Of a stretch of DNA of 37,663 bases, positions 1-37,663 are shown piece after piece. Source of the DNA: a virus. A program made the translations under genes and the position numbers. The notes beneath the pieces are model-generated. The model saw only the letters and a list, made by a program, of their open reading frames with translations. It was not told the origin of the DNA and did not search any database. Position 1 is the stretch's first letter. The number at the start of each line of letters is the position of its first letter. The stretch spans positions 1 to 37,663 of IMG/VR virus record IMGVR_UViG_3300020020_000104. One strand, written 5' to 3'.

Positions 1-586
1 CCATGCCTCGGATATTTGAAATATCAGCGAGTGCTGCTACCTCTCTTACCCACTCGGAAGCGCCAAGGCAATGCATGTTATTGAATCGATAACTGAAGTG
101 TGTGCCTGCCGCTTCGGTTAGAGCTTCCAGGAAGGTCATCCGGAACGTCTTGTGTATCAGTCGATTCAAGATACGAGGGATATGTACGTTACTGATCCAA
201 GGTAGGTGGTCGTAGAAGGTCAAGCACTTCATCACCTCAGCCATGTTCTCACCTTGAACAACTCCAGCGTACCTGAAGGTGTCTGGGAGAGCCCACTGCT
301 CGAATCGCTTGACTTCGATGATTGTGTCTGTACAACTACCCATCACGTCAGGCACGATGACTTCATCTGCTGCAATATGTTCAGCAGCAGCATGCAAATC
401 CTGATGGTAGATAGTCTCACCTTCTGCAGCTCCGTTGTCAAGGATCTTGAAACCTTCGATCTCGGCGTAGAAGTCCGAGTACTCTTCAGATACTTCCATC
501 ACTTGAGGTAGAACCAGATGGTAGCCTGTGTTGTACTTAGATACTACGTCCAACAGATCAATGGGTGCTATTAAAGCTATTTGCAC
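1..586 (-). CDS. dpdA: DpdA-like DNA 7-deazaguanine transglycosylase, 5' part only
   Basis: Cut by the left edge after 195 codons. Translating the minus strand gives a TGT/DpdA-like TIM-barrel protein: LDNGAAE at residues 49-55 (place of the substrate-binding Asp in tRNA-guanine transglycosylases), IVPD at 77-80, GVVQG at 108-112 and HCLGASEW at 172-179. The Asp nucleophile expected shortly after RGM (193-195) falls outside. DpdA enzymes exchange guanine in DNA for preQ0 or a derivative; this fits the FolE, QueD, QueE and QueC genes just upstream. The start is taken as GTG at 586 because GGGAGG lies a few bases before it and the N-terminus VQIALIAPIDLL is typical. It overlaps the end of the MazG-like gene by 29 nt. 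A tRNA TGT is the alternative, but the cassette favours DNA. Confidence 0.8.
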   Translation of the reverse strand, partial: MQIALIAPIDLLDVVSKYNTGYHLVLPQVMEVSEEYSDFYAEIEGFKILDNGAAEGETIYHQDLHAAAEHIAADEVIVPDVMGSCTDTIIEVKRFEQWALPDTFRYAGVVQGENMAEVMKCLTFYDHLPWISNVHIPRILNRLIHKTFRMTFLEALTEAAGTHFSYRFNNMHCLGASEWVREVAALADISNIRGM

Positions 587-890
587 CGAACCTCCCTTCG
601 TTGGTCTCGCGCTTGGTGTAGTACTCTTCGATCAGGTCCATCTGTAGGATCCTGGAGGCCAGCATAACGTAGATGAAGATGTCGGTGAGCTCTTCCCGTA
701 ACTTGGGTAGAGCCTCGTGGTAGGTCTTCGAACCCCGAACCATCTTCTTGATCTCGTCAGCGAACTCTCCAGCCTCACCAACAAGACCGAGTGTCATGGT
801 CACGATGTCGTCAGGTACGTTGCTGAACCACCTGACCGAGTCTTCGTAGGCCTCGTCGATCATGAGGGCCAGTTCTTTAGATATGGACAC
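558..890 (-). CDS. MazG-like nucleotide pyrophosphohydrolase
   Basis: 110 residues, all-helical, with the MazG/dUTPase-like metal-binding pattern: GEAGEFADEIKK at about 38-49 (the ExxE part) and EELTDIFIY at about 66-74 (the ExxD part). Such enzymes hydrolyse (d)NTPs to monophosphates; phage copies often adjust nucleotide pools or remove unwanted nucleotides. It lies between FolE and DpdA in one tight operon, so it may serve the modified-nucleotide pathway, for example by trimming dGTP or pathway by-products; that link is inference. It is a single-domain phage-type protein, much shorter than E. coli MazG. Confidence 0.8.
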   Translation of the reverse strand: MSISKELALMIDEAYEDSVRWFSNVPDDIVTMTLGLVGEAGEFADEIKKMVRGSKTYHEALPKLREELTDIFIYVMLASRILQMDLIEEYYTKRETNEGRFGANSFNSTH

Positions 891-891
891 G

Positions 892-1458
892 TCATCCCCT
901 AATGAGTGCTAGAAATTCTGGTCGGGCTTGCTTGGCTGGATCGAGGAAGGCCCCTCGCATAACAGAAGTTGTCGTAGATGCGTTCTGGACTTGGACACCT
1001 CGCATTGCCATACAAAGGTGCTCAGCTTCAAGTACAACAGCCAAGCCGACTGGGTCAACGAGTCCAGCTGAGAGGGTGTCAGCGATAGCGACTCCCAAGT
1101 GTTCTTGGACCCACAAGCCTCTAGCTGTCGACCGCACGACTCGAGCAAACTTACTAAGTCCGGCAATCTTGCTTCCGGGGATGTATCCAACGTGTGCCTT
1201 TCCGAAGAACGGGATGATGTGATGGGCACACAAACTGTAGAAGCTAATGTCCTTGATCACCACCATCTCGTCGACTTTGTTTGTGTTGTCGAAAGTGGTG
1301 AAGGCAACCGGGTCCGGGTGAGTCAATTCCCACAGGAGGGTAGCCCATCGTTCAGGAGTCTTCGCTGTATGTTCGTTGTCTTCTGGGTTAGAACCTGTTA
1401 GCGTCCAGAGTACATCGCCCATCATACCTTTGAGAGCTTCTTGACGACTGATACTCAT
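892..1458 (-). CDS. folE: GTP cyclohydrolase I
   Basis: 188 residues from ATG at 1458, which overlaps the queE stop as ATGA; a longer upstream reading frame would run into queE. It converts GTP to dihydroneopterin triphosphate, the first step towards preQ0. The zinc site is visible as C77 and H80 in SLCAHHIIPF and C149 in EAEHLCMAMRGV; GLSKFAR (100-106) is the usual core motif. The first zinc motif reads CAHH where most bacterial enzymes have CEHH, so one conserved Glu is Ala. Length matches the type I family. The gene is followed with no gap by the MazG-like gene. Confidence 0.93.
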   Translation of the reverse strand: MSISRQEALKGMMGDVLWTLTGSNPEDNEHTAKTPERWATLLWELTHPDPVAFTTFDNTNKVDEMVVIKDISFYSLCAHHIIPFFGKAHVGYIPGSKIAGLSKFARVVRSTARGLWVQEHLGVAIADTLSAGLVDPVGLAVVLEAEHLCMAMRGVQVQNASTTTSVMRGAFLDPAKQARPEFLALIRG

Positions 1459-2165
1459 ACAAATCGGGCCTCGGGATCGTAGATGTACTTGTGGACTTGT
1501 ACGTTGAGTCGCCAGTCGGTCAGGCGGTTGTCTTTCATGAACTGGACGATATCTGCTTCGCTGAGTGTGTCCCAAGCCGTACCTAACCAGAAGGTAGCTG
1601 GACTACCAAACTGACGAAGCTGTTCGCCTGTCATTACTGCTTCGCGGAGATCCTTCTCGTCGGTACAAACGAACTTGATGCCGCACTCACCATGAAGGCT
1701 CCGAGCATTCTTGGCTCGTATGTCCCGAAGTTCGAACTTCAAGTCTTCGCCGGAACCCTTGAGCTTCCAGTCCAACATGATCGTATGACGTGTAGCCCAG
1801 AATGGTAACGGGAACGTTCCGTTGGTAAAGAACTCAACGCTGAACCCTTGTTCGATCAGTACGTAGACCACAAGGCGAAGTGTCTCGTTGTCCTGCATGA
1901 AGGGCTCGCCGCCGGTAAAGCAAACGTTCTTGGCGCCGTTGGTATCTGCTTGACGCATAATCCTGGCAACGCATCGATCAGGTATATCGCGATCGAACTT
2001 GCCATGATACTGGTTGGGGAAGATGGCCTGAGGTGTATCACAGGGCCAGCCTGGGCAACGTAGGTTACAGCCAGCGAAGCGTACGAACTGTGTAAGCTTC
2101 CCAGTATGAAACCCTTCACCCTGCACCGACGTGTAGTGCTCGAGTACTTTCAAATAACCTGACAT
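1455..2165 (-). CDS. queE: 7-carboxy-7-deazaguanine synthase (radical SAM)
   Basis: 236 residues from ATG at 2165, preceded by GGGAGAG, and sharing one base with the queD stop (TAATG). It converts 6-carboxytetrahydropterin to 7-carboxy-7-deazaguanine using a 4Fe-4S cluster and S-adenosylmethionine. Seen: SVQGEG (13-18), the cluster cysteines C33, C37 and C42, GGEP (85-88) for SAM binding, FFTNGT (112-117), and the QueE-type C-terminus NVQVHKYIY (221-229). The cluster motif is CNLRCPGWPC, that is CX3CX4C; the common radical SAM spacing is CX3CX2C. The family is otherwise clear. Confidence 0.92.
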   Translation of the reverse strand: MSGYLKVLEHYTSVQGEGFHTGKLTQFVRFAGCNLRCPGWPCDTPQAIFPNQYHGKFDRDIPDRCVARIMRQADTNGAKNVCFTGGEPFMQDNETLRLVVYVLIEQGFSVEFFTNGTFPLPFWATRHTIMLDWKLKGSGEDLKFELRDIRAKNARSLHGECGIKFVCTDEKDLREAVMTGEQLRQFGSPATFWLGTAWDTLSEADIVQFMKDNRLTDWRLNVQVHKYIYDPEARFV

Positions 2166-2565
2166 TAACTCTCCCAGACTGCTGCGTTGGTTGATGCTTC
2201 CCAGAGACGGACTTCGTATTGTTCCATGCCTGGGAGATTCTGTTCTGCCCACGAGCCGATCCACTTGGACATGTTCTCTACTGTTGGCATAGCGGGCACT
2301 ATTACGAGACCGGGGTAGAAGTCTTGTGCTTTGGTGGACTCGGTTCTCATACCGGCTAGTAGTGGATCTTTGACATCGAGAGCTAGGACCTGAACGCCTT
2401 CTTGACTTCACCGAAGTCTACGATGATCCCACGGTCGTCTGGACGCTTCCACATGGTGAGCTCGCACCACCAGGAGTGTCCGTGGATGTGCTCACACTTA
2501 CCTGGAAGATCCCAGAGTCTGTGCGCCATCTCGATGTTGTGCTTTACCAGAATTGACTGAAGCAT
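2165..2565 (-). CDS. queD: 6-carboxytetrahydropterin synthase, split by a -1 frameshift
   Basis: Makes 6-carboxytetrahydropterin from FolE's product. The first part starts at ATG 2565 (after GGAGGAAG) and shows H15 in MAHRL, C24, H28 and H30 in GKCEHIHGH (zinc and catalytic Cys) and GIIVDFGEVKKAF (46-58), then stops at TAG 2383-2385. The rest of the fold, with VPAMPTVENMSKWI and a final EVRLWEAS, continues in the -1 frame to 2165. The frames join near AGGTCC (about 2386-2391); one extra G there would restore a single protein of about 130 residues. Where most QueD proteins have LDH, this one reads LDV, so the usual active-site His is not seen. Either an assembly error, programmed shifting, or a decaying gene would fit. 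Confidence 0.75.
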
Positions 2566-2905
2566 GTACTGCTTCCTCCTCGTCGTATAGTACCTTGGCA
2601 ATCACTGCGTACACAGCGCGGTCCAGATACGCGTCATCACTTGTCTTGGTATGTGCAATGGGTAGCACCTGTACGGGTACTCTGTTTTGCCATTGCTTGA
2701 GTGCGGCATAATGTTTGCCGAGAAGGATCTCTGTACACCGAAGTGGTGTTAGACCTGTAAAGTAGCCAATGTCGCGAATAGTCTGAAAGGGATCCTTCTC
2801 CGAAGCGTAACTCTCAGACTTCATTCGGTAGGTCATCGCTATCTGCATCAACACGTATTCGAACGGGTCGTCCGCAGAGAGCTCCAAGTGTTCTGGGCTG
2901 GGCAT
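2498..2905 (-). CDS. Conserved-looking phage protein of unknown function in the preQ0 cassette
   Basis: 135 residues, not recognised with certainty. It is predicted mostly helical, with a basic and aromatic middle (IRDIGYFTGLTPLRCTEIL, about 43-61) and a second acidic helix (DAYLDRAVYAVIAKVLYDEE). The pattern recalls small all-alpha phage proteins linked with nucleotide modification, but no catalytic signature can be named. It lies between queC and queD. Its last 23 codons overlap queD by 68 nt, far more than other junctions here, and that tail (from HASVNSG) is low in structure, so the real C-terminus may be shorter or the sequence may hold an indel. Confidence 0.6.
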   Translation of the reverse strand: MPSPEHLELSADDPFEYVLMQIAMTYRMKSESYASEKDPFQTIRDIGYFTGLTPLRCTEILLGKHYAALKQWQNRVPVQVLPIAHTKTSDDAYLDRAVYAVIAKVLYDEEEAVHASVNSGKAQHRDGAQTLGSSR

Positions 2906-2913
2906 TAGGACTC

Positions 2914-3603
2914 CTAGAAGTGTCGGGTTAGGTCTGAGTAGTGAGTGGGATCGTCTACGCCTGCGTTCACGAAGGCTTCACGGCGCTCTGTGCATGTACC
3001 ACATACACCGCAATGATACTTCCCGCCTTTGTAGCAGCTCCATGTATCTTCCCATGGCACTTCGAGGCGATGTCCCCAGTCAGCAATCTCTGCCTTGGAG
3101 ATGTGGATGAACGGTACCTGGATGGAGAAGTGGTCAGATATGAACCCTTTGTTGGCGATCTTCACGGTATAGTCCAACTGTTCGATAAACTCGGGTCGAC
3201 AGTCAGGATAGATGAAGTGGTCTCCTGCATGCATACCTGCCCAAACGTGATCAGCTCCTTCGGCGACGGCGATGCCACAAGCGACCGACAGCATGATCAT
3301 GTTCCGATTGGGAACTACTGTTGCTCGCATGGACTCTTCAGCATAGTGCCCATCAGGGACAGCCACAGAATCGCTAGTAAGAGCACTCCCGGCCAGAAGT
3401 GTAGCCATGAAAGCCATATCAACAATCCGGTGTTGAACGCCAAGTTTGCGGCAGCTCGCTGTTGCATAGTGGAGCTCTTTCCGATGCCTCTGACCATAGT
3501 TGAAGCTTACCGCCTTTACTTCCCTCACGGAAGCCTTCTCGCGTACGACGTGGTATAGTAACGTCGTCGAATCCATTCCGCCACTCATCACTACCAGTTC
3601 CAT
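2914..3603 (-). CDS. queC: 7-cyano-7-deazaguanine (preQ0) synthase
   Basis: 229 residues. It turns 7-carboxy-7-deazaguanine into preQ0 with ATP and ammonia, the last step before insertion. Seen: the PP-loop SGGMDST (7-13) for ATP, FNYGQRHRKE (34-43), VPNRNMIML (97-105) and four zinc cysteines C190, C198, C201 and C204 in the typical CYKGGKYHCGVCGTC block. Length is that of a normal QueC; no amidotransferase domain is fused, unlike the Gat-QueC proteins of phages that carry archaeosine-like bases. The most likely DNA base is therefore preQ0 itself (inference). The ATG shares a base with the primase stop codon. Confidence 0.94.
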   Translation of the reverse strand: MELVVMSGGMDSTTLLYHVVREKASVREVKAVSFNYGQRHRKELHYATASCRKLGVQHRIVDMAFMATLLAGSALTSDSVAVPDGHYAEESMRATVVPNRNMIMLSVACGIAVAEGADHVWAGMHAGDHFIYPDCRPEFIEQLDYTVKIANKGFISDHFSIQVPFIHISKAEIADWGHRLEVPWEDTWSCYKGGKYHCGVCGTCTERREAFVNAGVDDPTHYSDLTRHF

Positions 3604-5780
3604 TAGTCTCCAATCGCTTGTAGTCGTTCTGATCTTCCTGATTTGGTTCTGATCATTAACCCTCGTTGCTCCAGGGTTTCTAATATCACGTCTGTCTCAC
3701 GTGCACGCAGATGGAAGTGTTGCATAACTTCGCTACGCAGAATTCCTGGACGCCTGATGATCATCTTAAGTACCGACAGTAGTTGGTTCTCTTGTGTAGT
3801 AGTCCCTACAGCCTGTATGACTTCGATCGCATACCCTCGCCACTGTTCGCAGTACGCCATAGCCTTAACTAGGTCCTGCTCTTCGACTACTACCCGTTCA
3901 TCTAATCGACTTGCCGCAGCTATCAATATAGCCGCCTTGAGTGTCGACTTTGATAGACGATCCATTACAGGTGTCATGATGTCCTGGTTCTGAGAAGCGA
4001 GTCCCAGTGCCATCATATCGTTCTCGAACTGATTGTAACGATCCCAAGCATCATCAGTTACAGTAGCGTCCCAGATCTTATCGACGGCACGCTTTGTCTT
4101 GTCGACAGTAATGATCGTTTGTGCTTGGTAGTGATCATGGATCTTCGACAGTGAGTTCAGAATCTCATTACGACGCCCTTGTGTCTTCTCGGTAGGTGGC
4201 CCAAGAGGTCGCAACTTTGTAATGTCTGACTCTGCTGTGATGAAGACGAACCGCGGGAGGAACCCAGAGACCACGTGTTGGATCTCGAGTAGCGCCAGCA
4301 TCCTGGTCTTAATACCCCCGGCGAATATGATAAGGACGGGGTCTCGGACCTCGATTATTTCTTTGCGGAGTACTCGCTTCTGGAGCTTTCCATCGTACAG
4401 CTTGGTAAACGCTTCCGCCATTCCAGCGTAGTAGTCTTTCTTTGACATGGCTTCCAGCAAGCCCGAGAACTCGTCCCGTAAGAAGACAGAAGGCTTTCCC
4501 GGTCGCATTGACAGCGAAGTAAACAGACCCTCGATCGATCCGTCCGTAGCAAGGATCGCATTGGAGGATATGTCGCTCAATAAGTCGATAGATATGTCCA
4601 TTGCCGTAGTCTTCCGGGTCAAGGTAGTATCGGCAAGGATCATAAACCATAGGTTTGGCACCACCGTCCCAAATGAAGTCGGCAATCGGACAGGGCCTGC
4701 AAGGAGCGACGACAGGACAATGAATGCCCCAGCTTGATGGTACTGCCAAGCAGCGTCCCCTAACGTCTTTGCCCATTCGATGTACTCCTCCACGAACATT
4801 GGATTGTTCTCTGCGTCGCGACGTTCTTGGTCCGTTAGGATTGGATGCTCATGAACGTCTGCCGACGAAACGATCTTGTGTCGCTCTTCGAACGACTTGT
4901 AGGACCGACAGACTTCCTTCCACAGGAGCTCTGTAGGCTTACCGTCCCTCTTGTACTTATTGCAGGCAGCAGCACCACTGACGATGTATACTTCCCGTGG
5001 GGTCATACCTGATTCGAACAGGATCATCTGTAGCTGCCAAAGCGCTGACGACCAATCTAGTTCAGGCTTCTCATGGAACAGCGTTCGTCCCATCGGAGGG
5101 ATTCGCTTTCTGTGCCTCTCCATGATCTCTTCGGCTGACTCGGTTAACTCCTCCTCTGTGGGAAGTGGTAACTCAAGGCCCCCGTGGAACCCTTTAGCTG
5201 GAGGGTATAACTCCTTCATACCGCCAACAGAAAATCGCCCGCCGTAGCGGACTAGTTTGACCTTCGTGTTGATATACTTGTGATTGGTCGTATCAGGTAT
5301 ACGTAGAAGCTGGGTAAGATCCCACCCTGATCGATCAGCACCTTTGTCGGCATGATAGTAAGCGATGCGTCGGGATATCTCTTCTGCGTCTCCTGGGTCA
5401 ACATGGTCCTCACGTGTCCAAAGCCAGAAGCCCTGGTATCGTTTGTCTGAACTCTCGATGAGCGCAGTAGGTTGTACTAACAATTCGGTGGGAAGTAGCG
5501 TATCGAGATCGGCCCATGCGCACGGCGCTTCTATCACCGCTTCCTTCGTCCGCGACTTTCTTTCGAACAGTTGTGGACAGAAGTACATGTCGTACTGATC
5601 GCTGTACTCGACAATGTGGTTGATTGCATCGAACAACTCTTCAGGGTACTGGAAGAACGTTTCGGCGAACTCTTTAGTAGGCCTGTAGATGCGTGCGATG
5701 CAAAGGTACCCATGACCTTGGTCAAAGATGACCCTGATGAACTGTGTGATCCTATCTTCCCGTGTGATTGCTACTGACAA
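3603..5780 (-). CDS. Primase-helicase (AEP/RepB-type primase with DUF3987-like helicase)
   Basis: 725 residues. The N-terminal part is an archaeo-eukaryotic primase of the RepB type: WADLD at 89-93 (catalytic acids), YQGFWLW, and LLRIPDTTNHK. The middle has a Walker A-like segment in ILADTTLTRKTTAM (about 381-394) and a Walker B-like FLRDEFSGLL (433-442), as in DUF3987 helicases. The C-terminus (RRPGILRSEVMQHFHL) looks like a winged helix. It would prime and unwind phage DNA. The start is uncertain: TTG at 5780 has AAGGGAG four bases ahead; ATG at 5843 is in frame but has no ribosome site. The TTG is preceded by an 8-bp hairpin (5781-5806) that covers the ribosome site. Confidence 0.85.
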   Translation of the reverse strand: MSVAITREDRITQFIRVIFDQGHGYLCIARIYRPTKEFAETFFQYPEELFDAINHIVEYSDQYDMYFCPQLFERKSRTKEAVIEAPCAWADLDTLLPTELLVQPTALIESSDKRYQGFWLWTREDHVDPGDAEEISRRIAYYHADKGADRSGWDLTQLLRIPDTTNHKYINTKVKLVRYGGRFSVGGMKELYPPAKGFHGGLELPLPTEEELTESAEEIMERHRKRIPPMGRTLFHEKPELDWSSALWQLQMILFESGMTPREVYIVSGAAACNKYKRDGKPTELLWKEVCRSYKSFEERHKIVSSADVHEHPILTDQERRDAENNPMFVEEYIEWAKTLGDAAWQYHQAGAFIVLSSLLAGPVRLPTSFGTVVPNLWFMILADTTLTRKTTAMDISIDLLSDISSNAILATDGSIEGLFTSLSMRPGKPSVFLRDEFSGLLEAMSKKDYYAGMAEAFTKLYDGKLQKRVLRKEIIEVRDPVLIIFAGGIKTRMLALLEIQHVVSGFLPRFVFITAESDITKLRPLGPPTEKTQGRRNEILNSLSKIHDHYQAQTIITVDKTKRAVDKIWDATVTDDAWDRYNQFENDMMALGLASQNQDIMTPVMDRLSKSTLKAAILIAAASRLDERVVVEEQDLVKAMAYCEQWRGYAIEVIQAVGTTTQENQLLSVLKMIIRRPGILRSEVMQHFHLRARETDVILETLEQRGLMIRTKSGRSERLQAIGD

Positions 5781-5806
5781 CTCACTCCCTTCAGGTTTGG
5801 AGTGAG
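5781..5806 (-). promoter_or_regulatory. Hairpin over the primase ribosome-binding site
   Basis: A perfect 8-bp stem (arms 5781-5788 and 5799-5806) with a 10-nt loop ends one base before the proposed TTG start. The ribosome site AGGGAG is in the stem and loop edge, so folding should limit translation. If ATG 5843 is the true start, the hairpin would be inside the coding sequence and this reading fails. Confidence 0.35.
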
Positions 5807-5877
5807 GTGGGCACCTTTTCGGGCGGTCGTTTAATGCAGCCATCCACGTGAGGCTAGCACCCACCACACTTGTCAGT

Positions 5878-6384
5878 TCACGGGAGCAACGATCCGCTGC
5901 CCGAAGGGCCAGTCTTGATCGAGCTGTCCTTGACACTGAGCGCCTTCTTCACCTCGTTGCGCTCGTCGTAATCAGCCGTCTCAGCCTGGATCCGGATATC
6001 GAGAATCACATCGGCGCCCAAGACATCTTCGGGCTCGAACTCGATATCGCCGTCGAGCTGGTCATGCGTGAACCGTCCAGTGGCCTCGAGCAGACCCTTC
6101 AGTGCGAAGAGTGCCTGCGGGAGAAGGGAAGTGTTCATCCACTGCCGACGTCCGCTGTACTCGCCAGCGTCCTCTGACAACGTGAACTCCCACTGGATGT
6201 ATTCGGCACCCGGGTTCTTCGCCTTCGGCCCCGACTCCTTGATTTCGAAATCGGTGACCTTCGCGGGATACTTCCCACGTGGCATTACTGGGAATCCCCC
6301 GGACTGTACTCCTGTGAAGTTTGCTTTGATAGGCAAGTTAGGCAGCTTTCGTGTTGTTGTTGTTTGTGTTGTGGACGAGGTCAT
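5878..6384 (-). CDS. DUF669-like phage recombination/ssDNA-binding protein
   Basis: 168 residues. The core FTGVQSGGFPVMPRGKYPAKV (22-43, shortened reading) followed by IQWEFTLSEDAGEYSGRRQW and TSLLPQALFALKGLLEATG matches the DUF669 family, small oligonucleotide-binding proteins that stand beside Sak-type annealing proteins or ATPases in phages. The neighbour is indeed a Sak4-like ATPase, whose end it overlaps by 47 nt if ATG 6384 is used. An internal ATG (M34, after GGGGGA) is possible but would remove conserved residues. The first 16 residues are Thr-rich and the C-terminus is Ser/Gly-rich and disordered. Confidence 0.7.
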   Translation of the reverse strand: MTSSTTQTTTTRKLPNLPIKANFTGVQSGGFPVMPRGKYPAKVTDFEIKESGPKAKNPGAEYIQWEFTLSEDAGEYSGRRQWMNTSLLPQALFALKGLLEATGRFTHDQLDGDIEFEPEDVLGADVILDIRIQAETADYDERNEVKKALSVKDSSIKTGPSGSGSLLP

Positions 6385-7132
6385 AGATGTACTGCATGTC
6401 TGTGACCTCTAGTACGGCCGGGAGCTGAGCAGACCGATCTTTCGCGATCTGCGTATCCGTGGCCTCTGACAGGAGAAGTCGCTTGAGTTCATTGTCGATG
6501 TTCTTCTTGTACATGTACAAGACGATGTCGAGGAACCCAGCTACCTCACCTGACAACTTGCCGCTGAGGGAAGGCTTCGTGAGTGTCATTCCTGTTCGCG
6601 GGTTTCGATCTTGCATGTCCAGAGCGGTGAAGATCGTGTTCATCGGCAGGTCTCGGAACGCTCGAACGAACTTCCTGATCTGCTCGATGTTCTTGCCCCA
6701 CTCGCGGACGCTTGGAATGTCTGGATCTCGATCGCGTCCGTCAGGTGTCTTGAGCAAGTCTTGCATCACCTGGTACATGTTGAACTTCTGAGTCTCCGTC
6801 AATGAATCGATCACGACGGTCTTGTAGCCTGAACCACGATCTTCGTACAGTTCGTTGTACAGGGCTTGCATGTCATCCCAAGTCAGTACTCGTACGACGT
6901 CTACCTGGGGGTAGCATGAGCGAAGAGTGAACGTGCCACCCTCGACGTCTACGAATAGGACTGGAGCCATCTCTTCGACCTCTGCGGCACTACCAGCGAG
7001 TCGAGTCTTGCCTACGCCCGACGGTCCGTAGATCATCAGGTTGATGTAGTTCAGAGTCTCTTCGACAGGTGTGACACGAAGTCCACCGAGGTTTCGTTCA
7101 CTCAGGGCTAACAGGGGGTCTATCGTTGTCAT
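6338..7132 (-). CDS. Sak4-like RecA-fold ATPase (single-strand annealing/recombination)
   Basis: 264 residues. Walker A is GPSGVGKT (36-43) and the Walker B strand is KTVVIDS (104-110). The overall pattern, with an acidic VDVEGGTFTL after strand 2 and NTIFTALDMQDRN near the middle, is that of phage Sak4/AAA_24 ATPases, which work with single-strand DNA-binding proteins in homologous recombination. It lies between the Cas4/RecB-type nuclease and the DUF669 protein, giving a nuclease, ATPase and binding-protein set. The C-terminus ends in an Asn run (TNNNNT). It overlaps the nuclease gene by 35 nt. Confidence 0.85.
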   Translation of the reverse strand: MTTIDPLLALSERNLGGLRVTPVEETLNYINLMIYGPSGVGKTRLAGSAAEVEEMAPVLFVDVEGGTFTLRSCYPQVDVVRVLTWDDMQALYNELYEDRGSGYKTVVIDSLTETQKFNMYQVMQDLLKTPDGRDRDPDIPSVREWGKNIEQIRKFVRAFRDLPMNTIFTALDMQDRNPRTGMTLTKPSLSGKLSGEVAGFLDIVLYMYKKNIDNELKRLLLSEATDTQIAKDRSAQLPAVLEVTDMQYIYDLVHNTNNNNTKAA

Positions 7133-8156
7133 CGGTCCTTACCTTGTAGTTCTCGGCCAGTATCCATTTTACGTCGCTTCCGTCGTTCATGGCAATACAG
7201 GGTGTGCGAAACATGCAGTTCTGACAATTGAATTTGGTTGGGTTTGGATAGATGCGGATATTTGGATCCAGCATATCAAGTGCTTCGAGTCTGATGCGTT
7301 CGCCTTGGGTGCGAAGCTCTTCTGAGGACCTGTGGACTTGAGTACGCCGGAAATACTCGTTACCCTTGAGCCGGAAGGTCTCGAGTATATCCGCATATTC
7401 ATCGGGAATGTATTCGAACCGCTCCATCAGGGCCTGGAAGTACAGTTCGTAGCTCGTGTCCTGGCTCTTGCTCTTTGAGAAGTTCCCGTTCTTCAGAACA
7501 GTAGGCGGGCCAGGAACACCTTTGTACAGCTCGTTGTACACGACACCTTCAATAGGAATGCCGAGCATGAGCTGCAAAGCCCACGCGTACGATCCGCATT
7601 GCTCGTCTAGTTCCAGATGAGCTGTAGGATCCATACGTGCAGTCGTCTTATGATCCCAAATCCAGTAACGGCCTTTGAGGTCTTCCATGAGAGCATCGAC
7701 GCGACCCTGATAAACCGCGCCTTCGGCATACGTACCTTCGAGTCCTGGAATCGGTACCTCGAACTCGATCTCGACCATCTTTGGAATAAACTGATCCATG
7801 TTAGCTGACCAGTGGAAGTAGTGCTGGAGCATTCCGGTTCCGAGCTCAGTACGCTCGTTGAAGTCCTTCCGGAGCTCTTCATCCATGTCAGGCATCTCGG
7901 CAAGGTAGCGGGCCTTCTGCTCACGCTGACACTCCAGAAACGCTGCCACGGAAAGGGTCTTGCGTAGCTCTCGATCCCATTCCCACTGTAGAGGGTTATA
8001 CCAAGACTCCATGCCACGATGAATTGCAGTACCAAAGTCCAGTGGCTTAGGCACCGGACCTTTGATAACGTAGTTCTGACGGATCTTCGAACCAAGATCC
8101 CACGACCGGCGACATCGCTTGAATGCACCTCGATCGCTTGTCCGAATGATTTGCAA
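7098..8156 (-). CDS. PD-(D/E)XK nuclease of the Cas4/RecB type with an iron-sulfur cluster
   Basis: 352 residues. Seen: FGTAIHRGME (41-50) with H46, GRVDALMEDL (151-160) with D154, and IWDHKTT (166-172) giving the D-x-K catalytic pair, then QCGSYAWALQL (186-196), the QxxxY motif. Four cysteines, C15 near the N-terminus and C311, C314 and C320 near the C-terminus, match the 4Fe-4S cluster of Cas4 and AddB. Such phage enzymes act as 5'-3' exonucleases in recombination. It is first in its transcription unit: a shared-type phage promoter lies 25 nt upstream. Confidence 0.85.
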   Translation of the reverse strand: MQIIRTSDRGAFKRCRRSWDLGSKIRQNYVIKGPVPKPLDFGTAIHRGMESWYNPLQWEWDRELRKTLSVAAFLECQREQKARYLAEMPDMDEELRKDFNERTELGTGMLQHYFHWSANMDQFIPKMVEIEFEVPIPGLEGTYAEGAVYQGRVDALMEDLKGRYWIWDHKTTARMDPTAHLELDEQCGSYAWALQLMLGIPIEGVVYNELYKGVPGPPTVLKNGNFSKSKSQDTSYELYFQALMERFEYIPDEYADILETFRLKGNEYFRRTQVHRSSEELRTQGERIRLEALDMLDPNIRIYPNPTKFNCQNCMFRTPCIAMNDGSDVKWILAENYKVRTDDNDRPPVSPE

Positions 8157-8180
8157 TTGGTTCTCCCTCGTGTATACATA

Positions 8181-8219
8181 ATTATAATTGCTCTATCTGG
8201 ACCATTTCAAGAGGTCAAA
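8181..8219 (-). promoter_or_regulatory. Two-block phage promoter P1 (nuclease/replication unit)
   Basis: On the minus strand the block TTTGACCTCT begins 33 nt before a perfect TATAAT (8181-8186). Between them TTGAAA can serve as the -35 box with an 18-nt spacer. The first ATG downstream is 25 nt away (8156). The same layout occurs at seven other operon heads in the window. The site overlaps the last codons of the sigma-like gene. Confidence 0.7.
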
Positions 8220-8644
8220 TGAGATTTCCCGTGCGTATGGATCCATCTGCCATAGTCGGCAAGGTACAACTTAGCCTGGCCTTCGTTCAACATTAACAGG
8301 CGAGCGGCACCTCGGAGTCCCCAACCCTTATCCACTAAGTGCTGAACCATAAATCCGGCTAGAGCTCTTTCCTCTTCGTTCATACGAGTGCGTAGGTGCG
8401 GCTCGCCGATCTTCTTCCTGCTACGTTTCACGGTAGCTTTGGTATTCTGATACGACAGGTTCATGACCTCGGCCGTCTGACTATAGGTCAGGTTAGCCCC
8501 ATAATGTAGGATGAAGGCTTCTCTTTCCTTAGGGGACAAGATCGCCAAGTAACTGTTGACTACAGTCTCTCTTTGGTCGCGTTCTTCTTCTGGCAATCTG
8601 CCGTATTGAGGACCATAGTCGTGCGCATCAGAATACTCTACCAT
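8207..8644 (-). CDS. Sigma-70 region 4-like HTH regulator
   Basis: 145 residues. LSPKEREAFILHYGANLTYSQTAEVMNLS (36-64, given in two pieces: LSPKEREAFILHYG and YSQTAEVMNLS) followed by ATVKRSRKKI is the region 4 helix-turn-helix that reads the -35 box. No region 2 is present, so it is not a full sigma factor; a late activator or a sigma-like accessory protein is more likely. A second helical part (MVQHLVDKGWGLRGAARLL) may be another HTH. It starts after GTAGGAGCATA. Given the eight promoters with a special upstream block, this is a candidate for a protein that recognises them (inference). Confidence 0.7.
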   Translation of the reverse strand: MVEYSDAHDYGPQYGRLPEEERDQRETVVNSYLAILSPKEREAFILHYGANLTYSQTAEVMNLSYQNTKATVKRSRKKIGEPHLRTRMNEEERALAGFMVQHLVDKGWGLRGAARLLMLNEGQAKLYLADYGRWIHTHGKSHLTS

Positions 8645-8656
8645 TATGCTCCTACT

Positions 8657-8803
8657 TCACATCCGCAGCCAGCGACCCTCGGCCGCTTTGTGTCTTGCTA
8701 CCTTCTTACTGAATGCAAGGTAAGGCTTGCCCTCTTGTCCGTAGTCATCAACGACGAAGGCAATCCACACTCCTAACACTCGAACCGAAACAACCCTTGG
8801 CAC
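8657..8803 (-). CDS. Small unknown protein, 48 residues
   Basis: A short frame from GTG 8803 to TGA 8657, supported by an excellent ribosome site (AAGGAGGT three bases ahead) and by tight packing between the Rpf-like gene (stop 8813) and the sigma-like gene (ATG 8644). The product starts VPRVVSVRVLGVWIAF and ends in a basic HKAAEGRWLRM. Hydrophobic N-terminal half, basic C-terminal half. No family recognised. Confidence 0.6.
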   Translation of the reverse strand: MPRVVSVRVLGVWIAFVVDDYGQEGKPYLAFSKKVARHKAAEGRWLRM

Positions 8804-8812
8804 TAGACCTCC

Positions 8813-9319
8813 TTAGTTAAGAAACCGTCCGCAAGTTGGCCACGGACTCGAACCCCTGGAAGCATATAGCAGTCGAGCTCGTAGGTCTTGCTCACTCCGA
8901 TCAGCCTCGATAGGATCTCCACTACCTCCGACTCCTTGCCAGGTTCGCAAGTCAAATTGATAGAGACCGCGGTACCACCCCTGAGGACTAATCGCCCTCG
9001 GGTTGTCAGTTGACTCACACATTCGGAGTCGATACCACTGCTCTTCGGTAGGTTGTCCTGCACTGGGCACCACCGCCCTTTGTCTCGATTGAACCACAGG
9101 AGGATCGATCACTGGTGGAGGTATGTATACTGGTATCTCTGGTAGTAGGTCGTACAAAGCATTGTCAACATAGTCGATTGGTTGAAACACTTCGTGCTGG
9201 ATGAAACTGTCTGAGTCAAACAGGATCGTAGCGTTACTGACAGCTTGCACATCCTCCTGTGGGATCAATGCTCCACAAAGGACCGTGCTGACGGTAGCGA
9301 GTGCGATGAGTTTGGTCAC
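8813..9319 (-). CDS. Secreted Rpf-like muralytic protein
   Basis: 168 residues from GTG 9319, which overlaps the helicase TAG by one base. The N-terminus LIALATVSTVLCGALI (4-19) is a signal peptide or signal anchor. Then comes a Pro-rich linker (VYIPPPVIDPPVV). The C-terminal domain, about 93-168, is a resuscitation-promoting-factor fold: WYRLRMCESTDN with the Cys and catalytic Glu, GWYRGLYQFDLRTWQGVGG, and SSPWPTCGRF with the second Cys. Rpf domains cleave peptidoglycan glycan strands and are typical of Actinobacteria. Position in the early arm, away from the endolysin, is unusual; a role in the host envelope during infection is inference. Confidence 0.85.
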   Translation of the reverse strand: MTKLIALATVSTVLCGALIPQEDVQAVSNATILFDSDSFIQHEVFQPIDYVDNALYDLLPEIPVYIPPPVIDPPVVQSRQRAVVPSAGQPTEEQWYRLRMCESTDNPRAISPQGWYRGLYQFDLRTWQGVGGSGDPIEADRSEQDLRARLLYASRGSSPWPTCGRFLN

Positions 9320-10746
9320 TACTTATCTCCTAGCAGTTGTTTAATAAAGGACCACTTCAGGTCTATTTGTTGTTTCCTCCCTAGGTCGATGGTGTTTCGG
9401 GCCATGATGTCGATGATTCGAACACTATTCTTCTGGCCGTGGCGATGGAGTCGGTCTTCAGCTTGAACGTTCTCACTAGGCGACCATGAACGGTCAAGGA
9501 ATATGACTGTACTGGCTGTGAATAGGTCCAAACCAATACCACCAGCTTTGATCGTACCCGCAAAGACACCGATCTCGCCGGCAAGAAATCCGCGTACAAT
9601 ACGTGTACGTTCTGAGTCAGAGGTAGCACCCGTATATAGGGCGTGGTTGATTCCTGCCTTCTCGAGTCGCTTTCCGAGGAGCTTGATGGCTTGGGAGAAC
9701 TGGGAGTAGACCACCACTTGTTCCCCCGCTTCGACATGTTCGAGGATGATTTCCTCCGCCGCCTCGAACTTCGATGACGGTTCCGATAGGATGACCCTGC
9801 CGAGTCCATGCTCCTCCTCTTCGTCGTTGTCGTATACCACTTCGGCATACGCAAGTGCGAACTGTTGTAGTCTAACTAACCTGGCGATCACAACTGGCGC
9901 GACGAGGGGCTTATCACCCTGCGCTCCAACCCATGACACGAAGTCCCTCTTCATGTCATTGTAGGCCTTACGTTGAACGGGTGTGAGGTCAACCCAGTAC
10001 TGCTCGTACATCTTATCGGGTAGCCAAGGCATGACACCGTTAGGATGGTGTTCGCAGCATGGCTCCTTCTTCAAGTGCCGAACCGTGAATGGCTCCAAGA
10101 TGGCCAATAGTTCTTCGATGTTCTGGGGACGCTTGTTGATATGGTAGCCTTCTGGATACTTGATATCGTACGTGATGTACCTCTTGTAGTACGACCAGTA
10201 GCTTCGGAAGACTGAAGGCCAGAGCCAATTAAGTACTGACCAGTATTGCTCGACATTCGTAGTGATCGGGGTACCACTCATAGCTGTCCTAAAGGTAGGC
10301 TTGAACTTCTTGATAGCCTGAGTCACTTGTGCCTTACGGTTCTGCATCTTCTGACACTCGTCAGCGATGATATGATACCATGGCACGTCTCGTAGACTCT
10401 GGTGTTCGAGTCTGATTCCTTCCCAATGGGCAATAAAGATGCCTCCTTGCTTAGACTGGGCAGCCTTTACGAACGCGCCTCTCGCCTTGGCGTCCATGAT
10501 AACGATCGGCACCTCAGGACACAGTTCACTGAAGTGCTTGTACCAGGTAGCTTCGACCCCTGCCTTGTTACAGACGACGAGAGTCTTGACTGTGATATTA
10601 CCTTGACGTCGGAAGTAGTCGAGAGCGACCGCTTCATAGGTCTTACCTGTCCCCATCTCGTTGGTGATAAGAACTGAGGCAGACGAGAACAGTTTGTCGA
10701 TGTCTTCTTGTTGGAACTCATACAAGTCACTTCGTAAGAGTGACAT
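9319..10746 (-). CDS. SNF2-type DEAD/H helicase
   Basis: 475 residues from ATG 10746, preceded by GGAAGGAG. Motif I NEMGTGKT (29-36), motif II DECQ (129-132), motif III MSGTPIT, and motifs V-VI AGGIGLD and QAEDRLHRHGQ near the C-terminus. This is the SWI2/SNF2 (SSL2-like) helicase often found in phage replication modules; DECQ replaces the more common DEAH. It probably remodels or unwinds DNA during replication or recombination. A His/Cys-containing insert (EPCCEHHPNG) is seen in the middle. The upstream small gene overlaps it by 20 nt. Confidence 0.9.
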   Translation of the reverse strand: MSLLRSDLYEFQQEDIDKLFSSASVLITNEMGTGKTYEAVALDYFRRQGNITVKTLVVCNKAGVEATWYKHFSELCPEVPIVIMDAKARGAFVKAAQSKQGGIFIAHWEGIRLEHQSLRDVPWYHIIADECQKMQNRKAQVTQAIKKFKPTFRTAMSGTPITTNVEQYWSVLNWLWPSVFRSYWSYYKRYITYDIKYPEGYHINKRPQNIEELLAILEPFTVRHLKKEPCCEHHPNGVMPWLPDKMYEQYWVDLTPVQRKAYNDMKRDFVSWVGAQGDKPLVAPVVIARLVRLQQFALAYAEVVYDNDEEEEHGLGRVILSEPSSKFEAAEEIILEHVEAGEQVVVYSQFSQAIKLLGKRLEKAGINHALYTGATSDSERTRIVRGFLAGEIGVFAGTIKAGGIGLDLFTASTVIFLDRSWSPSENVQAEDRLHRHGQKNSVRIIDIMARNTIDLGRKQQIDLKWSFIKQLLGDK

Positions 10747-10954
10747 CAACAAGCTCCTTCCCTCTAGTAAACAAGACGCCCTTGGCGATATCAATCAGGG
10801 AGTCGTAGTTGGCGAAAGGCAGGTCCCACGTATAGACGGGGATCCACTTCTTCTCGTTCCACCTTACTATAGTTCCCCACCACTTGGTGTCAGTTTCTCG
10901 TGTAGCATCGAGGCTGAACTTAGTACCTCGAACACTACCTAGCCCAATCAGCAC
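10727..10954 (-). CDS. Small unknown protein, 75 residues
   Basis: Starts at GTG 10954 with GGAG seven bases ahead, inside the end of the zinc-binding gene (20-nt overlap), and ends inside the helicase start region. Trp-rich and basic middle (KWWGTIVRWNEKKWIPVYTW). No family is recognised. The compact overlaps on both sides support a real gene translated with its neighbours. Confidence 0.6.
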   Translation of the reverse strand: MLIGLGSVRGTKFSLDATRETDTKWWGTIVRWNEKKWIPVYTWDLPFANYDSLIDIAKGVLFTRGKELVDVTLTK

Positions 10955-11345
10955 GTGTGTACTCCTCTACTGGTGCGAGATAGTCTCGGTTGCAAATCTC
11001 GAAGTGCTGAACGTCTATGCCAGGAAATCCTCCTGCAAGACATTCCCACAAACGCATAGCCACTTCCGGATCCACCCGTCCTTCGAGTTGAACTCGTACG
11101 AGCACCCGATTGTCTTCCAGCTCAGGTGCCTCCTGCATGTTCTGCACCATAGAGTAGGCTCCTTCGTCCACGGTCTCTCGATCGGTACACGGACATGTAC
11201 ATCTCGGTCGAAGTGTTCGAAGGAAGAAGTCGTCATCGACGTCTGCTTCGCACTCATCTTCCCACTCTCTGATGGAGCAGCGCTCGTGGTGTCCCAACTG
11301 ACACTGTCTGCACCATCCTGTTGATGTGAAGTCAACCTTTACCAC
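10935..11345 (-). CDS. Cys-rich, probably zinc-binding protein
   Basis: 136 residues from GTG 11345 (AGGAG five bases ahead). The N-terminal half has CRQCQLGHHERC (12-23) and, further on, CTCPC, a treble-clef or zinc-ribbon-like set of ligands. The second half (NRVLVRVQLEGRVDPEVAMR) looks like an alpha/beta fold. Function unknown; similar small zinc proteins are common in early arms of actinobacteriophages. It overlaps small genes on both sides. Confidence 0.6.
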   Translation of the reverse strand: MVKVDFTSTGWCRQCQLGHHERCSIREWEDECEADVDDDFFLRTLRPRCTCPCTDRETVDEGAYSMVQNMQEAPELEDNRVLVRVQLEGRVDPEVAMRLWECLAGGFPGIDVQHFEICNRDYLAPVEEYTRADWAR

Positions 11346-11476
11346 CTCGACTCCTGTTCCTCGGGTGTTGCCTCTGCTACGGCCTTCAGTTTCTGTACGA
11401 AGTCAACGTTCTCGCTCTCGTTGTATACGTTGACTAGGCGATCTGCTAGCCAGTTCAGAAACTCTTTGTCAGGCAT
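11339..11476 (-). CDS. Small acidic helical protein, 45 residues
   Basis: From ATG 11476 to TAA 11339, with an ideal ribosome site (AGGAGG five bases before the start). The sequence MPDKEFLNWLADRLV continues as one amphipathic helix with an acidic tail (ATPEEQESRW). It overlaps the upstream HTH gene by 8 nt and the downstream zinc-binding gene by 7 nt, as expected for a coupled operon. No function can be named. Confidence 0.6.
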   Translation of the reverse strand: MPDKEFLNWLADRLVNVYNESENVDFVQKLKAVAEATPEEQESRW

Positions 11477-11711
11477 TCTTCCTCCTGTTCAGTATCTCGT
11501 CTGTGTCTGCCACGTCGATAACCTTACGACCACAGATACAAATCTCCAACTTCAGAACGTTGTTCCGAATGTAGTAGTAGATGATCTGTGGTGTCAACCC
11601 TCTCAGTCTGGCATACTCGCGTGGTGTTAGTTTGCCAACTGTCTCTGCTTGGTCTTCTAGTTCAAGACGCTCGAGGTCCTCTTCACCGTCGATGTCTGGA
11701 AACTCATCCAC
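11469..11711 (-). CDS. Small HTH protein of the PQxxYxY family
   Basis: 80 residues from GTG 11711 with GAGGAGGT five bases ahead. After an acidic leader (VDEFPDIDGEEDLERLELED) comes LTPREYARLRGLTPQIIYYY, then IRNN and a strand with CICGRKVIDVADTDEIL. The layout resembles MerR/excisionase-type DNA-binding domains that choose a helix, a wing, then an Asp-rich end. Proteins at 16549-16986 and 18801-19124, and less clearly 23098-23379, share this layout. It overlaps the end of the SWIM gene by 8 nt. Confidence 0.65.
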   Translation of the reverse strand: MDEFPDIDGEEDLERLELEDQAETVGKLTPREYARLRGLTPQIIYYYIRNNVLKLEICICGRKVIDVADTDEILNRRKNA

Positions 11712-11898
11712 TCGACACCTCCTCAAGATGTTTGCACCAGTTACGATACTGGAAGCCCTCGCACGAACACCAAACCTTTCCATCATCGAACAGTATAGCG
11801 ATGTGCATCTCGTCCTCTCGAGACGTCGAACGGAATCGCCATACAGAACCTTTGCCCATGAAGTAGGTGTTCTCTTCCATAGGCACAATGATCTTCAT
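11704..11898 (-). CDS. SWIM-type zinc finger protein
   Basis: 64 residues from ATG 11898 (AGGAGAA nine bases ahead or closer). C44, C46, C55 and H57 in WCSCEGFQYRNWCKHL form the CxCx8CxH pattern of SWIM domains, which bind DNA or protein partners. The N-terminal half is a small beta structure (GSVWRFRS, MHIAILFDDG). It is first in a tight series of small genes running to the helicase; a weak promoter is possible in the 108-bp gap upstream. Confidence 0.75.
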   Translation of the reverse strand: MKIIVPMEENTYFMGKGSVWRFRSTSREDEMHIAILFDDGKVWCSCEGFQYRNWCKHLEEVSSG

Positions 11899-11982
11899 CG
11901 AGGTTCTCCTATTTAGTCTCTTTAACGTCTAACCAAGAGAGACTCGTATTAGATCGAAGTGAACGCGCTGAGCAACGTAGTA

Positions 11983-12013
11983 CTATAGCTCAGATGTCAA
12001 ATTGGTCTAATGC
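11983..12013 (-). promoter_or_regulatory. Possible promoter with a degenerate copy of the shared upstream block
   Basis: In the gap before the SWIM gene the minus strand reads TTTGACATCT (11992-12001), close to the shared block TTTGACCTCT. No TATAAT is found at the usual distance. A TATAGT (11983-11988) lies 17 nt after TTAGAC, which could be a separate weak promoter. It may instead be a protein-binding site without promoter activity. Confidence 0.3.
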
Positions 12014-12126
12014 GAATCTCTATCGTTGACTGGTGGATAGTAGCTGCTCACTCGTTTCATGATCTGCCCGAGGATCAAACAGAGAATGAATATAACGACA
12101 GGTACGATTATAAACCACTTCCACAT
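12007..12126 (-). CDS. Single-span membrane miniprotein, 39 residues
   Basis: From ATG 12126 (TGATG overlap with the zinc-ribbon gene; GGAGG five bases ahead) to TAG 12007. MWKWFIIVPVVIFILCLILG is one membrane helix, followed by a basic and polar tail (QIMKRVSSYYPP). Positive charges after the helix suggest the C-terminus faces the cytoplasm. Size and topology would fit a holin-like, exclusion or membrane-tethering peptide; nothing in the sequence decides between them. Confidence 0.65.
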   Translation of the reverse strand: MWKWFIIVPVVIFILCLILGQIMKRVSSYYPPVNDRDSH

Positions 12127-12473
12127 CATGGCCTCCGAATTTCAGGAACATCGTTGGTGATTGCCTTGCCGTACTCTGGATCTTCTGGGTCTCGATCGAG
12201 ACCGAACAAGTGAGCTGTCTGATTGATCTCTCGATCAGCAGCATTCTTAGCCCAATCAGGCAGAGCGAACTGCTTCGGATCACTCGTGTTGTGTTCTGGT
12301 ATCGAGCCGTCGCGATTGATCTGAACAGCCCAACCAGTATTGAACCAGCTGCAGTCTTCGTTCATGCAGTGGTACGTTTCAACCCTGGCACCTCGTTCGA
12401 TGACCGATGTACCCTTGAGCTCGCCAGGCTGGTCACACTTCGGACAACGCTTTGCATCTTCGTACTTTGTCAT
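12126..12473 (-). CDS. Zinc-ribbon protein of unknown function
   Basis: 115 residues. CPKC (10-13) and CMNEDC (36-41) form a zinc ribbon at the N-terminus; the rest is polar and acidic (LFGLDRDPEDPEYGKAI). The start overlaps the upstream winged-helix gene as ATGA. No partner or function can be named. Confidence 0.65.
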   Translation of the reverse strand: MTKYEDAKRCPKCDQPGELKGTSVIERGARVETYHCMNEDCSWFNTGWAVQINRDGSIPEHNTSDPKQFALPDWAKNAADREINQTAHLFGLDRDPEDPEYGKAITNDVPEIRRP

Positions 12474-12940
12474 GCCACTAGTCCCCTTGCTTCGAGAATG
12501 TCCATACGTTCCCGTAGCATCTCGATCTCGTCTTCCAGTTCCAGAACACGGGTGTTGATGTCCTTCAACCGTTGCTCTTGTGCCCGCTCGGCTTCGAAGC
12601 GTTGGTTGCTCCGCGAGTCGAGATGTTGCACTGTGCGATAGAGCAGTTCGGTATCAGGCTTGGTTCGAATCATCCACCGAGAAACAGATCCACCGCCACC
12701 CCTCTTGAGCATTTCCAAACAACCAGCTGCACGCAACAGCGTAGTGATCTTGGTGTAGTAAGGATTCGACAGACCGAGATCATCGGTGATGACCTTCGTC
12801 AGCGAACCTTCCCAGATGCGAATCGGTCCGTCGCCAGAGTCTTCGACGAAGCTCTGCTCGTACAAGTAGTCCCAAGTTCTGGTTGCGTGCTCGAAGATAG
12901 CTGGCGGAGCATCGTGTCTATCCGGTGCTTGCTGGCTCAC
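12470..12940 (-). CDS. Winged-helix protein with C-terminal coiled coil
   Basis: 156 residues from GTG 12940 (GGAAGGA ahead). Residues about 40-95 look like a winged helix (WEGSLTKVITDDLGLSNPYY, then a GGGG turn and SRWMIRT as the wing). From about 105 to the end a charged heptad pattern (NTRVLELEDEIEMLRERMDI) predicts a dimeric coiled coil. A small transcription regulator is likely. It is second in the unit controlled by promoter P2. Confidence 0.65.
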   Translation of the reverse strand: MSQQAPDRHDAPPAIFEHATRTWDYLYEQSFVEDSGDGPIRIWEGSLTKVITDDLGLSNPYYTKITTLLRAAGCLEMLKRGGGGSVSRWMIRTKPDTELLYRTVQHLDSRSNQRFEAERAQEQRLKDINTRVLELEDEIEMLRERMDILEARGLVA

Positions 12941-13154
12941 AGTTCATTCCTTCCCATAGTTTGCGTCGGATGTTGATTGCGTCGAGCAGGATCACTTTCG
13001 ACCCATGCGCAACGAGCGTAAGCTCTTCCACCGTGGAAATGCTTGGATCATTCTCGATGGTTTGTGTAGCATTGCCAGCATCTTCGATCCACCAATCAAG
13101 GATGTCACGAAGGTACTCTGCTTCACGTTCCTCCAAGTTTAGACGTATTGTCAC
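12918..13154 (-). CDS. Small helical protein, 78 residues
   Basis: From GTG 13154, with GGGAG six bases ahead, and 44 nt behind promoter P2. Helical and acidic N-terminal part (LEEREAEYLRDILDWWIEDAG, shortened) and a basic helix near the end (INIRRKLWEG). It overlaps the winged-helix gene by 23 nt. No family recognised. Confidence 0.55.
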   Translation of the reverse strand: MTIRLNLEEREAEYLRDILDWWIEDAGNATQTIENDPSISTVEELTLVAHGSKVILLDAINIRRKLWEGMNCEPASTG

Positions 13155-13197
13155 TAGCGACTCCCGTTTGATTTGGGGAAATATCTCACTTTAGCTA

Positions 13198-13236
13198 ATT
13201 ATATATTGTCTTCTATGACCAAAGCAAGAGGGCAAA
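13198..13236 (-). promoter_or_regulatory. Two-block phage promoter P2
   Basis: TTTGCCCTCT (13227-13236) is followed, with its first base 33 nt before the first base of the hexamer, by TATAAT (13198-13203) on the minus strand. A TTGCTT box lies 18 nt before TATAAT. It precedes the small helical, winged-helix and zinc-ribbon genes. Confidence 0.7.
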
Positions 13237-13245
13237 TTAGTTTCT

Positions 13246-13527
13246 TTAGTCCCGAGGTCCAGAAGTAGCGACGAGTGGGATGTTCTTTGTGACCTCGATG
13301 ATCATGCCCAGGAGATCGTCCTTCGCTGTCGCAATCGAACCGTAGTTACCCATCTTGACGAAGTTCGGCTTGTCCCCAAAGGAGATGTTCAACCAGACAA
13401 CGATGGCCCACATTTCGACTTCGTTGCCTTCCTCATCCTTCATTTGTTCGACTGAAATGAACTGGACGCTCTCCATCGGAACGACGATCGTCCTCTCCAT
13501 GTTCATTACCCAACTACGACTGCTCAT
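13246..13527 (-). CDS. Unknown protein, 93 residues
   Basis: Starts at ATG 13527, with GAGGTC eight bases ahead inside the previous gene; ATG 13506 and 13500 are other in-frame choices. Beta-rich pattern (RTIVVPMESVQFISVEQM, MWAIVVWLNISF) with a final helix (TAKDDLLGMIIEVTK). No family recognised. It is the last gene of its series; P2 begins just downstream of its stop. Confidence 0.55.
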   Translation of the reverse strand: MSSRSWVMNMERTIVVPMESVQFISVEQMKDEEGNEVEMWAIVVWLNISFGDKPNFVKMGNYGSIATAKDDLLGMIIEVTKNIPLVATSGPRD

Positions 13528-13744
13528 CTTGTTTGACCTCGACTCTCGATGCCTGCCACGAGCTCCAGTGCCCAGTGACTACGGCGTAGACGGAAACGAA
13601 TACCAGGAACACAACTGATTGTGACCAGAAGATCATGATCGGGAAAGCAGCAACAAACCAGATCACTGTGAGCCAGCCATGGAGCTTCCGCATGAATATG
13701 GGGTCACCCTGTATGCTGGCCCACAATGACCTGGAAATGTTCAC
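13514..13744 (-). CDS. Small membrane protein, two spans
   Basis: 76 residues from GTG 13744 (GTGA overlap with the glycosidase stop). Two hydrophobic segments are seen: WLTVIWFVAAFPIMIFW (about 24-40) and VVFLVFVSVYAVVTG (about 44-58). Both termini are polar. It could be an exclusion or holin-like protein; there is no family evidence. Confidence 0.6.
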   Translation of the reverse strand: MNISRSLWASIQGDPIFMRKLHGWLTVIWFVAAFPIMIFWSQSVVFLVFVSVYAVVTGHWSSWQASRVEVKQDEQS

Positions 13745-14754
13745 GGGCGTGCCGCTAGAGCCTTGAGGGTCTCTAGGTCAGGCATGTCACGCTGAGAGCC
13801 CCAGCAGTACCAAACGGACTCACCAGGAATCTTCGCAGCCTCGTTCAAGAGGTACGGCCAGGCTCGTGCATGCTCCTTGACCAGCTTGCCGTCCTTCATG
13901 CCGTGCATGTAGGTCTCGGTCCAGAGGAAGGGCTTCGGAGTCCGTGCTCGTACCCAACGAAGGACATCGAGCAACTTCTCCACGTGCTGCTCAGGTGTTC
14001 CAGGAGGCAGATCGTAGTTGGGTCGAAGATCGATTCCACCATCGCAGGCAACGAAGTCGAACGTTGGACAACGTGACATGAACGTCTCGATCATGGCAAG
14101 GTCGCGTGCATCGAGCGTGCCCTTGGTCTGTCCAGCAGGAGTGTTCCAAGAGGACATCCCTACGTAAGGACCTCCAACTTGGATCCCAGGAACAGCCGCA
14201 CGCAACTTCGGAGCCGCCATGTTCCACAGGTCACCGTAGTGATTCTCTGCCCAACGATTACGGTTGAGATCCCAGAAGCCGTTCGGGTACACACCTCGGC
14301 ACTCAGACCAGATGATGGCACGCTTCGGCTTAGGGTTCGCACGAGAGGCAAGCATCGCCCAGTGGTCAGTCAATCGACCCCACGTGGAAGGCATCGGACC
14401 CATCTCGTCCCATGGATCGCCATTGGCCTTTGCCCAGCCTGGAGCTTTCGCCAACAGCATCAAGTCGGGAGCTCTCCACGTCCAGTAGTTGTCGAACGTG
14501 TTGATGTCCTCAGTGATGCCCCACGCTAGAACGTGACTTGCGAATGACTTCGAGGCGTCCTTGAGAGCCTTGGCTTCCTCGAACGTCAAAGGAGCACCCC
14601 AGTTCGTCGCCTCCTTCGGGGTGCACCACGTCGTACCAAACTTCGCTGTACCTGTAGTAGGTTGAGGCGGTACAGGGGGCTCCGTTTCTAGCTCGTCGGC
14701 GATCTCATTGAGGCGGTTGCCCATTGTGCGCAACTCCTCAGGGATAGTTACCAT
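13741..14754 (-). CDS. TIM-barrel glycoside hydrolase-like protein (clan GH-A type)
   Basis: 337 residues from ATG 14754 (AAGGAG ahead). A short coiled-coil leader (1-25), a Pro/Thr linker (26-35), then a domain with features of GH39-like clan A glycosidases: WSECRG with E151 after a beta strand (place of the acid/base) and PFLWTETYM with E280 (place of the nucleophile), with aromatic patches FDNYWTWRAPD and WYCWGSQRDM. No signal peptide is seen. It may cut a host surface or storage glycan, or be a virion-bound enzyme, though it lies in the early arm beside DNA ligase. Family assignment is by pattern only. Confidence 0.6.
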   Translation of the reverse strand: MVTIPEELRTMGNRLNEIADELETEPPVPPQPTTGTAKFGTTWCTPKEATNWGAPLTFEEAKALKDASKSFASHVLAWGITEDINTFDNYWTWRAPDLMLLAKAPGWAKANGDPWDEMGPMPSTWGRLTDHWAMLASRANPKPKRAIIWSECRGVYPNGFWDLNRNRWAENHYGDLWNMAAPKLRAAVPGIQVGGPYVGMSSWNTPAGQTKGTLDARDLAMIETFMSRCPTFDFVACDGGIDLRPNYDLPPGTPEQHVEKLLDVLRWVRARTPKPFLWTETYMHGMKDGKLVKEHARAWPYLLNEAAKIPGESVWYCWGSQRDMPDLETLKALAARP

Positions 14755-14763
14755 GTCGTCTCC

Positions 14764-15663
14764 TTATTTGTCCAGTCGGAACCTTAGGAATTGTGGGAAC
14801 CGGTGACCGGAGTCGTCGCGACCCACTTTGCCGAAGTATCTCATCTCGAACCAACGGCCGATGTACACTTCGGGAGCGTGCGAGATGGTGAAGCGCATGG
14901 CATCTTCCATGCCCGAGCACTTGCCTGTCGTACCGTCTTCCGCTTTGTACTCGATCGCACCGATCAAGCCATCGTACTTACCTTGGCCCTTAGTGAATCC
15001 AGTCACCACGGCATCAATGGTCTCGAAAGCTTTGACCTTGAACCACGTGTTCGCTTTCCGCTTACCTGGATGGTACGGAGCGTTTGGGTTCTTGAGGATG
15101 ATACCTTCTCCGCCACGCTTGACGATACCGGTGTAGATGCTCTCGAGGAACCTATCCCACATAGGGACTTTGTGAACCAAGGGCCAGATAACGCCCATGT
15201 TCGAATTGAACAAGACGTCGAGTTCCTTGCGACGAGTAGCTCCCGGCAACCCGGTCATGTCTTGCTCAGAGCTCCACAGGAGATCGAAGACATTGAACGT
15301 CATCACTTGGTTCAACGCTCGGCTGATCTCGGAGTGCTTCCGGTTGGCTTCGGCGACTCCTGAACCCAAGACACGCATCGTCAGATTGAAGTCGATGGAC
15401 ATGGTGTTCATGTTCGTGTAGCCAAGCTCGCCATCGACGATACAACCAGGAAACATCCGTTGGAGATCGCCAACGATCTTCGGGACTTTCTCGGTGAGGG
15501 TCTTACCGCCTCTGGAGTACAAGAAGGGCGCGGAGGGATTGCGCATGTCTGCAACGCATCGAACTCCGTCGAGCTTCGGCTCCATGTAGTAGCCCATTGC
15601 CTTAGTTGGAATCTTGTCCCAATCCAGAGGACACGCAAGCATTGGTTCGATCACACTACCCAT
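14764..15663 (-). CDS. ATP-dependent DNA ligase
   Basis: 299 residues. Motif I EPKLDGVRC (28-36) with the adenylated Lys30, motif III VDGELG, motif IV EGIILKNP and motif V WFKVKAF mark the nucleotidyltransferase domain; the remainder (GRWFEMRYFGKVGRDDSGHRF region) is an OB-fold as in phage T7-size ligases. It seals nicks in replicating phage DNA. The start ATG 15663 follows GGAGGGACTCGA and overlaps the preceding gene by 13 nt. Confidence 0.92.
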   Translation of the reverse strand: MGSVIEPMLACPLDWDKIPTKAMGYYMEPKLDGVRCVADMRNPSAPFLYSRGGKTLTEKVPKIVGDLQRMFPGCIVDGELGYTNMNTMSIDFNLTMRVLGSGVAEANRKHSEISRALNQVMTFNVFDLLWSSEQDMTGLPGATRRKELDVLFNSNMGVIWPLVHKVPMWDRFLESIYTGIVKRGGEGIILKNPNAPYHPGKRKANTWFKVKAFETIDAVVTGFTKGQGKYDGLIGAIEYKAEDGTTGKCSGMEDAMRFTISHAPEVYIGRWFEMRYFGKVGRDDSGHRFPQFLRFRLDK

Positions 15664-16043
15664 TCGAGTCCCTCCTCGGCAGCCAGCTTCGACATGGCCT
15701 CACGAAGACCCTCTGTGGTCCAGATGTCTACATCGGCTTCGAGATAGTTGATCAGGTACTCCTTCAGGTCAGCTCCGCTATCGTCGCAGACAAACATCGT
15801 GCCAACGATCGGCGAGCGGCCATACAAGACCCAAGCCTTCTTGTTGATGCTGAGAGGCTTGAATCGTCCGACGTCGTCGATCCATCCGACGAGTGGGGCT
15901 CCGAAGGTCAGCAGCCTCCCTTCTACCTTCGGAGCGAGCGTCACGACGCTGCAGATCGGAAAGTACTTGTTGGCCTCTTCGAAAGCATCACCGACGCAAC
16001 GCGTGATAGTTCCGTCGACATCGATTCGGATACACTTGGTCAC
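15651..16043 (-). CDS. DUF3846-like protein
   Basis: 130 residues from GTG 16043 (GTGA overlap). IRIDVDGTITRC near the N-terminus, a middle VGWIDDVGRFKPLSINKKAW and SPIVGTMFVCDD resemble DUF3846, a small phage/plasmid family of unknown role in which the N-terminal acids are conserved. The DVDGT start could also be read as a HAD-phosphatase motif, but no other HAD motifs follow. Confidence 0.55.
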   Translation of the reverse strand: MTKCIRIDVDGTITRCVGDAFEEANKYFPICSVVTLAPKVEGRLLTFGAPLVGWIDDVGRFKPLSINKKAWVLYGRSPIVGTMFVCDDSGADLKEYLINYLEADVDIWTTEGLREAMSKLAAEEGLEWVV

Positions 16044-16342
16044 TCGCTGACCTCACGATCCTCGTCGATACCGGTGTACTCACCGTCGATCTCGAGCGAA
16101 CCGTCTTCGAGAACGGAGAGGTTGACATGAGTGCCGTTCGTCGTAGGACTCCAGAGATCAACGATCTCCTGCAGCTCGTGTGCCAGGGTTTCCTTTGCCC
16201 TGAACGTGCCGTCGTACTCGATGTAGAACGTTCTACCGTCCTCATGAGTAACGTGCAGGCAAGCCATTTGCTTCGGTGGCTGCTTCGCTTCTCTGTCCTC
16301 AAAGGAAAGAGAAACCGCAGCAATCCAACGTGGTAGTTCCAT
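16040..16342 (-). CDS. Unknown protein, 100 residues
   Basis: Start set at ATG 16342, because GAAAGGTAC lies just ahead, the same leader motif as four other genes of this arm. The product is mainly beta (MACLHVTHEDGRTFYIEYDG) with an acidic end (GIDEDREVSE). It is the first gene after a 206-nt structured, non-coding stretch. Confidence 0.6.
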   Translation of the reverse strand: MELPRWIAAVSLSFEDREAKQPPKQMACLHVTHEDGRTFYIEYDGTFRAKETLAHELQEIVDLWSPTTNGTHVNLSVLEDGSLEIDGEYTGIDEDREVSE

Positions 16343-16372
16343 TGGTACCTTTCTGGGTCTGGGCATGGATAT

Positions 16373-16420
16373 GGAGAGCCAGAGCGCGGGCACTTGAGGA
16401 GTATTGCGCTCTGACTCTCC
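16373..16420 (-). promoter_or_regulatory. Long intergenic hairpin (15-bp stem)
   Basis: Arms 16373-16387 and 16406-16420 pair over 15 bp (14 Watson-Crick pairs and one G-U in minus-strand RNA) with an 18-nt loop. No U-run follows, so it is not a classic terminator. It would lie in the leader of the 16040-16342 gene if transcription comes from P3. A second, shorter stem (8 positions, 7 paired, loop 6) lies just upstream near 16427-16449. RNA processing or leader regulation is possible. Confidence 0.5.
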
Positions 16421-16534
16421 ACGGAGACGGAGGAGCCTTACAGCTCCCCCGCCCTAGCACTTTGTTTAACGTCGTTCGCCTTCGACGCACCTAGCAGTCT
16501 GCGGAACTCTAGGTGATTCCTGGTAACTCAACCT

Positions 16535-16556
16535 GAGTGGGCGAACCCTCAGGCCG
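16535..16556 (-). terminator. Possible terminator hairpin at the end of the PQxxYxY gene
   Basis: The minus strand carries CCTGAG and CTCAGG arms around a GGTTCGCCCA loop that can pair further, directly at the TGA of the 16549-16986 gene, and is followed by TTGAG. The stem is convincing, but the U-tract is weak, so termination would be partial. Confidence 0.35.
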
Positions 16557-16986
16557 CGCTACCCGGCTTCGCAGCACTGGCCGTTGGCTTCGGCTGTGCA
16601 GGAGTGGGCTCTGCCGGCTTCGCAGCTGCAGCGGTAGCATCCTTGGCAGCTTGAGCATCTTTCGCAGCCTTCGCCTGCTCACGCTCCGTCTTCCGCTGCG
16701 CCTGACCGTCGATCCAGGCGAGACCTTCCTTCAGCTTCACACAGAAGCGCGGGCTGACACCGTCGCCACGATCCTGTGTGACTTCGGCGAAGCTCTTGGA
16801 GTTGCGGATGTAGCCGTAGATGAACTGCGGTCGCGTGGTTCCCGGAGCGTTGCCCTTGTGCTTGTCGACTTCCTTCGCGAAGTCGACCGCAGTGACGTAG
16901 CCTTCAGGTGCCGGCGTCTTCTTGGTCTTGGCGGGCTCTTCTGCCTTTGGTGTTTCTGGTGTTGGGTTGGTCGCTGTATCTGACAT
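16549..16986 (-). CDS. HTH-like protein of the PQxxYxY family with Ala/Pro-rich tails
   Basis: 145 residues. The central part, 29-93, reads GYVTAVDFAKEVDKHKG, then RPQFIYGYIRN and PRFCVKLKEGLAWID, which follows the same order as the HTH proteins at 11469-11711 and 18801-19124 (helix, PQxxYxY, strand, Asp). Both tails are rich in Ala, Pro and Lys and probably disordered. A DNA-binding role is inferred. It is the first gene behind promoter P3. Confidence 0.6.
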   Translation of the reverse strand: MSDTATNPTPETPKAEEPAKTKKTPAPEGYVTAVDFAKEVDKHKGNAPGTTRPQFIYGYIRNSKSFAEVTQDRGDGVSPRFCVKLKEGLAWIDGQAQRKTEREQAKAAKDAQAAKDATAAAAKPAEPTPAQPKPTASAAKPGSAA

Positions 16987-17048
16987 GATGTTCTGTAGCC
17001 TCCCTGGGCCTTTGTTTCAGTCGCAGCTTCGCTGCGCTTACAAGATTG

Positions 17049-17087
17049 ATTATACCTCGGTTCTATGGACCAAAGCTAGTCGGCAAA
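17049..17087 (-). promoter_or_regulatory. Two-block phage promoter P3
   Basis: TTTGCCGACT (17078-17087) and TATAAT (17049-17054) on the minus strand, in the same spacing as P1 and P2. TAGCTT occupies the -35 place with an 18-nt spacer. It leads into the 16549-16986 gene. Confidence 0.7.
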
Positions 17088-17113
17088 TGAATTTCTTTCG
17101 CACGCTACCGTGG

Positions 17114-17434
17114 TCACAACAAACCATGCGCAATCCTCCAGACGATACGTCGATGTAGGAGTCGTCGCGCTGGCAATGAACCTGCCCACATGATCGGTAT
17201 TCCTAGTGGCCAACCGATGATCGAAACGCACAATATCACCCCTGGTGGGATGGCAGTGAGCGCGACGATAATGGCTAGGAACCAGAGGAACATTTCCCGT
17301 GGTGGTTTGCCTGGATCTTCTCGCTCGGGCTCGTCGGCTCTCGACCACTGCTCCAGAACCTTGTTCCGAAGATGTGGCGAGAGCCGATCGAGCATCGAGT
17401 CCAGACCCTCAGGTTGATGAGGCTCCGGATCCAT
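17114..17434 (-). CDS. Membrane protein with two spans
   Basis: 106 residues. A soluble, acidic N-terminal half with a predicted helix (LDSMLDRLSPHLRNKVLEQW) is followed by FLWFLAIIVALTAIPPGVIL and VSIIGWPLGIPIMWAGSL, two membrane helices, and a basic C-terminus (ARRLLHRRIVWR). It may be a host-envelope effector. No family is recognised. It ends close to the shared promoter P3, and the next upstream gene stops 3 nt before its start. Confidence 0.6.
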   Translation of the reverse strand: MDPEPHQPEGLDSMLDRLSPHLRNKVLEQWSRADEPEREDPGKPPREMFLWFLAIIVALTAIPPGVILCVSIIGWPLGIPIMWAGSLPARRLLHRRIVWRIAHGLL

Positions 17435-17436
17435 TG

Positions 17437-17637
17437 CTACTCAGCAGCAATGAGCGTCACTTCTAGCGTCTCGGGGTCGCCGAGAGTCTTGAGCGCGGCC
17501 TTCGAAACGTACAACGCTCCGATGGCCTCAGGCTTCCCGTTCGCCGAAACCTCTTGGAAGAGGACCTTGTTCTTGGTCTCTCGTTCCACACGAAAGGTTC
17601 TGGTAACGGGTGTTGATACTAGCTCTTCACCTGGCAA
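17437..17637 (-). CDS. Small beta-rich conserved phage protein, 66 residues
   Basis: The start is taken as TTG 17637, with AAGGAG seven bases ahead; the longer frame upstream is arginine-rich and overlaps another gene. TRTFRVERETKNKVLFQEVS and EAIGALYVSKAALKTLG have the look of a small beta sheet plus helix found in many actinobacteriophage early genes of unknown role. It overlaps the 17627-17821 gene by 11 nt. Confidence 0.65.
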   Translation of the reverse strand: MPGEELVSTPVTRTFRVERETKNKVLFQEVSANGKPEAIGALYVSKAALKTLGDPETLEVTLIAAE

Positions 17638-17821
17638 CTGCCTTCTCCTTCTTGGGTTTGACTGAATCTTTGATGACTCGCGGAGTCGACGTGCGCTTCC
17701 TCGGGGTCGTGACGGTCTTGATCTCGATCTCTCGGACCGGCTGACCATTGATGTTGCACTCGAAGTCGCCGTGCTTGTCGACGGCTTCCTGGAGCTGCCT
17801 GATCATTTCCGTCGCTTTCAT
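17627..17821 (-). CDS. Small protein of the MKA(T/S)E pair, 64 residues
   Basis: Starts MKATEMIRQLQEAVDKHGDF and ends in a Lys/Arg-rich tail (VTTPRKRTSTPRVI, KPKKEKAVAR). Its first 20 residues match those of the next gene upstream (MKASELVEKIQEMIEAHGDL), so the two arose by duplication. The basic tail may bind nucleic acid. Function unknown. Confidence 0.65.
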   Translation of the reverse strand: MKATEMIRQLQEAVDKHGDFECNINGQPVREIEIKTVTTPRKRTSTPRVIKDSVKPKKEKAVAR

Positions 17822-17964
17822 TGGATCACGAACGAAGCGCCGGACTCTTCGTCGCCCTCGAAGTACTCGACTTCGACTTCGAGATCCGACTCGTCAGCGA
17901 TGTCGAGGTCACCGTGTGCCTCGATCATCTCCTGGATCTTTTCGACCAGTTCAGATGCTTTCAT
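17818..17964 (-). CDS. Small acidic protein of the MKA(T/S)E pair, 48 residues
   Basis: From ATG 17964, with AAGAAGG ahead, overlapping its paralogue by 4 nt (ATGA). After the shared MKASELVEKIQEMIEAHGDL the rest is strongly acidic (DESDLEVEVEYFEGDEE), the opposite of its neighbour's basic tail. The opposite charges suggest the two products might pair; this is speculation from sequence. Confidence 0.65.
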   Translation of the reverse strand: MKASELVEKIQEMIEAHGDLDIADESDLEVEVEYFEGDEESGASFVIQ

Positions 17965-17995
17965 GTGCCTTCTTTCTGTTGTGGGTTTACTGTGA

Positions 17996-18649
17996 TCATA
18001 GGTACTGTCCGAACCACTCGTCGGAAGGATTCGCGGATGCTTCTGGCTTCCGGAGGAAGATGTGGTTCGATCCTTGGTCGAGATCGGCTCCCTGCATCTG
18101 GTTCTTGACCCACTCTCGGTCATCCAGTGACGCAACTTTGATCTTTCCGTCCTGGAAGCTCAGAACGATTCCGCCGAGCGCTGGATCGATGTCGTCGAGG
18201 TTAAGCTCGATCACTGTACCCTCGCGTTGTCCCTCGAGGAAGGACTCGTAGATGTCAGGATGAAACTCTTCCAGGTGCTGCTCGATCATTGCCTGAGCGA
18301 CACGAACGTCATCTTGGAACAACCAGTAGATGTCCTGGAGATTGCCGGGCAAGAAGTCGTCACCGCGAGCTTTCCGAGCGATAGCGTCGCGTTCGATTCG
18401 GTCAGCAGCAATGCGAACGTTGCCTGTTCCGTACTTCACGTACGTGGCAGTCCGGATCAGCTCCATAATGTCGCTGCCGTGATCCAGCTGCATCATCATG
18501 TACGAGTTGCACGACATCACCTCTTCGAGTGTGCCATGCTCCCACGCTTCCTTACACTGATCCAGGAGAGCCTGAATCGTGTCGAAAGCTGACATACCTA
18601 GATCGCCGACCAACTGTTTGGTCACCGAACAGGTTTCTTCGATGGACAT
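17996..18649 (-). CDS. Unknown protein, 217 residues
   Basis: Start at ATG 18649 with AGGAGG four bases ahead; the longer frame runs through structured non-coding DNA. Helical N-terminal two thirds (FDTIQALLDQCKEAWEHG, NLQDIYWLFQDDVRVAQAMI), then a beta-rich part (GTVIELNLDDIDPALGGIVL, DGKIKVASLDD). Acidic overall. No family recognised. It has a long, folded leader (18650-18800). Confidence 0.65.
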   Translation of the reverse strand: MSIEETCSVTKQLVGDLGMSAFDTIQALLDQCKEAWEHGTLEEVMSCNSYMMMQLDHGSDIMELIRTATYVKYGTGNVRIAADRIERDAIARKARGDDFLPGNLQDIYWLFQDDVRVAQAMIEQHLEEFHPDIYESFLEGQREGTVIELNLDDIDPALGGIVLSFQDGKIKVASLDDREWVKNQMQGADLDQGSNHIFLRKPEASANPSDEWFGQYL

Positions 18650-18660
18650 TAATCCTCCTA

Positions 18661-18781
18661 GTACCTTCGGGCAGTGCTCGCTGTAAGCACTCGTGGATCC
18701 TGGAGAGCTGGCGAAGGTACAAACTCCCGCCCTCCAGGACCCGCGGGTGCTCACAACGCGCCATTTCTACGTTGTGAGCAC
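18661..18781 (-). promoter_or_regulatory. Heavily structured leader/intergenic region
   Basis: Several strong inverted repeats lie in 121 nt: a perfect 12-bp stem (18747-18758 with 18770-18781, 11-nt loop); a perfect 9-bp pair (18661-18669 with 18712-18720) that encloses a 5-bp hairpin (18674-18678 with 18686-18690); and an 8-bp pair (18698-18705 with 18732-18739) that competes with the 9-bp one. The two cannot form at once, which is how RNA switches and attenuators look. No U-run follows. No known riboswitch class was recognised. Confidence 0.5.
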
Positions 18782-18800
18782 ACCGCCCCCTCCAACGGAG

Positions 18801-19124
18801 TCAGCTGGTCAAACCAGCGAGCTCCGCGGCCTCCTTCGCACGCTTCTCAGCGTTCCGTTGTGCACGTGCGAACAAGAACTCGACAGCATCGTCGAGGTCG
18901 ATCACGAGCTTGCCGGTGTTGTTGTAGTGCGCCGGGATCCTCTTGCTCGCGACGTAGTTGTACATCATCTGCGGGATCACCCCGAGGAACTTCGCCAACA
19001 TGATCGGATTGATCACGCCTTCCTCCATCTGGGTACGCAGTCTCGGCTCGGTCAACGCGAACGTCTCGAGCGCCTCACGCAGCTTCGCGTGGGTGACTTC
19101 GACTTCGGTGTCTTCGGTTGTCAT
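18801..19124 (-). CDS. HTH protein of the PQxxYxY family
   Basis: 107 residues. After a helical leader (HAKLREALETFALTEPRLR) comes INPIMLAKFLGVIPQMMYNY, VASKRIPAHYNNTGKLVIDLDDAVEFL, then a charged helix (RAQRNAEKRAKEAAEL). This is a clear helix-turn-helix with a following strand and Asp-rich turn, like excisionase/MerR-type domains, and parallels 11469-11711. First gene behind promoter P4. A phage transcription regulator is likely. Confidence 0.7.
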   Translation of the reverse strand: MTTEDTEVEVTHAKLREALETFALTEPRLRTQMEEGVINPIMLAKFLGVIPQMMYNYVASKRIPAHYNNTGKLVIDLDDAVEFLFARAQRNAEKRAKEAAELAGLTS

Positions 19125-19206
19125 TGTCCTACTCCTGTGCTTGGTTGTTGTTTGGTGGGTTCGATTTGGCTTGGAACAGCGTCTTGAAGGTGCGCTGTTA
19201 TAAATA

Positions 19207-19244
19207 ATTATATAGCATCACGATGGGAAAATCAAGTCGGCAAA
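19207..19244 (-). promoter_or_regulatory. Two-block phage promoter P4
   Basis: TTTGCCGACT (19235-19244), TTGATT as -35 with a 17-nt spacer, and TATAAT (19207-19212) on the minus strand; the block begins 32 nt before TATAAT, one less than P1-P3. It leads into the HTH gene and overlaps the end of the acetyltransferase gene. Confidence 0.72.
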
Positions 19245-19570
19245 TCAGTGACCTTGGGATCACGTCGCATCGCTGTTTCGGCTTCGGGGATGAGTTCGAA
19301 TCCGAGCGTCTGGTAGAAAGCGATTAGTCGAGGCAAGTTCACGCTCGGCTCTTGCGGATCGGCGTTGAGCACGAGTATCACCCCCTCCCGATCCGCATCG
19401 GCACATACCGACTCCATCATGGCTCGTGCGTGACCTTTGTTTCTGACGTTCCTCGAAGTCTGCACTTCCGTGATGAGAGCCAGCTTGTCGTTGGTCTCGT
19501 GCATCACGTGGACTGTGCAGAGTCCGAAGGCAGTGCCCGTCGAGGGCATGCATGCGTAGGTGTGCTTCAT
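19232..19570 (-). CDS. GNAT-family N-acetyltransferase
   Basis: 112 residues. LITEVQTSRNVRNKGHARAM (33-52) is strand 4 plus the acetyl-CoA loop, with RNKGHA in the place of the usual Q/RxxGxG/A; VILVLNADPQEP is strand 5 and LIAFYQTLGFEL (84-95) the final motif. The target could be a small molecule, host protein or antibiotic-like compound; the sequence does not tell. It overlaps the preceding gene by 4 nt. Confidence 0.8.
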   Translation of the reverse strand: MKHTYACMPSTGTAFGLCTVHVMHETNDKLALITEVQTSRNVRNKGHARAMMESVCADADREGVILVLNADPQEPSVNLPRLIAFYQTLGFELIPEAETAMRRDPKVTDLPT

Positions 19571-19806
19571 TCTCCTGCGTTTGCCTTCCGGGTCTTCCAG
19601 GCCTTCTTCATCGCCTTCGACCTCCGGTCGTACTCCGCCTGACGATTCGCTGCACGCGTCGCGGCTGCTCGTTGTCCCGAAGTCATTCCTCCTGAGCCGT
19701 TGAGCGATGCGTTGAACACTTCTGCCGCTGCAAGCAACGCTCGCAACCGCTCGATCTCGGCGATTATAGGCGCCGTGTCGATCTTGACGATGATGTTCTG
19801 TTTCAC
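19567..19806 (-). CDS. Small coiled-coil protein with basic tail, 79 residues
   Basis: Start at GTG 19806, which forms a GTGA overlap with the membrane miniprotein; the longer frame overlaps that gene completely. APIIAEIERLRALLAAAEVF is a coiled-coil helix; the C-terminus (YDRRSKAMKKAWKTRKANAG) is very basic and could bind nucleic acid. Function unknown. Confidence 0.6.
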   Translation of the reverse strand: MKQNIIVKIDTAPIIAEIERLRALLAAAEVFNASLNGSGGMTSGQRAAATRAANRQAEYDRRSKAMKKAWKTRKANAGE

Positions 19807-19946
19807 TTCGTACCCACTTTCAGTGTTGTTAGTTGTTTCGGTGTGTTGTGTTGGTGAACTCGGTTGTCGGCATCGTGCGCACCCACTACGAGTACGATCA
19901 TCAAGATGACGAACAAAGACCACACGATCAGTCGTTCACGCAGCAT
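19803..19946 (-). CDS. Single-span membrane miniprotein, 47 residues
   Basis: ATG 19946 is chosen because AAGGAGGA lies five bases ahead. MLRERLIVWSLFVILMIVLV is a membrane helix after a short basic N-terminus, followed by a polar tail. Together with 12007-12126 and 13514-13744 it makes at least three tiny membrane proteins in the early arm. Confidence 0.65.
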   Translation of the reverse strand: MLRERLIVWSLFVILMIVLVVGAHDADNRVHQHNTPKQLTTLKVGTK

Positions 19947-20479
19947 CAGTCCTCCTTCATGTCGTCGTCGTACAGCCACGCGGTACACTTCTTGCAACGG
20001 TAGTCACTCGGCACAGTGTTGGGCTCGATCGTGTTCACTTCGCCACACTCACGACACACTACTTCCTGTGGTTTGTTGAGGCGAAACATGGGGTCGCCGT
20101 CTTCCGACATTCCTGACCACTCGATCATTCCCTCTTCGGTCATCTCGGAGAGTGCGGCTGTTACCTCGTCCTCCGTAACTCGGTGTGGTGGGTCCTTCCG
20201 GAAGTGTCGATTGCGTGTGATCGCTCTGGACAACACGTTCGCTGTCAGCTCGTTCAGGATGCTGTAGTACAACGCTGCAAACTCTTCGTCGTTGTCCATC
20301 GCTTCTCGCAGACGTACGGCGTCCACCTCTGTCGAGATGACTTGTTCGGCAAACTCGATGAACGCGTCGTCGGTGTGCAGATCCGATAGGACGTTGTCGG
20401 CCCAACGATTGAGCGCCTCGGTGATATCGGTCACCGGCTCGTCGTGGTCCCTAAACGGAACTACCCAATGGTCTGTCAT
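19946..20479 (-). CDS. Winged-helix/zinc-ribbon protein
   Basis: 177 residues from ATG 20479 after GAAAGGTAC. Helical N-terminal half; then a winged-helix-like stretch (RVTEDEVTAALSEMTEEGMI, EWSGMSEDGDPMFRL); then a C-terminal zinc ribbon with CRECGE and CKKCT. Such C-terminal ribbons are common in nucleic-acid-binding phage proteins. The exact role is unknown. Confidence 0.6.
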   Translation of the reverse strand: MTDHWVVPFRDHDEPVTDITEALNRWADNVLSDLHTDDAFIEFAEQVISTEVDAVRLREAMDNDEEFAALYYSILNELTANVLSRAITRNRHFRKDPPHRVTEDEVTAALSEMTEEGMIEWSGMSEDGDPMFRLNKPQEVVCRECGEVNTIEPNTVPSDYRCKKCTAWLYDDDMKED

Positions 20480-20799
20480 GATTCCGTACCTTTCATTTCG
20501 TCGATTCGTTGGACTTCGAAGTTTGATGGAAAGGATGTCGGTGCCCAGTTCTTACAGTGGTCGTCCCACTTGACGTAACCGGAACCTCCTCGCCAACGTT
20601 GAACTGTTCCAGTCACACCCTTCAGTGGACCATACTTGGATAGGCACCAGAAGACTCGATCTCCTGGAATGAAGCGGAAGGAGTGGCGTCGCCATTCCCC
20701 CTCGGTATCTTCGGCGTAACGCCAGCAGCCACAATCCCATTCAGGATCGTGACCGCATTCGCCTTCTTTGGCGACTACGAGTGGTCGTTCGATCGGCAT
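20476..20799 (-). CDS. Unknown protein with an SH3/KOW-like part
   Basis: 107 residues. Cys-rich N-terminus (GECGHDPEWDCGCW) and a small beta-barrel pattern: GDRVFWCLSKYGPLKGVTGT, then GGSGYVKWDDH. Such barrels often serve as protein or RNA contacts. The start ATG 20799 lies one base after the stop of the 58-residue gene; it overlaps the next gene by 4 nt. Confidence 0.6.
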   Translation of the reverse strand: MPIERPLVVAKEGECGHDPEWDCGCWRYAEDTEGEWRRHSFRFIPGDRVFWCLSKYGPLKGVTGTVQRWRGGSGYVKWDDHCKNWAPTSFPSNFEVQRIDEMKGTES

Positions 20800-20800
20800 C

Positions 20801-20977
20801 TTACTTGTTGTACTCCTTCTTGTGGACCATGTAGAAATGGTATCGTGGGTCGCCTTTGCTGGTCATAACCCAACGTCGCATCAAGACTGGGCCGTGCGAA
20901 CCTTTGAATACAACCTTCTCCTCACCAGTCTCGACGTCCTTACGGATGAGAAGGTGTCTACCGATATGAGGCTGCAT
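20801..20977 (-). CDS. Small basic protein, 58 residues
   Basis: From ATG 20977 (TGATG overlap with the lipoprotein stop; AAGGAG further ahead) to TAA 20801. MQPHIGRHLLIRKDVETGEE, then VLMRRWVMTSKGDPRYHFYM, suggests a short beta hairpin protein rich in Arg, Lys and His. No function can be named; exact fit between its neighbours supports it. Confidence 0.65.
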   Translation of the reverse strand: MQPHIGRHLLIRKDVETGEEKVVFKGSHGPVLMRRWVMTSKGDPRYHFYMVHKKEYNK

Positions 20978-21261
20978 CAGAAGTCCACTCCTTCACAAAC
21001 GTACGTCGCGGGGAACTCCGGCGTTGCTGGATGGAAGATGAGCTCCGTGTCGGCACCGTACAAAGCACACCGCTCGCGGAAATACTCCGGATCGTCATCA
21101 GGATCACCGTCGATGATGACGTTCAGCGACTTCGTCTCCGCTGGCATGTTGCGCCACCACTGCGGGATTTCCTCAGGATGGCCCTCGTGCATGGTCGTCG
21201 AACAACCCGTTAGGGATGCGATCCCGAGAGCTGCAATTGCTAGTACCTTCTTCGGCTTCAT
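20977..21261 (-). CDS. Phage lipoprotein
   Basis: 94 residues. MKPKKVLAIAALGIASLTGC is a lipoprotein signal peptide with lipobox LTGC and the lipid-carrying C20. The mature part is acidic (IIDGDPDDDPEYFRERCALY) with two more Cys that may pair. It would sit on the outer face of the host membrane; superinfection exclusion is a common role of such phage proteins and is an inference here. Start follows a GAAAGGTCC leader. Confidence 0.75.
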   Translation of the reverse strand: MKPKKVLAIAALGIASLTGCSTTMHEGHPEEIPQWWRNMPAETKSLNVIIDGDPDDDPEYFRERCALYGADTELIFHPATPEFPATYVCEGVDF

Positions 21262-21264
21262 GGT

Positions 21265-21570
21265 TTATACGGACCTTTCAATTTGTAGGTTCCTTTGTAC
21301 GCCACCGTGGCGTTGTTCCCAGTCTTGTTCTGAGAAGTAGATGCGCAACTGGCACAACTCTGGTCGCATGTACGACTCACGAAGTGTCCTTGCAGCAACA
21401 GTATTGGCGATCTCTTCCCGTAGTCGTTCAGAGTACCTCAGCGGACTAGGCGTCCATCGGGTCTTCCGTTTCTTCAACTGAACCACAGGAGGATTTGATG
21501 AGGATCCGTTGGCTTTCTTCGGCTGCGCGCCGAGCAAGGACATCAACTTGTCGAACTCGTCACGTTCCAT
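21265..21570 (-). CDS. Unknown protein, 101 residues
   Basis: A charged N-terminal helix, a disordered basic middle (NPPVVQLKKRKTRWTPSPLR) and a helical C-terminal half (RLREEIANTVAARTLRESYM). Basic overall. No family recognised. It lies between the lipoprotein gene and the 21574 gene with gaps of 3 nt. Confidence 0.55.
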   Translation of the reverse strand: MERDEFDKLMSLLGAQPKKANGSSSNPPVVQLKKRKTRWTPSPLRYSERLREEIANTVAARTLRESYMRPELCQLRIYFSEQDWEQRHGGVQRNLQIERSV

Positions 21571-21573
21571 CGT

Positions 21574-21912
21574 TTAGAACCCTCCTGCCTCGATGATCGC
21601 GTGGGCTGCGGCCTCTGCTGGAGTCATGCCCCTGTCGAAGCACTCTCTCGAGTCCCAATCAGGCAACTCATCAGCATCCATCTCGGTGTGCTTGTAGGTG
21701 ATCGCGGACACTTCGTCAAACCACTCGTCGTACCTGTCGGACTCGATGTGGTCGTTGATCCACTTCATGGCCTGCTCTTGGCTCCGGAAGGATGTTAACG
21801 TTCCCATCTGCCGACTGCTGCTGACTAGCCAACATTCGTCGCCGAGGTTGTTAAACCCCCACGTCAGGTTGTACGCGCCGATGCTGATGTCGACGTCTTT
21901 GTTCGGTCCCAT
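21574..21912 (-). CDS. Unknown protein, 112 residues
   Basis: The start is set at ATG 21912 because GAAAGGTAC lies nine bases ahead; the in-frame ATG at 21948 would be only 7 nt from the -10 box of promoter P5. A short beta part (DISIGAYNLTWGFNNLGDEC) is followed by helices (SQEQAMKWINDHIESDRYDE) and an Ala-rich C-terminus. It resembles small phage proteins of unknown role. First gene of the unit from P5. Confidence 0.6.
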   Translation of the reverse strand: MGPNKDVDISIGAYNLTWGFNNLGDECWLVSSSRQMGTLTSFRSQEQAMKWINDHIESDRYDEWFDEVSAITYKHTEMDADELPDWDSRECFDRGMTPAEAAAHAIIEAGGF

Positions 21913-21954
21913 AGTCTCTTTGTACCTTTCGTTTATGGGGTGCTTCATACATAA

Positions 21955-21993
21955 ATTATACGCGGTCTCTTGTGGTATTTCATAGTCGGCAAA
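21955..21993 (-). promoter_or_regulatory. Two-block phage promoter P5
   Basis: TTTGCCGACT (21984-21993) and TATAAT (21955-21960) on the minus strand; the block begins 33 nt before TATAAT. The -35 box between them (TATGAA or ATGAAA) is the poorest of the set, which argues that the upstream block is what matters. Confidence 0.68.
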
Positions 21994-22015
21994 CTAGAAT
22001 GCACTCTGCGGAAGT

Positions 22016-22429
22016 CTAGTCGTCGAAGTCGATCTGCGGATACTTCTGTCGCAACTCGTCGATTTCGGTTTGTCGGATGACTTCGGCTAGAGGGTCGGTG
22101 GGGTCTTTTAACGGTGACCATTTGTAGTAGATGTATTTGCCGTTACCCTTCTCGGCGAACTGGACGTAGACGTGCTCTTGCCATTCGTCGTTGATATTTA
22201 CCGTACCCCAGAAGGTCTTGTGTACCCAAGGTTCGGAGTAGTGGATGTGTTTGGCCACCTCCCGAAGTGTCCACCGAGCATCAGATCGTACCTTCAGAAA
22301 CGTGAGCATTTGTTCGGCGCAGTAAGTCATCCCACCGCGGTCCCTTAGCTGACCCCTCTTTAACAGTTCCCCTATGGACTCGTCGTCACGGTCTTCGTTA
22401 TCCCTATCTCTGTGGTCATTATCCTTCAT
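22016..22429 (-). CDS. Winged-helix-like protein, first gene of the early arm
   Basis: 137 residues. The second ATG (22429) is used, as GGAGG lies six bases before it and directly touches the first. A very acidic leader (DNDHRDRDNEDRDDE) precedes WTLREVAKHIHYSEPWVHKT, a helix-turn-helix, and a wing-like hairpin (VYVQFAEKGNGKYIYYKWS). Probably a transcription regulator made early, as it stands right after promoter P6. Confidence 0.65.
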   Translation of the reverse strand: MKDNDHRDRDNEDRDDESIGELLKRGQLRDRGGMTYCAEQMLTFLKVRSDARWTLREVAKHIHYSEPWVHKTFWGTVNINDEWQEHVYVQFAEKGNGKYIYYKWSPLKDPTDPLAEVIRQTEIDELRQKYPQIDFDD

Positions 22430-22478
22430 TTCCATCCTCCAGTTGTCCTGATTACGGGGTTCTTTGTATCTCTCCTTA

Positions 22479-22516
22479 ATTATACTAGGTATACATTAGG
22501 AAATCAAGTATGCAAA
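22479..22516 (-). promoter_or_regulatory. Two-block phage promoter P6
   Basis: TTTGCATACT (22507-22516), TTGATT as -35 with a 17-nt spacer and TATAAT (22479-22484) on the minus strand, the closest to consensus of all copies. It opens the whole minus-strand accessory arm. Confidence 0.72.
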
Positions 22517-22684
22517 TTAGTGTGCATAGTTTGTATCCGTTTCTTGGAGAACGAGGAAATGTCCGATATAGGATAAGTTACGTCGATCAGACCTCAAATG
22601 GGTTGAAACGTATCAGAAGTCCCGTAAATCCCTATAGGTTTCGTAGGTGGTTCTGTACGACTTTCTGAGTCTCCTTCCTTGTAC

Positions 22685-22740
22685 TTATATAATTTATGAT
22701 AGTTATATATTAGTATATTAAGTTTAATCCTGTTTTATCC
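22685..22740. other. Strongly AT-rich stretch
   Basis: More than 50 bases made mostly of A and T, including TATATAATTTATGATAG and repeated TATATTA steps, between ordinary flanks. It may hold a plus-strand -10 box (TATAAT) without a good -35, or serve as a DNA-unwinding element. Nothing else supports either choice. Confidence 0.3.
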
Positions 22741-22852
22741 GTCCGGTACCGTAAAGTATACGATATTTTCGTTGTTCTTCTAAGCATAAGTTAAAGATGA
22801 GGAGATCCGGATGGGGCAGGAGAATGAGCATCCCTCGACGTCCCTCCCGACT

Positions 22853-22996
22853 GTCCTCATTGCGGCCCCCCCCCCCCCCCCCACCCCGGAAAGGAAACTT
22901 TGCAAATCGTCCTGTGGTTTAGTTTCAAACGGAACCGCGGTCTGGTCCTCAATGCGGCCCGTCGATCAGGAGTTTCGATCGGGAGCTCGATCAGCC
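22853..22996. repeat. C17 tract flanked by a 16-nt direct repeat, then three TCGATC repeats
   Basis: GTCCTCATTGCGGCCC (22853-22868) returns at 22945-22960 with 15 of 16 bases identical. Between them lies a run of 17 C, one A and four more C. TCGATC(A/G)GGAG occurs at 22962 and 22975, and TCGATCAGCC at 22987, spaced 13 and 12 nt. The base use is unlike the flanking AT-rich DNA. This may be an end or packaging region, or an assembly fault at a homopolymer. Confidence 0.5.
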
Positions 22997-23038
22997 AACG
23001 AACAGGGGCAAAAGAAACGTTCGGCTCCCTACGGGCAT

Positions 23039-23074
23039 AAAGAAAGGCCACCTCCGTAGAGGTGGCCTCTCTTT
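23039..23074. terminator. Bidirectional intrinsic terminator
   Basis: A perfect 9-bp stem, GGCCACCTC with GAGGTGGCC (23046-23054 and 23059-23067), with a 4-nt loop, has AAAGAAA before it and TCTCTTT after it, so both strands end in a U-rich tail. It stands 24 nt beyond the stop of the 23098-23379 gene and ends that minus-strand transcript. It would also stop plus-strand transcripts from the hub. Confidence 0.85.
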
Positions 23075-23097
23075 CGCCTGCTTGGCGGTAAGGCGCC

Positions 23098-23379
23098 TTA
23101 CTCGCCGATGGCCTGCAGGATTGCCGCCAGCTTGGAAGGCCCGCGACCGCCTGCGGCGACCTTCTCGACCCACGCGGCGGCATCGACTCCGCGGACCTGC
23201 AGGCTGCCATCTTCCGCCTTGAAGGTAACCAACCGTCCCGCTTTCGCTTCGCGGTAGGCGTAAGGCCCTGGGATGTTACGGCCACTTACCGCCGCCGCGA
23301 TCTTCGCCACCTGGTAGGGGGAGAAGGTCTCTTCCGTCGCCTCGAGGACTTCGATGGCGTTCTGCAACTTCTGGTTCAT
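23098..23379 (-). CDS. Small probable DNA-binding protein at the arm divergence
   Basis: 93 residues from ATG 23379 after GAAAGGTAC; the longer frame has a weak, Arg-rich start. FSPYQVAKIAAAVSGRNIPG, AYREAKAGRLVTFKAEDG and VRGVDAAAWVEK follow the order helix, turn, Y-x-Y/YREA helix, strand, Asp, similar to the PQxxYxY proteins, though with lower likeness. It is a single-gene unit between a terminator and the four-copy repeat array, the place expected for a repressor or arm switch. That role is inference. Confidence 0.6.
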   Translation of the reverse strand: MNQKLQNAIEVLEATEETFSPYQVAKIAAAVSGRNIPGPYAYREAKAGRLVTFKAEDGSLQVRGVDAAAWVEKVAAGGRGPSKLAAILQAIGE

Positions 23380-23454
23380 ATCTGTACCTTTCGGGTTCGC
23401 AAGCGAGACGCATCGCCGATTTGGCTTCGTAACTCGCGCTGCTTGCATAAATTA

Positions 23455-23460
23455 ATTATA
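23455..23460 (-). promoter_or_regulatory. TATAAT of the regulator gene 23098-23379
   Basis: On the minus strand a perfect TATAAT lies about 75 nt before the ATG at 23379. The place of the -35 box holds GAGGTA, which is poor, and the shared upstream block is missing. The first copy of the repeat array covers that place, so this promoter may depend on, or be blocked by, a protein bound to the array. Confidence 0.45.
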
Positions 23461-23474
23461 GCGGGTTGCGAATT

Positions 23475-23564
23475 GTTTACCTCTGTAGAATAAGATGTTG
23501 ACCCCGTTATATAACGCTGTATTAAACCCCGATATAATATCATTGTTTACCCCCCTATAATATT
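23475..23564 (+). repeat. Four-copy iteron-like array
   Basis: Four directly repeated 20-nt units start at 23475, 23497, 23522 and 23545 (spacing 22, 25 and 23). Each has a GTTTACCCC-like half (GTTTACCTC, GTTGACCCC, TTAAACCCC, GTTTACCCC), two free bases, then a TATAATAT-like half. Spacing near two helical turns puts all copies on about the same face of the DNA. Such arrays are replication iterons or repressor/activator arrays. Confidence 0.6.
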
Positions 23565-23860
23565 AACCTGGTAGGAAAGCCTTCTATCTCACCGTCTCTA
23601 GGTATAACATGACCTGTTCTTCCATTTGAAAGTGACCCGGTAGGTAGGCAGAACAGGGTCCAGAAAGTCACCCAAAAAGGGTGAGTAAAGGTGACGTATT
23701 ATAGGGCGGTAATAGGACCTACTAAGGACTGGTAAGTGCACTTAACAAGGTCAAGTAACTATATTAACCAAAAATGGTAAGGAAACTTACTTCCCGCAGG
23801 GTGGTACTAGCGCGACAGTTCAAACGGAAGTTGTGCTATTATAACAACCGTGTCTAATCG

Positions 23861-23898
23861 ATGGCCCTCTAGGAAATCTCGTTTGCCTCAGTTATAAT
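23861..23898 (+). promoter_or_regulatory. Two-block phage promoter P7 (late operon)
   Basis: ATGGCCCTCT (23861-23870) begins 32 nt before TATAAT (23893-23898) on the plus strand. The GCCCTCT core equals that of P2 and P8. The -35 place has TAGGAA. Transcripts would start near 23905, about 28 nt before the first late gene. Confidence 0.68.
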
Positions 23899-23932
23899 TA
23901 TACATGATGAAGGTAAAGGAGGCCTAAGGGCC

Positions 23933-24310
23933 ATGCCTATGAACCCCGAAGATCGAAAGCAGTTCGAACAGAGCTTGCTAGAGCCCTGGGATCCCGACGA
24001 AGCCCTCAAAGGCTTGGTGCTGCAAAGCCAAGTCGAAGGTGAAGACGAGACGACCCAAGCGAACCGGATCCTGCGCGAAGCAGCGCCGATGGCTGCACAA
24101 GCCGTTGTGCACATCGCTAAGTATGCACGAAGCGACTCCCTTCGCTTCCAGGCAGCCAAGTACGTGATCGAGCGCAACCTCGGCACGGTGAACAACGAAT
24201 CCTCAACGAGTCCCAAATCGGAAACCTCACCGCTCGAGCAACTGCTCGGCGCTGTCGTCAAAGACGTCGAAGACTACGCAAACAACGGAGGGAACCACAA
24301 CGATGCCTAA
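23933..24310 (+). CDS. Possible terminase small subunit
   Basis: 125 residues, first gene of the late operon, after AAAGGAGG. Helical: FEQSLLEPWDPDEALKGLVL, then EAAPMAAQAVVHIAKYARSD, SLRFQAAKYVIERNLG, a pattern seen in small terminase-like phage proteins, and an acidic, disordered end. No DNA-binding motif stands out, and the large subunit gene is 9 kb away, so the call rests on position and general look. A small structural or assembly protein is the alternative. Confidence 0.4.
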   Translation: MPMNPEDRKQFEQSLLEPWDPDEALKGLVLQSQVEGEDETTQANRILREAAPMAAQAVVHIAKYARSDSLRFQAAKYVIERNLGTVNNESSTSPKSETSPLEQLLGAVVKDVEDYANNGGNHNDA

Positions 24311-24422
24311 GAAAGGTAGCAAAGGCGGAGCATCCCCGGCTGGAGGCAAAGGTTCAACGACCAAAGCCAACAGAGGAATGAACCGCGCAAGCACAGCGAT
24401 CCAGCCCAAAAAGGGTAAGTAG
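24303..24422 (+). CDS. Very basic, low-complexity miniprotein, 39 residues
   Basis: From ATG 24303 (GGAGGG ten bases ahead) to TAG 24422; overlaps the previous gene by 8 nt. MPKKGSKGGASPAGGKGSTT continues with TKANRGMNRASTAIQPKKGK: Gly, Lys and Ser without hydrophobic core. It could be a DNA-condensing or packaged peptide. Presence in the late operon and good spacing support it. Confidence 0.55.
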   Translation: MPKKGSKGGASPAGGKGSTTKANRGMNRASTAIQPKKGK

Positions 24423-24436
24423 GAGCGCGCAACGCC

Positions 24437-25213
24437 ATGCCTGTTTGGGTCCTACCTCGTGAAAGCTGGGACTTATCCGGTCTCCCCCGACTCGGATGGG
24501 TAGTTCCTGCTGAGCAATTCCGTGGATTGGTTGTGCATCACACGGTCTCGTACTGGGATGAGACCGCGTGGGACCCAAACAGCATGTCTGATGAAGCGGC
24601 ACATATGCGAACGCTTCAATTGGTTCGTCCGGATCTTGGCGCCGATGTCCCCTATAGCTGGGTGATCTTCGAGCAGCCAGTTCCACACATTGCAGTAGTC
24701 GCCGAAGGTAGAGGCTATTGCAGAACAGGTGCACATACAGCAGGGTTCAACTCAAGCCGATACGGTGTTGCTCTCGCCGGGAACTACAGTGATCGACCAG
24801 TGACGCCAGGGATGATCGACGCGATCAATTGGGTTGGCGCCCAATATTGTGCTCACGCGTCGGAACCTACAGTGCCGCACAGTGATTCGTATGCTACAGC
24901 TTGCCCAGGTAACATGATGCGAAACCTCATGCCTACCGTGCAACCACCGTTTACCTTCCACCAACCCAGCGAGGACGACGACATGACCAAGGAAGAGCTT
25001 GCTGCTGCAATGGGATGCGTGATTCCACCTCAAGGACACCCACGTGCAGGACTGATCTGCGTCCCTCTGCTGGAGTCAGTAACTCGCGACGCCAACGGAA
25101 ACATCATCTCGCAGCACGAGAATCTCTACCCATGGGGTGAGGCGAGCACCTACATCCACAAAGAACTCAAACTGGCTCGACTAACGAAGCCAGGGAACAC
25201 AGAGTTGTCATGA
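24437..25213 (+). CDS. Endolysin: N-acetylmuramoyl-L-alanine amidase
   Basis: 258 residues. An Amidase_2/PGRP domain fills about 1-165: LVVHHTVSYW (31-40) with the first zinc His, GAHTAGFNSSRYGVALAGNY (98-117), and PHSDSYATACPGN (147-159) with H148 and C156, the other zinc ligands. It cuts the bond between MurNAc and L-Ala at lysis. The C-terminal 90 residues (DDMTKEELAAAMGCVIPPQG onward) match no known wall-binding domain by eye. No signal peptide is seen, so export would need a holin. Confidence 0.88.
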   Translation: MPVWVLPRESWDLSGLPRLGWVVPAEQFRGLVVHHTVSYWDETAWDPNSMSDEAAHMRTLQLVRPDLGADVPYSWVIFEQPVPHIAVVAEGRGYCRTGAHTAGFNSSRYGVALAGNYSDRPVTPGMIDAINWVGAQYCAHASEPTVPHSDSYATACPGNMMRNLMPTVQPPFTFHQPSEDDDMTKEELAAAMGCVIPPQGHPRAGLICVPLLESVTRDANGNIISQHENLYPWGEASTYIHKELKLARLTKPGNTELS

Positions 25214-25246
25214 TTACTCCTGTGGGAATCGAAACGAAAGGCCGGG

Positions 25247-25483
25247 TTGACCGTGGCACAAGTTGTTGTTAACAGTGGTAAAGCCCGCGGAGGCCGGCGT
25301 ACGGTTGTCTATCGTGACCTCAAAGGCAACACCTGGGCCGCGTTGGTCGTGGGCGAGGGAACCGGAAGTGGGAAGAAACTGAAGCTGGTCTCGCATCCGA
25401 CTGTACGGATCGTCGACAACGTGCCTCTCGCAACGTCGATGAAGGGTACGAACGTGTACTTCAACTATTGGTCGAGGTACTAA
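25247..25483 (+). CDS. Small beta-rich virion-region protein, 78 residues
   Basis: Start TTG 25247 with AAAGG close ahead; GTG 25253 is also possible. AQVVVNSGKARGGRRTVVYR, WAALVVGEGTGSGKK and VRIVDNVPLATSMKG suggest a small beta barrel. Late-operon location suggests a minor capsid or tail part. No family recognised. Confidence 0.5.
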   Translation: MTVAQVVVNSGKARGGRRTVVYRDLKGNTWAALVVGEGTGSGKKLKLVSHPTVRIVDNVPLATSMKGTNVYFNYWSRY

Positions 25484-25683
25484 TGAACGCTTACGGAGCG
25501 AAGATCGGTAGGATTGTGAGCTACAAGACAGCTGCAGGCAAGCTGCGCTCTTGTAGGGTTACAGCCGTGACGAGCGGAACGGTAGCGACCCTCCGCGATG
25601 CAGATCGTACAACGACGTATGCAACCAAGACACGGCGAGGTACGACTGCGAATCCAACGCAGAACGACAAGTGGCATCCTTAA
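25483..25683 (+). CDS. Small beta-rich protein, 66 residues
   Basis: ATG 25483 overlaps the previous stop as TAATG, with GAGGTA ahead. KIGRIVSYKTAAGKLRSCRV and TVATLRDADRTTTYATKTRR give a short, basic beta sheet with the look of an SH3-like barrel. Similar in size and fold pattern to its neighbour at 25247. Function unknown. Confidence 0.55.
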   Translation: MNAYGAKIGRIVSYKTAAGKLRSCRVTAVTSGTVATLRDADRTTTYATKTRRGTTANPTQNDKWHP

Positions 25684-25692
25684 GGAGATCCA

Positions 25693-25944
25693 ATGCCAGA
25701 TGAAGCAACCATCAGTGTCACTTGCGAAAGCTGTGGCCAGGAGAGCGCGTTGTCCCTTGACAAGACGACGATCTGGGAGTGCCCAGCTTGCTCAACCAAG
25801 AATCGGTACGTGAGTGGTGAAGAGGACTTCGCTATCAACGCAACCGACTTTGCGGTCGCCGAGGGTACTTTCACCGAAGAAGCCCAGTCAGGAACAGCAG
25901 TCCGGGTCACCGACTCGGCCGAAGCATCATCAACGGGAGGCTGA
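25693..25944 (+). CDS. Zinc-ribbon protein, 83 residues
   Basis: CESCGQ (11-16) and CPAC (30-33) form a zinc ribbon. The remaining 50 residues are acidic and probably disordered (TEEAQSGTAVRVTDSAEASS). It follows AAGGAG and lies two bases before the next gene. Likely a late accessory protein; role unknown. Confidence 0.55.
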   Translation: MPDEATISVTCESCGQESALSLDKTTIWECPACSTKNRYVSGEEDFAINATDFAVAEGTFTEEAQSGTAVRVTDSAEASSTGG

Positions 25945-25946
25945 GC

Positions 25947-26504
25947 GTGAATCTGCTCACTCAGGTATACAAGGACATCGTCGGCTGGGACGTCAAGTGG
26001 AAGCTGGAGAAGTTCCGTGGCGACGATGCTATCGCTCGGGAGCTCTTCCTTCCTGGACCTGAGCCGTTCGATGTTGTCTCTTTCGACGGCAACCTCTTGA
26101 TGTACGCTGGTGCATCGAACTTGTGGGAGTGCTTGAAGGGCAATGGGACCGTTACGGCTGCTCAGTCCCTCACGTACTTCAACAACGGCAACGCGTACCT
26201 CGGCGTCGGTGACTCTGCTACGGCAGCTGCTGCAACGCAGACCGATCTCCAAGCGGCATCGAACAAGCTCCGTAAGGCCATGGATGCGACGTACCCGGTG
26301 CACACCGATGGCACAACCTCAGGCTCGGCACCGATCGACTTCAAGTCGACCTTCGCAACTGGCGATGCCAACTACGCTTGGGAGGAAGTCGCTACCTTCA
26401 ACGGGTCCACTGGCGTCCGCATGCTCAACCGGAAGGTACAGTCCCTAGGGACCAAGACCTCGGCAGGTACGTGGGTGCTGACAGAAACGATCACCTTGGC
26501 GTAA
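25947..26504 (+). CDS. Probable virion structural protein, 185 residues
   Basis: Starts at GTG 25947. FDVVSFDGNLLMYAGASNLW leads to LTYFNNGNAYLGVGDS, an Ala/Thr-rich helix with AAATQTDLQAASNKLRKAMD, and a final beta part MLNRKVQSLGTKTSAGTWVL. The pattern matches minor structural proteins of tailed phages, possibly of the fibre or decoration type. No enzyme motif is present. Confidence 0.55.
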   Translation: MNLLTQVYKDIVGWDVKWKLEKFRGDDAIARELFLPGPEPFDVVSFDGNLLMYAGASNLWECLKGNGTVTAAQSLTYFNNGNAYLGVGDSATAAAATQTDLQAASNKLRKAMDATYPVHTDGTTSGSAPIDFKSTFATGDANYAWEEVATFNGSTGVRMLNRKVQSLGTKTSAGTWVLTETITLA

Positions 26505-26797
26505 TGCACCTTGCTATAAGTGCTGGTCAAGTCTTTGAGCACACCGTAGCCGCGGGAGGAATCATCGCGGCCGTGCTCTCTGCCTGGTGGGCCTCTAGGG
26601 CTAAGAAGTCCGAGGTTCAGATCCAGGGTAAGGCCCAGGAAATCGACATGCTCACGGCCGCTTCTGCCTCGTGGAAGGACTTCGGCGTCCGCGTTGAGGA
26701 ACGTTTAGCCGAGTGTGAGAAGGACCGAGAAGCAGACCGGAAGCAGATCAAGGAGTTACGAGACCTGATCGAGGAGCGTGATGGGCGCGCTACGTGA
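26504..26797 (+). CDS. Membrane-anchored coiled-coil protein, holin candidate
   Basis: 97 residues from ATG 26504 (TAATG overlap). VAAGGIIAAVLSAWWAS (about 16-32) is one membrane span; then a basic turn (RAKKSEVQIQGKAQ) and a long charged coiled coil (CEKDREADRKQIKELRDLIE) to the end. Single-span holin-like proteins with this layout occur in phages of Gram-positive hosts. Location some 1.3 kb after the endolysin supports it, but does not prove it. Confidence 0.5.
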   Translation: MHLAISAGQVFEHTVAAGGIIAAVLSAWWASRAKKSEVQIQGKAQEIDMLTAASASWKDFGVRVEERLAECEKDREADRKQIKELRDLIEERDGRAT

Positions 26798-27206
26798 TGC
26801 CATCATAGCTATCATAACAGACCCCGACCTCAGTGAGGACGAGAAGAAGGCTGCGATCAGGAGAGCGAAGTGCCGAGCGATCCTCGATGCCTTAGCTGGT
26901 CAAGTACCCTTTACCATTCAGCCGGTAGGGTACGTTATAACCGTGACCGCGATGAGTGAGGTAGACGGAAATCTCGTTTCCACATTGGAAGCGACTCGCC
27001 TTGGAGTCCCTGTCGTCCTCAGCAATCCGTTCATCTATGTCAATCCACCACTGATGATCGAAGATCCGCAGGGCGATGTGACTCGTTCGTTTACCGATCG
27101 TAATGGTGTGGTGCATACCGTGAACTATCGAGAAGCACCCTTGCTTGCGTATCGGCTCTTGGTGATCGAATCTGTTCGAGACGCCTGGCGAGCGAGTCAA
27201 CAATGA
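26781..27206 (+). CDS. Unknown late protein, 141 residues
   Basis: ATG 26781 with GAGGAG four bases ahead; GTG 26778 is in frame directly before. A helical N-terminus (ITDPDLSEDEKKAAIRRAKC) and a beta-rich rest (PVGYVITVTAMSEVDGNLVS, FIYVNPPLMIEDPQG). The end is helical again. Possibly a tail or connector protein. It overlaps its neighbours by 17 and 4 nt. Confidence 0.5.
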   Translation: MGALRDAIIAIITDPDLSEDEKKAAIRRAKCRAILDALAGQVPFTIQPVGYVITVTAMSEVDGNLVSTLEATRLGVPVVLSNPFIYVNPPLMIEDPQGDVTRSFTDRNGVVHTVNYREAPLLAYRLLVIESVRDAWRASQQ

Positions 27207-27877
27207 CTACGACGACTGTATGGTCAGATGCAGGTGACTTCGAGGTAACAGCGTTTGGCAGTTCGTATACTGTGGCTCGCGACCATACAGGTTCAGACGA
27301 AGGTGTTACTCCGAGTCTTACGATTCTCGCCTTAGGTCAGAACTTCTCGTCGCCGAACTATTACTGCATCGAGATGTTCCTTGACTTCGTCACGTCATCG
27401 ATAGCTGACACAGATGTCGTGAGCGCTGCGGTTCTCTCCCTGTGGGGCTCGAACGATAACGACACGTCGAACCTGAATGCGGTGACAGCTAGAGCATACG
27501 ACTTCGGATCGTCGGCTGAGGTATCCGATTTCCGTACTGCTGCTCAGTTGAACGCGTTGACAACGTTGGCTACGTGCGCTGCTGCTACTTATGTTAGCGG
27601 CGCCTACTTTGCGTTCACGTCGCAAGCGGGTATGCCAGGAGCGATCAACGTTACCGGCTCGACACGTATGGTCCTCCATTCGGATCGTCATGCCGCAGGT
27701 ACTGCTCCCTCTGGTGAAGAGTACTGGCAGATTCAATCAGCTGATAATACAGGGACGACCAGCGATCCAAAGCTGGTCATTACTCATGATCCTGCAGCTG
27801 GACAACCTACGGGAAAGCGATATGGTGGAGTGCAGTTCGCAACTCCTAGCTTATTCAGTGCAGTGAGGAGATGGTAG
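27203..27877 (+). CDS. Probable virion protein with jelly-roll-like pattern, 224 residues
   Basis: Beta-rich throughout: SDAGDFEVTAFGSSYTVARD, FLDFVTSSIADTDVVSAAVL, SLWGSNDNDTSNLNAVTARA, which resembles the carbohydrate-binding or DNRLRE-type domains of phage structural proteins. LVITHDPAAGQPTGKRYGGV near the end leads to a short linker, FATPSLFSAVRRW. It may bind glycans on the host or be part of the tail. Confidence 0.55.
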   Translation: MTTTTVWSDAGDFEVTAFGSSYTVARDHTGSDEGVTPSLTILALGQNFSSPNYYCIEMFLDFVTSSIADTDVVSAAVLSLWGSNDNDTSNLNAVTARAYDFGSSAEVSDFRTAAQLNALTTLATCAAATYVSGAYFAFTSQAGMPGAINVTGSTRMVLHSDRHAAGTAPSGEEYWQIQSADNTGTTSDPKLVITHDPAAGQPTGKRYGGVQFATPSLFSAVRRW

Positions 27878-27878
27878 T

Positions 27879-28385
27879 ATGGCGGCGAGTGACGCGCATC
27901 CAATTCCTATTAAGAACAAGGCCTTTCGTGTGTACTTTCCTATCCTGGATGCTGACGGTGACTTAGTCACTGGCGCAACTGGATTGGATTCAGAACGATC
28001 AATCGATGGTGCGACGTTTGCTGATTGTACCAATGAGGCAACCGAGGTAGCTACTGCGTCAGGCATGTACTACCTCGATCTAACGTCTGCCGAGATGAAC
28101 GCTGACTGTACATGCGTGATCGTCAAGACCACTTCGTCGGGTGCGAAGACAACGGTCCTTACGTTCTATCCGTTCAATCTTGCTGAGCCAACAGCTGTAC
28201 CAGGATTCTCCAATGGTGTGACAGGATTCGAAGAGGCGTTGGCTTGGCTTATTGCGATGGCGCGGAACAAGATGACGCAGACGTCGACAACAACCATCCT
28301 ACGTAATGACGCTGATAGCGGCACTCTCGGTACGTCGACAGTGTCAGACGATGGTACCACCTTTACTAGAGGGGAGTTCGCATAA
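27879..28385 (+). CDS. Probable virion protein, 168 residues
   Basis: An N-terminal beta part (NKAFRVYFPILDADGDLVTG, SGMYYLDLTSAEMNADCTCV) like an Ig or baseplate-attachment domain; a short helix (FEEALAWLIAMARNKMTQTS); and a final small beta hairpin with ILRNDADSGTLGTSTVSDDG. The last part resembles the recurring ends of phage minor tail proteins. Overlaps the next start by one base. Confidence 0.55.
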   Translation: MAASDAHPIPIKNKAFRVYFPILDADGDLVTGATGLDSERSIDGATFADCTNEATEVATASGMYYLDLTSAEMNADCTCVIVKTTSSGAKTTVLTFYPFNLAEPTAVPGFSNGVTGFEEALAWLIAMARNKMTQTSTTTILRNDADSGTLGTSTVSDDGTTFTRGEFA

Positions 28386-28789
28386 TGGCAGTAGGTATGT
28401 CATCAGCGACTGCTGACAACATTCTCAACGCAATTGGCAATGCTACCAGCTATAGCATTGCTACACCTTATATGAAGCTACACACCGCTGATCCTGGAAC
28501 AGCTGGCACTACAGCCGCGGCGACAGAGACGACGCGGAAGTTGGTGAGCTTCGGAGCTCCACAAGCAGGAGCAGCAGGCTTTCGTAAGATTGTCAATGAC
28601 GCGGCGATCACCTGGACAGCGATTGCTGCAACAGGTACGGAAGACGCAACGCACTTCTCCCTGTGGGATGCTTCAACATCAGGCAACTACCTGGGTAGCG
28701 GAACGATCACCGCGGCTTCCTTTGTCGCTGGAGATACCTACAACATCGCTATTGGTGCAGCAGAACTAACGCTTGCGATCAACACCTAG
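28385..28789 (+). CDS. Tail fibre/structural protein of the LHTADPG type, 134 residues
   Basis: YMKLHTADPGTAGTTAAATE, then WTAIAATGTEDATHFSLWDA and LGSGTITAASFVAGDTYNIA, match a widespread small phage structural protein with conserved LHTADPG and SLWDA motifs, usually called a tail fibre or minor tail protein. The exact place in the virion is not known. Confidence 0.65.
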   Translation: MAVGMSSATADNILNAIGNATSYSIATPYMKLHTADPGTAGTTAAATETTRKLVSFGAPQAGAAGFRKIVNDAAITWTAIAATGTEDATHFSLWDASTSGNYLGSGTITAASFVAGDTYNIAIGAAELTLAINT

Positions 28790-28797
28790 GTGTAACT

Positions 28798-29450
28798 ATG
28801 GCTGCCCCCGTATTCGCTTCCGGCAACCACGCGACGTTCTCGAATACGGTCACCAAGCCGTCCGGCACCGCTGCTGGTGATCTGCTCGTCATCGCCACGG
28901 TTTCGTACGACAACCCGGTTTCGGTGACGTGTACGGGTTTCACGCGGCGGATCGACAACGTCGACCACGGCAGCGCCTTCGACCACATCTGGGTTACACC
29001 GGCGCGTCGGCAGCACCGTATGACACGTCGAATTGGGCTGGTTCGACAGGCGGCAACACCACTACGGCGTCGGCACCGGCTGTTACCACCACTACTGCCG
29101 ACGAACTACTGATCATCGTTCACGGCGGGTACAACGGGCCGGGGTTGTCGGCTGCGTATTCCGGTTTCTCTATCGATGTTGGCCCGAACGACACCGTGAA
29201 CTACATGCTGTCGAAGGCGCAAGCGGCGGCGACGACGGTTGGGCCGTTCACTCAGACGCAGTCAAGCACCACCTATACGACCGTGACGCTTGCCTACAAG
29301 GCGGCGGGCGGCGGCCCTGCGACTATCGAAGCCACTGCGTCGGCAACCTTCGGAGCCTTAGGTGCGACGGCAACGGCAACTCCGAGTACGCCGGGTGCTG
29401 GTGCCAGTCCTGTGATCTTCGTTCCTCGACCAATTCTGATCAGAAGATAA
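28798..29450 (+). CDS. Virion protein split by a -1 frameshift; shares domains with the long fibre
   Basis: ATG 28798 opens a jelly-roll-like domain (FSNTVTKPSGTAAGDLLVIA, FTRRIDNVDHGSAFDHIW). At about 28990-28996 (TGGGTT) the frame must slip by -1 to continue into GYTGASAAPYDTSNWAGSTG and TTADELLIIVHGGYNGPG, ending at 29450. One more G would make a single protein of about 217 residues. The beginning resembles residues 1-120 of the 29917 fibre, and IEATASATFGALGATATATP repeats a module found there three times. Assembly error is the simplest cause. Confidence 0.65.
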
Positions 29451-29459
29451 GGAGACTCC

Positions 29460-29906
29460 ATGGCCAGAGGCCGTTATGAAGTAAGGATGGATTCGGTCGC
29501 CGTGACTGCTGCCAAGACATTGGTATCGGTCGTAGCGCCTTCGACTGCCATCTTGGAAGTGGTACGTTGTACGATTACCACTCGTGCTATCGTATCCGAA
29601 GGTTCGCAGGCACAGATCCTACGTGCTGCTACCGGTGGTACGAACACCTCATCAACACCGATCTTGCTGGCTGCTTATGCTGCGAGCGGTTCGACTGGAG
29701 GTGTCAACCATACCGCGGAACCTGGTACTCCGACTGTACAGCACTCCGAAAGCTTCAACTTGGTGTCGGGCTGGCAATGGGTGGCTCTCGACGAAGAAGG
29801 TCGTCTCGTGGTGCCTCCTTCAGGTGTGTTGGCTGTCAAGCTCAACGTGGCGCCAGCTGGTTCCACTACCATGAGCGCGTTGATCGAGTACATCGAAAAG
29901 GGCTAA
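29460..29906 (+). CDS. Probable virion protein, 148 residues
   Basis: ATG 29460 after AAGGAGA. All-beta pattern: RYEVRMDSVAVTAAKTLVSV, ILEVVRCTITTRAIVSEGSQ, WQWVALDEEGRLVVPPSGVL, MSALIEYIEKG. This layout is common in minor tail or decoration proteins. It stands between the split virion gene and the long fibre gene. No motif for catalysis. Confidence 0.55.
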   Translation: MARGRYEVRMDSVAVTAAKTLVSVVAPSTAILEVVRCTITTRAIVSEGSQAQILRAATGGTNTSSTPILLAAYAASGSTGGVNHTAEPGTPTVQHSESFNLVSGWQWVALDEEGRLVVPPSGVLAVKLNVAPAGSTTMSALIEYIEKG

Positions 29907-29916
29907 GTAGCCTGAC

Positions 29917-32900
29917 ATGGCCATTGCAATCGTTAACACAACGAACGCTACTGTAGCAGCAGCTGGTACTACCGGCATCACGGTTACTAAGCCCGGATCG
30001 TTGGCTAATGGTCATGTTATGTACGCCTTCATCTCACGTACCGACTATGCCCTTACGAACAAATGGACGTGCTCGGGCTGGACTGACATTAGTCCAGCTA
30101 CTCACGGTTCAGCAACTGGTAATGATACTGAACTCACCATCTTACGTAAGGTAGTTACGAATGCTGGTGGTGAACCAGCTAACTACACGTTCGTCAATAC
30201 TCACGCAACCAGTTATCAAATCTGCGGGTTTATCGTAGCACTCTCGGGAGTCAATAACACTACTCCCGAAGACATCACCGTTCCTGCTTATGGCTTTAAC
30301 TCTAATGCACCGAACCCCGCATCACTCAACGCTACCAGTGCTACTGCAACCGCTTTTGTCATTGCGGTACTCCAAGAGTCTCTGCTAACTGCTGCTGCTG
30401 TTACACCGGTAGCCCCTAGCACGTACACACTGATCACCAATGGCAATGCGAACTCGGCGACAGGTTCTCTAGACAACCAAACGATCCTGGCTTCCAAGAC
30501 ACTGGGTGCTGCAGGATCGACTACAGGTACTAACGCGTGGGCAAATACAGGAACGACTTCCACAGTTGAGACTCTTACAGCGGTTGTCCTAGTACGATCT
30601 TTAGATCAGATAGAAGCAACTGTATCAGCGACGTGGGGTGGTCTAGGTGCTACGGCTGCAGCTGATGTGGTTCCTGCTCCCGGAGCAACGGTTGCTCCTC
30701 TCGGTCTCAGCAGTACTGTAGTCAAAGCTAACTGGACAATATCTACACGGGTATGGGCGCAACTAGAAGTTCAGCGCATTGACAATTTGGATCTGGCTGT
30801 ATCGTTAGCGCCTCATGTCATCGAGGCTACCGCTTCCGCTACGTGGAGTGGGCTTGATGGTGCAGCCGCAGCCACAGTTATTCCTGGTCCTGCAACTATT
30901 CAGGCGACTGCGTCTGCTAACTGGGCTGGTCTCAGTGGAGCTGCAACAGCTTCCGTTACTTCTCCAGGTGTCGACTTCAGTAATGCTGCTGTAGCACGTC
31001 GAGCGTCGATCATTACGTTCGACACATATTCGCTTCCTGAAGGCCCAACTGGCGCAATCAATACCAAAGCACTTCGTCAGTGGGCTACTCAGCGTCTTAC
31101 CGACTTCACTGGTGTTGCGGTAACACCAAAGGCACAGACCGATGCCTTTACAAGTACTGAAGCTTCTACCTATGCTGCAGCAGAGACTCAGACCGATTCG
31201 TCTACGGCAACTGAGACTTTCGCTATAACCAACAACGTCTCTGTAGTGACGGATACGCTCACAGCAACTGAGGTTCTGGCTCTTACTACAACCGAAGCTA
31301 AGGCGCAGACCGATTCCTCTACAGCAACGGAAACGTTCTCGATTGCAGTAACGCTTTCGCAGACTGATACGTTTACCGCAACTGATACGGCAACTCTCCT
31401 CACTGACACTTTCAAGACGCAGACCGACACCTTCACTGCAACTGACACTCTTGTTCTGACAGCGAACAGAGCTCAGACCGATTCGCTTGTCGCTACTGAC
31501 ACACTTGTCTTGACGACAGCTATCGCTCCGGTTGATACGTTTACTGCTACTGAGCAGACCTTTGTAATTGGTCGTAGCCAGACTGATACCCTTACTGCTA
31601 CAGAGTCGATTTCGATTGCTGTCACGCTTACGCAGACCGATTCGATTACCGAGTCCGAATCGCTAGCCAATGCAACAGGATCGAACCCTGTAGTCACTGA
31701 CACGTTCACTGCTACTGAGTCCTTTGCATATACAGCAACGAAGGCGGTAGCCGATTCCCCGACCGCTTCGGAAACTCCCACAGGACAAGCGACATTCACG
31801 GTAACCGAAACTGTCACGGTCTCGGAAGTTGTATCGTCCCAGCTTGGTGCGATCTTCGATACCATTACGGCAACCGAAGTTCTGACGCTCGTAGTTCCAA
31901 GGTCTGTAACCGACTCCGCTGTTGTAGCGTCTGAAACGTTCTCCATAGCCGTTACGACTTCAGTCGCCGATTCGTTTACAGAGTCCGATACCTTTGGTCT
32001 ACTAACGGCTCCTGTGCTAGAGACGTACACGGCTACTGATGCCCTTGCACTGACCGCAGCGATTGCTCCTGTTGATACGTTCACGGAGAGCGATGCACTC
32101 AGTGTGTTGCGGAGTTCAACTTCGGTAGACAGCATAACTGTTTCAGATACGTTGGCGACGACAGTAACACATACCGTTACTGACTCCGCTTCAATCAGCG
32201 AAGTCAATCTCACAGCACGTCCAGTTACGGTCACAGATTCGGCTACTGCAACCGATGTCATAACGTCGGTCACTTACGGTTTCTTCGTAATTGACAACGT
32301 TACCTTCTTCGACATTCCAGCCATCTTGAGGACCTTGGCTATAACGGACGATGCAACTATCGTCGAAATCTTCAACACAGGCTCTACGTCCTTGGCGGTG
32401 ACGGATACGTTCGTCGCTACCGAAAGTGGAATCACCGGCGGCATACAAGGTATGCAGGTTCTGGTTCCTGAGTCGGCTACGGTAACAGACTCGATTGCGG
32501 TTGCCTACGCGATCAAGCCAACCGAGGCTATTTCCTTTACCGAGCTCATTAGTGTCCAAGTTACACAGGCTATAACTGATTCGAGTATAGCCGTCGATGT
32601 TGCTGTACCTTCCCCGGAACTTACGATCTCTGACAGCGTAGCCATAGTTGACTCCAGCGGCACTGGCGTTAGTTTCGCTGTCAGCGACGCTGCGGCTGTG
32701 TCGGAGGATTTCCTCTACAGTAGCACATCAGCTACCTCCGACACGGCTATCAGCGTTGACACGAATACCTACCTCACGGCAACGACAGTCAACGACACAT
32801 CGACTATCTCCGAGGCCAACAACTACCAGCGGCAATCAACCGTCACGGATACCTTTACTGCATCAGAGGTTGTCACCTTTGCTAATGCACTACAATTCGT

Positions 32901-33240
32901 CGACGTCGTGCAACAGATTGAGGTGGAAGATAGGCTCAGCATAGCAGCAACGATCGGTGCCAATGATTTGGCTACGGTCGCAGATGCGTTGGCTCCACGA
33001 GTGGAACACGTATTTGCCGAGTTGCTTTCCATTGGTGAACAAGTTATAATAAATGCAACGCTTGTCCTGCTGGATCAGATAGCAGAGTCGGAATTGTGGA
33101 TTCGTCATCCGCCGACGATGAAGCTCCCGGTCTTTACGAGGGCTCGTACGCACCCATCATACTCCGTGCCACGCACGGGTGCTAGCTTGACGACCAGCAG
33201 GGCAGGCGGGCCTACCTTTACGGAGCCAAGAGATGACTGA
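29917..33240 (+). CDS. Very long repeat fibre/adhesin, 1107 residues
   Basis: Residues 1-220 form a jelly-roll-like domain; 225-345 hold three copies of an ATASATWGGLGAxAxA module; from about 405 to 1060 about thirty copies of a 17-20-residue unit, consensus TDTFTATExxxL plus 5-8 residues, make a probable beta-solenoid or stacked hairpin rod rich in Thr, Ser and Asp. The C-terminus (MKLPVFTRARTHPSYSVPRT) is short and basic. A long tail fibre or adhesin binding the host surface is likely. It overlaps the next gene by 8 nt. Confidence 0.7.
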   Translation: MAIAIVNTTNATVAAAGTTGITVTKPGSLANGHVMYAFISRTDYALTNKWTCSGWTDISPATHGSATGNDTELTILRKVVTNAGGEPANYTFVNTHATSYQICGFIVALSGVNNTTPEDITVPAYGFNSNAPNPASLNATSATATAFVIAVLQESLLTAAAVTPVAPSTYTLITNGNANSATGSLDNQTILASKTLGAAGSTTGTNAWANTGTTSTVETLTAVVLVRSLDQIEATVSATWGGLGATAAADVVPAPGATVAPLGLSSTVVKANWTISTRVWAQLEVQRIDNLDLAVSLAPHVIEATASATWSGLDGAAAATVIPGPATIQATASANWAGLSGAATASVTSPGVDFSNAAVARRASIITFDTYSLPEGPTGAINTKALRQWATQRLTDFTGVAVTPKAQTDAFTSTEASTYAAAETQTDSSTATETFAITNNVSVVTDTLTATEVLALTTTEAKAQTDSSTATETFSIAVTLSQTDTFTATDTATLLTDTFKTQTDTFTATDTLVLTANRAQTDSLVATDTLVLTTAIAPVDTFTATEQTFVIGRSQTDTLTATESISIAVTLTQTDSITESESLANATGSNPVVTDTFTATESFAYTATKAVADSPTASETPTGQATFTVTETVTVSEVVSSQLGAIFDTITATEVLTLVVPRSVTDSAVVASETFSIAVTTSVADSFTESDTFGLLTAPVLETYTATDALALTAAIAPVDTFTESDALSVLRSSTSVDSITVSDTLATTVTHTVTDSASISEVNLTARPVTVTDSATATDVITSVTYGFFVIDNVTFFDIPAILRTLAITDDATIVEIFNTGSTSLAVTDTFVATESGITGGIQGMQVLVPESATVTDSIAVAYAIKPTEAISFTELISVQVTQAITDSSIAVDVAVPSPELTISDSVAIVDSSGTGVSFAVSDAAAVSEDFLYSSTSATSDTAISVDTNTYLTATTVNDTSTISEANNYQRQSTVTDTFTASEVVTFANALQFVDVVQQIEVEDRLSIAATIGANDLATVADALAPRVEHVFAELLSIGEQVIINATLVLLDQIAESELWIRHPPTMKLPVFTRARTHPSYSVPRTGASLTTSRAGGPTFTEPRDD
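31130..33090 (+). repeat. Coding repeats of the fibre (about 30 units of 51-60 nt)
   Basis: In-frame, diverged repeats with words such as CAGACCGATTC, ACTGATAC and ACTGCTACTGA. The units near 31130-31750 are more alike than those after 32300, so the array seems to have grown at its 5' side or been recently equalised there. Such DNA is open to length change by slippage or recombination. Confidence 0.7.
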
Positions 33241-33571
33241 TTACTACATGGCGGTTGCTGATCAGAAACCTGACCTTAGGATGACGCTTTGCGACCAAGA
33301 TGGTCCAGTCAACCTGTCCGGCGCGACGTCGGTAACGATGCAGTACAGACTGAGCGATGTAGCCAAGACTGTCGTAGGCACAATCGAACCACTTCAGTCG
33401 ACGACGGGTAAGGGCTTTGTCTTCTTCACCTTTGCGAACGCTACCGATATCCCTGCTGCTGGTCGATGGAGACTACAGACCGAAGTGATATGGCCAGGTA
33501 ATCAGAAGCAGACCTTTCCTTCCAAGGATGCCGACTGGCTTATCGTCAGTCAGAGAGTGTTAGTCGCATGA
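33233..33571 (+). CDS. Ig-like/baseplate-type small structural protein, 112 residues
   Basis: QKPDLRMTLCDQDGPVNLSG, ATSVTMQYRLSDVAKTVVGT, GRWRLQTEVIWPGNQKQTFP make an Ig-like sandwich similar to the N-terminal domain of BppU-type baseplate proteins, which hold receptor-binding proteins in place. Coming directly after the long fibre, it may attach or cap it (inference). ATG 33233 overlaps the fibre stop. Confidence 0.6.
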   Translation: MTDYYMAVADQKPDLRMTLCDQDGPVNLSGATSVTMQYRLSDVAKTVVGTIEPLQSTTGKGFVFFTFANATDIPAAGRWRLQTEVIWPGNQKQTFPSKDADWLIVSQRVLVA

Positions 33572-35013
33572 CGCGTGCTGTAGACAAACAGGCCTTCTTC
33601 GAACGGATCGAGTACACGCCTCACTCCAAGGCTCAGGTTCTGTTTCATCAGTCTATGAAGAGGTTCAAGCTTCCTTGTTGCGGTCGACGCTTCGGCAAGT
33701 CTACAATGGCCGCTCGTGACTTAGAGCCTGAGATGCTCCAGCGCGATAAGGGCTACTACTGGATCATTGGCCCTACCTACGACTTGGGTGAGAAGGAGTT
33801 CCGCGTCATGTGGGACGACCTGATCATAAAGTGTCAGCTGGGCAAGGATAAGAGAGTCAAGAAGGCCTACAACAAACGCTCAGGGGAAATGTACATCGAG
33901 ATGCCCTGGGGGAAACGTGTTGAGGTTCGAAGCGCACAGTATCCGGAGACTCTGGTGGGTGAGGGTCTATCAGGCGCCATCATGTCTGAAGCTGCAAAGC
34001 ATCGGAAGGAAACATGGGAAAGGTTTATTCGCCCTGCGCTATCAGATAAGCGAGGCGGGGCCACATTTCCTACGACACCAGAAGGTCAGAACTGGTACTA
34101 CGACTTGTGGTTGCTTGGCCAGAACCCAGACAACGAGTACTTCGAGTCCTGGCGCTTTCCATCCTGGGAGAACTCCGTAGTCTATCCAGGTGGACGTACT
34201 GATTCTGAAATCCTCTTGTTGGAAGATACCACTACTCCTGATTGGTTCATGCAGGAGATCGGTGCTGACTTCACTGCCTTCGTCGGTAAGATCTATGGCG
34301 AGTTCGATCTCACGATCCATGTTAAGCCACACACGTTCAATCCAGCGTGGCCGAACTACATGGCTTGGGATTGGGGCTTCGTCAACCCTCTAGCTTGCAT
34401 TGAATTCCAAGTCGACCCTTGGGACAACATTTACATCTGGCGGGAACACTACAAGTCCTATACAATCCTCGAAGAACACTTCCGCTTACTTCGTGAGCGC
34501 GAACAACCTCCTGGCTACCGTATTGATGGTTGCTTTGGAGACGCCGCTGATCCCGAAGCGGCAATGAGAGTGTCGGCAGAGATCGCACCCTGCATCGCCG
34601 ATCCCGATGCTAAGACCAATTGGCGTCAAGGTGTCGATCGCGTAAAGTCCTTCCTGAAGGAATATCAGATCGGTGAAGCAGATGAGTACGGAACACCAAT
34701 CTCCGCACCCAAACTCTGGGTGGCCAATGGATGTGCCAATACCATACGAGAGTTCAGTAACTATCGTGCGGCTGAGGGATCTCCAAATAAGGGACCTAAG
34801 GACATTGCACAAGGTATCGACGATCACGCTATGGACGCTATCCGCTATGCTCTGGTGCAACTTTACGATCTTGGGGCTCGTCATCATCTTGTCGAGGTGA
34901 TGCGCAATCATCCTGTGGGTCTTTCTCAACACAAGGACCCGGTGGTGGCGGGTGTCTCTACGGCAACCCTTAGCGGCACACGAGGCTTCTTCTCAATGGA
35001 CAAGGAATTCTGA
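33568..35013 (+). CDS. terL: Terminase large subunit
   Basis: 481 residues. ATPase part: CGRRFGKST (38-46) is the Walker A with the Arg-rich variant usual in terminases; LVGEGLSGAIMSEAAK is the Walker B region ending in the catalytic Glu. Nuclease part: MAWDWGFVNP with the first metal Asp, FGDAADPEAA with the second, and DDHAMDAIRYAL near the end with the third. It cuts and pumps DNA into the head. ATG 33568 overlaps the previous gene by 4 nt. Confidence 0.93.
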   Translation: MTRAVDKQAFFERIEYTPHSKAQVLFHQSMKRFKLPCCGRRFGKSTMAARDLEPEMLQRDKGYYWIIGPTYDLGEKEFRVMWDDLIIKCQLGKDKRVKKAYNKRSGEMYIEMPWGKRVEVRSAQYPETLVGEGLSGAIMSEAAKHRKETWERFIRPALSDKRGGATFPTTPEGQNWYYDLWLLGQNPDNEYFESWRFPSWENSVVYPGGRTDSEILLLEDTTTPDWFMQEIGADFTAFVGKIYGEFDLTIHVKPHTFNPAWPNYMAWDWGFVNPLACIEFQVDPWDNIYIWREHYKSYTILEEHFRLLREREQPPGYRIDGCFGDAADPEAAMRVSAEIAPCIADPDAKTNWRQGVDRVKSFLKEYQIGEADEYGTPISAPKLWVANGCANTIREFSNYRAAEGSPNKGPKDIAQGIDDHAMDAIRYALVQLYDLGARHHLVEVMRNHPVGLSQHKDPVVAGVSTATLSGTRGFFSMDKEF

Positions 35014-36488
35014 TGCCAGTAGACCCAGAGGTCTTCAACAGTACCATCGAGCTTGCCAAGCGGTACGACTTGATCGAAGTAAGTCCAGGCGGATCTATCC
35101 TCGTCAAGGATCCGCAGCTGGGTATGCAACTGTCTACCTATGCTGAGGAGATCCCTCTAAAGCCTGACTACCGCGAACTGGGTGGTACTGGTCAGTCCAA
35201 CTACACCGGAGTAGCTCGTGAGGACTACAACCCTGAACTGCGTGGTTGGTTCGGTTTGCAGACCTACGAGAAGATGCGGAAGAACGATGGACAGATCCGC
35301 GCTACGCTTCGACTGGTAAAGACTCCTGTCCTCGCGGCTCGTTGGTACATAGATACCCTGGATGAGACCAAGCGTGGGCAGATCATCTCTGAACACATCA
35401 ACAACTGCTTCTTCAATTGGATGTCGACCAGCTGGCCCCAGCTACTGACCGAGATCCTGTTGATGCTCGACTTCGGATACTACCCGTTCGAGAAGGTGTA
35501 CGACTTTCACGATGGCAAAGTCATTTGGAGGAAGTTCGCACCTCGTCATCCAACTGATGTGAGTGGATGGAAGTTCGATAAGAATGGTGGACCAGTCGCC
35601 ATGTCTACGTACATGAGGACGGCACCGTTCGGCGAAGTTACCATCCCGATGGATAAGCTCGCCGTCTTCACCTTTGAGAAGGAGGGTGGAGACATGACTG
35701 GGGTGAGCGTTCTACGGAGCGCTTACAAGCACTGGTTCTACAAGGAGAACTTGTACAAGATCGATGCCATTCAGAAGGAACGTCACGGCATTGGTATCCC
35801 GATTATCAAGCTGCCAGCAAACTTCAATCCACAGGACAGAGCACTCGCGGACGAGATTGGTCGCAACCTTCGGACCAACGAGAAGGCACACATCGTCCTT
35901 CCTCCGAACTGGGACTTGGCGATGCTCAAGCTCGAAGGTCAACCAGTCAATGCTCTGACGTCGGTGGATCACCACGACATGATGATCGCCAGGAACATCC
36001 TAGGTCAGTTCATTAACAACCCTCTAGGTACGTCACAAGAGGAGCAGCAGACACTCTTCCTCAAGGCGACGCGATACATCGCTGAGGTGATCAGGGATGT
36101 ATTCAACAAGTACTGCATCCCACAGCTGGTCATCTGGAACTGGGGCGAACGTGATATATACCCCGAACTACGCGTGCGTCGTATCGGCGACACGGTCGAC
36201 TGGAGAACGGTCTCTTTTGCTATTCGCAATTTCGTCGGTGCCGGCGTACTCATTCCTGATGACAAGCTTGAGGCGTGGGTACGAGATGAAATGGATCTTC
36301 CCAAAGCCGACGAGAAGAGCCAGCGCTTCGTAGCCAATCTGGATACTCCACAGGGTGAAGAAACCCCTGACGAAGGTGAGCTGGACAACAGTTCTCAGAA
36401 CGCCGATATGCCTCGTCAGTCGAACGCTGGTGGGATGAAGAAGACCGTACCGGGACCCAACGCTGGCGGGGACAAATCGGGAGGTTAG
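35013..36488 (+). CDS. Portal protein (DUF935/Mu gp29-like)
   Basis: 491 residues. MRKNDGQIRATLRLVKTPVL, AARWYIDTL, LMLDFGYYPFEKVYDFHDG, KLAVFTFEKEGGDMTGVSVL and AYKHWFYKENLYKIDAIQKE follow the order of the DUF935 portal family, and NILGQFINNPLGTSQEEQQT the later part. It forms the dodecameric ring through which DNA enters the head. The C-terminal 60 residues are acidic, then Gly-rich and disordered. The start overlaps the terL stop by one base (TGATG). Confidence 0.85.
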   Translation: MPVDPEVFNSTIELAKRYDLIEVSPGGSILVKDPQLGMQLSTYAEEIPLKPDYRELGGTGQSNYTGVAREDYNPELRGWFGLQTYEKMRKNDGQIRATLRLVKTPVLAARWYIDTLDETKRGQIISEHINNCFFNWMSTSWPQLLTEILLMLDFGYYPFEKVYDFHDGKVIWRKFAPRHPTDVSGWKFDKNGGPVAMSTYMRTAPFGEVTIPMDKLAVFTFEKEGGDMTGVSVLRSAYKHWFYKENLYKIDAIQKERHGIGIPIIKLPANFNPQDRALADEIGRNLRTNEKAHIVLPPNWDLAMLKLEGQPVNALTSVDHHDMMIARNILGQFINNPLGTSQEEQQTLFLKATRYIAEVIRDVFNKYCIPQLVIWNWGERDIYPELRVRRIGDTVDWRTVSFAIRNFVGAGVLIPDDKLEAWVRDEMDLPKADEKSQRFVANLDTPQGEETPDEGELDNSSQNADMPRQSNAGGMKKTVPGPNAGGDKSGG

Positions 36489-36500
36489 GAAACTTTCCCA

Positions 36501-36539
36501 TTGGCCCTCTAGCTTTCCCGTTTGGCCATCAGTTATAAT
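36501..36539 (+). promoter_or_regulatory. Two-block phage promoter P8 (head unit)
   Basis: TTGGCCCTCT (36501-36510), TAGCTT in the -35 place and TATAAT (36534-36539) on the plus strand; the block begins 33 nt before TATAAT. It lies in the 70-nt gap between the portal and protease genes, giving the head genes their own transcript start. The last 12 bases are nearly the same as in P7 (CAGTTATAATTA). Confidence 0.7.
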
Positions 36540-36558
36540 TACCTAGGAGGAAAGATCT

Positions 36559-37663
36559 GTGCCTACCTTCGACATGACCACTGAGAAGCCCCAGGGTTAC
36601 TGGGTTGACCTCACTGGTTTCAAGTTCGACGACCTGATCTCGACATCATGGATTCAGGCATTTCCGCTTGGCAGTTATGATCACCCAGTGTATGGGAAGA
36701 TCGACATCACGCCTGAGCGAGTCATGCGATTCGCGTCGAACGTCAACTTGGGTGTTCGTACTCAAGAGCTTGACATCGATTACGACCACAAGGACAATGA
36801 CGGCAAAGCTGCAGGCTGGGTAAAAGCCGCGGAGGCTCGTCAAGACGGTCTTTGGTTGCTGATTCAGTGGACTGAGTCCGCTCATGAGGCACTGAAGAAG
36901 AAGGAGTACCGGTACTTCTCACCTGAGTTCGTAGACGAATGGACTCATCCGAAGACCGGAAGCTCCTTCAAAGATGTCTTGTTTGGAGGGGCGATCACCA
37001 ATCGTCCTTTCCTGAAAGACATCCTACCCATCAACCTCACTGAGGTTGCAAAGCAATTTGGAGGCAATGTGGACGAGCTTACCAAGGCTCTGATCAAGGC
37101 ACTCGGGCTTCCCGAAGATGCCAAGCCTGAGGACCTCCTGGCAGCAGTGGCAAAGCTCCAAGTGCCGGCTCCGTCAGGTGCCGGTGGTGAGCCAGACACG
37201 CCGCCTCCGACAAGTCCTCCTCAACCCAAGCCAACCCCAGATCCGCAGCCGGATGAAAAGGTGCCTGCAATGCTCAACGAGCAACAGCTTATGGAGCTTC
37301 CGCAGGTCAAGGCGCTCGCTGACAAGGTGAGGACACTCGAAGCCGCGAACCGGCTTGCAGAGGTCAACGCACAGGTCTCGAGTTTGAATGACGGAGCCAC
37401 GCATGCGATTCCGCCTGCAGCTCTCGAGTCCCTCAAGACCATTCTGGTCGATCTTCCAAAGACACAGGGCGACCGCGTTGTCCAGATGTTCAAGGAGACC
37501 GTCAAGCAGGGTCTGATTCCTCTCGGCGAACGCGGGAGCATGGGTGGAAACACAACCACCGATTCGCACTCCAAGCGGTTCAGCGACGAGGTCGACAAGC
37601 TGATGTCGAAGGACGACAAGCTCACCTACGCCGACGCCGTACAGCGCATCGGTGATACCAACC
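36559..37663 (+). CDS. Mu gpI-like head maturation protease/scaffold, 3' end missing
   Basis: At least 368 residues; cut by the right edge. GTG 36559 follows AGGAGG by eight bases (ATG 36574 is in frame). LDIDYDHKDNDGKAAGWVKA, then YFSPEFVDEWTHPKTGSSF and GGAITNRPFLKDILPIN, are typical of Mu gpI-type phage proteases. A Pro-rich linker (TPPPTSPPQPKPTPDPQPDE) is followed by a charged helical part that probably serves as the scaffold. It trims head proteins during assembly. It pairs with the DUF935 portal as in Mu-like head modules. Confidence 0.8.
   Translation, partial: MPTFDMTTEKPQGYWVDLTGFKFDDLISTSWIQAFPLGSYDHPVYGKIDITPERVMRFASNVNLGVRTQELDIDYDHKDNDGKAAGWVKAAEARQDGLWLLIQWTESAHEALKKKEYRYFSPEFVDEWTHPKTGSSFKDVLFGGAITNRPFLKDILPINLTEVAKQFGGNVDELTKALIKALGLPEDAKPEDLLAAVAKLQVPAPSGAGGEPDTPPPTSPPQPKPTPDPQPDEKVPAMLNEQQLMELPQVKALADKVRTLEAANRLAEVNAQVSSLNDGATHAIPPAALESLKTILVDLPKTQGDRVVQMFKETVKQGLIPLGERGSMGGNTTTDSHSKRFSDEVDKLMSKDDKLTYADAVQRIGDTN

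Follow-up and report, generated by a model that had tools for sequence, protein, structure and literature searches.

The window analyzed here, a 37,663-base virus record in IMG/VR, carries on its minus strand an operon whose products, as the best explanation of our results (probability about 0.8), synthesize a 7-deazaguanine and place it in the phage's own DNA. The system is of a known kind, and the original prediction of it was sound with two corrections: the pathway is incomplete as read, and the inserting enzyme appears not to be of the type found in 9g. The record encodes tailed-phage proteins, i.e., a terminase, a portal, a head protease and an endolysin, and it may be a fragment of a larger genome, of which roughly 10-15 kb is missing, judged by its relatives.

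In the mechanism that we propose, FolE, QueD and QueE would convert GTP to 7-carboxy-7-deazaguanine, QueC would convert this compound to preQ0, and a transglycosylase with the TGT fold would excise guanine from the phage DNA and insert the base in its place. The modified base would then shield the phage DNA from host restriction enzymes. With queD disrupted, the phage would lean on the QueD of its host, or the genome would be a defective variant, or the contig would contain an assembly error.

Layout and recurrence of the operon

The operon genes run from position 3603 down to position 2 on the minus strand and are preceded by a primase-like gene, giving the order primase–QueC–p135–QueD–QueE–FolE–MazG–transglycosylase. 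The features are as follows.

3603..5936, minus strand: primase/helicase-like protein, adjoining QueC upstream, in the syntenic block (phrog_10514, E 2e-87)
2914..3603, minus strand: QueC, 7-cyano-7-deazaguanine (preQ0) synthase, 229 aa (PF06508, E 5.9e-66)
2498..2905, minus strand: p135, small all-helical protein conserved in related operons
2383..2565, minus strand: QueD N-terminal part, 60 aa, with ATG at 2565 and premature TAG at 2383 (PF01242 positions 2-57, E 5.5e-14; TIGR03367)
2165..2391, minus strand: QueD C-terminal remnant, in another frame (PF01242 positions 77-118, E 4e-6)
1455..2165, minus strand: QueE, radical-SAM 7-carboxy-7-deazaguanine synthase (phrog_2076, E 1.3e-34)
892..1458, minus strand: FolE, GTP cyclohydrolase I (PF01227, E 5.7e-49)
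558..890, minus strand: MazG-like nucleotide pyrophosphohydrolase, conserved operon member (PF03819, E 2.7e-7)
2..586, minus strand: predicted DNA-guanine transglycosylase, DpdA-like, with its C-terminal part beyond the window edge (alignment, AF2 model, hhalign)

Two members of this stretch, MazG (558-890) and p135 (2498-2905), were absent from the genes listed in the original prediction. At nearly every junction the genes abut or overlap: p135 overlaps QueD, the QueD/QueE junction is TAATG and the QueE/FolE junction is ATGA, a spacing that resembles that of a translationally coupled operon.

Relatives were taken as the best 80 of 230 viral stretches from a QueC search. Among these best 80, the gene order recurs in approximately 40 viral contigs, the primase adjoins QueC in 44 loci, and QueC, QueE, FolE and the transglycosylase are found together in 32 loci. 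QueD lies within the locus in 29 of these 32, MazG is present in 27 and p135 in 11. As judged by gene spacing and synteny, the operon is real.

Several other features were observed outside these genes. The primase-like gene of one relative (L075) is matched in two tblastn segments at ~7343, suggesting a frame break. A sigma-70 region 4 domain (PF08281, E 6e-12) was detected in the small protein encoded at positions 8207-8644 of the window, and positions 29917-33240, between structural genes, encode a Ser/Thr-rich repetitive protein of 1107 aa (TDTFTATE-like repeats), which is possibly a virion surface protein.

QueC, QueE, FolE, MazG and p135

QueC scored above the cut-off of TIGR00364 (198 vs 150 bits) and keeps the PP-loop SGGxDS and the C-x-x-C zinc motif, together with all columns that are at least 95% conserved in its 44 relatives. 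A domain search of the 229-aa protein found no amidotransferase domain, as had been predicted. The match of QueE to TIGR03963 (E 4e-36) is below the cut-off, and its Cys cluster and other conserved columns are kept; FolE keeps the expected Zn ligands C76, H79 and C148. QueC, QueE, FolE and MazG show no departure from their 30-44 relatives at any column conserved to 95% or more, and on this basis all four look functional.

A role for MazG in nucleotide pools is a guess. PF07659 matches the p135 family weakly, in 3 of 11 members (best E 2.7e-4), and p135 is possibly DUF1599-like ("nucleotide modification associated domain 1"), the link being a weak one. The model of a p135 homologue had a pLDDT of 88, and no PDB match was found for it.

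The QueC gene of a close relative contains an in-frame TAG (L015:6848-6850) where the other relatives have a sense codon, which is either a second lesion in a preQ0 gene of this group or an error.

The queD gene is interrupted

The preQ0 pathway had been described as complete. FolE, QueE and QueC, with their conserved residues kept, bear this out, but QueD does not, as the gene in the window is not intact. Its N-terminal part keeps the catalytic Cys and the HGH metal site, and a three-frame reading against L005 showed that approximately 28 nt are missing at the break (~2391-2396). An Asp-His pair that is present in 38 of 38 relatives has no equivalent in the alignment of the window; this pair aligns by phmmer with the "DHH" of the solved 6-carboxytetrahydropterin synthase 4ntm. 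In QueD/PTPS enzymes, Asp-His belongs to the catalytic set (Cys, Asp, His). The motif was not found in any of the three frames around the break, nor was a second PTPS/QueD gene found in the 37,663-nt window.

With the motif lacking in every frame, QueD would be restored neither by frameshifting nor by correcting a single base. The idea that the split QueD is made as one protein by programmed frameshifting draws on the fact that both halves match the QueD profile, but it is contradicted by the missing motif, and the relatives have a single uninterrupted frame; we consider it extremely improbable. The break thus reflects either a genuine deletion of recent date or a fault in the assembly.

Should the 28-nt gap be an error of assembly or consensus, the virus itself would have an intact QueD and a complete pathway, and the original prediction would be right on this point. 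The contig comes from one metagenome assembly, and no independent contig with the junction, deleted or intact, was found among the viral contigs. In addition, QueD is present in 26 of the 27 related records searched, the exception being a fragment of 17 kb whose end lies close to QueC, and the genes flanking the break are without decay. However, a loss of 28 nt in a non-repeated stretch is atypical for short-read error (no direct repeat behind the deletion was shown, and repeated words around the break do not exceed 7 nt), and the broken QueC of L015 suggests that lesions in this group may be real. We regard an assembly error as a serious possibility that falls somewhat short of probable.

A true loss of QueD, with the phage using the host enzyme and its modification depending on a queuosine-making host, is possible as well, although we hold this reading only tentatively. 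The other operon genes look conserved, the window offers no replacement for QueD, and phages that carry only DpdA are thought to be able to use host preQ0 (PMC6884629). On the other hand, all related contigs that are long enough have their own QueD, in two cases (L026 and L045) relocated ~10-14 kb away from the rest of the operon, suggesting a need for it, and a second copy could sit in the missing part of the genome; a second QueD or a further modifying enzyme may lie in those ~10-15 kb. If the lesion is real, preQ0 synthesis would need host QueD or a copy in the unseen part of the genome, and the phage alone may not make preQ0. An E. coli strain that is null for queD no longer shows the modification otherwise produced by the 9g genes (PMC6884629).

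Identity and family of the transglycosylase

The window edge cuts the transglycosylase gene just short of the codon for the predicted nucleophile, so that the last residue in view is the one preceding it. At the nucleophile position, 20 of 20 full-length relatives have Asp (R-x-x-D-[T/S]; Asp190 in L009). Pfam, NCBIfam and the named PHROGs gave no identification of the protein as DpdA, and searching PDB sequences with a profile of the transglycosylase returned no match; the DpdA identity came from predicted structure and profile comparison. An AF2 model of a full-length homologue (L009) had a pLDDT of 95, and its top solved matches were the TGT structures 6ygl, 6yh2 and 6yiq; the five best matches, at E 5e-5 to 7e-4, also included human QTRT1. 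The resemblance to TGT is distant by Foldseek (E 5e-5, 12% identity), with other TIM barrels close behind. On the evidence of this homologue model, the last gene of the window is predicted to encode a TGT-fold enzyme.

Using hhalign, we compared the family profile with two reference groups. Against an alignment of the 9g, Gordonia Sour and Arthrobacter Sonali DpdA proteins, which comprised three reference sequences only, the probability was 0.4% (E 0.14), whereas against the phiST/Youna2/BSTP12/IBB_35/CC_R7 group it was 100 (E 9e-41), over 239 columns and the full length. The IBB_35 protein is carried at ~97% by CP220 and CPt10. By profile comparison, then, the transglycosylase appears to belong to the same family as the phiST and CP220 proteins and not to the 9g type (DpdA1). 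Of the claim that a DpdA-like transglycosylase shares one operon with the preQ0 genes, the operon and the TGT fold stood. The DpdA3 subfamily was reportedly tied to complete guanine replacement by Cui et al. in 2023, and a possible relationship of the present enzyme to DpdA3 is a lead only.

In two relatives, the transglycosylase gene is followed immediately, on its downstream side, by one for a family A DNA polymerase that bears a UDG-superfamily domain (L009:11675-14053 and L005:12156-14468).

The transglycosylase also bears on whether the operon serves DNA at all, as its genes might instead supply queuosine for host tRNA. QueC, QueD, QueE and FolE are common to queuosine synthesis, and phages having preQ0 genes without a recognised DpdA, among which Hutinet et al. 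counted Campylobacter phages, were once interpreted in this way (PMC6884629). However, the transglycosylase is co-operonic here and is mostly kept where contigs reach far enough, and in cultivated phages the family adjoins preQ0 genes (phiST, Youna2, BSTP12 and CC_R7) and DNA polymerase. CP220 and CPt10, with the same family, have fully modified DNA according to a statement in PMC8306585. At ~250 aa, family members are shorter than TGT, which is consistent with, and not proof of, loss of the tRNA-binding part. Provision of tRNA queuosine is, in our judgment, very unlikely, and DNA modification remains the preferred reading.

Predicted base and extent of guanine replacement

No QueF-like reductase (PF14489) was found in the window, in line with the original prediction, and no match exceeded the cut-off in 27 related records; the QueF matches seen in relatives were rejected as below the cut-off, and the one in L013 falls within FolE. 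In Rosebush and CAjan, FolE, QueD, QueE and QueC with DpdA lead to dPreQ0, at ~28% and ~32% of G, respectively (PMC6884629). Because QueC has no amidotransferase domain and QueF is absent from the window, dPreQ0 (or dADG) would be the likeliest product. By analogy with these phages we place dPreQ0 first and dADG second, the latter being left open because CP220 carries dADG. The prediction of a preQ0-derived replacement of guanine, and of preQ0 as the likely base, is supported by gene content, by synteny in approximately 40 contigs and by the TGT fold.

That only part of the guanine would be replaced is doubtful. The transglycosylase appears not to be of 9g type, and its family includes the protein of CP220 and CPt10, in which 100% of dG is replaced by dADG, as stated in PMC8306585 with reference to Crippen 2019. 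Given this shared family, and insofar as that statement holds, extensive replacement is a better guess than partial replacement, and the exchange of dG could even be complete. Tetranucleotide palindromes in the window are near expectation (observed/expected 0.77-1.46; GATC, 296 vs 283), showing no clear avoidance of sites, a result that is uninformative alone.

A more far-reaching proposal joins these points: a large, uncultivated clade of ~43-55 kb tailed phages would replace all dG with dPreQ0 by means of a non-9g transglycosylase, and the present member would leave the QueD reaction to its host, making its DNA chemistry dependent on host queuosine metabolism. Taken as a whole, this proposal is unlikely.

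Comparison with known systems

The gene set is like those of the Rosebush and CAjan type (PMC6884629), with FolE, QueD, QueE, QueC without an amidotransferase domain or QueF, a transglycosylase gene and dPreQ0 as the predicted base. It differs from the systems of that study in its broken QueD and in having MazG and p135 inside the operon. The transglycosylase has no detectable profile match to the DpdA proteins of 9g, Sour and Sonali, a comparison that left the Rosebush and CAjan proteins outside.

A homologous transglycosylase family is found in the Campylobacter phages CP220 and CPt10 (Firehammervirus), which are very different phages (~177 kb) with dADG as the base and another gene neighbourhood. 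Cellulophaga phiST, Weizmannia Youna2 and Bacillus BSTP12/BSP7 likewise carry the family beside preQ0 genes, although their hosts and replication genes differ from those of the present phage. In phiST, as here, MazG lies between FolE and the transglycosylase, but no QueC was seen near the phiST cluster; in Youna2 and BSTP12, DNA polymerase comes next.

Implications

The broken QueD is a caution that gene lists taken as complete pathways need residue-level checks. A genuine loss of QueD would provide a natural example of a phage relying on its host for one modification step. More broadly, a transglycosylase family that standard annotation missed is now tied to a preQ0 operon that is compact and recurs widely among phages from the environment; this link between operon and family gives a testable prediction on how much guanine such phages replace.
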